Of a stretch of DNA of 40,980 nucleotides, positions 1-40,980 are shown piece after piece. The DNA lies in contig CADCNV010000006.1 in assembly GCA_902802825.1 (NCBI GenBank), positions 1 through 40,980 on the forward strand, in the 5' to 3' direction. A program made the position numbers and the translations under genes. Every line of letters begins with the position of its first letter. The stretch's first letter is position 1. The notes beneath the pieces were generated by a model. It saw only the letters and a list, made by a program, of their open reading frames with translations. It was not told where the DNA came from and ran no database searches. Source of the stretch: an uncultured bacterium. GTDB taxonomy: Bacteria > Cyanobacteriota > Vampirovibrionia > Gastranaerophilales > Gastranaerophilaceae.

Positions 1-229
1 CGGTGCGAAAGCTTCTGATCCGTTAGCAATGTATTTAACAGATATTGCAACAATCGGATGTAATTTGGCGGGTATTCCGGGGATAAGCGTTCCTGCCGGC
101 TTTGACAACTCAGGGATGCCGATTGGATTACAAATTCTTGCACCGCAATTTGAAGAAGCAAAATTATTCAACTTTGCTTACAAATTCGAACAGGCAAATG
201 AGTTTTATACTAAAATTGCAAATATTTAA
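1..229 (+). CDS. gatA: Aspartyl/glutamyl-tRNA amidotransferase subunit A, C-terminal end (partial)
   Basis: The reading frame is open from the left edge of the window (first full codon at base 2) to a TAA at 227-229, so only about 75 C-terminal residues are visible. They include [21 protein letters not shown] followed closely by GISVPAGF and GLQILAP, the conserved C-terminal block of GatA amidases. GatA hydrolyses glutamine and, with GatB and GatC, converts Glu-tRNA(Gln) or Asp-tRNA(Asn) to the amidated form in the cytoplasm. The Ser-cisSer-Lys triad lies outside the window and cannot be checked. The next gene, murB, begins 67 bases later behind its own -10-like hexamer, so co-transcription is uncertain. 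Identification is firm; the Gat rather than another amidase assignment rests on the close match of this short stretch. Confidence 0.9.
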
Positions 230-277
230 AATATAATCAAAATAACAGTTTGTAATAAATTGCCCGACAATAAATAC

Positions 278-283
278 TATAAT
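278..283 (+). promoter_or_regulatory. -10-like hexamer upstream of murB
   Basis: TATAAT lies 13 nt before the murB ATG. No convincing -35 box at 16-18 nt and no Shine-Dalgarno sequence were seen. If used, it would give a 5' leader of only about 6-7 nt. Confidence 0.45.
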
Positions 284-296
284 ATAATTGGCATAA

Positions 297-1199
297 ATGA
301 CAGAATATATTGAAAAAGATTATGATATAAAAAATTCGACGACATTTAAAATCGGGGGGAAGATAAATGAGGCCTACTTCCCTGATAATGTTGATGAATT
401 TGTACGTTTACTGCAGAAATATCCTAACATTCCCGTATTAGGGAATTTGTCGAATACACTGATATCGAGTGCAGGATATGATGGCAAAGTTATTCTTACA
501 AATAAAATGAATAATATTACAATTGACGGGAATAAAGTTACAGCCGAATGTGGTGTTAAGGGACCTAAATTATCACAGGAAGTTTGCAAGTCAGGATTAT
601 CCGGACTTGAATTTATGATCGGCTTCCCGGGAAGCGTTGGCGGAGAAGTTTATATGAATGCATCTGCTCATGGTCAATGCATAAGTGACCATATAGTTTC
701 TGTACTTTGTTTTTCGAGAAAAGTAGGACTTATGACAATCGAAAAAGACAGAATGGGCTTTGATTACAGGTCCTCAAGATGCGAAAAAGATGATTTAATA
801 GTTTTAAAAGCAGAATTTGAATTAGAACAAAAAAATTCTGAAGAAATCAAAAAACAAATGGATGAAAATCTTGATTTTCGCAGAAAGCATCAGCCCACTC
901 TTGCTTTGCCAAATTGCGGAAGCATATTTAAAAATCCCCCATGCAATCCTGCTGGGAAATTACTGGAAAGTGTCGGAGCAAAAGAAATTATGATTGGAGA
1001 TGTAAGAGTTTGGCGTAATCATTCTAATTTTATAGTAAATACAGGAAACGGCAATTCATTAGATGTTCTTCAATTGATGTGCGAAATGCAAAAAAGAGTA
1101 AAAGAAATGTATAATATTGAACTTGAACCCGAAATTAAATATTTGGGGAATAAAAGTAAAGAGGAAACAAAATTATGGCAGAAGTTGACACAAAAATAG
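297..1199 (+). CDS. murB: UDP-N-acetylenolpyruvoylglucosamine reductase
   Basis: MurB reduces UDP-GlcNAc-enolpyruvate to UDP-MurNAc with NADPH and FAD, the second committed step of peptidoglycan synthesis. The 300-residue length fits the family. Visible motifs are GLEFMIGFPGSVGGEVYMNA (FAD-domain region), FDYRSSR, the catalytic-serine region PNCGSIFKNP (Ser about 209), AGKLLESVGAKE, HSNFIVNTGN and the C-terminal LEPEIKYLG. The usual FAD phosphate-binding GGGSNLLV is replaced by LGNLSNTLIS, a noticeable divergence. No Shine-Dalgarno sequence precedes the ATG, but a TATAAT lies 13 nt upstream, so the mRNA may be nearly leaderless. The 3' end overlaps ddl by 25 bases. murC, often adjacent in other bacteria, is not beside it here. 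Confidence 0.93.
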   Translation: MTEYIEKDYDIKNSTTFKIGGKINEAYFPDNVDEFVRLLQKYPNIPVLGNLSNTLISSAGYDGKVILTNKMNNITIDGNKVTAECGVKGPKLSQEVCKSGLSGLEFMIGFPGSVGGEVYMNASAHGQCISDHIVSVLCFSRKVGLMTIEKDRMGFDYRSSRCEKDDLIVLKAEFELEQKNSEEIKKQMDENLDFRRKHQPTLALPNCGSIFKNPPCNPAGKLLESVGAKEIMIGDVRVWRNHSNFIVNTGNGNSLDVLQLMCEMQKRVKEMYNIELEPEIKYLGNKSKEETKLWQKLTQK

Positions 1200-2128
1200 A
1201 CAAAAATGCAAAAATCGCAGTACTTTGCGGCGGTATGTCTTCAGAGGCAGAAGTATCAAGACGTTCAGGTAAAAATTGTTTTGGAGCATTGCAAAGACTG
1301 GGTTATAAAAATGCGGAACTTGTTGAAGTAGACAAAGATATTACACAAAAATTAAAAGATGGGGAATACAAATACGCATATAACGCTCTCCATGGGAAGT
1401 ATGGAGAAGATGGCTGTATTCAGGGGATTTTAGAAATTTTAGGAATTCCTTATACCGGCTGCGGTGTTATGAGTTCTGCAATTTGCATGAATAAAGAGTA
1501 TACAAAAAAAGTCCTTTCAACCTGCAAAGATATTCCGCTTGCAAAATCAGCTTTTGTACGCAAAGGAGATAACCTTGAAGAAAAAACCGCGAACTTGAAA
1601 TTCCCTGTCATTACAAAGCCGGTATCAGAGGGCTCAAGTTTTGGAATGACGAAAGTTAATACCAGAGAAGAGCTGAGGTCGGCTTACGAAGAGGCAATAA
1701 AATATAATGATGATGTTTTAGTAGAAGAATTTATTGACGGATTTTTTGTTACAGTCGGAGTGCTTGAAAAAGACGGGAAAAATTTTGCAACCGAAATTCT
1801 TGAAATCAGACCCAAAAATGAGTGGTACGATTTTGAAGCAAAATACACAGCAGGTATGTCAGAATTTATTATTCCTGCAAGACTTGACGAAAACCTTACT
1901 AAAAAGGTAAAAGAAATTTCCGTAAAATCTCATGAAATAGCCGGTTGTCGCGGAGTTTCGAGAGTTGATTTGATGATAAGCAACGATGGTATTCCTTATG
2001 TAATTGAAATCAATACATCCCCAGGGATGACAGATACAAGTGATTTGCCCGCACAATGCAAAGTTATGGGCATAAGCTATGATGATTTGGTTCAAATAAT
2101 ATTAAACGGAGCAGGATTAAATAAATAA
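1175..2128 (+). CDS. ddl: D-alanine--D-alanine ligase
   Basis: Ddl is the cytoplasmic ATP-grasp enzyme that joins two D-alanines for the peptidoglycan stem peptide. The 317 residues show VLCGGMSSEAEVSRRSG near the N-terminus, LHGKYGEDGCIQG, ITKPVSEGSSFGM (ATP loop), EAKY, SRVDLM and the C-terminal EINTSPGMT with metal and phosphate ligands. One oddity: in the segment equivalent to GPEFTV of E. coli DdlB this protein reads GFFVTV (residues 189-194), so the Glu of the Ser-Tyr-Glu active-site triad appears to be Phe191. The start at 1175 lies inside the murB 3' end and is supported by GAGGAA eight bases upstream. The stop overlaps the next ATG by one base (TAATG), suggesting translational coupling with ftsQ. 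Confidence 0.93.
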   Translation: MAEVDTKIDKNAKIAVLCGGMSSEAEVSRRSGKNCFGALQRLGYKNAELVEVDKDITQKLKDGEYKYAYNALHGKYGEDGCIQGILEILGIPYTGCGVMSSAICMNKEYTKKVLSTCKDIPLAKSAFVRKGDNLEEKTANLKFPVITKPVSEGSSFGMTKVNTREELRSAYEEAIKYNDDVLVEEFIDGFFVTVGVLEKDGKNFATEILEIRPKNEWYDFEAKYTAGMSEFIIPARLDENLTKKVKEISVKSHEIAGCRGVSRVDLMISNDGIPYVIEINTSPGMTDTSDLPAQCKVMGISYDDLVQIILNGAGLNK

Positions 2129-3069
2129 TGCCGCACGAAAATGATAAAAAAAATATAAATGCTTCAACCTATTCTCAACAGATTAAAAATGCTGCAGAAA
2201 TAGGAAAACATTCCGTGCATATTAAACAAAAAGAAAGACGCCTTCGTAAAAAAATAAAAAAATTATCAAGGGTTAAAACATTTCTGAGATTTGTATTGTT
2301 TTGTATTTTAGTAAGCGGTATTTACTTTTTTATTACACTCCCCGAATGGTATCTTAGCGAAAATACATTCTCAAAACCCGATATGAACACAGTTGAAATT
2401 ATTAATAATAAATTGATTCCGACTAATATTATATATAATTCTTTACGACAAATCAGAGTTTTTCATATCCCGATATTTGCAATGTCGGTAGCCCCAATAA
2501 AACATGAATTATACAAAATTCCGGCGATAAAATCTGTATATGTCCGCAGATACGGATTTCCCGCAAGAATAAAGATAATTATAAGAGAAAGAACACCAAT
2601 GGCAGTCATAAAAACTGACCTCAACAAGCTCCCTGTTGCATTTGTCACAACAGATCATGTTATGGTGACAAATAAAAACTTCATGCACCTTGCGGAATCC
2701 GATTCAACACTGAGAATACTCGTTAAAAATCCTGAGTTTCGTAAAGACTGGACTGTTGAACGTGTAGAATATATTGATAAAATAGCAAAAGATATTGAAA
2801 CTTATTCAAATGAAAAAGTTCAATATGTTGATATGCGTAATTCTAACGATGTATACGTAAAAATTAATTCGACAAACATCAGACTCGGTATTTTGGACAG
2901 TTCGGTATTTGAAAGAATTAAAAGAATACACACAATTCTGCCAAAACTGAACAGTGTAGGCGAAGAAGTTAAATATATTGATCTAAGCTGGGATAAGGTT
3001 AATTATTTTAAACTCCGGAAAGATAATAAAAATAAAACAGAAGAACAAAAACAAGAACAAGAACAATAA
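2128..3069 (+). CDS. ftsQ: FtsQ/DivIB-type cell division protein with POTRA domain
   Basis: The 313-residue protein has a basic cytoplasmic N-terminus (KERRLRKKIKKLSR), one membrane segment at about residues 57-74 (FLRFVLFCILVSGIYFFI) and an extracytoplasmic part. The segment around IPAIKSVYVRRYGFPARIKIIIRERTP has the characteristic end of a POTRA domain, followed by an FtsQ-like beta domain ending in KYIDLSWDKVNYFKL. FtsQ is a bitopic divisome scaffold that links early and late division proteins and controls septal peptidoglycan synthesis. Position after murB-ddl matches the classic division/cell-wall gene order. It shares TAATG junctions with ddl upstream and the prenyl synthase downstream. 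The C-terminal tail is Glu/Gln/Lys-rich and looks disordered. Sequence divergence is high, as is usual for FtsQ, so the name rests on topology, POTRA pattern and context. Confidence 0.82.
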   Translation: MPHENDKKNINASTYSQQIKNAAEIGKHSVHIKQKERRLRKKIKKLSRVKTFLRFVLFCILVSGIYFFITLPEWYLSENTFSKPDMNTVEIINNKLIPTNIIYNSLRQIRVFHIPIFAMSVAPIKHELYKIPAIKSVYVRRYGFPARIKIIIRERTPMAVIKTDLNKLPVAFVTTDHVMVTNKNFMHLAESDSTLRILVKNPEFRKDWTVERVEYIDKIAKDIETYSNEKVQYVDMRNSNDVYVKINSTNIRLGILDSSVFERIKRIHTILPKLNSVGEEVKYIDLSWDKVNYFKLRKDNKNKTEEQKQEQEQ

Positions 3070-3947
3070 TGTCATTTGAGATTGAATATAAAAATATAAA
3101 GAAAATCGCACAAGAAGAATTGGAATTTATTGAAAAATATATGGTTCTGCGTATAGACGTACGAAAAGAACTAAGTACTCATATAATAAATTTTCTTACA
3201 GCCCCATCAAAAAGAATAAGACCGCTAATTTCTGTTTTATTTTATAAATCAATTTTTGAAGAAATAAATGAAAATCAGCTTAAAGCACTTGGAGCAGTGG
3301 AACTTATTCATAACGCATCTTTAATACATGATGACATTATTGACAACAGTGCAACAAGACGCGGATTAAAAACTACTGCAAATGAATTTGGGAATAAACT
3401 CGGAGTAATTTGCGGAGATTATTTACTGTCTGTTGCAATGAAAATAGTTACAGAGCTCAAATCAATAGAGCTTCTGCAAAACTTTTCCGAAACATTAAAT
3501 AAAATGTGTATTGGAGAAATTAATCAAAATTTTGACAGATTTAAAATAGGAACAATAGAAAATTATATAGAAAAATCAAAAAATAAAACCGGCTGTCTGT
3601 TTGAAACCGCAATATTAACACCATTTTTAATCAATAAAATAAAAGATTATATATTTGCTTCAGAATTTGGTCTTAATACCGGAATTGCTTTTCAGATTCG
3701 CGATGATTTGCTTAATATAATCAATTGTGATTCATCAAAACCGGCAAATAATGATATAAAAGACGGAATTTATAATGCCCCGGTAATTTATGCGGGAAAT
3801 GCTGAAAATTATATGGACGGAGTTGAAAAAACACGAAGTTTGTTGAATAATTATATAAATAATTCAGACTGCATATTGAAAAATTTGCCTGAGAATATTT
3901 ATAAACAAGGTTTGGAAAAATTTTTGGAGCTTTTAGGTAATGATTAA
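3069..3947 (+). CDS. Trans-polyprenyl diphosphate synthase
   Basis: This is a member of the all-trans prenyl diphosphate synthase family (292 aa), which condenses isopentenyl diphosphate onto allylic diphosphates. Visible motifs are SKRIRPL (residues 47-53), the first Asp-rich motif DDIID (88-92) followed by RRG, GDYLL (about 116-120) and the second Asp-rich region QIRDDLLN (209-216). The last Asp of the second motif is Asn216 here; the two leading Asp remain. Chain length cannot be read with confidence, and quinone side chain, carotenoid-type or other prenyl products are all possible. It lies between ftsQ and lepB with overlapping ends (1 base and 8 bases), so it probably belongs to the same transcript. 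Confidence 0.85.
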   Translation: MSFEIEYKNIKKIAQEELEFIEKYMVLRIDVRKELSTHIINFLTAPSKRIRPLISVLFYKSIFEEINENQLKALGAVELIHNASLIHDDIIDNSATRRGLKTTANEFGNKLGVICGDYLLSVAMKIVTELKSIELLQNFSETLNKMCIGEINQNFDRFKIGTIENYIEKSKNKTGCLFETAILTPFLINKIKDYIFASEFGLNTGIAFQIRDDLLNIINCDSSKPANNDIKDGIYNAPVIYAGNAENYMDGVEKTRSLLNNYINNSDCILKNLPENIYKQGLEKFLELLGND

Positions 3948-4632
3948 TTTTAAAAATATAAAAGAAAAATATGACGATTTTAACAAAACATGGTGGGGAG
4001 AAACAATTTCAACCGTTGTATTTGTCGTTGTAATGGTTATTATAATAAGATTTTTTATTGGAGAAATACGCTGGATACCTTCAGGGTCAATGCACCCTAC
4101 ATTGATTGAGGGTGACAGAATAGTTGTTGAACGTTTTTCAAGATTTTTTACAATACCTAAACGCGGAGATATAATGGTATTTTACCCGCCTGCGACAAAA
4201 CTGTCACGAAAACCAATTCCGCTGATTTCGAGATTAACAGGTATTCTGTGCAAAGATGTTGCATATATCAAGCGTGTTGTCGGGCTTCCGGGTGATAAAA
4301 TCGAAATTAAATTTGAGAATAACGGAGCAGCTTATGTATATATCAATGACAAAAAATATAATGAAGATTACATAAAAAGTATTTATGAATACCCGCTATG
4401 CGCCCCTAAAAATATCCAAAAAGGTTTATTGTCCGATGATCGTGTAATGAAATGCGGGCCGTTTAAACTCGGGAAAGACGAATTTTTTATGATGGGTGAT
4501 AACAGAGGAAATTCACAAGACAGCAGATATTGGGGAGTATTAAAAAAAGACCGCTTCATAGGGCGTGCAGTCTTTCTGTTTTGGCCTGTTGACCGTATAA
4601 AAGTTTTACACAGACTAAAAAATACTATTTAG
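3940..4632 (+). CDS. lepB: Signal peptidase I
   Basis: This is the membrane-bound Ser/Lys protease (230 aa) that removes signal peptides from exported proteins. One N-terminal membrane segment (about residues 24-40) is followed by box B WIPSGSMHPTL with nucleophile Ser50, PKRGDIMVF, the Lys general-base region YIKRVVGLPGD (Lys111) and box E MMGDNRGNSQDSRYWG. All catalytic boxes are intact. A charged insert of about 20 residues (after PPATKLSRKP) lies between the serine and lysine boxes, as in some longer SPases. It starts eight bases inside the preceding prenyl synthase gene and ends four bases into a convergent hypothetical gene, the last member of this + strand run. Confidence 0.95.
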   Translation: MINFKNIKEKYDDFNKTWWGETISTVVFVVVMVIIIRFFIGEIRWIPSGSMHPTLIEGDRIVVERFSRFFTIPKRGDIMVFYPPATKLSRKPIPLISRLTGILCKDVAYIKRVVGLPGDKIEIKFENNGAAYVYINDKKYNEDYIKSIYEYPLCAPKNIQKGLLSDDRVMKCGPFKLGKDEFFMMGDNRGNSQDSRYWGVLKKDRFIGRAVFLFWPVDRIKVLHRLKNTI

Positions 4633-5006
4633 CTTAGCAGGTGATAATATTTCATATAATCTGCCATTATAGTTGAACTGGTTGCGTTTACAACATTGGC
4701 TTTTACAACCTGTTCTTTATCTTGTGTTGTTTTTTGGTCAGTTTTTGTTAAATCATTATTTTGCGGTTGAACCTGCTGAGTTTTTTGCTCTTCTGCGGCC
4801 TCTGCAATCATTTCTTGAACCTGAGCAATTATTTGATTATGCAATTTTACATCTCCTGCGTAAGTACCGGTAGACTGAATTCCTGCAATATCAAAATCTT
4901 CTAATATAGATTCCCACTGGGAATAATTAGTAATACTTGTGCCTTGTTCCTGAGCTGCCGCCTGTGCTCTTCTCAGTTCCTCGATTGAAGTTATTTCTTC
5001 AGCCAT
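4629..5006 (-). CDS. Hypothetical Gln/Ala-rich small protein
   Basis: I do not recognise this 125-residue protein. It is hydrophilic, without signal peptide or membrane segment. It has a helical Glu/Ala/Gln-rich N-terminal half (SIEELRRAQAAAQEQG), a middle with QVQEMIAEAAEEQ, a low-complexity Gln/Thr/Lys linker and a C-terminus ending in ADYMKYYHLLS. A start at GTG 5009 is possible, but ATG 5006 lies eight bases from a strong AAGGAG and is preferred. It is convergent with lepB and overlaps its stop codon. The C-terminal YYHLLS with a disordered linker could be a docking or secretion tag, but nothing here proves that. Confidence 0.7.
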   Translation of the reverse strand: MAEEITSIEELRRAQAAAQEQGTSITNYSQWESILEDFDIAGIQSTGTYAGDVKLHNQIIAQVQEMIAEAAEEQKTQQVQPQNNDLTKTDQKTTQDKEQVVKANVVNATSSTIMADYMKYYHLLS

Positions 5007-5103
5007 CACTATCTCTCCTTGAGTTCTGAATATTCATGTATATAAAAACCAGAAGAATACCATATTTTCAATAAAAAATAAAATCGTAACAAATGTTTAT
5101 AAA

Positions 5104-5454
5104 TTAATTCAACTTACGTTTTAATTCATTACGAAAGTCTGTAAGCGGACCTGCATTTGGATTGCGCATAATCTGATAATACTTCTGTGCATAAGTTACC
5201 GGATATTTTGGCACCCAGCTGAATTTTTTATAAATATCAATTGTATCCGCACCATAAGATAACATAAGATCATCGATCGTTTCTTCATGCGCAGGAGATA
5301 TAGACGAGACCAATTTTAAAACATAATCCGAAAGAGTAAGCACCGAATAACCCGAAATTACTCCCGTTTCTTTTATAAATTTATATAAATTAATTCCGTT
5401 ATCATCATATATATGCTCTTTTGCATTCTCGGGTAAAATTAATTCTCCTGAATC
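5104..5454 (-). pseudogene. Detached C-terminal part of the WG-repeat gene (frameshift fragment)
   Basis: After the stop of the upstream WG-repeat reading frame, the -1 frame is open from 5454 to a TAA at 5104 (116 codons) without a good start codon at its beginning. Its translation begins DSGELILPENAKEHIYDDNG, goes on through LTLSDYVLKLVSSISPAHEE and VPKYPVTYAQKYYQIMRNP, and reads like ordinary protein throughout. An internal GTG at 5343 could start only 79 residues and would leave the coding-like upstream part unexplained. The simplest reading is that one base was lost (or mis-sequenced) near 5445-5460 and that this is the C-terminal domain of the preceding gene, giving an original product of about 290 residues. 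A separate small gene or a translational frameshift are alternatives; no canonical slippery heptamer was found. Confidence 0.6.
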
Positions 5455-5981
5455 TTATATAAAATTCGCATAACACTTTTTGAAGGCATATATATATCAT
5501 CAAATTCGTTATCTAAAAGAACTTTACCCTCAAAATTCAAAACCCCGTATTTATAATTTTTATATGTCAGAAACATTTTCCCAAACAGCAGATCAATTTT
5601 TTGGTACTTGTGCGGGATAACTATTTTACCGTATTCATCATACAACCCAAAATCATTAGAGTTTCCGAGCTTTGCATATTTACCCAAAATTCTGTCAGTA
5701 TGGCGATACTTAGGAGCAACAATGATATTCCCTTTCTCATCAGTTAACCCGTATTTATTATTTTTTGCCTGCACAAGCCAGCTGTGATAACCTACCCGAA
5801 CCATTTTTTTGTATATTGCATCAGTTAAAACCGCTCCATTTTCATCTTTTAAACCCCATTTATCTTTTACCTGATATAATATAACATCATCATTAGTAAA
5901 ACCCTTTGACGGATTTACAAGAGCCGATGCAGAAGAACACGATAAAAATATAAGACTTAAAATAACCAATAGTTTTTTCAT
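5439..5981 (-). CDS. Exported WG-repeat protein (probably truncated by a frameshift)
   Basis: The product has a signal peptide (MKKLLVILSLIFLSC..SASA, cleavage probably after ASA), then four WG-type repeats: DKWGLKDENGAVL, NKYGLTDEKGNII, NDFGLYDEYGKIV and YKYGVLNFEGKVL. WG repeats form beta-rich surface or scaffold domains of no fixed function. A longer upstream start is possible in the frame, but the signal peptide fixes the start at 5981. No Shine-Dalgarno sequence is present; TATAAT ends 6 nt before the ATG, which predicts a leaderless mRNA. The frame stops after RILYKIQEN, and a shifted frame with protein-like sequence continues immediately, so the gene is probably interrupted. Confidence 0.75.
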   Translation of the reverse strand: MKKLLVILSLIFLSCSSASALVNPSKGFTNDDVILYQVKDKWGLKDENGAVLTDAIYKKMVRVGYHSWLVQAKNNKYGLTDEKGNIIVAPKYRHTDRILGKYAKLGNSNDFGLYDEYGKIVIPHKYQKIDLLFGKMFLTYKNYKYGVLNFEGKVLLDNEFDDIYMPSKSVMRILYKIQEN

Positions 5982-5987
5982 ATTTTT

Positions 5988-5993
5988 ATTATA
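5988..5993 (-). promoter_or_regulatory. -10 hexamer of the WG-repeat gene, leaderless geometry
   Basis: Read on the minus strand, TATAAT is followed by six bases (AAAAAT) and then the ATG at 5981. A start of transcription at the usual distance would fall on or next to the ATG. No purine-rich ribosome site lies between. Confidence 0.55.
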
Positions 5994-6025
5994 GCAAAAA
6001 AAATTTTTATGATTTTTATATAAGT

Positions 6026-6856
6026 ATGATAATAAATAAATTAGCCCAATGCGTAAAGATTCCTCTTGATATATCAAGAGGTTCAGCAATAGAAAGACAA
6101 AAAAAAGCTCAGGATTTTTCATTAAAAATATACGAAAATTTAATGGAAGATTTTAAGGATAATTATTCAATAATGAAATATTCCGAGCTGGAAAATCGCA
6201 TAAACAAAACTATTCCCGACAAAAATTTTAAAGTTATAGTAAAAGAGTTAAGTGAAGAAAAAGCAGCAGAATCAGAATGTAATGCCCTATGCCAGATATT
6301 GTATAATAACAATCATCAGGCACAGGCACACTCAATTGATATCCCCGGGATTAATCACACAATAAGAGCCATTCACCTCCCTGAGGTTTTACACGAAATT
6401 GTTCATATAGCAGACAATATGTTCAATCCAAAATTGATAGCAAGAGATCAAAAAATTAATATAAAAAATATGAATACAAAAAAATACGAAGATTTTTACG
6501 ACAATCATTATTATTGCGGGGAATTTATTGAAACAAAAAGAGATAAAAAAGATGTTCTCAAAATAATAGAAAATAAAACAAGAAAATTTTTAAAAGGTTT
6601 GAGTATATCAGATAAAATGGATTACCTGCAAGACATGCGCTATTCGCTTATGTCAGAAATCAATGCATACAAATTCCAGGTAAAAACAGCAACCAAACTC
6701 AAAGAAAACGGATTTATGATGAAAGATTATGAATTTGATGACATGAGCGAAATTGGGCTTTATCAAGATAAAATTAAACTTTTAAAAAATCTTGCAATTG
6801 AATATATGAGTAAAGAACGAGCACAACATAAAAGCAAAATAAAAAGAAAAAAATAA
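6026..6856 (+). CDS. Hypothetical protein with HExxH motif (putative zinc metallopeptidase)
   Basis: This 276-residue protein has no signal peptide. Residues 119-130 (PEVLHEIVHIAD) contain an HExxH zinc-binding and catalytic signature (His123, Glu124, His127). A Glu in a helical context about 84 residues later (Glu211 in SEINAYKF) could be the third ligand of a gluzincin-like site. The N-terminus is Lys/Glu-rich and the C-terminus ends in a basic tail (KSKIKRKK). I cannot assign a peptidase family, and a non-catalytic role is possible. The first codons contain a perfect 20-bp palindrome, which makes the exact start (6026 versus a later ATG at 6143) uncertain. The gene is divergent from the WG-repeat gene with a 44-bp gap. 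Confidence 0.65.
   Translation: MIINKLAQCVKIPLDISRGSAIERQKKAQDFSLKIYENLMEDFKDNYSIMKYSELENRINKTIPDKNFKVIVKELSEEKAAESECNALCQILYNNNHQAQAHSIDIPGINHTIRAIHLPEVLHEIVHIADNMFNPKLIARDQKINIKNMNTKKYEDFYDNHYYCGEFIETKRDKKDVLKIIENKTRKFLKGLSISDKMDYLQDMRYSLMSEINAYKFQVKTATKLKENGFMMKDYEFDDMSEIGLYQDKIKLLKNLAIEYMSKERAQHKSKIKRKK
6062..6081. repeat. Perfect 20-bp palindrome near the start of the HExxH gene
   Basis: CCTCTTGATATATCAAGAGG reads identically on both strands. It lies 36 bases after the proposed ATG at 6026 and about 80 bases from the divergent ATG at 5981. It can be an operator for a dimeric regulator or a hairpin in the mRNA. In frame it codes for PLDISRG. Confidence 0.6.
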
Positions 6857-6872
6857 AATTCTATATTGTTAT

Positions 6873-7799
6873 TTATGAATTTATTTTGCTTAATTCAGTT
6901 TTTAAAGCAGGAACAGAAATTGAAAGAGTTTTATAATTTTTTAGGGCTTTTTGCAAATATTGATGATATTCAATATTATTTCCCTCTAAAGATTTTAAAC
7001 GCCCGAGAATATAATAAATGTCCCCATTTTCACCGCAATTATCCAGTGCATAATTCAGTATATCATATGCCTGCTCATAATTCCCATTTTTTATTAATAT
7101 TTTTGAATAAATCTTGTATGCCTCAATATCTGCAGGATTAAGCTCTATTGTTTTAAATAAATTATTTAATGCGCTGTCAGAATCACCGTTTTCATAATCC
7201 AATACCGCAAGATTATAATATGCCCAACTGTAATCCGGAGAAATATTTAAAACATTTGTAAATTCACTTCTTGCACCATCACTATCCCCAATATCCTTAT
7301 AAATATTTCCAAGATAAAAATGTGCATAAATATCATCAGGATTCAAATCGATTGTTTTTTGAAAATACTCAATTGCCTGAATATATTCTTTCATTTTAAA
7401 ATACACAAGCCCCAAATTAAAATAAGAATTTGAGTCCTCATTATCAGTTAATATTACTTTTTCAAAACACTTTATCGCAGTTTGAAATTCCTGCAAATCA
7501 GTACATACCAATCCTAAATTATAAATTGCATCGACCGCTTCCGGTTCTATTTCAATTGCCTTTTGATAACATTCTTTTGCCTTTTTAAAATTTTTTAATT
7601 TCTCATACACAATTCCCATGTTATAAAATATACCGCTATCATTTGTATAGACTTTTGAAATATAAATAAGATTTTTAAGTGCTTCTTCATTAAAACCGCA
7701 ATCCGTCAACAAAACAGCAAGCTGCCTTCGCGCCTGAAAATTTTGACTGTCTTCACGCAATAAATTTTGCAATTCTTCTATTTTATCAATTTTTGACAT
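6873..7799 (-). CDS. TPR repeat protein
   Basis: The 308 residues consist almost wholly of tandem 34-residue tetratricopeptide repeats, about eight, with the usual pattern (for example YNMGIVYEKLKNFKKAKECYQKAIEIEPE, also YFNLGLVYFKMKEYIQAIEYF and HFYLGNIYKDIGDSDGARSEF). TPR arrays are helical superhelices that bind protein partners; there is no catalytic domain. No signal peptide is present, so it is probably cytoplasmic. The ATG has no Shine-Dalgarno sequence; TATAAA ends six bases before it, which fits the leaderless pattern of several genes here. It is convergent with the HExxH gene and followed on the same strand by nothing closer than that gene's end. Confidence 0.9.
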   Translation of the reverse strand: MSKIDKIEELQNLLREDSQNFQARRQLAVLLTDCGFNEEALKNLIYISKVYTNDSGIFYNMGIVYEKLKNFKKAKECYQKAIEIEPEAVDAIYNLGLVCTDLQEFQTAIKCFEKVILTDNEDSNSYFNLGLVYFKMKEYIQAIEYFQKTIDLNPDDIYAHFYLGNIYKDIGDSDGARSEFTNVLNISPDYSWAYYNLAVLDYENGDSDSALNNLFKTIELNPADIEAYKIYSKILIKNGNYEQAYDILNYALDNCGENGDIYYILGRLKSLEGNNIEYHQYLQKALKNYKTLSISVPALKTELSKINS

Positions 7800-7826
7800 A
7801 TTTTTTTTATAATAATATCCGCTTAT

Positions 7827-8504
7827 TTATATAACAGGAACATCAACAGGTTCCATAAGCTGAACATTGATTATATCACCCTGATAAATTTTTACATCAG
7901 CACCTTTTTTGATAGCATCAGCAACAGAGCCGTACACAAAATAACCGGCAGTTCCAAATGCACCTCCAAGCGCTGCAAAAGGTACGATTACATATTTAAA
8001 ACCGTTATCTGTAACATTTTCACCCCAATTTATTGCTTTTTTTGTTATATTCCCTGATTTTTTGCATGTTTGAACCCAGGCATCTTTATAACCTCTTGTT
8101 GTTGTAATTCCGCCATCATATGTCAAATCAGATCTGCCCGTAATCCCAAGACTCAAAGGAATCTGCCTGCCATTAGGAGTAACTACATGGTCAAAATCCA
8201 AATATAATACAGCACCTTTTGATAATCTTTTTGCAGGAATAACCCCTTTTACGGAACCTCTGACAATTGACCCCATAGGTAGAATTACATCATTTGTTTC
8301 ATCAGCTTTTTGATCCGTTAAAAGCATTGCTTTAAATTCCTTCCCGGTCGTAAGATATGCTGTATCAACTGAATTTAATATTTTTAATGATAAAATTGTC
8401 CCGGCAGGAATACGCTTTGTTTTTGCATTTCCGCTAAACGGCGCAGCCATAGCAATCTGCATTGTAAACAATAAACTCAAAATTACAGCGAATATTTTTT
8501 TCAT
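7827..8504 (-). CDS. Exported beta-rich protein of unknown function
   Basis: I do not recognise a named family. The 225-residue product has a clear signal peptide (MKKIFAVILSLLFTMQIAMA, cleavage about residue 20), then a predicted beta-rich domain: IPAGTILSLKILNSVDTAYL, ILPMGSIVRGSVKGVIPAKR, LYLDFDHVVTPNGRQIPLSL. The pattern 'tunable threshold value, promoted as a non-leaking stabiliser' is not claimed; what is visible resembles the beta domains of TrbI/VirB10-like or FlgA-like periplasmic proteins only loosely. A Gly/Ala-rich hydrophobic stretch (IVPFAALGGAFGTAGYFVYGS) could insert in a membrane. The ATG has a GAGGAG site about eight bases upstream. It is probably periplasmic or outer-membrane associated. 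Confidence 0.7.
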   Translation of the reverse strand: MKKIFAVILSLLFTMQIAMAAPFSGNAKTKRIPAGTILSLKILNSVDTAYLTTGKEFKAMLLTDQKADETNDVILPMGSIVRGSVKGVIPAKRLSKGAVLYLDFDHVVTPNGRQIPLSLGITGRSDLTYDGGITTTRGYKDAWVQTCKKSGNITKKAINWGENVTDNGFKYVIVPFAALGGAFGTAGYFVYGSVADAIKKGADVKIYQGDIINVQLMEPVDVPVI

Positions 8505-8590
8505 TATAAATCTCCTCTATTTTATCCTCATATTATCACATCTAAATAATTTTGTTAAATCGGTTAAGTATTGGTAATATTTAAACCAAT

Positions 8591-8618
8591 AAAAAACAGC
8601 CATACATTCATGGCTGTT
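8591..8618 (-). terminator. Rho-independent terminator after the murA operon
   Basis: AACAGCCAT (8595-8603) pairs with ATGGCTGTT (8610-8618) across a six-base loop. On the minus strand the hairpin is followed by TTTTTT. It sits just downstream of the small protein gene that follows murA. Confidence 0.85.
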
Positions 8619-8641
8619 CTTTATTTACAATAATTATACTT

Positions 8642-8980
8642 TTAATTTGCTGCATTAGGGCTTTTGTATTCAATACCCATTTCTTTTAAAGTTTTGATAA
8701 AATTTTCTGCGCACAATCTTTGTGCTTCAGGAGGAACAATTCTCAAAATTTCAACAGTTTTTGATATAACAGGGTCTTTGTCATACCATCTGTTATTTGC
8801 ATTTACCGGTTTCACCATTGCATAAAATTTATCAATAGTTTCTTTTGAAACTTTTTCTTCAATTTTTTGCAAAAAAATCTCTGCCTGCGCCTTTAGCTCA
8901 GTTTGATAATTTCTTAATAATTCAATTACTTCTAACAATAACGGGTCGTGATCATACCAACGTTTATAAGTAGGACTCAT
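8642..8980 (-). CDS. Hypothetical protein with two RWYDxDP repeats
   Basis: This 112-residue protein is an internal duplication: residues 7-43 start RWYDHDPLLLEVIELLR and residues 64-100 start RWYDKDPVISKTVEILR. Each RWYDxDP box is followed by an amphipathic helical pair. No signal peptide, membrane segment or known catalytic motif is seen, and I do not recognise the family. The ATG lies 17 bases inside the end of murA with GGAGG nine bases upstream, so the two genes are translationally linked and share the terminator at 8591-8618. Such tight coupling to murA hints at a role near peptidoglycan synthesis, but that is inference from position only. Confidence 0.75.
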   Translation of the reverse strand: MSPTYKRWYDHDPLLLEVIELLRNYQTELKAQAEIFLQKIEEKVSKETIDKFYAMVKPVNANNRWYDKDPVISKTVEILRIVPPEAQRLCAENFIKTLKEMGIEYKSPNAAN

Positions 8981-10280
8981 TATGTTCTGCCTCCGTCAGG
9001 TTAAGGGAATCATCATTTTTTCTTTCAATCTTCCCTCCCAACAATCTTATCTTATTCTCAAAATTTTCGTATCCTCTATCTATATGATGTATTTTTTCAA
9101 CGATAGACTCACCGTCTGCCATCAACGCAGCAACAACAAGCGCAGCACCCGCTCTTAAATCACTTGCCGTAAGATTTGTTCCGGAAAGTTTTTTTACCCC
9201 TTTTATAATTGCGTGATTTCTGTCCTGATGAATATCGGCACCCATTCTGTTTAAATCAGGCACCTGCATAAAACGATTTTCATACAAACTTTCGGTGATA
9301 ATACCAACACCGTTTGCAGTGGTCAATAAAGCCATAGCCATTGACTGCAAATCAGTCGGAAATCCGGGATAAGGTTGAGTTATAAAATTAATAGAATTCA
9401 ATCTGTTTTTACAGCTGACTTCCATTGATGTAGGATCCAAAAGTTTAATATTTGCACCCATTTTCAATAATTTATTTGTAAAGAAAGTCAAATGAGCAGG
9501 ATAAATATTTCTTATAATCCCTTTACCTTTTGTCGCAATAATTGCAGTCATATAGGTACCGGCTTCAATACGGTCGGGAATTGTTGTGTATTCGATTGAA
9601 TGTAAATGATCCGGTTTTACACCATTAATAATAATTTCGGAAGTTCCTGCACCGTTCACATCTGCACCCATCGTATTCAAGAAATTTGCCAAATCAATAA
9701 TTTCAGGTTCTTGCGCAGCATTTTGAATTCTTGTAGAACCCTCTGCCAAAACAGAAGCCAACATTATATTTTCTGTTGCTCCGACCGAAGGAATATCAAG
9801 ATAAACCTCTGCACCGGTTAATTTATTGGCTTTTGCAATCACATAACCATTTTCTATTTTGATTTTTGCACCAAGTGCCTCAAGACCTTTGATGTGAAAA
9901 TCAACTCGTCTTTCACCAATTGCGCATCCGCCGGGCATTGCAACTTTTGCCTCTTTACAACGTGACACCAATGCGCCCAAAACAACAAAAGATGCCCGCA
10001 TTTTACTTACAAGCTCATAAGTAGCTGTTACACTGGTTAATTCAGTTGCATCAATCACTACAGATTTTTCTTTTCTGTTATAATCAATCTTTGCCCCAAG
10101 CTGCTCAACAACTTTAAGCATTATATCAACATCGGTTAATTCAGGAACATTATAAATTTTTGTCGAACCTTTCACAAGCAGCGCAGCCGCAATAAGCTTT
10201 AGTACAGAATTTTTTGCTCCGCCAATCTGTACTTCACCTTTTAACGATACTCCGCCTTTTATATAAAACTTTTGTGCCAA
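8964..10280 (-). CDS. murA: UDP-N-acetylglucosamine 1-carboxyvinyltransferase
   Basis: MurA transfers enolpyruvate from PEP to UDP-GlcNAc, the first committed step of peptidoglycan synthesis; the cytoplasmic enzyme is the fosfomycin target. The 438-residue length is normal. Motifs are GGAKNSVLKL (substrate-binding Lys23), VSKMRAS and the active-site loop MPGGCAIGERRVDFH with Cys119, the residue alkylated by fosfomycin. The C-terminal DLRAGAALVVAAL is also conserved. The start is a TTG at 10280, placed five bases after GGAGG; it gives MAQKFYIKGG, matching the usual N-terminus, so the longer upstream extension is rejected. A promoter with 17-bp spacing lies at 10324-10352. The 3' end overlaps a small two-repeat protein gene. 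Confidence 0.96.
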   Translation of the reverse strand: MAQKFYIKGGVSLKGEVQIGGAKNSVLKLIAAALLVKGSTKIYNVPELTDVDIMLKVVEQLGAKIDYNRKEKSVVIDATELTSVTATYELVSKMRASFVVLGALVSRCKEAKVAMPGGCAIGERRVDFHIKGLEALGAKIKIENGYVIAKANKLTGAEVYLDIPSVGATENIMLASVLAEGSTRIQNAAQEPEIIDLANFLNTMGADVNGAGTSEIIINGVKPDHLHSIEYTTIPDRIEAGTYMTAIIATKGKGIIRNIYPAHLTFFTNKLLKMGANIKLLDPTSMEVSCKNRLNSINFITQPYPGFPTDLQSMAMALLTTANGVGIITESLYENRFMQVPDLNRMGADIHQDRNHAIIKGVKKLSGTNLTASDLRAGAALVVAALMADGESIVEKIHHIDRGYENFENKIRLLGGKIERKNDDSLNLTEAEHNESYL

Positions 10281-10323
10281 TTCTGCCTCCAAAAGAAATT
10301 ATTCACATATCTCACAATATATC

Positions 10324-10352
10324 ATAATACAATCTTACTTGTTTAATGTAAA
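10324..10352 (-). promoter_or_regulatory. Sigma70-type promoter of murA
   Basis: On the minus strand TTTACA (10352-10347) and TATTAT (10329-10324) are separated by exactly 17 bases. Transcription would start near 10317, about 37 nt before the TTG start codon. Just upstream, at 10374-10390, lies an all-AT 17-base palindrome (8-bp arms). Confidence 0.65.
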
Positions 10353-10406
10353 TAAATTACAATATGTAAAGATATTTATATGATATAAATCCGAAATTTA
10401 TGCATT

Positions 10407-11876
10407 TTATTTTACAACATCATTAATGTCGGGACTTTGTTCAACGTATGCCCCAAGCTGCTTTGATGCCTGACGATATGCATTTATTGTATTTGATCCG
10501 CCTAAGCAACCGCCGGGACAAGCCATAACTTCAATCAGGTCCCCAAGTTCACATTTACCGTTTTTGGCAAATTTTTTCAAATCCCTGATGGCACCCCTAT
10601 CAAGTCCATTGATTACATAAGGATTTGCCTTATCTTTTTCATCAAGTAATGCATTAACTGCCTGAGCAACACCGCCTGTCAGCGCAAAATTTCTTGCCTG
10701 AGCTGATGATTCTTTCTCAAATCCTGATTCTTCACACTGCCCGACCTGAATATTTAATGCAACAAACCAGGCACCCAGTTCTTCAAAACTCAAAACATAA
10801 TCTATATTCGGGTTTTTGCTTGCTTCGGTACGCTTTGCAACACACGGACTGAAAAATACGGTTATATAATCCGGATGTTCTTTTTTTACAAGTTCTGCAG
10901 TGTAATATGCAGGTGTTTTGGTAGTAGAACGATACTGATCAATCTCAGGAATATGTTTATCAACCAATTCATTGTAAGCAGCACAGCAAGATGTAGTCAT
11001 AAACGGCGCACCGCCTTCTTTTACTCTTTCTTTAAATTCGGCAGATTCATTTTTTGTTGTAATATCAGCACCCAGCGCAACCTCTAACACATCCGCAAAC
11101 CCAAGTTCTAATATTCCCTGTTTTAATTGAGCCGGAGTACAGGGCAACTGACCCATAATTGCGGGAGCAAGCATCGCAACAACTTTTTTACCCTCTTTTA
11201 TATTTCTTAAAATATCTATTATCTGACTTTTTTTATGAACGGCACCAAAAGGACATGCACTTACGCATTTCCCGCATGAAATACATTTCTCATTATCAAT
11301 TTTTGTCAAACCGTCTTCATCTTTTGCTATTGCTCCAACAGGACAAGCGTTTTCACAAGGAACAATGATTTTGGTTATTGCCTGAAACGGACAAACCTGA
11401 GCACATAATCCGCAGCTTTTACACTTTGATTGGTCTATTCTTGATTTACCATTTTCAACTTTAATTGCTCCAAATTTGCACGCACTTTCACAAGGTCTTG
11501 CAACACAACCCTGACACAAGTCTGTAACGTGAATTCTTGCAGGGACACATTCATTACACGCCGTTTGCAAAAGAGTTAACGGATGAACTTCCGGCTTTTG
11601 CCTTTTTATTGCTTTCAGAGCAAGATCTGAGAGCAGCTCATAATCTTTTGCTTCTTCTATATCTAACCCCAAACCCGCAATGACTCTGTCTCTTAATATT
11701 GCGCGCTCCTTATGAATACAACATCTGTATGGGACTTCACTCCCCTGCGGACGCATATTGTAAGGTATCATTCTTACATCCTCGGCATAATTATCTCCAA
11801 GATATGCACGAATAAGTCTTACCAATATTTCACGTTTCAAATGTGATGTTTGCTTATTTGGGGTATTTATACTCAT
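10407..11876 (-). CDS. Monomeric [FeFe] hydrogenase, group-B-like
   Basis: This cytoplasmic enzyme (489 aa) should reduce protons with reduced ferredoxin or the reverse. The N-terminal half holds cysteine clusters for FeS centres: CNEC, CQGCVARPCESAC, CKSCGLCAQVCP, CENACP and CISCGKCVSACP. The C-terminal H-cluster domain has the three signatures: L1 TTSCCAAY (Cys297/298), L2 FFSPCVAK (Cys345) and L3 MACPGGCLGG (Cys453, Cys457). The TSCCAAY form, in place of the group A TSCCPGW, and the N-terminal layout suggest the group B monomeric class, whose physiological partner is less well known. AGAAGGA seven bases before ATG 11876 sets the start. The HydEFG maturases are not in this window. It fits a fermentative anaerobe. 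Confidence 0.9.
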   Translation of the reverse strand: MSINTPNKQTSHLKREILVRLIRAYLGDNYAEDVRMIPYNMRPQGSEVPYRCCIHKERAILRDRVIAGLGLDIEEAKDYELLSDLALKAIKRQKPEVHPLTLLQTACNECVPARIHVTDLCQGCVARPCESACKFGAIKVENGKSRIDQSKCKSCGLCAQVCPFQAITKIIVPCENACPVGAIAKDEDGLTKIDNEKCISCGKCVSACPFGAVHKKSQIIDILRNIKEGKKVVAMLAPAIMGQLPCTPAQLKQGILELGFADVLEVALGADITTKNESAEFKERVKEGGAPFMTTSCCAAYNELVDKHIPEIDQYRSTTKTPAYYTAELVKKEHPDYITVFFSPCVAKRTEASKNPNIDYVLSFEELGAWFVALNIQVGQCEESGFEKESSAQARNFALTGGVAQAVNALLDEKDKANPYVINGLDRGAIRDLKKFAKNGKCELGDLIEVMACPGGCLGGSNTINAYRQASKQLGAYVEQSPDINDVVK

Positions 11877-11948
11877 TTTCAAATCCTTCTTACTATTCTA
11901 CGCTATCTTAATTATCTCATGAAAATATTTTTTTACAAATCATTCATT

Positions 11949-11979
11949 AAAAAAGCCATACTGTAAAATATGGCTTTTT
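11949..11979 (-). terminator. Rho-independent terminator after the lytic transglycosylase gene
   Basis: AAAAAGCCATA (11950-11960) pairs with TATGGCTTTTT (11969-11979) across an eight-base loop. On the minus strand the stem ends in a run of T. It separates the transglycosylase gene from the hydrogenase gene. Confidence 0.85.
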
Positions 11980-12002
11980 ATCTTCATTTTTTACAAAACT
12001 GA

Positions 12003-12698
12003 CTAAATATCAGCTGAGCCCATATTATGCTCATACTCAGCATCTAAAATATCAGACTGACCAACACTTTTTGCTTTTTCAATAGGAACAGGAGCTTTTG
12101 CTGCAGTTGGTGCAGTTGCGACAATTTGTTGTGTTGCTGTCGCTTTTGGCAATTCAGAAGCAATATTTTTTGAGCTCTTAGCATTTTCTTGCTGTTGTTT
12201 TGCTTTCTGCGCCTTATTGTAGGCAACTACTGCCGGATCTGTATGCGCTTTTAAGTAATAGTAATCCGCCATAATTTGAGATACAAATCTTTTAGTTTCT
12301 CTGTAAGGAGGAACCGCATTGAATTTTTTCACATTTAAAGGTCCCGCATTGTATGCGGCAACTGCCAACTGTATTGAACCAAACATTTTATACATGGATT
12401 TGTAATACATTATTCCTGCTTTAATGTTATCGTCAAGAGAATATGGGTTTAAGCCCATTCTTCTTGCAGTTGACGGCATTAACTGAAACACCCCGACAGC
12501 ACCATGAGAGCTTTTGGTTTCATGTCTGAAACCTGATTCTGCTTTTGCTATACTGAGTGTAATTGCGGGATCAACTCCCATTTCGACAGAATACTTGACT
12601 ATTGCCGCTTTTACTGTATCTACATTCGCTGCATTTGCCTGTGAAAATAACATTAGCCCTAATGCCACAGTAAAGAGTAATAATTTTTTTAAAGTCAA
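12003..12698 (-). CDS. Exported lytic murein transglycosylase (SLT domain)
   Basis: The 231-residue protein has a signal peptide (MTLKKLLLFTVALGLMLFSQANA) followed by a lysozyme-like SLT domain at about residues 28-150. Motifs are AKAESGFRHE with catalytic Glu54, SSHGAVGVFQLMPSTARRMG and AVAAYNAGPLNVKK, the standard family-1 lytic transglycosylase set. It cleaves MurNAc-GlcNAc bonds in peptidoglycan to 1,6-anhydro products in the periplasm. The C-terminal 80 residues are Ala/Lys/Gln-rich, probably an unstructured tether. The start is TTG at 12698, seven bases after GAGGA; there is no ATG before the signal peptide. It is a monocistronic unit with the terminator at 11949-11979. Confidence 0.9.
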   Translation of the reverse strand: MTLKKLLLFTVALGLMLFSQANAANVDTVKAAIVKYSVEMGVDPAITLSIAKAESGFRHETKSSHGAVGVFQLMPSTARRMGLNPYSLDDNIKAGIMYYKSMYKMFGSIQLAVAAYNAGPLNVKKFNAVPPYRETKRFVSQIMADYYYLKAHTDPAVVAYNKAQKAKQQQENAKSSKNIASELPKATATQQIVATAPTAAKAPVPIEKAKSVGQSDILDAEYEHNMGSADI

Positions 12699-12945
12699 AA
12701 TAAAATCCTCAAAGTTGTAAATTGAAAGTTCTCAAAAGCTACTTTTTGTGTTTAAATCAATAAACTTTTCACCTTTTTTGAACGTTTTTATATTTACATT
12801 GTATTACAAAAATTTAAAATTTCAAGTCCAAATAGAGGTTGCCTACTTGTATAATTCTGCAAGACCCTTGTGTCCCAATGGTTTTAGAAATGTAAATTTA
12901 GTGTAAATTTTACATTTATTCTGCACATTTACTATTAATTTTCTT
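12699..12945. other. Intergenic region with inverted repeat
   Basis: This 247-bp AT-rich gap lies between the transglycosylase start and the GT39 gene end. It contains a plus-strand TATAAT at 12850-12855, two direct copies of TGTAAATTT and an inverted repeat AAATGTAAA (12888-12896) / TTTACATTT (12909-12917). A minus-strand promoter for the transglycosylase is expected here (for example a TACAAT). I see no open reading frame. Confidence 0.5.
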
Positions 12946-14610
12946 TTATTTTATTTTCACAAGTTTGTATTTTTTGCCTTCTTTCACAACATCAAACTTA
13001 AATCTTTCTGTCGCAAAATCCATATCTTTGTTTCTTATGATTGTCAGAATATTATTTTTTGATAATTCTTTTTCTTCATCGGAAATCGCGTCCTGTTCCC
13101 AATCGGATGATACATAATTTACTTTATCCCCGTAATAGTAGAGTAAAGAGTATTTTCTTCCGCCATTTATTATAGCAATTTTTGATTTGTTATCTTTACA
13201 GTACTTCGCAAATTCCATCAGATCATTTTGCCCGAAAGAGTAATCCATATTATAAAATAATTTTGTTCCAAATGCTGACAGAACTAGGATTAACAAAGCA
13301 TAAGAGATAAATACACCCATAAATTTTTCTTTTTGGGCAAGTAGAATGCTTGAAACTCCAAAAGCACCCGTAACAATTACACAGAACCATTGAATAATTT
13401 TTACATCACTATAAATCTTTTCAGGTAAATAAAACTGCATAAAGCAACCCGCAATTGATGCCAAAATAAATATTCCACCTAATATATAAACAGTTAAATT
13501 AATTGCTTTTTTATATTTTGCATTGAAAATATAATCTTCCCAAACAAATGCAATAATAAACGATGTAAAGAAATAAACAGGTAAAATATAGGTTATAAGT
13601 TTTGTGCTTGATGACGAGAAAAACAACATCGTGAAACAAAATCCGATTACATTAAACCACAGGAATTTTCGTGAAGCTAACATGTTTTCAAAGGTAATTT
13701 TTTCAAAATTCTTCAATCTTGATATCCCTGCCGCAATTGCAGACAGTACATAAGGGAAAGTCCCCCATAATATTGTCAGAAAATAAAAATAGAACGGTTG
13801 TTGTCTGTGTATTTCACTTGATGAAATAAATCTGTTTATATGATGTTTTACGATATATTCATTGAAAAACAACGGATCATGCATTTTAAACATAACAATA
13901 TGCCAAGGCAGAACAATCAGCAAAAACAGTAAACTTCCGACAATAAAATACTGCGGCTTGAATATTTTTTTGAATGATTTATTAAATATGGCAACGAAAA
14001 ACATTGTTCCGAACGGTACAACAAACCCAGGAATTCCTTTTGCCATAACTGCCAGACCTGAGAATATATAAAATAACCACCAGAAATATTTTACATTTTT
14101 TTCTTCAGCGAATTGAGTCATGAACCCAAACATTACAGAAAATCCGATACATGTTGTCACAACAATATCAAGAATTGCGAATTTTGCAAGTATAACAAAT
14201 TCAATTGTCGTGGCTAAAATTACAGCACTAATCAATCCATATCTTCTTGAAACAACTTTCTTCCCAACGAAATACATCAAAAAAGTACACAGCGTTCCGT
14301 ATAATGCAACAGGAAATCTTGCACTAAATTCACTCACATGCCTGAAAATAGCAAAGGACAAACACTCACCCCAAAAATATAAAGGCGGCTTTTCAAAAAA
14401 ATACTCTCCGTTTAAATACAAAGTCAGAAAATCTTTTGTACTAAACATATCTCTTGCCATTGAAACATATCTTGTTTCATCTACATCCATCAATGCATAG
14501 TTGCCGATATTGAAAAAGAAAACAAAATAACAAAATATCAGCAAGCCGACAATTGAAAACAAATCAGCGTGTTTTTTTACATATCCCAAAAAATTATCAA
14601 TATAATTCAT
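12946..14610 (-). CDS. ArnT/GT39-family lipid-linked sugar transferase
   Basis: This is a polytopic inner-membrane protein (554 aa) with about 10-12 predicted transmembrane helices. The first periplasmic loop has the GT-C Asp-Glu motif DVDETRY (42-48), then GEYFFEKPPLYFWG (about 69-81), both typical of ArnT-type glycosyltransferases. Such enzymes use polyprenyl-phosphate sugars as donors and modify lipid A, glycans or proteins on the outer face of the inner membrane. The acceptor cannot be told from sequence. Its stop is 11 bases or so from the GT2 gene which precedes it on the same strand and which would supply the polyprenyl-phosphate sugar donor. The soluble C-terminal 100 residues (KIAIINGGRKYSLLYYYGD) match ArnT-like layout. 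Confidence 0.85.
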   Translation of the reverse strand: MNYIDNFLGYVKKHADLFSIVGLLIFCYFVFFFNIGNYALMDVDETRYVSMARDMFSTKDFLTLYLNGEYFFEKPPLYFWGECLSFAIFRHVSEFSARFPVALYGTLCTFLMYFVGKKVVSRRYGLISAVILATTIEFVILAKFAILDIVVTTCIGFSVMFGFMTQFAEEKNVKYFWWLFYIFSGLAVMAKGIPGFVVPFGTMFFVAIFNKSFKKIFKPQYFIVGSLLFLLIVLPWHIVMFKMHDPLFFNEYIVKHHINRFISSSEIHRQQPFYFYFLTILWGTFPYVLSAIAAGISRLKNFEKITFENMLASRKFLWFNVIGFCFTMLFFSSSSTKLITYILPVYFFTSFIIAFVWEDYIFNAKYKKAINLTVYILGGIFILASIAGCFMQFYLPEKIYSDVKIIQWFCVIVTGAFGVSSILLAQKEKFMGVFISYALLILVLSAFGTKLFYNMDYSFGQNDLMEFAKYCKDNKSKIAIINGGRKYSLLYYYGDKVNYVSSDWEQDAISDEEKELSKNNILTIIRNKDMDFATERFKFDVVKEGKKYKLVKIK

Positions 14611-14621
14611 AAATTTCCTAA

Positions 14622-15575
14622 CTATTTAAGTTCAATATCCTTAATATAACGTGGTCTTGATTTTACTTCTTTATAAAGCTGCCCGACATATTCACCGATT
14701 ATGCCAAGGCAAAACAGCTGAATCCCGCCAAAAACACTGAGCAATACAACAATTGTTGCCCAACCGCTTGGGGAATTGTGCCAGAAGATTTTTTCAACAA
14801 CAGTTTCAACTCCGACACAAAAGCCAATTAAAGCCATAAAAAATCCCAAAACTGCGACCATTCTTAACGGCACAATACTGTATGACGTGATTCCGTTGAG
14901 CGCAAGTGCCATCAATGACGCAAAATTGAATTTTGATTCTCCTGCCATTCTCGGTTTTACATCAAAGTTTACAGATGTAGATTTCAAACCGACTTCATGG
15001 AAAAACCCCCTCAAAAATAGCAATTTTTCCGGATATAAATTCAAAATTTCTAAAGCACGTTTACTGATTAATCTGTAATCAGAATGATTAGGGGGAATAT
15101 TTACCCCCAGCAAATTCATAGTCTTATAAAATGCAAGGGCTGTAAACTTCTTAAAGAATGAATCCGTTTTTCTGTTATTTCTTATCCCGTAAACAATATC
15201 AAAACCCTTTTGGAATTCATCAAGGAATCTTTCTATTGCCCATTCATCCTGCTGAAGATCGGCATCAATTGATACTACACAATCACATCCGATTTCCCGT
15301 ACACTTTCTAATCCCGCAATGATTGCCTTTTGGTTCCCGTAATTTCTTAAAAACTTTGTACCTTTAACAAGATTATTACCGGAATGCAATTCTTCTATAA
15401 TACTCCAAGTATTGTCTTTTGAACCGTCATCAATTAAGTATAAATAACTGTCTTCTCTGATTTTACCCTTTAAAATTAAATCATTTATGACTACAAAAAG
15501 CTGTTCAACAGTATTTTTAATACACAATTCTTCGTTATAACACGGAATAATAATTGCCAATTGCGGTTTATTCAT
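14622..15575 (-). CDS. GT2 polyprenyl-phosphate glycosyltransferase (GtrB/ArnC/DPM1-like)
   Basis: This 317-residue protein has an N-terminal GT-A catalytic domain: IIIPCYNEE (8-16), LIDDGSKDNT (48-55), FLRNYGNQKAIIAGL and the metal-binding Asp-x-Asp region VSIDADLQQDE (104-106). SDYRLISKRALE follows. Two C-terminal membrane helices (about 235-260 and 275-300) place it at the cytoplasmic face of the inner membrane. Family members transfer a sugar from a nucleotide donor to undecaprenyl phosphate, making the donor for GT-C enzymes. It stands directly upstream of the ArnT-like gene, a typical donor/transferase pair. The start has AGAGGGAAG just upstream. The sugar (glucose, aminosugar, mannose) cannot be determined. 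Confidence 0.88.
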   Translation of the reverse strand: MNKPQLAIIIPCYNEELCIKNTVEQLFVVINDLILKGKIREDSYLYLIDDGSKDNTWSIIEELHSGNNLVKGTKFLRNYGNQKAIIAGLESVREIGCDCVVSIDADLQQDEWAIERFLDEFQKGFDIVYGIRNNRKTDSFFKKFTALAFYKTMNLLGVNIPPNHSDYRLISKRALEILNLYPEKLLFLRGFFHEVGLKSTSVNFDVKPRMAGESKFNFASLMALALNGITSYSIVPLRMVAVLGFFMALIGFCVGVETVVEKIFWHNSPSGWATIVVLLSVFGGIQLFCLGIIGEYVGQLYKEVKSRPRYIKDIELK

Positions 15576-15616
15576 AACTTCCCTCTTTTTACATATCCGA
15601 TTAACTATATTTATAT

Positions 15617-15622
15617 TATAAT
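15617..15622 (+). promoter_or_regulatory. -10 hexamer of the YdjC-type gene
   Basis: TATAAT in the 71-bp divergent gap between the GT2 gene and the deacetylase gene. It gives a leader of about 18 nt, which includes AAAGG eight bases before the ATG. No clear -35 was seen. Confidence 0.5.
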
Positions 15623-15646
15623 ACTAACATAATAAAGGCAATAAAC

Positions 15647-16498
15647 ATGACTAAAAAATTTATTTTAAACGCAGACGATTTTGGAATGTCACAGGCATTT
15701 AATAAAGCCGTATTAAAAGGATACCAAAACGGGATTTTAACTTCCGCAAGCATATGCGCAAACGGAGAAGCTTTTGAGCAGGCAGTCAGAGAAATAATTC
15801 CTCAGTGTCCTGATTTATCAATCGGTGTCCATTTAAATATCATTGAAGGCAAATCCATGACAAAAGTTCCGATGCTGACAGATGAAAACGGCATCTTTAA
15901 CAACGGCTACGGAGCTATGATTTTAAAATCTTATAACAAAGAATTTTTAAGACAGGTTGAACAGGAATTTAGGGCTCAAATTGAAGCTATTATAATTAAA
16001 ACTCACGTTGACCATATAGATTCCCATGTTCACACACATGCGATTCCGAATATTTTTAAAATTGTGGCGAAATTGGCAAAAGAATATAAAATTCCTTATG
16101 TCAGAACACAGTTTGAACATCCTTATTTAATTCCGTCAATAAAAAAACATCTGACAACTGCGTACCCGATAAATTTAATAAAAATAATGCTTTTAAACAC
16201 CTTTACAATGATAAATTCCGGGCTAATAAAAGAAAAACATTTAAAAACAAATGATTATCTGATTGGTGTAGGATACACAGGAATGATGGATGACAGATCA
16301 ATAGCTTACGGCTTAAAATCTTTACAGAATAAAGATTGTATTGCAGAAGCACTGATTCATCCATGCGATTACGATAACGAAACAAAAGACCACCATACAA
16401 CAGAATTTGAACTTACACAAAATGAAGATTTAAGAGATTATATCAAGCAATTAGGATTTGAACTGACCAATCATACTAAGGGCATGAAAAATGAATAA
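15647..16498 (+). CDS. YdjC/ChbG-family carbohydrate deacetylase (HpnK-like)
   Basis: This is a 283-residue cytoplasmic YdjC-fold hydrolase. The N-terminus FILNADDFGMS (Asp10, Asp11) is the metal/catalytic Asp pair; IGVHLNI carries His62, and VDHIDSHVHTH (121-131) carries the further His ligands. YdjC proteins remove acetyl groups from N-acetylated sugars, as ChbG does on chitooligosaccharides and HpnK-type enzymes do on lipid-linked aminosugars. It is divergent from the GT2-GT39 pair. By analogy with ArnC-ArnD-ArnT, it may deacetylate the aminosugar made there, although here a YdjC-type rather than a NodB-type deacetylase would fill the ArnD position. Its stop overlaps folC by eight bases. 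The role in catabolism of chitobiose-like sugars is the main alternative. Confidence 0.85.
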   Translation: MTKKFILNADDFGMSQAFNKAVLKGYQNGILTSASICANGEAFEQAVREIIPQCPDLSIGVHLNIIEGKSMTKVPMLTDENGIFNNGYGAMILKSYNKEFLRQVEQEFRAQIEAIIIKTHVDHIDSHVHTHAIPNIFKIVAKLAKEYKIPYVRTQFEHPYLIPSIKKHLTTAYPINLIKIMLLNTFTMINSGLIKEKHLKTNDYLIGVGYTGMMDDRSIAYGLKSLQNKDCIAEALIHPCDYDNETKDHHTTEFELTQNEDLRDYIKQLGFELTNHTKGMKNE

Positions 16499-17714
16499 TT
16501 ATGCTGATGCAGTAAAACTTTTGACATCCCCCAAAACTTTCAAAATCTCTTTGGGCTTGGAACGAATGAAAAAAGTAATGGAATTACTCGGCAATCCGCA
16601 AGATAAGCTGGATTATATTCATGTTGCGGGAACAAACGGCAAGGGTTCTGTTTGTGCAATTATTGCATCAATATTAAATGAAGCCGGGATAAAAGCCGGA
16701 GTTTATTCAAGTCCGCATATTTTTAAATATACGGAAAGAATGAAAATATCAACTCTCGCACCCAAAGGTAAAAGAGAATTGACAAACATTCCTGATAATA
16801 TTTTTGCGCAGTATGTTTTTGAAATCTCTGAGCTCGCAGAGAAAAACAACATTAACCTAACTGAATTTGAAATCCTTACTGCTGTTATGTTCAAATATTT
16901 TGCGGATGAAAAAGCTGAAATTGTTGTGCTTGAAACGGGTTTGGGCGGCAGATTTGATGCGACAAATATCATTAAAAAGAATTTGTGTTCGGTAATTACT
17001 CACATTGATTATGATCATACGGAGCGGCTTGGTAATACTTTAGACAAAATTGCATTTGAAAAAGCCGGCATTATCAAACCAAATTGCCCCTGCATCGTTT
17101 TGGAAGGAAGAGAAGCATTTTACGATAAATCGATGGAAGTCGGTGCCGAATTAGAAATAATTAACCCCGCTGTTTCATTCGAGAATTTAGCCCTAAAAGG
17201 GGTATATCAGCAAGAAAATCTTGCACTTGCACTTGCTGTGATTGAAAGGTGTTTCCCGCAAATCAGTCAGGATATTATTGAAAGAGGTTTGCAAAATGTC
17301 AAACATCCGTGCAGATTTGAGTACATAAAAGAAAAAAATTTGATAATTGACGGAGCGCATAATCCTAACGGAATAGCAGGTCTTGTGCAAAGCTTAGATA
17401 TGTATTATCCGAATACCAAACGCAGATTTATTTTCGGGTGTTTAAGAAATAAAGAATATGAAAAAATGTTGAATATTTTGACACTCCCCTCTCCCAAAGG
17501 CAGAGGGGAATTAGAGTTATATTTTTATCATTTTAATCATCAAAATTCCGCAAACTTTGAAGAACTAAAAGCCGTTTGCCCTGTTCAATGCAAAGAATTT
17601 ACAAAAGATAAAAAAATTGATTTTAGCGACGGATATCTCAATATAATTTGCGGCTCATTTTATATGATTGCCGAACTTTTGGAGTTATTAAAAATCACTC
17701 CAGATAATCTTTAA
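16491..17714 (+). CDS. folC: Dihydrofolate synthase / folylpolyglutamate synthase
   Basis: This is a Mur-ligase-fold enzyme (407 aa) that adds glutamate to dihydropteroate and polyglutamylates folates, using ATP, in the cytoplasm. HVAGTNGKGS (44-53) is the P-loop; GVYSSPHIFKYTERMKI, ETGLGGRFDATNII and ITHIDYDHTERLG carry further nucleotide and metal residues; IIDGAHNPNGI is the C-terminal domain signature. At residues 330-341 the reading LTLPSPKGRGEL is encoded by a GC-rich palindrome (17486-17508) that is unlike the surrounding AT-rich sequence; it looks like an in-frame insertion of a small repeat in a surface loop. The 5' end overlaps the YdjC-type gene by eight bases, and the 3' end overlaps a convergent gene by 20 bases. 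Confidence 0.93.
   Translation: MNNYADAVKLLTSPKTFKISLGLERMKKVMELLGNPQDKLDYIHVAGTNGKGSVCAIIASILNEAGIKAGVYSSPHIFKYTERMKISTLAPKGKRELTNIPDNIFAQYVFEISELAEKNNINLTEFEILTAVMFKYFADEKAEIVVLETGLGGRFDATNIIKKNLCSVITHIDYDHTERLGNTLDKIAFEKAGIIKPNCPCIVLEGREAFYDKSMEVGAELEIINPAVSFENLALKGVYQQENLALALAVIERCFPQISQDIIERGLQNVKHPCRFEYIKEKNLIIDGAHNPNGIAGLVQSLDMYYPNTKRRFIFGCLRNKEYEKMLNILTLPSPKGRGELELYFYHFNHQNSANFEELKAVCPVQCKEFTKDKKIDFSDGYLNIICGSFYMIAELLELLKITPDNL
17486..17508. repeat. GC-rich palindromic repeat inside folC
   Basis: CCCCTCT (17486-17492) pairs with AGAGGGG (17502-17508), with CC/GG of the nine-base centre extending the stem. The peptide LTLPSPKGRGE encoded here is known to me as a frequent read-through of dispersed palindromic repeats in other bacteria. 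No second copy was seen in this window. Confidence 0.65.
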
Positions 17715-18084
17715 ATTCTTTAAAATTAACCTTATATCCGCAGCCATCATGGAGTTTTGCTCTGTATGTAATAAATCTTGCAGGGTATTTTCTGCACATT
17801 CGCAGACGATGCTTATAATCCGAACACAATCCCTCGGGGGTAACCAATTTACAAGCAAAAATCAAATTCCCGTCTTCATCTTTTCCCTTAATATAAAATC
17901 TTTTATATTTCGGAAAAATCATCTGCATTATTTTAAATTCTTTTTCCGTGTATGTATCAACACTATACATATAATTGCAGCATTTGCCGCATTTTTTACA
18001 TTCGCCTGTTATCTCGTAAATCTGCTTTTCAGGTACAAAATATGAACATAATTCATAAAAAATTGATTTTATTAAGTCAAACAT
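17695..18084 (-). CDS. YkgJ-family cysteine cluster protein
   Basis: The 129-residue product has CKKCGKCCNYM (Cys29, 32, 35, 36) followed by Cys78 (FACKL), Cys87 (GLCSDY) and Cys97 (RMCRKYP). This Cys spacing, with the ending C-x2-Y...R-x-C-x2-YP, is typical of the YkgJ (UPF0153) putative zinc- or iron-chelating family. Its role is unknown; members are thought to bind a metal or FeS cluster. No signal peptide or membrane segment is apparent. It is convergent with folC, sharing 20 bases at the 3' ends, and divergent from the MCE gene 45 bases away. Confidence 0.8.
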   Translation of the reverse strand: MFDLIKSIFYELCSYFVPEKQIYEITGECKKCGKCCNYMYSVDTYTEKEFKIMQMIFPKYKRFYIKGKDEDGNLIFACKLVTPEGLCSDYKHRLRMCRKYPARFITYRAKLHDGCGYKVNFKEFKDYLE

Positions 18085-18116
18085 TTTTACATAATAACCT
18101 AAAAACTTATTTTGTG

Positions 18117-18122
18117 TATAAT
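18117..18122 (+). promoter_or_regulatory. -10 hexamer of the MCE gene, leaderless geometry
   Basis: TATAAT, preceded by TGTG, ends seven bases before the ATG at 18130. Transcription starting at the normal distance would begin on the start codon. There is no Shine-Dalgarno sequence. Confidence 0.55.
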
Positions 18123-18129
18123 ATTAAAT

Positions 18130-18837
18130 ATGAAGAAACCTGATCAATATGTATTATATGCTTGCATAGAATTTGTGATTTGGCTTATTATCATTACATT
18201 ATGCGTTTTTGGTATAAGATATCATTTTCATAAATCTCAACTGCAATACAAAAGTTATCAGATTTTTATGAATGATGTAGACGGACTGATAGTCGGGTCG
18301 CCTGTCAAATTTTTGGGAACACAGATTGGTCATGTTACAAAAATACAACTCGTTTCATCAAATGTTTATTCTGATATTTATGTAAAATTCATTATTACAG
18401 AAAAAGATTTAACTCTTCCGCAGGGTGCAATTGCAACAGTCGAAGGGTCAGGTCTTGGCGGCTCAAAAGCGCTTACAATATACCCGCCAAAAGAAAAAGA
18501 CTCAAACAACATAATTGTTGCAAAAGATTCGACAAGACTCGGTAAAGTAATAAGCTTATTTAAGAAAATATTTAAAAATATAGATGAAATATTTACAAAT
18601 ATTGATTACGTCGGGAAAGAAGTTACGAATGTTCCTAAACTTAATATTCCGGAACGAAATCAAGTTACCCCTGTAGAATTAAATGAAATTTTAGATAGTA
18701 TAAATAAGAAGCTTGATCAAATTATTGAGGGAGAAAATAAATTCAGACAAAAGCTTGATAAGATGCAAAAGAAAGAATCAAAAGAAGTTAAGGGGGTTGA
18801 AGAATATGAACCTGAACAAAGTGAGGATAATCAATAA
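18130..18837 (+). CDS. MCE/MlaD-domain lipid transport protein
   Basis: This 235-residue protein has one N-terminal membrane anchor (VIWLIIITLCVFGI) followed by an MCE domain: FMNDVDGLIVGSPVKFLGTQIGHVTKI, then LPQGAIATVEGSGLGGSKALTIYPP, the usual beta-barrel core. The C-terminal third is charged and likely coiled coil (NEILDSINKKLDQIIEGENKFRQKLDKMQ). MCE proteins form hexameric rings in the periplasm that carry phospholipids between inner and outer membranes, normally with an MlaE permease and an MlaF ATPase, neither of which is adjacent here. A TTG at 18112 would add six residues, but TATAAT overlaps that part and ATG 18130 is preferred. It overlaps upp by 32 bases in another frame. Confidence 0.85.
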   Translation: MKKPDQYVLYACIEFVIWLIIITLCVFGIRYHFHKSQLQYKSYQIFMNDVDGLIVGSPVKFLGTQIGHVTKIQLVSSNVYSDIYVKFIITEKDLTLPQGAIATVEGSGLGGSKALTIYPPKEKDSNNIIVAKDSTRLGKVISLFKKIFKNIDEIFTNIDYVGKEVTNVPKLNIPERNQVTPVELNEILDSINKKLDQIIEGENKFRQKLDKMQKKESKEVKGVEEYEPEQSEDNQ

Positions 18838-19459
18838 TCCTGTTGTATCGCTAAATTTATGCACACTGCGGGATAAGAATACAGATGCTCAGGGAGTAAG
18901 AATTGCAACAAGAAAAATTACAAGATGCCTTTTGTACGAAGCATCAAAAAATCTTCCGCTTGTTGATAAAGAAGTAACAACGCCTTTAACAACTTTCACG
19001 GCAAAAACCATTGATCCGGATATTGAATTAATTATTTCGCCAATACTAAGAGCCGGTTTAATTTTTACGGATGAAGCCATTGATATTCTCCCTCAGGCAA
19101 CAATAAGACATCTTGGGATGTACAGAGATGAAGAAACTCTGAAGCCGGTCTGGTATTATAATAAAGTCCCTATGGAAACTCCAAATCCCGAGGAATTTTA
19201 TGTTTATATTACTGATCCTATGCTTGCAACCGGAAACTCACTGCTTGGTGCAATTGAGTTGTATGCAAATAAAGGTATCCCCATTAATCACATAAAATGT
19301 ATTTGCATAATTGCCGCTCCGACAGGAATTGAAAATATTCAAAAACATTATCCTGATATTGAAATAATTACAGCTGCGGTTGATGACCACTTAAACGAAA
19401 AGGGCTACATTGTTCCTGGTATGGGCGATGCAGGCGACAGAATTTTTAATACGCTTTAA
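18806..19459 (+). CDS. upp: Uracil phosphoribosyltransferase
   Basis: Upp makes UMP from uracil and PRPP in the cytoplasm (pyrimidine salvage). The 217-residue length is normal. Motifs are SPILRAGLIFTDEA, the PRPP-binding loop ITDPMLATGNSLLGAIE and the C-terminal uracil-binding region GYIVPGMGDAGDRIFNTL. The ATG at 18806 lies inside the 3' end of the MCE gene, nine bases after AAGGGGG; earlier in-frame starts would add Lys/Arg-rich residues not seen in Upp proteins. So upp is probably read on the MCE mRNA. Its 3' end overlaps the convergent CCA gene by 14 bases. Pairing of a lipid-transport subunit with Upp has no obvious metabolic logic and may be just compaction. Confidence 0.94.
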   Translation: MNLNKVRIINNPVVSLNLCTLRDKNTDAQGVRIATRKITRCLLYEASKNLPLVDKEVTTPLTTFTAKTIDPDIELIISPILRAGLIFTDEAIDILPQATIRHLGMYRDEETLKPVWYYNKVPMETPNPEEFYVYITDPMLATGNSLLGAIELYANKGIPINHIKCICIIAAPTGIENIQKHYPDIEIITAAVDDHLNEKGYIVPGMGDAGDRIFNTL

Positions 19460-20534
19460 AAAATTCTTTCGCAATTTCAATTTCTTCATTTTTTGTTAAT
19501 TTCGGGTTAGAAAATTTTTGTTCCAAAATGTAATCAAAACATTCCCGATATTTTGGAGAAGGAGCTATTCCGATTGATTTCAAATCATTTCCGTTAATCA
19601 AAACTTCAATATCTTTAATCCCGTTCAGATACTTTTCAACAATTTCATGATTTTTTGTCGAATACATAATAACGGATTCAAGCGGAACAGTTTTAAAAAT
19701 TTTGTAAATTTCACAATCACTGTCGAATTTTAAATTTTTCAGTTTAATAAATTCATCAACAATTTGTTTTTCTTCTCTTGTTAAAGCCAGATTTGATATA
19801 TCGGGTAAAAGCCCGACATATATAATCCAGATATTTTTATTCGCAAATTTATCAATCAAAAAAGAAAAATTATATTTAGGCAGCTCGAATTTTTGCGGAG
19901 CAACAAGTTTATAAATATTCTGATTTACAAAACGAACAAATGCATCCCATCTGTTGAGATTAAAAGTTTCAATCAGTTCTTTTTTCAGACGCTTATAGCT
20001 CATATCGTAATTTATATTCGAAAGATAATTATCCTGAAGCCATTTTGTATGTTCATCAAGTTCAAAACCAAAACGAATTGCAAATTTTAATCCTCTGACA
20101 ATTCTTGTCGGATCATCTATAAAGCTTTCATCATGCAAAACACGAAGAATTTTATTTTTAATATCTTCAAGACCGCCGGTATAATCTGTAATTTCACCGG
20201 TTAAAGTAGATTTTGCCATGGCGTTGATTGTAAAATCTCTGCGCAAAACATCTTCTTTTAAAGTACAACCTATTCTGTCAACTACCGGCAAATGACCTTT
20301 ATTTGGATACGATTCGGCCCGCGTGGAGGCAATATCAATTTCTTCTCCGTTCAGTTTTATTCTGACTGTTCCGAACGGCTCGTTTATCTGCAATATTTCA
20401 GCATCCGCAATTGTTTTTACGAATTCTATTGCATTCCCGTTGTATGTCAAATCAATATCAAAACTTGGCACTTGGAGAATTTCATCACGCACGACGCCGC
20501 CTATATAATAAAGATTTTTGTCTTTAATATTCAT
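19446..20534 (-). CDS. CCA-adding enzyme / poly(A) polymerase family tRNA nucleotidyltransferase
   Basis: This 362-residue class II nucleotidyltransferase adds or repairs tRNA 3' CCA ends (or adds A residues). YYIGGVVRDEIL (9-20), the metal pair DID (26-28), RRDFTINAMA (98-107), DYTGGLEDIKNKILRVLHD and the ERhxxExxx-like DDPTRIVRGLKFAIRFGF are all present. The protein lacks an HD phosphatase domain. In bacteria with split A- and CC-adding enzymes two paralogues divide the work; only one is in view, so which activity it has cannot be decided. No Shine-Dalgarno sequence; TATAAA ends eight bases before the ATG, close to the leaderless arrangement of several neighbours. Its 3' end overlaps upp. 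Confidence 0.9.
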   Translation of the reverse strand: MNIKDKNLYYIGGVVRDEILQVPSFDIDLTYNGNAIEFVKTIADAEILQINEPFGTVRIKLNGEEIDIASTRAESYPNKGHLPVVDRIGCTLKEDVLRRDFTINAMAKSTLTGEITDYTGGLEDIKNKILRVLHDESFIDDPTRIVRGLKFAIRFGFELDEHTKWLQDNYLSNINYDMSYKRLKKELIETFNLNRWDAFVRFVNQNIYKLVAPQKFELPKYNFSFLIDKFANKNIWIIYVGLLPDISNLALTREEKQIVDEFIKLKNLKFDSDCEIYKIFKTVPLESVIMYSTKNHEIVEKYLNGIKDIEVLINGNDLKSIGIAPSPKYRECFDYILEQKFSNPKLTKNEEIEIAKEFFKAY

Positions 20535-20586
20535 AAAGGTATTTTATAGCAAAAAGCACATTTTAACAATATTGATACTCTTTACG

Positions 20587-23085
20587 CTACACATGCAGAA
20601 GTTTATCAATTTTCATTCTGTAAAAATCGACATTTATATTCAATTTTTCACCAATAGACAACAATAAATTCACAAAATCAATATCTTTTCCATTTGGCTC
20701 ATTTGCATAATTTTCAATAATATCTCCGATACGATGATATATTTTGTTGTAATAAATATTTTGCGCCTCTGCCATATCGATTTTTAATTCGAGCTTATCT
20801 ATTACCGAAAATAATTCAAATACGGAATCGGCCTGCCTTATTTCAAAACTCTTTGTAAGGCGGTTTAAATTGATTATAACTTTTTTGGCAAAATTCTTGT
20901 TTGAAGGTGATTTATCAATCTCGATGCCCATTTTATTTGCTTCATAGTTTATAGCCATAATCTGCTGAATAACATTATCTTCAACAAAACCCGAACTGTT
21001 TTGCAATAATTCATTATATCTGTGACTAAGGGTATAACCTGCACTGATTTTAAATTCTTTAGGAATCTCAAGTCCAAGACTCTGCATGTGATAAATTGAA
21101 CTTTTGCCTTGGTCATACATCTCTTCATAGCGGTTTGCAAATTTTTTGAGTTGATCTTTAAGCAATATTTGAAGAATTTTTTTACGTTCTTCGATAAATA
21201 TATCTTTGAGTGTAAAATATTCTCTGCCGAATTTTTCATCTATCGCTCTGATAATTTCAGTTTGCGGATATAATACAAATGTTTTAATCAGAGTATTTTT
21301 CAATTCATTATAATCTTCACTTGAAGAAAATTCCTTTATTGCACAATGGAAATCACCATCAGCGTACTGCATTAAAGCAAACACAAGATTTGATTTTTGC
21401 AGGGTAATCTTTGAAGTAACTTCAATATTCCCGACAACAAGATTTGTATTACCCTTTTCTACCGATTGATAATTATTACGTTTTACTTTATAGCAATATA
21501 CGTCTTCCTCGTCTTCAAATTCCTGATACAAAGATGATACGGCCCACAAAGCAGCCACCTCTTTTAAACTTACAACTGACGGCTTTACCCATTTTTCATA
21601 TATTGTTTTACCGCTTCCGTGTTCTTTGATATTACTTTTTGCCTGATCAAGAATATTTAAAAACGGAGTTTCAATATCTTCATTGCTGAAATTTGCGGCC
21701 AATTGCATCGCACGGGCAGCATATTTCATAATCTGAACGGTTTCAATTCCTGAAATTTCATTAAAAAACCAACCGCAGCTTGTATACATAAGCATCGCCT
21801 GACGCTGCATTTCAAGAAGCTCCATCCCTCTTACTTTTTCTGTTTCAGTTAAATCTGCTCTGAAATTTAACTTCTGGAAATTTTTTATCACGGAATTATT
21901 TCTGTTTAAAACAACATCAATGTATTTATTTCTTACAACCCAAGCAGATTCGTTAAAATATTTTTTACCTTCATTTTCAAAAATTATTGCAAGCTTATCT
22001 CTGAGAAAATCAAGAGCTTCCCTTAACGGTTTTCTCCATTTTTGATTCCATCCCGGCTGACCGCCTGTTGAGCAGCCGCAATCCTCTTTCCATCTGCCAA
22101 CGCCATGGAAACAACTCCATGAAGATGCCTGTTTAATATCAGCTTCATAATCACTCTGATAATTTTCCAAATATTCACCGTAATTTGTAATTTTAAATCC
22201 CTCAGATTCTGCCTTTATTTTTAAGACATAAGAAAGTGCCATATCCCCAAACTTGGTATGGTGACCGTAACTTTCACCATCAGTGGCAATATTTACAAGC
22301 TGAGGATAATTTCTTGATTCGGAAACTCCTTCTTTCAACCTGCGAATGAATTTATTGCCGTCTTTTAATAATTCATCGAAAGCAACCGAACGTGAAATTG
22401 CACCGTCATAAAAAAACAAATTAATTGATTTAGCAGGATCGGATTTTATTATATATTTGTAACTTCTTGCCGGGTCAACATTTCCCCAGCTTACATCCTG
22501 CCACTCTTTATCCCCGGATTTTCTGATTTTCAACGCCTGATACGGCGACAAAACAGTAAATTTAATTCCGTTATCAGCCAGAAGTTTTAAAGTATCATCA
22601 TCAACTGCAGTTTCCGCAAGCCACATACCTTCAGGTTTTCTGCCGAAGCGATACTCGAAATCTCTTATGCCCCATTTAATTTGGGTTTCTTTATCATGTT
22701 CATTTGCAAGCGGCATAATTATATGGTTATAAACCTGAGCAATAGCATTTCCATGCCCGCCATGCTCACTTACACTGTCAATATCAGCTTTTAAAATTCT
22801 TTCATAAGTCAAAGGAGCATAAGCTTCCATCCATGACAAAAGAGTCGGCCCAAAGTTAAAACTCATTTTTGCGTAATTATTAACTATATCAAGAATTTTA
22901 TTTCTGCTGTCAACAACTCTTGATACGGAGTTTGGGGTATAACATTCGGCGCAGACTCTTTCATTCCAATCATGACAGGGCAATGCGCTTTCCTGTAATT
23001 CTACTGCTTCAAGCCACGGATTTTCTCTCGGCGGCTGATAAAAGTGACCATGTATAGTTAAAAATATATCTTTTTTTTCTTCCAT
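20587..23085 (-). CDS. Glycoside hydrolase family 57 protein with DUF3536
   Basis: This is a large (832 aa) probable cytoplasmic glycan hydrolase or transferase. The N-terminal GH57 (beta/alpha)7 barrel has HGHFYQPPREN (12-22), SFNFGPTLLSW (75-85), SEHGGHGNAIAQVYNHIIMPL and EGMWLAETA (152-160), where Glu158 would be the nucleophile. The likely acid/base Asp lies in NIATDGESYGHHTKFGDMAL. The C-terminal 400 residues are helical and match the DUF3536 type found on such proteins. GH57 members act on alpha-glucans or alpha-mannans; the substrate here is not known, but internal glycogen/starch processing would fit. No signal peptide. An AGGA site precedes the ATG. Confidence 0.87.
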   Translation of the reverse strand: MEEKKDIFLTIHGHFYQPPRENPWLEAVELQESALPCHDWNERVCAECYTPNSVSRVVDSRNKILDIVNNYAKMSFNFGPTLLSWMEAYAPLTYERILKADIDSVSEHGGHGNAIAQVYNHIIMPLANEHDKETQIKWGIRDFEYRFGRKPEGMWLAETAVDDDTLKLLADNGIKFTVLSPYQALKIRKSGDKEWQDVSWGNVDPARSYKYIIKSDPAKSINLFFYDGAISRSVAFDELLKDGNKFIRRLKEGVSESRNYPQLVNIATDGESYGHHTKFGDMALSYVLKIKAESEGFKITNYGEYLENYQSDYEADIKQASSWSCFHGVGRWKEDCGCSTGGQPGWNQKWRKPLREALDFLRDKLAIIFENEGKKYFNESAWVVRNKYIDVVLNRNNSVIKNFQKLNFRADLTETEKVRGMELLEMQRQAMLMYTSCGWFFNEISGIETVQIMKYAARAMQLAANFSNEDIETPFLNILDQAKSNIKEHGSGKTIYEKWVKPSVVSLKEVAALWAVSSLYQEFEDEEDVYCYKVKRNNYQSVEKGNTNLVVGNIEVTSKITLQKSNLVFALMQYADGDFHCAIKEFSSSEDYNELKNTLIKTFVLYPQTEIIRAIDEKFGREYFTLKDIFIEERKKILQILLKDQLKKFANRYEEMYDQGKSSIYHMQSLGLEIPKEFKISAGYTLSHRYNELLQNSSGFVEDNVIQQIMAINYEANKMGIEIDKSPSNKNFAKKVIINLNRLTKSFEIRQADSVFELFSVIDKLELKIDMAEAQNIYYNKIYHRIGDIIENYANEPNGKDIDFVNLLLSIGEKLNINVDFYRMKIDKLLHV

Positions 23086-23099
23086 AATTTATTCCTATT

Positions 23100-23184
23100 A
23101 ATAAGTTTGTTGTTTTAAGTTTAAAAGTTTGAAGTTCTTTACGGTTACTAATTTGAAACAAACTTGCGGACTTGCAAACTTATT
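23100..23184. repeat. Inverted repeat with AAGTTTG motif series
   Basis: AATAAGTTTG (23100-23109) and CAAACTTATT (23175-23184) are a perfect 10-bp inverted repeat. Between them further AAGTTT-like and CAAACTT copies occur (including AAAAGTTTGAAG and ACAAACTTGC), and ACTTGC occurs twice. The right arm runs into the stop codon of the exported protein gene at 23180. It may fold as a minus-strand 3' hairpin or be a small repeated element. Confidence 0.5.
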
Positions 23185-23680
23185 CTATAACATTTTCTTC
23201 TTTTTTAGGCGGATTTTTCTTTGTAATTATTTTCAGATTATCCACATCCATCCATGCATCGCCCAATGCAGTTGAAAACACTCTTCCCGTAAATTCGATT
23301 TCATCACCCGCATCAAGATTTATATTTTTTTCAGCGAGTTCTTTTTTGAGAAATATTTTCATTTCAGAAAGAGGGATATTGTGATCTGACACATCCGGTC
23401 TTTGGATAAGGATTGAAATGTATTTATCCGAAGCACGCAAAGCGGCAGGATAATCAAGACCTAACGTAGAAAACTTATCAAATTTCGCTTTGATGCGAAT
23501 ATTTCTGTGCAGAAATTTAAAAGGACTTGCAACAACATCAAGCGCATTAACAGTTGTATATTGCACCACAGAATTGGCAGCTACTGAACTTGAAACAGCA
23601 GATTGAGTTGTTTGTGAATAAACACCTGCTCCCACACCTAAACTTATAACTAATGCCAATATTATACTTATTTTTTTCAT
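23180..23680 (-). CDS. Exported OB-fold-like protein of unknown function
   Basis: The 166-residue product has a signal peptide (MKKISIILALVISLGVGAGVYS). The mature part has a beta-rich segment with an OB-fold look: FLHRNIRIKAKFDKF, KYISILIQRP, LDAGDEIEFTGRVFSTALGDAWMDVDNLKII. This pattern of a strand, then 'GDEIEFTGRV', then a final strand resembles small periplasmic nucleic-acid-binding or tRNA-anti-like OB domains, but the family is not identified. It is probably periplasmic. AGAGG six bases before ATG supports the start. It lies on the same strand as and upstream of the GH57 gene with 95 bases between, a gap occupied by the inverted repeat at 23100-23184. Confidence 0.7.
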   Translation of the reverse strand: MKKISIILALVISLGVGAGVYSQTTQSAVSSSVAANSVVQYTTVNALDVVASPFKFLHRNIRIKAKFDKFSTLGLDYPAALRASDKYISILIQRPDVSDHNIPLSEMKIFLKKELAEKNINLDAGDEIEFTGRVFSTALGDAWMDVDNLKIITKKNPPKKEENVIE

Positions 23681-23897
23681 ATTTACCTCTTTATAGTTAT
23701 AATTCCGAATTTATTTCAGAATTTTACTCCTTATATTTTAAATACCATTACATATCGATGATACACGAATACAGTTTAGCACACAAATAAAATTTAGTGA
23801 ACTGCCTTATTATATATTATTATTTTTTGATAAAAAGTCAAAGATTTAAGATTAAAAACACAAAATTAATATTATTGAAAATAACAATATCATTATG

Positions 23898-23903
23898 TAT
23901 AAT
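23898..23903 (+). promoter_or_regulatory. -10 hexamer of the GspF/PilC-like gene, leaderless geometry
   Basis: TATAAT directly after ATG-like ATG (sequence ATGTATAAT) and seven bases before the ATG at 23911. No Shine-Dalgarno sequence lies between. The same spacing is found for the MCE gene. Confidence 0.55.
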
Positions 23904-23910
23904 TTGATTT

Positions 23911-24936
23911 ATGAAAAACAGAATCAAAATAAATTGCACATCACTTTCACTAAATGAAAAAATAGATTTTTTTACGGAATTATATACATACATAAATGCA
24001 TCAATACCCATTTCAACGGGTTTGACAAATATTGTTAACAATACAAGAAGTACAAAAATAAGTTATATTGCCTCAACAATTTTAAAATTAATAGACAACG
24101 GCGAAAATTTTTCCGATTCAGTTTTAAGATTTGAAAATATTATAGGCAGTGCATACTGTAATCTTCTTGCTGCAGGTTATGAAACGGGGGAATTACCAAG
24201 AATTTCAAAGGAAATACTTGAAACTTTGAAAAAACAAAGGAGTATAAAAAGGAATATCATTAAATCCTGTGCATATCCTATAACGTTATTAATAGTATTT
24301 TGTATTGCTACGCTTGCTATGATATTTATAATCATTCCGAAAGTTTCTGCTCAGGCAGAACTTATGACAGGAAAAATTCCTTTGTCATTACAAATCATTT
24401 CAAAAGGTTGGATATTCATATTTGCCTTTATAATTTTTATTGTATATATGGGAATCCGACTATTCAAAAATATGCTTAAAGGCAAATCTGTTTTACAAAT
24501 TCCCGTACTTGGAAAAGCGGTAAAAGAATACAATTTATCATCATTCCTTAGAGTATTATCACTTTCATACAAAGCCGGAATACCCATAGCAAGTGCTCTT
24601 CCGTTATCAAGCAAAATTATTCAAAACAATTACATTAAAAACAGATTAATTTTAAATTCATCAATGTTGGCGAAAGGTTCATCATTATCTGATACACTTC
24701 GTACAACCGGCTTATTTGAGCCGCAAACAATTTCAAAAATTGAAACGGGTGAAATTTCAGGGAATTTGGAAGAAATTTTCAATGATATTGTTAAAAATGC
24801 TGAAGAACACTTGGAAACAACATTATCAGCCGCAATGAGTGTTATTGAACCCGCATTTATATTTATTATAGGGATATTTATACTTATATTCGGATTTATA
24901 ATACTCGGCCCCGCAAATCCGTTTAATTATTTTTAA
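23911..24936 (+). CDS. Type II secretion / type IV pilus inner-membrane protein (GspF/PilC family)
   Basis: This 341-residue protein has two GspF domains. The first (residues 15-110) includes YINASIPISTGLTNIV and GYETGELPRISKEIL; the second (about 215-310) includes YKAGIPIASALPLSS and IETGEISGNLEEIF. Three membrane helices follow the family topology (about 122-145, 165-185 and 315-338). GspF/PilC is the platform protein that couples the secretion or pilus ATPase to pilin assembly. It is a complete protein with a short N-terminus, but none of the usual partners (ATPase, prepilin peptidase, secretin) is in this window, so the machine is elsewhere in the genome or the gene works alone. The mRNA is predicted to be leaderless. 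Confidence 0.88.
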   Translation: MKNRIKINCTSLSLNEKIDFFTELYTYINASIPISTGLTNIVNNTRSTKISYIASTILKLIDNGENFSDSVLRFENIIGSAYCNLLAAGYETGELPRISKEILETLKKQRSIKRNIIKSCAYPITLLIVFCIATLAMIFIIIPKVSAQAELMTGKIPLSLQIISKGWIFIFAFIIFIVYMGIRLFKNMLKGKSVLQIPVLGKAVKEYNLSSFLRVLSLSYKAGIPIASALPLSSKIIQNNYIKNRLILNSSMLAKGSSLSDTLRTTGLFEPQTISKIETGEISGNLEEIFNDIVKNAEEHLETTLSAAMSVIEPAFIFIIGIFILIFGFIILGPANPFNYF

Positions 24937-24972
24937 ATTTCTAAATAACAATTCTTATTTTAAAATATCCTC

Positions 24973-25001
24973 TTGCTTTTTATATTGTTTACATGTATAA
25001 T
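24973..25001 (+). promoter_or_regulatory. Sigma70-type promoter of the SNF2 gene
   Basis: TTGCTT (24973-24978) and TATAAT (24996-25001) are separated by 17 bases. Transcription would begin near 25008 and give a leader of about 80 nt. The leader contains AAGGG and a later CCCTT that could pair across it. Confidence 0.6.
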
Positions 25002-25087
25002 CAGCTTGAAGGGTGAAGAGGTTATAGATTTTATTCGTCTATATAGTTGTTTACAGCCCTTGGGAAAGAAAGAGAAATACTCCATAG

Positions 25088-28000
25088 ATGAGTACAACGG
25101 AATTTAATTACAAGTATATTAAGGAACATGCAAGTGCCGGAAGCTGGCGCAGAGGTTACGAATACCATACAAAAGACATGGTATTTGATAATTATCCGGA
25201 AAAAAACTTTTATATGGGTAAAGTAAAAGGTAATTTTCAGGATCACTACAATACTGACCTGATTTTCAAAAAAAATAAGGTTGAAGCCCGCTGTAATTGC
25301 CCGTTAAAAGAAGAATGGTGCAAGCATGCCGTTGCTGTTGCTCTGAAAGCTATTGATGCTCATGCTTATGAAGATTGGCTTTCAACAAAATTCGGAATGG
25401 AATTTGATTTTCCCGATGAAAATACGGAATTGACAGAAAAACCGCAGGGAAGTTATATTTTTCACTTCAATTCAAAAAGAAAAGCCAATTTCTTCTCTGT
25501 TTTGGTTCGTTCAAGAGAAACAGGAAAAATTATAAGACAAATTGAACCGTTATTCAGAGCGATTTTGGAAACTCAGAAAAATGATAAAAAATTTGAATTA
25601 AATGATTCTCAGAAAGTAGAATTTTTAATATTCAAAGAACTTTTACAAATTTCAAGACAGGATAAAAAAGCCGGTTGGTACGATGTTCCTATTGCAAAAT
25701 TCGGCTCAATATTCCCATTACTTGCAAAGGCAGATGAAGTACTTGATGAACGTACAAAAGAAAGATTGAAATTTACGAATGAGGAATGGAAACTTGTTCT
25801 TTATGTAAATGCATCACAAACTCCTGGAACACTCTTACTTTCATTGGAGTGGCAAAGACCTGACAGAGATGATGTTTATCCGTTCGAAGAAGTCAGATAT
25901 TTTTCAAGACACCTGAAATGGGGCAGATACAAAAACGTAATGTTCCCGACAAACGTTGCAATTCAGGCATTGCCTCAAAGCATAACAAAAGCATCATTTA
26001 CAGATTTGAAAGATGCAGAATGCGGGAAATTTATATATGAGGATTTGCCTAAACTCCGCGAGGTCATGGATGTTGTTGTTGATGAACAAATATCAAAACT
26101 CATGCTTGAAGAACGCCCGCCGATAAACGTTGTAACAATGGGAATAGATTATGACCAGAGTTTAAAAGCCGAATTGAACTTTGAATATGACGGAGTAAGA
26201 GTCCCGTATTCAAAAACCGCACAGGACAAAGCACCGTATATTACAGTCAAAAAGCCGGATTCTGATGTTATTTACTGGGTTAAAAGGAATATTAAACACG
26301 AGAATGAAGCATACGCAATGCTTTTGGCCTGTAAATTTGTTCCGATGCAAACAAATAATTTGGCATTAGAAAAAGAAACTGCTATTGATTTTTATAATTA
26401 TTATCTGAAACAGGCAGGTGATGGTTGGAAATTTGAAGAAAAAGACGATATGTCATTCTTCAAAATTATGGAAAATCCGTTCAAACTTTGCGCTGAAATT
26501 GATTTTTCAGAAGAACAACCTGATAGTTTTGATGTAAAAATATTTGGTAAAGTCGGAGAAGAAATCATTGATTTTGATGAAATTTATGACACTGCTCAAA
26601 AAGATGAAAAATATTCCCGTATCAGAAGCAACGGTTTTGTGGAATATCCGGTTCAGAGCATTTATGCAATGATGAGAACCTTCAATTCATTTGATGTATA
26701 CAGAAACGAAGATAATACATTTACGGTAAAAACTTTCCGTGCCGGCTTAATTAACGAGCTTAAAAACCTTGGAATAGAACTTATATTAAGTGATAAATTC
26801 AAAGAATTCTGGGATCAGATGTCAACATTCTCAACATCGGAAGATTTGAAATTACCTGAAGGAATAAGCGCTGATTTCCGTGAATACCAGCTTAAAGGTT
26901 TCGGATGGTTATGGTTTATGTATAAATACGGGCTGAACGGAATTTTAGCGGATGATATGGGTTTAGGGAAAACATTACAGGCATTGACAGCCATACAGAA
27001 AGCAAAAGAAGTTGACGGTCCTATGCCGACACTTGTTATTGCCCCGACAACTGTTGTATTCAACTGGGAAAATGAAATCCAGAAATTCGCACCGACTCTT
27101 TCATGTTTAAAACTTCAGGGCGGGGAAAGAAAACAATTCTTTCAAAAAATTCCCGAATACGATGTCGTAATTACAAGTTATGCACTTGTCAGACGCGATA
27201 TTGAAAAATTAAAAGATATCAATTTCAGATATATTATTCTTGATGAATCTCAGAATATTAAAAATGCAACTTCGCAAACCGCTCAGGCGGTTAAAAAACT
27301 TCAGTCAATGCACAAGCTGGCACTTTCAGGTACTCCGATTGAAAATAAACTTGAGGAATTATGGAGTGTATTCGACTTCCTGATGCCGGGATTTTTATTC
27401 TCAATGGCTGATTTCAATTCGCACTACGTTAATCCTATTATGGAACGACATGACAAAATCGTTGAAAAACGTCTGAAATTACAGATTTATCCGTTCATAT
27501 TACGTCGTATGAAACGAGATGTTGCAAAAGACTTGCCTGATAAGGTTGAAAACGTTGCATACTGCGAAATGACAGATGAGCAAAGAGATTTCTATTTGCA
27601 AGTTCTTGATTCGACCAAAGAAGAATTGTTTAAATCAATTGAACAAAACGGTCTTGAAAAGAGCAGAATGTCAATCTTCTCCGCACTTTTACGTATGCGT
27701 CAAATCTGCTGCCACCCGAGATTGTACGACAAAGATAACGTCAAAAATATTATCTCTTCGGGCAAATTTGAAAAACTTAAATATATGCTTGAAGAAATCA
27801 TATCGGAAGGACACAGAATATTGTTATTCAGCCAATTTGTCAATATGCTTGACATAATTAAGGCATGGCTTGACCGTGAAGGCATTAAATACGAATACTT
27901 AACAGGTAAAACTAAAGATCGTAAAGAAGCGGTTGACAGATTTAATAACGATACAACAATACCGATATTCTTAATTAGTTTAAAAGCCGGCGGAACGGGC

Positions 28001-28270
28001 TTGAACCTGACAGGAGCAGATTATGTAATTCACTACGACCCGTGGTGGAACCCTGCTGTTGAAGATCAGGCAACAGACCGTGCATACCGTATCGGACAAA
28101 CCAAAAAAGTATTTGTTTACCGACTTATTACCAAAAATACGGTTGAAGAAAAAATTCAGAAACTCAAAGGGGTTAAACGTGACCTTGTTGACAGCGTAAT
28201 TTCGGTTGACAGAAATATTACTAAATCTCTTACAATGGATGACATCAGAGAAATCTTCTCCGTTGATTAA
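25088..28270 (+). CDS. SWIM-SNF2 family helicase-like ATPase
   Basis: This 1060-residue Swi2/Snf2 ATPase starts with a SWIM zinc finger (Cys69-x-Cys71...Cys78-x-His80 in CNCPLKEEWCKH). A middle region with SNF2-associated features is followed by two RecA domains. Motif I is DDMGLGKT (622-629), motif II is DESQ (719-722) rather than DEAH, motif III is LSGTPIENKLEELWS, and the C-terminal domain has FSQFVNMLD, LISLKAGGTGLNLTGADYVIHYDPWWNP and DRAYRIGQ. Such proteins translocate on double-stranded DNA and remodel nucleoprotein; the bacterial class is poorly characterised, possibly acting in transcription recycling (RapA-like) or DNA repair. It has its own promoter. The following 449 bases separate it from rpoB. 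Confidence 0.92.
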   Translation: MSTTEFNYKYIKEHASAGSWRRGYEYHTKDMVFDNYPEKNFYMGKVKGNFQDHYNTDLIFKKNKVEARCNCPLKEEWCKHAVAVALKAIDAHAYEDWLSTKFGMEFDFPDENTELTEKPQGSYIFHFNSKRKANFFSVLVRSRETGKIIRQIEPLFRAILETQKNDKKFELNDSQKVEFLIFKELLQISRQDKKAGWYDVPIAKFGSIFPLLAKADEVLDERTKERLKFTNEEWKLVLYVNASQTPGTLLLSLEWQRPDRDDVYPFEEVRYFSRHLKWGRYKNVMFPTNVAIQALPQSITKASFTDLKDAECGKFIYEDLPKLREVMDVVVDEQISKLMLEERPPINVVTMGIDYDQSLKAELNFEYDGVRVPYSKTAQDKAPYITVKKPDSDVIYWVKRNIKHENEAYAMLLACKFVPMQTNNLALEKETAIDFYNYYLKQAGDGWKFEEKDDMSFFKIMENPFKLCAEIDFSEEQPDSFDVKIFGKVGEEIIDFDEIYDTAQKDEKYSRIRSNGFVEYPVQSIYAMMRTFNSFDVYRNEDNTFTVKTFRAGLINELKNLGIELILSDKFKEFWDQMSTFSTSEDLKLPEGISADFREYQLKGFGWLWFMYKYGLNGILADDMGLGKTLQALTAIQKAKEVDGPMPTLVIAPTTVVFNWENEIQKFAPTLSCLKLQGGERKQFFQKIPEYDVVITSYALVRRDIEKLKDINFRYIILDESQNIKNATSQTAQAVKKLQSMHKLALSGTPIENKLEELWSVFDFLMPGFLFSMADFNSHYVNPIMERHDKIVEKRLKLQIYPFILRRMKRDVAKDLPDKVENVAYCEMTDEQRDFYLQVLDSTKEELFKSIEQNGLEKSRMSIFSALLRMRQICCHPRLYDKDNVKNIISSGKFEKLKYMLEEIISEGHRILLFSQFVNMLDIIKAWLDREGIKYEYLTGKTKDRKEAVDRFNNDTTIPIFLISLKAGGTGLNLTGADYVIHYDPWWNPAVEDQATDRAYRIGQTKKVFVYRLITKNTVEEKIQKLKGVKRDLVDSVISVDRNITKSLTMDDIREIFSVD

Positions 28271-28498
28271 TCTTGATTTGATATTTGATTATTTTTTATT
28301 TAAATCGCTGTATCTATTCTTACACAAGCATTTCGGGATTAATGTCAAAACTCACTGTTTATGCAGCATACGGCATGCCGATAAGATTTTAAATAACGCT
28401 AAAAAGCAGTCATAGTCAAATGTATAGGTATATAAAAATTATTGTGAAGTTTTATTACAAAAATTTATGGAATTATTGTATTTTTTACGCTAAATTTC

Positions 28499-28526
28499 TT
28501 GACTATAAATATTTATGTAATACGAT
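28499..28526 (+). promoter_or_regulatory. Probable rpoB-rpoC1-rpoC2 promoter
   Basis: TTGACT (28499-28504) and TACGAT (28521-28526) are separated by 16 bases. Transcription would start near 28533, leaving a leader of about 187 nt before the rpoB ATG. It is the best -35/-10 pair in the gap. Confidence 0.6.
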
Positions 28527-28586
28527 TAGATAACATGCAAAATGTAAAGTAAGGCGAACTATGCCTGTTTGACGGAAAGTTTGAAT

Positions 28587-28715
28587 ATGAGCGGATTTTA
28601 CCTACTTTATAAACCCATGAAAATTGCATTATTTGTTCATTTTGAACAGAGGGTTCACAGCCATAAGTTAGAAAAATTTTTTAGTAGTACGTACACCATT
28701 TATTTTATGAGGTGA
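28587..28715 (+). CDS. Possible rpoB leader peptide (upstream ORF, 42 codons)
   Basis: An ATG at 28587, seven bases after GGAAAG, opens a 42-codon frame ending with TGA at 28713-28715. The peptide begins [20 protein letters not shown] and ends TIYFMR. Its stop lies inside the Shine-Dalgarno of rpoB (GAGGTGA, 28709-28715), four bases before the rpoB ATG, an arrangement suited to translational coupling or leader control. The frame is short enough to have arisen by chance in AT-rich DNA, and I know of no family match. A three-codon ORF (ATG CCT GTT TGA) lies just upstream at 28561. Low confidence as a real gene. Confidence 0.3.
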
Positions 28716-28719
28716 TTTA

Positions 28720-31700
28720 ATGTCTGAGACAAAATACGAAAAAAGGGTAACGCCAATGGGTATCCCGCATACTCGTTTGGACGATTTACCGGATCTTATT
28801 GAAGTGCAGAAAAAATCCTTTGAATGGTTTTTAACAGAAGGTTTGAAAGAAGAATTACTTGCTTTCTCACCAATTAAAGACTATACAGGCAGATTAGAAT
28901 TGCACTTTTTACCAAACTATACTTTCGACAATGCAAAGTATACAATTGAAGAAGCAAGAATTCATGACGCAACTTACGCAAAACAATTAAGAGTCATGAT
29001 AAGACTTGTAAACCGTGACAGCGGTGAAATTAAAGAACAGGAAGTTTACATCGGTGACATCCCGACAATGACTGACAAAGGTACATTCATTGTAAACGGC
29101 GCAGAACGTGTAATCGTTTCTCAAATCGTTCGTTCACCGGGTGTTTATTTTGACAAAACCATTTCTCCTAACGGGAAACGTTTGTATAATGCTACAATGA
29201 TTCCTAACCGCGGAGCGTGGGTTAAATTTGAAACTGATGCCAATGATGTTATTCACGTTAAAATTGACAAAAACAGAAAAATCTTGGCTACAACATTATT
29301 GAAAGCAATGGGTATCACTGTTGCAGAAATGGAATCAAAATTTACTCACTTTGATTTCTTAAAGAAAACTTTGGATAAAGATACAGCTGAAACAACAGAT
29401 GATGCTTTAATCGATTTATACAAAAAGTTAAGACCGGGAGATCCTGCATCTCCTCAGGGCGGACGTCAGATTTTGGAATCAAGATTCTTTGATGCTAAAA
29501 AATATGACATCGGTCGTGTAGGTCGTTATAAATTAAACAAAAAATTAAATTTGAATGTTCCTGCAAACCAGAGAACATTAACAGTTGAAGATATCGTTTC
29601 AACAATCGAATATTTGGTTAACTTAACTTATGACGAAGGTACGTTGGATGATATCGACCACTTGGGTAACAGAAGAATCCGCTCGGTTGGTGAATTATTA
29701 CAAAACCAATTCAGAGTCGGTCTTTCAAGAATCGAAAGAATCGTAAAAGAAAGAATGACATTGCAGGATTCTGAAACATTAACTCCGTTGAATTTATTGA
29801 ACACTAAACCGTTAGTTGCTTCATTAAAAGAATTTTTCGGAAGTTCTCAGTTATCACAATTTATGGATCAAACCAACCCGCTTGCTGAATTAACTCACAA
29901 AAGACGTATTTCAGCATTAGGGCCGGGCGGTTTGCAAAGAGAAAGAGCCGGATTCCCTGTCCGTGATATTCACCCTTCTCACTACGGACGTATTTGTCCT
30001 ATTGAAACTCCGGAAGGTCCAAACGCAGGTTTGATCGGTTCATTAGCTACTCACGCAAGAGTTAATGATTACGGCTTTATCGAATCTCCGTTCTTTGTTG
30101 TTAAAGACGGCGTTGTAACTGATGAAGTTGTTTATATGACAGCAGACGCCGATGAAAACTATCGTTGCGCTCCTGCCGATGTTAAATTGAATAAAGACAG
30201 AACATTTAAAGAAGACATCGTTCCTGTAAGATACCGTTCAGAATTCGTTATGGAACCGGCATCTAAAGTCGACTATGTCGGTGTATGTCCTATTCAGATT
30301 ATTTCTGTCGCAACTTCAATGATTCCGTTCATTGAACACGACGATGCTAACCGTGCATTGATGGGTTCTAACATGCAGCGTCAGGCAGTACCTCTTTTGA
30401 TTACTCAAAGACCAAGAGTTGGTACAGGTCTTGAATCACGTGTTGCAAAAGACTCAGGCATGGTTGTTGTCGCTGATGTTGACGGAACAGTTGAAAGAGT
30501 TGTCGGTGAAGAAATCGTAATCAGAGATCAACACAACAAATCTCACATATATACATTAATGAAATATGTAAGAAGTAACCAAGATACTTGTATTAACCAA
30601 AGACCTATCGTTCATGAGGGAGATAAAGTTAAAGCAGGCGATGTAATCGCTGATGGTGCATCAACTTGCGGCGGAGAGCTTTCATTAGGTAAAAACATTC
30701 TCGTAGCTTACATGCCTTGGGAAGGTTATAACTATGAAGACGCTATCCTGCTTTCAGAAAGATGCGTACACGATGACATCTTTACTTCATTACACATTGA
30801 AAAATTAGAAATTGAAGCACGTCAAACAAAACTCGGACCTGAAGAAATTACCCGTGAAATTCCGAATGTATCAGAAGATGCACTTCGTCATTTGGATGAA
30901 CGCGGTATTGTTCGTATCGGTGCAAGAGTTTATCCTGATGATATTCTTGTTGGTAAAGTTACTCCGAAAGGTGAATCTGAACATCCGCCTGAAGAAAAAT
31001 TGTTAAGAGCAATCTTTGCCGAAAAAGCAAGAGATGTAAAAGATAATTCATTGAGAGTACCTCACGGCGGCGGCGGAAGAGTCCTCGACGTCAAGGTATT
31101 TGACAGAGAAAAAGGTGATGAATTACCACCGGGAGCTAATACGGTAATCCGAGTTTATATTGCTCAAAAACGTAAAGTTTCAGTCGGTGATAAACTTTCA
31201 GGACGTCACGGTAACAAAGGTATCGTATCAAGAATTCTTCCAAAAGAAGATATGCCATTCTTACCTGATGGTACTCCTGTAGATATCGTTTTGAATCCGC
31301 TTGGTGTTCCTTCCCGTATGAACGTTGGTCAAACTTACGAACTATTGTTAGGTTTGGCTGCATACCTGACAGGTAAACACTATGAGGCACCTGCATTTGA
31401 TGAAATGTATGGCGAAAACGAATCTGAAATAGTTACTAAAGGTGAATTGTTAGAAGGTATCAAAAAATCAGGTGCAACCTGGGTTGGCGAAGACGGTAAG
31501 GTAACACTTATCGACGGAAGAACGGGAGAACCGTTTGACAGACCTGTTGCTGTTGGTTTGACATACTTCCTGAAATTAGTTCACTTGGTAGATGATAAAA
31601 TTCACGCAAGAAGTACAGGTCCTTATTCACTTGTAACTCAACAGCCATTGGGTGGTAAAGCTCAATTCGGCGGTCAGAGATTCGGGGAAATGGAAGTTTG

Positions 31701-32037
31701 GGCATTAGAGGCATACGGTGCTGCATATACTCTTCAAGAAATGTTAACAATCAAATCAGATGATGTTAACGGAAGAAACAGAGCTTATGAAGCAATCGTT
31801 AAGGGCGATAATATCCCAAGACCCGGTATTCCGGAATCATTCAAGGTACTTGTAAGAGAATTACAAAGTATCGGTTTGGATATTACGGTATCCAAAAAAG
31901 ACGGAACAGAAGTAGATTTGATGACAGATATGGACGACTTGAGAAAAGCTGCTCCAAAAAGAACTTTGTCAGATGTTGATTCAGAGTTGTTGAATATCAA
32001 CTTCTTTGAGACACCAACTACTTTCGGTGACCTGTAG
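28720..32037 (+). CDS. rpoB: DNA-directed RNA polymerase subunit beta
   Basis: This is the beta subunit (1105 aa) of the core RNA polymerase. It lacks the large lineage insertions of the 1342-residue E. coli protein, as expected for the Cyanobacteria-type short RpoB. The conserved core is complete: [12 protein letters not shown] near the N-terminus, the rifampicin-region segments [29 protein letters not shown] and [28 protein letters not shown], and the C-terminal [19 protein letters not shown] and [40 protein letters not shown] precedes the ATG by four bases. It ends in tandem TAG TAG stops and is followed by a hairpin and rpoC1. It is not preceded by rplJ-rplL as in most bacteria. Confidence 0.98.
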
Positions 32038-32047
32038 TAGAATTTTG

Positions 32048-32066
32048 GCGGGGATAACTTCCCCGC
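32048..32066 (+). promoter_or_regulatory. GC-rich hairpin between rpoB and rpoC1
   Basis: GCGGGGA (32048-32054) pairs perfectly with TCCCCGC (32060-32066) over a five-base loop TAACT. No T-run follows, so it is not a normal terminator. It may serve as an mRNA processing, stability or partial attenuation element within the operon. Confidence 0.65.
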
Positions 32067-32091
32067 ACAACATAAAGGAGAAAATTTAAAA

Positions 32092-33798
32092 ATGTCAACA
32101 AGCATAGATTATTTTGACTATATACGAATAAGTATTGCATCTCCGGAAAGAATACTTCAATGGTCACACGGCGAAGTTACAAAACCGGAAACAATAAACT
32201 ATCGTACATTAAAACCGGAAAGAGACGGTTTGTTCTGCGAAAGAATTTTCGGGCCGACAAAGGACTGGGAATGTTATTGCGGAAAGTATAAAAGAGTAAG
32301 ACATAAAGGTATTATCTGCGAACGCTGCGGTGTTGAAGTTACGGATTCAAAAGTAAGACGTCACAGAATGGGACACATTAAACTTGCTGCTCCTGTTTCT
32401 CACATCTGGTTTTTGAAAGGTATTCCTTCATATCTTGGCTTACTTTTAGATATGACTTTGAAAAATCTTGAACAAGTTATCTATTTCAACAGCTATGTTG
32501 TATTAGACGGCGGAGATTCAGATTTCAAAAAACTTCAGTTATTATCTGAAGAAGAATACGAAGATTATATGGCTGAAAACGAAGAATCTACATTAAAAGT
32601 CGGTATCGGTGCTGAAGCTATTCAACAATTACTTGGAGAAATAGATATCAATGCTTTGGCTGAAGAAATCAGAACAGAATTAGAAGGCAGCGTTTCAGTT
32701 CAGAAAAAATCTAAATTAATTAAGAGATTAAGATTATTAGATAACTTAATTCAGTCAGGTACAAATCCGACATGGATGATAATGGATGTAATTCCTGTTA
32801 CTCCTCCGGATTTAAGACCTATGGTTCAATTAGACGGCGGCAGATTTGCTACATCTGATTTGAACGACTTATACAGACGTGTAATAAACAGAAACAATCG
32901 TTTACAACGTTTATTGGAAATGGGTGCTCCTGAAATTATCGTCAGAAACGAAAAACGTATGCTTCAGGAAGCCGTTGACGCTTTAATTGATAACGGCAGA
33001 AGAGGCAGAACAGTTGTCGGTCCTAACAACAGAGCACTGAAATCATTATCTAACATCATTGAAGGTAAACAAGGTCGTTTCCGTCAGAACTTGTTAGGTA
33101 AACGTGTTGACTATTCAGGTCGTTCAGTAATCGTTGTCGGTCCGTCATTGAGATTGAATCAATGCGGTTTGCCGAAAGAAATGGCTATCGAATTGTTTAA
33201 ACCGTTTGTTATTAATAAATTAATAGAAAGAGGATACGTTCAAAATATTAAATCAGCTAAGAAGAAGATTGAACGTTCGGATCCTGTCATTTGGGATATC
33301 TTAGAAGAAGTTATCGACGGGCACCCGGTATTATTGAACCGTGCTCCAACGCTTCACAGATTAGGTATCCAGGCATTTGAACCAAAACTTGTTGAAGGTC
33401 GTGCTATTCAGTTACATCCGTTAGCTTGTACAGCGTTCAACGCAGACTTCGACGGTGACCAAATGGCTGTTCACGTTCCTTTATCAATCGAAGCACAGGC
33501 AGAAGCAAGAATGTTAATGTTAGCTACTAATAACTTACTTGCACCTGCAAACGGAAAACCGATTGTATCTCCTTCTCAGGATATGGTCTTGGGTATGTAT
33601 TACTTAACGACTATGAAAGATCCTAATCAGGAAGTACAAGGTTACTTCTACAGCTTCGAAGATGCAATTTCAGCATTTGAAGTTAAGGTAATCAAACTTC
33701 ACGATAAGATTGTTGTTCGTGACAGAAAAGGCGAAAGAATCGAAACTACTGTCGGAAGAATTATCTTCAATGAAGAAATAAGAAAAGCGTTAGTTTAA
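32092..33798 (+). CDS. rpoC1: RNA polymerase subunit gamma (N-terminal half of beta')
   Basis: This is the N-terminal half (568 aa) of the split beta' subunit. The zinc ribbon has Cys61, Cys63, Cys76 and Cys79 (CYCGKY...CERCGVEV), followed by [20 protein letters not shown]. The catalytic Mg-binding motif NADFDGD lies at residues 450-456 in [20 protein letters not shown]. The protein stops soon after [17 protein letters not shown], exactly where the cyanobacterial gamma subunit ends, and rpoC2 begins 29 bases later. AAAGGAG precedes the ATG. Split beta' is a known hallmark of Cyanobacteria and plastids. No frameshift is visible; both genes start and stop cleanly with ribosome sites, so this is a true gene split, not sequence error. 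Confidence 0.97.
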
Positions 33799-33827
33799 TT
33801 GAAAACTCAAATAAAAAGGGAAAACAA

Positions 33828-36800
33828 ATGGAAATGACATATACACATACAAAAAAAGATCCTGATTTCATTAATAAACAAATGGATAAAGGTTCATTGA
33901 AGAAATTGTTAGGTCAAATGTATTTGGAATATGGCGGAGCAAAAGAAGCAAATCTTGCTGATGCTTTAAAAACATTAGGTTACAGATATGCAACTATGTC
34001 CGGTACTACTATTTCAATTGCAGATTTATCAGTTCCTGAATCTAAAAAAGATTTGTTGAAATCAGCAGAAAAGGAAATTGAAGTATCACAAAACAGATAC
34101 TTAAAAGGTGAGATCACAGAAGTCGAAAGATATACAAAAGTTATCGATACCTGGGCTGAAACAACAGCTAAGCTGACAGAACAGGTTGTAGAAAACTTTG
34201 ACAGATTAAACCCTGTTTATATGATGGCATTCTCAGGTGCGAGAGGTAACTTATCTCAGGTATCTCAGTTAGTAGGTATGAGAGGTTTGATGGCTGATAC
34301 ACAAGGTCAGATTATCGACTTGCCTATTAAATCAAACTTCAAAGAAGGTCTTTCTGTTACCGAATACATCATTTCATCTTACGGTGCAAGAAAAGGTCTT
34401 GTAGATACAGCGTTGAAAACAGCCGATTCAGGTTATTTGACAAGACGTTTGGTTGACGTTGCACAAGATGTTATCGTAAGAGATGAAGATTGCCACACTG
34501 ATAAATATATCGATTTGAAACCGATTATGGACGGTGATGCAATTATTGTTCCTTTAATCGACAGATTATTGGGCAGAACAGTTGCACAAGACATAACAGA
34601 TAAAGATGGCAACGTAATTATCACTAACGGAACAACATTAAATAGAGATGATATTAAGAAAATTTCAGGTTTAGACCTGCAGAATTTAAGAGTACGTTCA
34701 GCATTGACATGCGGTTTGGAATACGGTGTATGCCAAAAATGCTATGGTTGGGCATTAACATCACAAAAACTTGTTGATGTAGGTGAATCAATCGGTATTA
34801 TCGCGGCTCAATCAATCGGTGAACCTGGTACACAGCTTACAATGAGAACATTCCACACAGGTGGTGCTGTCGGCGTTAAAGAAGCAATGAAAGAAATTAA
34901 AGCACACGAAGCCGGTACCGTAATTTCTAAAATTAAAACAAGAGAACTCAGAACCCGTCACGGGGATGTTGTTCAGGTTGCAATGTATGAAGCTGATTTG
35001 GAAGTTAAAGGCGAAAAAAGAACTTCTAAATATCACATTCCTGCAGGCGCAACAGTATTTGTTAAAGATGGTGATAAAGTTACCAAGGGCTTCAAAATGG
35101 CAGAACACGCTCCTCAATCAAGCAGCGATTCAAGCCGTTTGACAGAAAAAGCTCAAAAAGATATTATTTCTGACATCAGCGGTGAAGTTGTATTTGACGG
35201 ATTCAAAGCTGATGAAAAGAAAGACAGACAAGGCAACGTATTAAGAACCACAAACAAACAAGGTATTGTTTGGGTATTAGGCGGCGATGTATACACATTA
35301 CCGGGCGGTTCAAAAGTTCTTGTCAAAGACGGTCAAAAAGTATCTGAAGGCGAAAAACTTGCTGAAACTCTTACAATCTGCGAACACGGCGGTGAAGTCA
35401 GAGTCGGCAGCGATTTAGTCGTTGAAGATGCTAAATTTGACGGTAAGAAAATTAAAAAGATTGTTTCAGGTAAAGAATTGACAATCGTTATTGCTTCTTT
35501 AGCTCCTGAAAATGCATCTTTTGAACAAACTAAAAAAGAACAAATCTGGACAGTTGATAAAACCGGTGAAAAATATATCGTTAAGGCAGTTGTAGATACA
35601 ACAGTTGAAAACGGTATGATTATCGGGGAACTTATTGATGATGATTGTTCAGTTCCATCTTCAGGTGAAATCAGATACGTTGATGTTGAAGTTGACGAAA
35701 ATCAGATTATTACAAAACCCGGTAAGGTTGTATTCATTCCTGAAGAAGTTCATCAAATCAACAAAGATGCAACACTTAAAATGGTTGAAAACGGAACTAC
35801 CGTTACTGCAGGTACAGAAGTTGTAAAAGACGTTTACTGCCACATTGATGGTGTTGTTGAATTTAAAGAATACAATGATGTAATTCATGAAATTACAATA
35901 AGACCGGGTGAAGTTCATACTTTATCAAGCATTCAGGAATTGAAAGTTGATGAAGGTGAAGTTATCAAAAAAGGAACAGTTATCGCTGAAGGTATAAAAG
36001 CCAAAACTACTTCTGTTGTAACCATTATGGATTCTTCAGTTGAAGATTTGGCAATTGAAGATTTGGACGAAGAAATGGATGCTTCAATGGGTCTTGATGA
36101 AGATGCTATTGAAAATCAACCTGTTCAAATTTTAGTCAGACCTGTTCAGGTATTGGATATTGAACAAAAAGACGTATCAATCAAATTTAATTCTTCAGAT
36201 GAATTGATTGATGTTGTTCCTGTAACTCAATTACAATACAAAGACGGTGCAAGAGTCAGAAACATTGATGGTGCAACTATTACAAGAACAAGTTTGGTTC
36301 TTCAGATGGGCGGTTATTTATCTCACCTTAAAGGTGTTGTAGAACTTGATTCTCACGGGGAACTAAGAATCGTTGTACTTGAAAACTTAATTGTTCGTCG
36401 TGAACTTGAAGGTTCGGCTAATAATTCACTTCAAACCGAACTTTTGGTAAAAGACGGTCAGGTAATTGATCCAAAAACTCCTGTTGCAAAAACTCAGGTA
36501 TTAGCGTTACACGATGCAGTTGCATCAATCAAAGATAAAGAAGAAGAAGCAAGAAGATTATTGTTAATCTCTGAAAGCTCATATACTGATGTTAAAGTCA
36601 AGGGAAAAGCAACAGTTAAGAAAGGTGACCTGATTAAAACAGATAATGTAATCGCTGAAAGCGGTGAAACATCACCAATTTCAGGTATTGTTACCGCAGT
36701 AAACAAAGGCAGCGTTTCAATCAGAGTTGGTCGTCCTTACTTAATCAGCCCAGGTACTATGTTACTTGTTAATGCCGGCTCATTGGTATTAAGAGGTGAC

Positions 36801-37688
36801 TTAATCGTATCTTTGACTTATGAAAGAGAAAAAACAGGCGATATCGTTCAAGGTTTGCCAAAAGTTGAAGAATTACTTGAAGGTCGTCGTCCGAAAGATT
36901 GTGCTATTTTGGCAGAATTCGACGGAACAACAAAAATAGAAGTTGATGAAAGCGGATTCCCAAGATTATATCTTGAAGATGAAAACGGTTCTTCAACTGA
37001 AATTAAATATTCAATTGACGCAAATGTAATTGTCGGAAACAATCAAAAAGTTGTTAAAGGTCAGGCATTAACATCCGGTTCACCTGATCCGCATGATGTT
37101 ATGCGTTTAAGAGGACCTGAAGCAGCTCAACAATATCTTGTTGACGAAGTACAAAGAGTATATCGTTCTCAGGGCGTTGAAATTTCCGATAAACACATTG
37201 AAGTTATCGTTCGTCAAATGACTAAGAAAGTTAAAGTCGTTGACGCAGGTGAAACTAACTTGTTGCCTGGTGAACTTATTGAAGTTCAAATCTTTGAAAA
37301 AGAAAATAAAGAAGCAGAAGAAGCAGGTAAAGCTCCTGCAACTTGCGAACACATGTTGTTAGGTATTACCAAAGCTTCATTGAATACTGAATCATTCATT
37401 TCAGCAGCTTCATTCCAGGAAACAACAAGAATCTTAACAGAAGCTGCCGTTGAAGGTAAAAAAGACATGTTGAGAGGTTTGAAAGAAAACGTTATCATCG
37501 GTCGTTTAATACCGGCAGGTACAGGTTTCCACCATTTGATTAATGCAAATGAAGAAAGAGAAAAGGCAGAAAGAAAACAAGCCGTTGCTCAAAGAAACCA
37601 GGCAAGAAAACCATCTGCAATTTTGGAAGAAATCGAAGGAATGTTCGGTTCTCCTGACTTCGCAGGTGATGACGATATTATTGAATAA
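33828..37688 (+). CDS. rpoC2: RNA polymerase subunit beta' C-terminal half (RpoC2) with large trigger-loop insertion
   Basis: This is the C-terminal half (1286 aa) of beta'. The start region [19 protein letters not shown] continues where RpoC1 ends. [35 protein letters not shown] (second zinc site), [23 protein letters not shown] (bridge helix and first trigger-loop half, ending about residue 346) are all conserved. The second trigger-loop half, [19 protein letters not shown], begins only at residue 1005. The roughly 655 residues between are rich in short beta motifs (repeated VxxGxxVKKGxxIAE and VKDGxxV) like the sandwich-barrel hybrid motifs of the cyanobacterial SI3 insertion. An AAAGGG ribosome site precedes the start. 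A bidirectional terminator follows at 37709. Confidence 0.97.
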   Translation: [1286 protein letters not shown]

Positions 37689-37708
37689 TTCAAATTCAAT
37701 ATAATACA

Positions 37709-37748
37709 AAATAAGGGTACATTATAAAATGTGCCCTTATTTTTTTTA
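37709..37748 (+). terminator. Terminator after rpoC2
   Basis: AAATAAGGGTACA pairs with TGTGCCCTTATTT across a short AT loop, followed by TTTTTTT on the plus strand. The other strand also ends in TTATTTTG, so it can serve the convergent DUF2023-like gene as well. Confidence 0.9.
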
Positions 37749-37761
37749 ATTTATATCAATC

Positions 37762-38232
37762 TTATTCTTCGGTTGGACCAAGCTTCAACTTTCCGGATTT
37801 TATTGATAAATACCGATCACACTGAGCAACTTTATCATACCCCAGCAACACGCCCAATATAAAATCTTGTTCAGCATTCAATTTATTGAGTCTTGGACTG
37901 AATGTACGTATTACATTGATACATGATTCATCCCCAAAAAATACATTTATTAAATCTTTGCCTTTATGTTCATTTATCAAATACGGGATATCATTTTTTT
38001 GCAATTTATACTCTATTGATTTACGGTATTTAGCTTTTTCAGTCGTTAGAATAAGATTTCTTATACCCTTTTTGTATTCGTAAATATGATGATTGAACAC
38101 TCTTAAATCATTAAATTCTTCTATCTGATCAGGCGTTATTGCATCAGCTTTTGAAGCACAAAATGTAGTTTTATGTTTTAAATTATTATTTACTGTACAA
38201 TAATTGTACCCTGAAATTGCACCGATTCGCAT
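37762..38232 (-). CDS. DUF2023-like hypothetical protein
   Basis: This 156-residue protein has a core (residues about 40-140) with FNDLRVFNHHIYEYKKGIRNLILTT and NVFFGDESCINVIRTF, which recalls DUF2023 (function unknown); I assign it tentatively from memory of the pattern. The N-terminal 30 residues (MRIGAISGYNYCTVNNN...KTTFCASK) look unstructured and typical of lineage-specific leader-like segments. There is no signal peptide or membrane helix. The final residues (DRYLSIKSGKLKLGPTEE) are polar. AGGGG eight bases or so before ATG supports the start. It is divergent from the TolC gene across a 113-bp gap that holds an inverted repeat and a promoter. Confidence 0.65.
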   Translation of the reverse strand: MRIGAISGYNYCTVNNNLKHKTTFCASKADAITPDQIEEFNDLRVFNHHIYEYKKGIRNLILTTEKAKYRKSIEYKLQKNDIPYLINEHKGKDLINVFFGDESCINVIRTFSPRLNKLNAEQDFILGVLLGYDKVAQCDRYLSIKSGKLKLGPTEE

Positions 38233-38291
38233 TTATCCGCCCCTATTATGTGTAAATCTTATGGGATCATAATAAAATAACTGAAAATCAG

Positions 38292-38326
38292 TGTCAAGTT
38301 AAATAATTTCATTTTTAAACTTGACA
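38292..38326. repeat. Inverted repeat in the divergent DUF2023-like/tolC promoter region
   Basis: TGTCAAGTTAAA (38292-38303) and TTTAAACTTGACA (38314-38326) are inverted copies differing by one base, spaced by ten bases. The right arm ends seven bases before the TATAAT of the TolC gene. The location is suited to an operator bound by a dimeric regulator, or a hairpin; a -35-like TTGACA in the right arm is too close to the -10 to work with it. Confidence 0.55.
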
Positions 38327-38333
38327 GGCATGG

Positions 38334-38339
38334 TATAAT
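38334..38339 (+). promoter_or_regulatory. -10 hexamer of the TolC-family gene, leaderless geometry
   Basis: TGGTATAAT is an extended -10 ending six bases before the ATG at 38346. No Shine-Dalgarno sequence is present between. No -35 at the right spacing was found. Confidence 0.6.
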
Positions 38340-38345
38340 TAATAT

Positions 38346-39836
38346 ATGAGCATAAAGAAGGTATTATGTTCGGCACTGGTTATAGCTTGTTTACTAGCCG
38401 GAAACAGCGTGAATGCCATACACGAGCACGATGAGGAAGACTTACTCCTGAACCCTGCAGTTGAAGTGAAAAACGGCACAGTTTTAAACATAATTGATTG
38501 TGTTGCATTGGCATTTAAGAACAGTCCGAAAATTAAAAGAGAAAAATATAATTTAGATATTGCAAAAAGTAATTTGGGAATTGCAAAATCTCAATACTTC
38601 CCGACCCTTGGGGCTGGGGTAGGTTTTCAGTACCAAAGAAATTCCGACGGAATATATTATGACAAAAGGTACAGAGATCTTCCTGCAGTCGGTGTAAGTG
38701 TAAGCCAGCTTATTTATAACTTTGGCAAAACAACTGCCTTTATTAAAATGGAAGAATTTAATAAAATTGCTGCCGAATACGAATTTATGGATAGTCTTTG
38801 CTATACATTATTCGATATAAAAGCAAAATATTATAAATTACTTCAAACCAAAGCACTGCTTAACGTGGCAAAAAATAATGTTGACATAAATGAAAAATTT
38901 TTAGAAATCGCAAAAACAAAATCTGAACCTGATATTGCAACTGCAGAACTTAATTTGAGTGAAGCAAAAATCAAATACATTGAGGCGGAAAATTCTTATA
39001 ACAATGCAAAATATAATTTAAGCAACGCAATGTACATTGATTCTCAACCCAATTATAGCATTGAAAATACTCCAACTTTTACATACAATGACGATTTTGC
39101 CTACGGTACAAAACAACATGTTGAAGTCAAACCATTTGAACCGTATGTATTTCCGTTTAAAAAAGATGATGCACTTAGTATTGCATACAACAACAGCCCT
39201 GATTTACAGGTTTTAATTAATACAAAAAATGCAATGGAAGAATCATTAAAATATGTCAAACGCACGTATTTACCTGATTTGACGGCTGATGTAGGATACG
39301 GGCTGAATCACACAAATTTTACCAATAATAACAGCTTAAATGTCGGAGTTAATCTCAGAACCAGCGTCAATTTAATGGAATTGAAACATTCGATTAAAGG
39401 TGCTGATGCTCAGGTACATTTGGCGAATAATGAGATTAATTTATTTAAAAAGGATTTGCAATACGAACTTTTGAGGGCCTTTAACAATGTCGACAGAGCA
39501 AAAAAACAAGTTCCGACTGCAAAAACAGAAGTAGAACAATCATTAAAAAATCTTGAAATTGTAGAGAATAAATACCGCTCAGATGTTCTTAATTACGTTG
39601 CGCTTCAGGATGCAAGAAAAGATTATATAAGGGCCTTAGACAGTTATATAGAAAGCGTTTACAACTATAACATCTCACTTATACAACTTGAAATGGCTAT
39701 GCATTATCACATGATTGATATTCACCACAAATCCGAACATGCCATGCACTACCACAGTACAGAACTGATTGAACACTTAAACAAAGCTCTTGAATGTGAT
39801 GAAAAAGAAGTAAGCAATAAAAAGAAACGCAAATAA
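38346..39836 (+). CDS. TolC-family outer membrane efflux channel with His-rich termini
   Basis: This 496-residue protein has a signal peptide (MSIKKVLCSALVIACLLAGNSVNA). Two TolC-type repeats follow: LNIIDCVALAFKNSPKIKREKYNLDIAKSNLGIAKSQYFPTL in the first and LSIAYNNSPDLQVLINTKNAMEESLKYVKRTYLPDLTADVGYG in the second, with long alpha-helical coiled coils. The last strand has LNYVALQDARKDYIRALDSYIESVYNYNISLIQLEMAM. It should form a trimeric outer-membrane tunnel for an RND, MFS or ABC exporter, none of which is adjacent. The mature N-terminus is acidic with His (IHEHDEED), and the C-terminus is unusually His-rich (HYHMIDIHHKSEHAMHYHS), which suggests metal binding. The gene has the leaderless promoter arrangement. 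Confidence 0.92.
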   Translation: MSIKKVLCSALVIACLLAGNSVNAIHEHDEEDLLLNPAVEVKNGTVLNIIDCVALAFKNSPKIKREKYNLDIAKSNLGIAKSQYFPTLGAGVGFQYQRNSDGIYYDKRYRDLPAVGVSVSQLIYNFGKTTAFIKMEEFNKIAAEYEFMDSLCYTLFDIKAKYYKLLQTKALLNVAKNNVDINEKFLEIAKTKSEPDIATAELNLSEAKIKYIEAENSYNNAKYNLSNAMYIDSQPNYSIENTPTFTYNDDFAYGTKQHVEVKPFEPYVFPFKKDDALSIAYNNSPDLQVLINTKNAMEESLKYVKRTYLPDLTADVGYGLNHTNFTNNNSLNVGVNLRTSVNLMELKHSIKGADAQVHLANNEINLFKKDLQYELLRAFNNVDRAKKQVPTAKTEVEQSLKNLEIVENKYRSDVLNYVALQDARKDYIRALDSYIESVYNYNISLIQLEMAMHYHMIDIHHKSEHAMHYHSTELIEHLNKALECDEKEVSNKKKRK

Positions 39837-39842
39837 AATACT

Positions 39843-40079
39843 TTAAAATTCATCAGTATTTTTATCAAATTCCTCTTGTTCTTGAATCTCCCTCATAATA
39901 TCATCATTTGGATCATCAAACATTAAAGTATAATCCTTACGAGTTTCTGACTTTTCAGATTTTGGGAATTCTATAGGTTTTACGTTCGGCATTGTTTTGT
40001 CAGCTCGCACTTTTTTTACTGTCATATCGGGATTTTGAGATAATCTTAATTTGGGTTTTGCAGCATCATATTCACTCAT
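39843..40079 (-). CDS. Small hydrophilic hypothetical protein
   Basis: This is a 78-residue charged protein without signal peptide or membrane segment. The N-terminal half is Lys-rich (KPKLRLSQNPDMTVKKVRADK) and the C-terminal half is Asp/Glu-rich (FDDPNDDIMREIQEQEEF), a composition suited to a disordered or interaction protein. I do not recognise a family. TAGGAG lies seven bases before ATG. It follows the CorC-type gene on the same strand with a 63-base gap and ends six bases from the convergent TolC gene stop. Confidence 0.65.
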   Translation of the reverse strand: MSEYDAAKPKLRLSQNPDMTVKKVRADKTMPNVKPIEFPKSEKSETRKDYTLMFDDPNDDIMREIQEQEEFDKNTDEF

Positions 40080-40142
40080 ATACTATACTCCTACTTTTAA
40101 ATTATACAATCATATATACGGACAAAATCAGAAAAACTTTAA

Positions 40143-40980
40143 TTAATTTTCAGAATTTATTTTAACTTCTTTATTTCTTATAAGTATAATTTTAATAATT
40201 CTAGCTCCGTCAATTTCGGATACGGTAAAGGTGAAATTGCCATAATTCACTCTGTCGCCGACTTTTGCGATTCGTTCAAGCTGTTTTACAACCAAACCTG
40301 CGATTGTATCAACATCTTCTACTTCCAAATCTTCTTCCGGAACATCAAAGAATTTTGCAAGCTCATCAAGTCGCATAGTTCCGGCAGCTTCAAATACATC
40401 CGGTCTGATTTCTTTAATATCTTTTTCTTCATCAATATCAAATTCATCCTGAACATCCCCAAAAATTTCTTCCAACACATCTTCAAGAGTAATTAATCCG
40501 GATGTTCCGCCAAATTCATCAACAACAATAGCCATTTGCGCACGTTGTTTTTTGAATAACATTACCAATTTATCAAGAGTAATTGTTTCCGGAACAAGAG
40601 GGATTTTCCTTTGGAATTTTTCAATCGGAGAAGATTCATTTTTTAAAGACAACATAAACAAGTCTTTTACATGGACAAAACCCGTTATATGATCAATATC
40701 TTCACTGTAAACAGGATATCTTGTATATTGATTTTCTGTTGCAATTTTATTTAATTCGTCTATCGGAGTATCAATAGAAACACAAACCATATCCGTTCTC
40801 GGGGTCATAACCTCGTGAGCCGTCAAATCCGAAAATTGCAGAACATTATGGAACATATCTTTTTCGGTTTCATTTAAAACACCTTCATCATAACTGTTTT
40901 CAACATACATATCCAAATCATCAATAGTATGAACAGTTTTTAGCGAAGGATTAACAGGAATTTTTAATGCTCTTAATATT
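40143..40980 (-). CDS. CorC/HlyC-type CBS-domain transporter-associated protein (partial)
   Basis: The frame is open from the right window edge; the N-terminus (expected DUF21/CNNM membrane domain) is outside. The visible part has DLTAHEVMTPRTDMVCVSID, then two CBS domains (YTRYPVYSEDIDHITGFVHVKDLF and MAIVVDEFGGTSGLITLEDVLEEIFG), and ends with a CorC_HlyC-type domain (LDELAKFFDVP, DTIAGLVVKQL, FTVSEIDGARIIKI). This domain set is that of CorC/TlyC/PaeA proteins, proposed magnesium or cobalt efflux factors. An internal TTG at 40914-40916 is not needed because the frame continues to the edge. Identification is firm for the family; the substrate is not determinable. Confidence 0.9.
   Translation of the reverse strand, partial: ILRALKIPVNPSLKTVHTIDDLDMYVENSYDEGVLNETEKDMFHNVLQFSDLTAHEVMTPRTDMVCVSIDTPIDELNKIATENQYTRYPVYSEDIDHITGFVHVKDLFMLSLKNESSPIEKFQRKIPLVPETITLDKLVMLFKKQRAQMAIVVDEFGGTSGLITLEDVLEEIFGDVQDEFDIDEEKDIKEIRPDVFEAAGTMRLDELAKFFDVPEEDLEVEDVDTIAGLVVKQLERIAKVGDRVNYGNFTFTVSEIDGARIIKIILIRNKEVKINSEN

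Follow-up and report, generated by a model that had tools for sequence, protein, structure and literature searches.

What controls the synthesis of RNA polymerase at a locus where rpoBC stands apart from rplJL? Such control is mostly known from organisms in which rpoBC comes after rplJL. In the window, by which we mean the whole stretch of 40,980 nucleotides that was analysed, rpoB is followed by rpoC1 and rpoC2. Pfam searches confirmed RpoB and an RpoC divided into RpoC1 and RpoC2, as well as an SNF2-type helicase upstream that ends at 28270; rplJ and rplL of the same genome are located on a different contig from rpoB. The source is an uncultured gut bacterium of the Gastranaerophilales, and its nearest named relatives are rumen and gut assemblies. 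The initial annotation held that an rpoBC without the rplJL arrangement would need another control, and proposed that translation of a 42-codon open reading frame (ORF) in the rpoB leader could open or mask the rpoB start and so give feedback on polymerase synthesis. The comparisons reported here lend support to the former idea, in the form of a leader-based control specific to rpoBC, but not to the short ORF as the control. The interpretation that we favour, and consider reasonably probable, is that the leader of approximately 187 nt is a conserved structured cis-acting RNA, and that a factor acting at hairpin P2 and the adjoining core (Table 1) sets the translation of rpoB or the stability of its mRNA. 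What makes the locus of interest is that, in a gut lineage that is widespread, rpoBC is found alone and is preceded by a compact RNA with an almost invariant core.

Table 1. Features of the rpoB leader and downstream genes (window positions).
Feature	Sequence	Position	Strand	Basis or remark
σ70-like promoter	TTGACT-16 bp-TACGAT	28499-28526	+	Pattern scan; predicted mRNA 5′ end near 28533
5′ segment	AACATGC...AAAGTAAGGCGAACTATGCCT	28532-28566	+	Conserved in alignment
P1, possible long-range stem	AAAGTAAGG with CCTACTTT	28546-28554 with 28601-28608	+	Duplex energies
P1a, possible small hairpin		28552-28555 with 28563-28566	+	Weakly supported
42-codon ORF of the initial annotation		28587-28715	+	Only the window and G016 have the frame open; apparent chance frame
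P2, hairpin	TTTGTT (28632-28637) with AACAGA (28645-28650)	28632-28650	+	Compensatory changes
Core	GGUUNACAGCC-NN-AAGUUAG	28652-28671	+	Almost invariant; directly 3′ of P2
AU-rich spacer, variable length		28672-28684	+	Inserts of at least 100 nt in some relatives
Segment upstream of the SD	UAGUACGUACACC	28685-28697	+	Alignments
rpoB Shine-Dalgarno sequence (SD)	GAGGTGA	28709-28715	+	Source of the stop codon of the ORF
rpoB		28720-32037	+	Pfam RNA_pol_Rpb2 domains
rpoC1		32092-33798	+	Pfam Rpb1 domains; next after rpoB
rpoC2		33828-37688	+	Pfam Rpb1 domains; next after rpoC1

The rpoB leaders used for comparison were gathered in two ways, via the RpoB N-terminus and via the core motif; one (L221) was omitted for having no SD in range, and 112 distinct leaders were compared. 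Labels such as f1 and g1 denote the family and genus groupings of the search tool. From 5′ to 3′ the order of elements is promoter, AACATGC, a G-rich segment, P2, the core, the AU-rich spacer, UAGUACGUACACC and the SD. A promoter of the form TTGA[CG]-N17-TAnn[AT]T heads 64 of the 65 leaders scanned, with the 16-bp spacer fixed. In the collection from which L221 was omitted, ten leaders had no promoter match, and their 5′ ends are approximate.

The short ORF is present just as the initial annotation described it. Its ATG (28587-28589) is separated by 7 nt from GGAAAG (28574-28579), and the frame runs for 42 codons to the TGA (28713-28715) within GAGGTGA, 4 nt 5′ of the rpoB ATG. The leader length given there likewise agrees with the 5′ end predicted from the position of the promoter. 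An upstream ORF controlling rpoB through translational coupling or leader-peptide attenuation could be read from the GGAAAG and from a stop codon inside the SD, but the position of this stop is trivial because the SD itself contains TGA; across the distinct leaders the SD supplies a stop for free, as TGA in 103 and as TAA in nine. When each leader is read upstream from its own SD stop, this frame of 42 codons stays open in just two cases, the window and the genome G016 (leader L002). It is broken in close relatives: in G092, the RpoB of which is 100% identical to that of the window over the N-terminal 200 residues, the frame is open for just 14 codons, and in G129 (99% identical RpoB N-terminus) for 23 codons, the sole start codon in both frames being the ATG beside the SD. 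In that register the frame extends for no more than two codons in 97 of the 112 leaders and for at least 20 codons in seven; 42 codons are reached in three, namely the window, G016 and L014, the last from an unrelated start. At the aligned position of the start codon, eight of the 20 leaders from the same genus (g1) have ATG, as judged by eye. Moreover, inserts found in the P2 loop of relatives would interrupt any leader peptide, and the ORF product has no Pfam match. Of mononucleotide shuffles of the window leader, 1.1% had a frame of 42 codons or more up to that stop, and one such example among many leaders is thus unremarkable.

Comparison of related rpoB leaders for a conserved peptide or a conserved RNA, the check that the initial annotation had proposed, came out in favour of RNA. 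A leader peptide would be expected to keep its frame and start codon in relatives, and neither is kept; loss of the frame from close relatives is the outcome that the initial annotation had named as refuting its proposal. Judging from these relatives the frame evidently lies in the leader by chance. We reject the peptide reading of this interval on these grounds, and control of rpoB through translation of the ORF seems to us scarcely credible. The result corrects a small-protein prediction which automatic calling of upstream ORFs could repeat.

Hairpin P2, which was proposed by unconstrained RNAalifold, carries the structural argument. Typical arms, each taken as the best match, are UUUAUC/GAUAAA, UUCAUU/AAUGAA, UUUGCC/GGCAAA and UUUACC/GGUAGA. 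The requirement for a P2 5′ arm a short distance away, with a score of 4.5 of 6 or better, left 82 distinct segments from the 112 leaders; these were thinned to 52, and 35 with a compact P2 and AU spacer were picked by hand for alignment (a further alignment, A1, comprised 28 of 41 compact leaders). In the 35-sequence alignment pairing is kept in 97.6% of P2 cells, and four of the six pairs show compensatory change on both sides. P2 and the core hairpin together contain 44 two-sided compensatory cells and give a covariation score of 0.403, compared with 0.233 for shuffled alignments and at most 0.179 when the partners are slid. Since the selection of these sequences favours pairing, we also ran an arm-swap control and a one-genus control. 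The former used all 112 leaders with no selection for pairing: a fully pairing partner for the fixed 3′ arm was found within 160 nt in 98 leaders, against 22.9 (s.d. 4.0) when arms were swapped, and within 20 nt in 76 leaders, against 14.8. The latter used an alignment (A3) of 20 g1 leaders picked solely as compact, in which 95% of P2 cells are paired, three of the six pairs show two-sided change and none of 500 shuffles reached as high a covariation score. Compensatory changes that keep a helix are the mark of a structured cis-acting leader and are found in P2, which from its pattern of substitution we take to be a real helix. The possible four-pair hairpin in the core, GGUU/AGCC, is invariant and thus uninformative on pairing.

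Long inserts are present in some relatives. In one group, which includes L004-L006, L008 and L012, they occupy the P2 loop; in L140, L150, L188 and L224 they occupy the AU spacer. The P2 arms and core are intact in both groups, and the covariance model R1 still scores 45-69 bits in the insert-bearing L004, L012, L140 and L188.

The core pattern occurs in 98 of 288 genomes of the family (11 of 41 genera), in one copy per genome and never in two, and the reversed pattern gave no matches in the same family-genome search. Part of the invariance of the core arises by construction, as the search pattern fixes most core positions, and independent support for its conservation comes from the protein-anchored g1 leaders. 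The pattern is single-copy in 39 of the 45 genomes of the genus. Six lack it, five of which (G018, G024, G028, G029 and G100) have no detectable RpoB N-terminus; in the sixth, G025, the core linker is longer by one base. The rpoB start lies 3′ of the core in every one of the 112 leaders, and this fixed link to one downstream gene holds across the 11 genera. Model R1 found the rpoB copy alone in 23 of 40 genomes (E ≤ 0.1) and had no match at this level in 15 genomes of other families; over 34 non-core loci its best score was 21.4 bits (E = 0.13), and these were not accepted as matches. As the core pattern is absent from 30 of the 41 genera, the element is not required for the control of rpoB in general. 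On an RpoB tree, the supports of which are rough and the bootstrap not settled, the core-bearing rows fall in one neighbourhood, with three changes compared with 20.1 after shuffling; the core-less g19 and g45 fall inside this neighbourhood. At the level of sequence comparison, P2, the core and the leader around them thus emerge as a conserved, structured and probably cis-acting RNA, of which both the structure and the link to rpoB are demonstrated. The element supplies a specific sequence for asking what it is that senses the level of polymerase, and the covariance model can be used in annotating these uncultured genomes.

Structure upstream of P2 is less clear. The possible elements P1 and P1a would compete for the same G bases. 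P1a shows both-sided change in one of four pairs, and 27 of 500 shuffles scored as high. For P1, 100 of the 112 leaders could be parsed and 85 were used: the mean duplex energy was −7.2 kcal/mol, compared with −5.3 kcal/mol for shuffled linkers, and the duplex beat 90% of shuffles in only 30 of the 85. P1 is weak or absent in genus g18. The initial annotation had pointed to a small hairpin and a long-range stem in the leader. The hairpin corresponds to P2 and is borne out by covariation, and the long-range partners AAAGUAAGG and CCUACUUU can pair, whereas P1 shows no covariation within genus g1; on the duplex energies, a long-range stem P1 is possible.

Downstream of the core, a candidate hairpin in the AU spacer ('P3') proved no stabler than shuffles (mean z of −0.12, with 18% below −1; n = 104) and was dropped. 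By eye, leaders from much of the order have a GUA-N-UAC or GCACCACAU-type segment, related to UAGUACGUACACC, in the corresponding position, and the strict pattern TAGTANGTACAYCAT is single-copy in seven of 21 genomes and absent from the other 14. We note that GUA-N-UAC or GCACCACAUAUAGGCGAGGU immediately 5′ of the rpoB SD (28685-28715 in the window) is common across much of the order, including where rplL is upstream, and may be an older translation element. The predicted accessibility of the SD averaged 0.30 over the 112 leaders and 0.40 over 11 genes of the window, which is no clear difference and gives no clear indication of SD masking.

The gene neighbourhood differs across the order. In other families, considering loci with 700 nt or more of sequence 5′ of rpoB, rplL is the immediate upstream neighbour in 13 of 15; in the family of the window it takes this position at none of 205 loci (132 distinct upstream sequences). 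This contrast, the placement of rplJ and rplL on another contig and the conserved leader RNA are the evidence behind the idea of a leader control specific to rpoBC. In other families (f2-f7; L066-L080) we also observed that the −35 box of the rpoB promoter lies within an inverted repeat, as in L068 with ATAGTCAA...TTGACTAT around a hairpin; in the window ATAGTCAA (28413) is found about 86 bp upstream of TTGACTAT (28499). Such a repeat could be an operator, or an rplL terminator overlapping the promoter. In the window's own genome (contig C40), an 81-codon ORF 3′ of rplL (L236:2079-2324) resembles by eye a stand-alone L7/L12 C-terminal domain.

Rfam searches gave no match in the window, the leader included, and three weak matches in a set of ten relatives that included the core-bearing L064, all under the cutoffs of their families. 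The closest likeness is to the Lacto-rpoB RNA (RF01709), which is listed for Lactobacillales in PMC2864571 and is reported in PMC7724050 as a cis-regulatory element of Enterococcus faecium, predicted within a 5′ UTR. Both it and the window leader are structured RNAs located ahead of rpoB. However, the Lacto-rpoB RNA belongs to another phylum, and RF01709 had no match at the gathering level, nor any up to E = 10 in 28495-28760, so that no common sequence or fold is demonstrated; the two may be regarded as analogous, of the same kind, with membership of one family not established. The L10 (rplJ) leader, RF00557, likewise had no match in the window or leader; rplJ is located elsewhere. That system, too, has an RNA leader, which acts on an operon whose last genes in many bacteria are rpoBC, but it differs in that rplL is never upstream of rpoB in the family of the window. 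In E. coli the feedback is by protein: L10(L12)4 is stated to repress rplJL, with rpoBC separately under autogenous control (PMC10931766). Leader-peptide and upstream-ORF attenuators share with the window a short ORF ahead of the regulated gene; they differ from it, as here neither frame nor start codon is conserved and there is no terminator. Orphan riboswitch-like motifs likewise present an invariant core beside a covarying hairpin upstream of one gene, but the element described here always precedes the same single gene, without a metabolic link. Literature searches, which had most subscription journals and all preprints outside their reach, found no description of this leader element. The comparisons suggest that it is most likely an undescribed cis-acting RNA.

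As regards its mode of action and the factor involved, we infer that P2 and the core would form the recognition site for a trans-acting factor, which would be a protein and not a peptide; candidates are RNA polymerase, any of its subunits and other RNA-binding proteins. Occupancy by this factor would alter access to the rpoB SD, and synthesis of the β subunit would thus be set at translation (or through mRNA stability) instead of via rplJL. An alternative is that the leader is a constitutive translation enhancer, a standby site or an mRNA-stability element without regulated switching, which would fit the conserved segment near the SD over much of the order, the lack of clear SD masking and the free variation of the peripheral parts of the leader. 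The almost invariant 18-base core and specific hairpin, restricted to one genus group, nevertheless exceed the needs of a general enhancer, and we regard such an element as conceivable but unlikely. A further possibility is control of polymerase as it leaves the leader, by transcription attenuation or by processive antitermination. The operon is long, and in E. coli an attenuator precedes rpoBC. However, a terminator-like hairpin, that is a hairpin with a U run, was found in none of the 112 leaders and is also absent from the window leader, in a scan that would miss Rho-dependent ends and antiterminator RNAs. As no leader has a terminator, action through an intrinsic terminator is unlikely, and we consider attenuation as a whole improbable.

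The core might also be read as a DNA element, with the RNA irrelevant: TTNACA ... TATAGT would then be an additional promoter, or the core an operator. The two motifs do look like promoter hexamers, but their setting varies in spacing by more than 100 bp through inserts, and none of the matches listed has G as the N of TTNACA (all have A, T or C), a departure from TTGACA; the compensatory changes in P2 are moreover a signature of RNA. A DNA element is thus highly improbable, and the second promoter or operator was dropped on the variable spacing and the P2 covariation. Returning to regulation by a factor bound at P2 and the core, feedback on rpoB by the polymerase itself would be an attractive possibility, because rpoBC is here without rplJL neighbours and E. 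coli rpoBC is described as autogenously controlled (PMC10931766).

The genera that lack the core have shorter or different rpoB leaders. We note that leaders from g37 and g44 (L238-L241) contain a different apparent hairpin module, a stem with an inner AGAGGC...GCGAAACA, the stems of which seem to be compensated between species (AATATAGTTT/AAACTATATT and AATACAGT/ACTGTGTT). This module is at rpoB in all four leaders read. A search of 12 genomes found its pattern in nine, mostly as a single copy; an additional match lies elsewhere in G199, and the reversed control pattern matched in G280. A similar AGAGGC...CGAAAC is present in L247 (g41). The leaders L058 and L059 (g45) are short and GC-richer, with an apparent fold of their own (AGGUCUUUAACC-like stretch) unlike either module.

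One speculative reading, which we advance tentatively and think more apt to fail than to hold, is that the separation from rplJL in this family made the rpoB leader a slot for differing structured RNA modules, which would sit between a promoter and a GUA-N-UAC...SD end that they have in common: one genus group would have the GGUUNACAGCC module, g37/g44 the AGAGGC...GCGAAACA hairpin, and the remainder short leaders. If this were true, each module would sense the cell's own level of RNA polymerase, with a fold unlike that of any described leader RNA.

A minor observation relates to the origin of the inserts. Those in L004, L008, L009, L020, L062, L150 and L224 have in common a dispersed palindromic repeat of the TGTCATTCTGAAC...GACCCTGAAA...TTCAGGGTGACA type, which apparently enters loops or the spacer and leaves the leader RNA intact.
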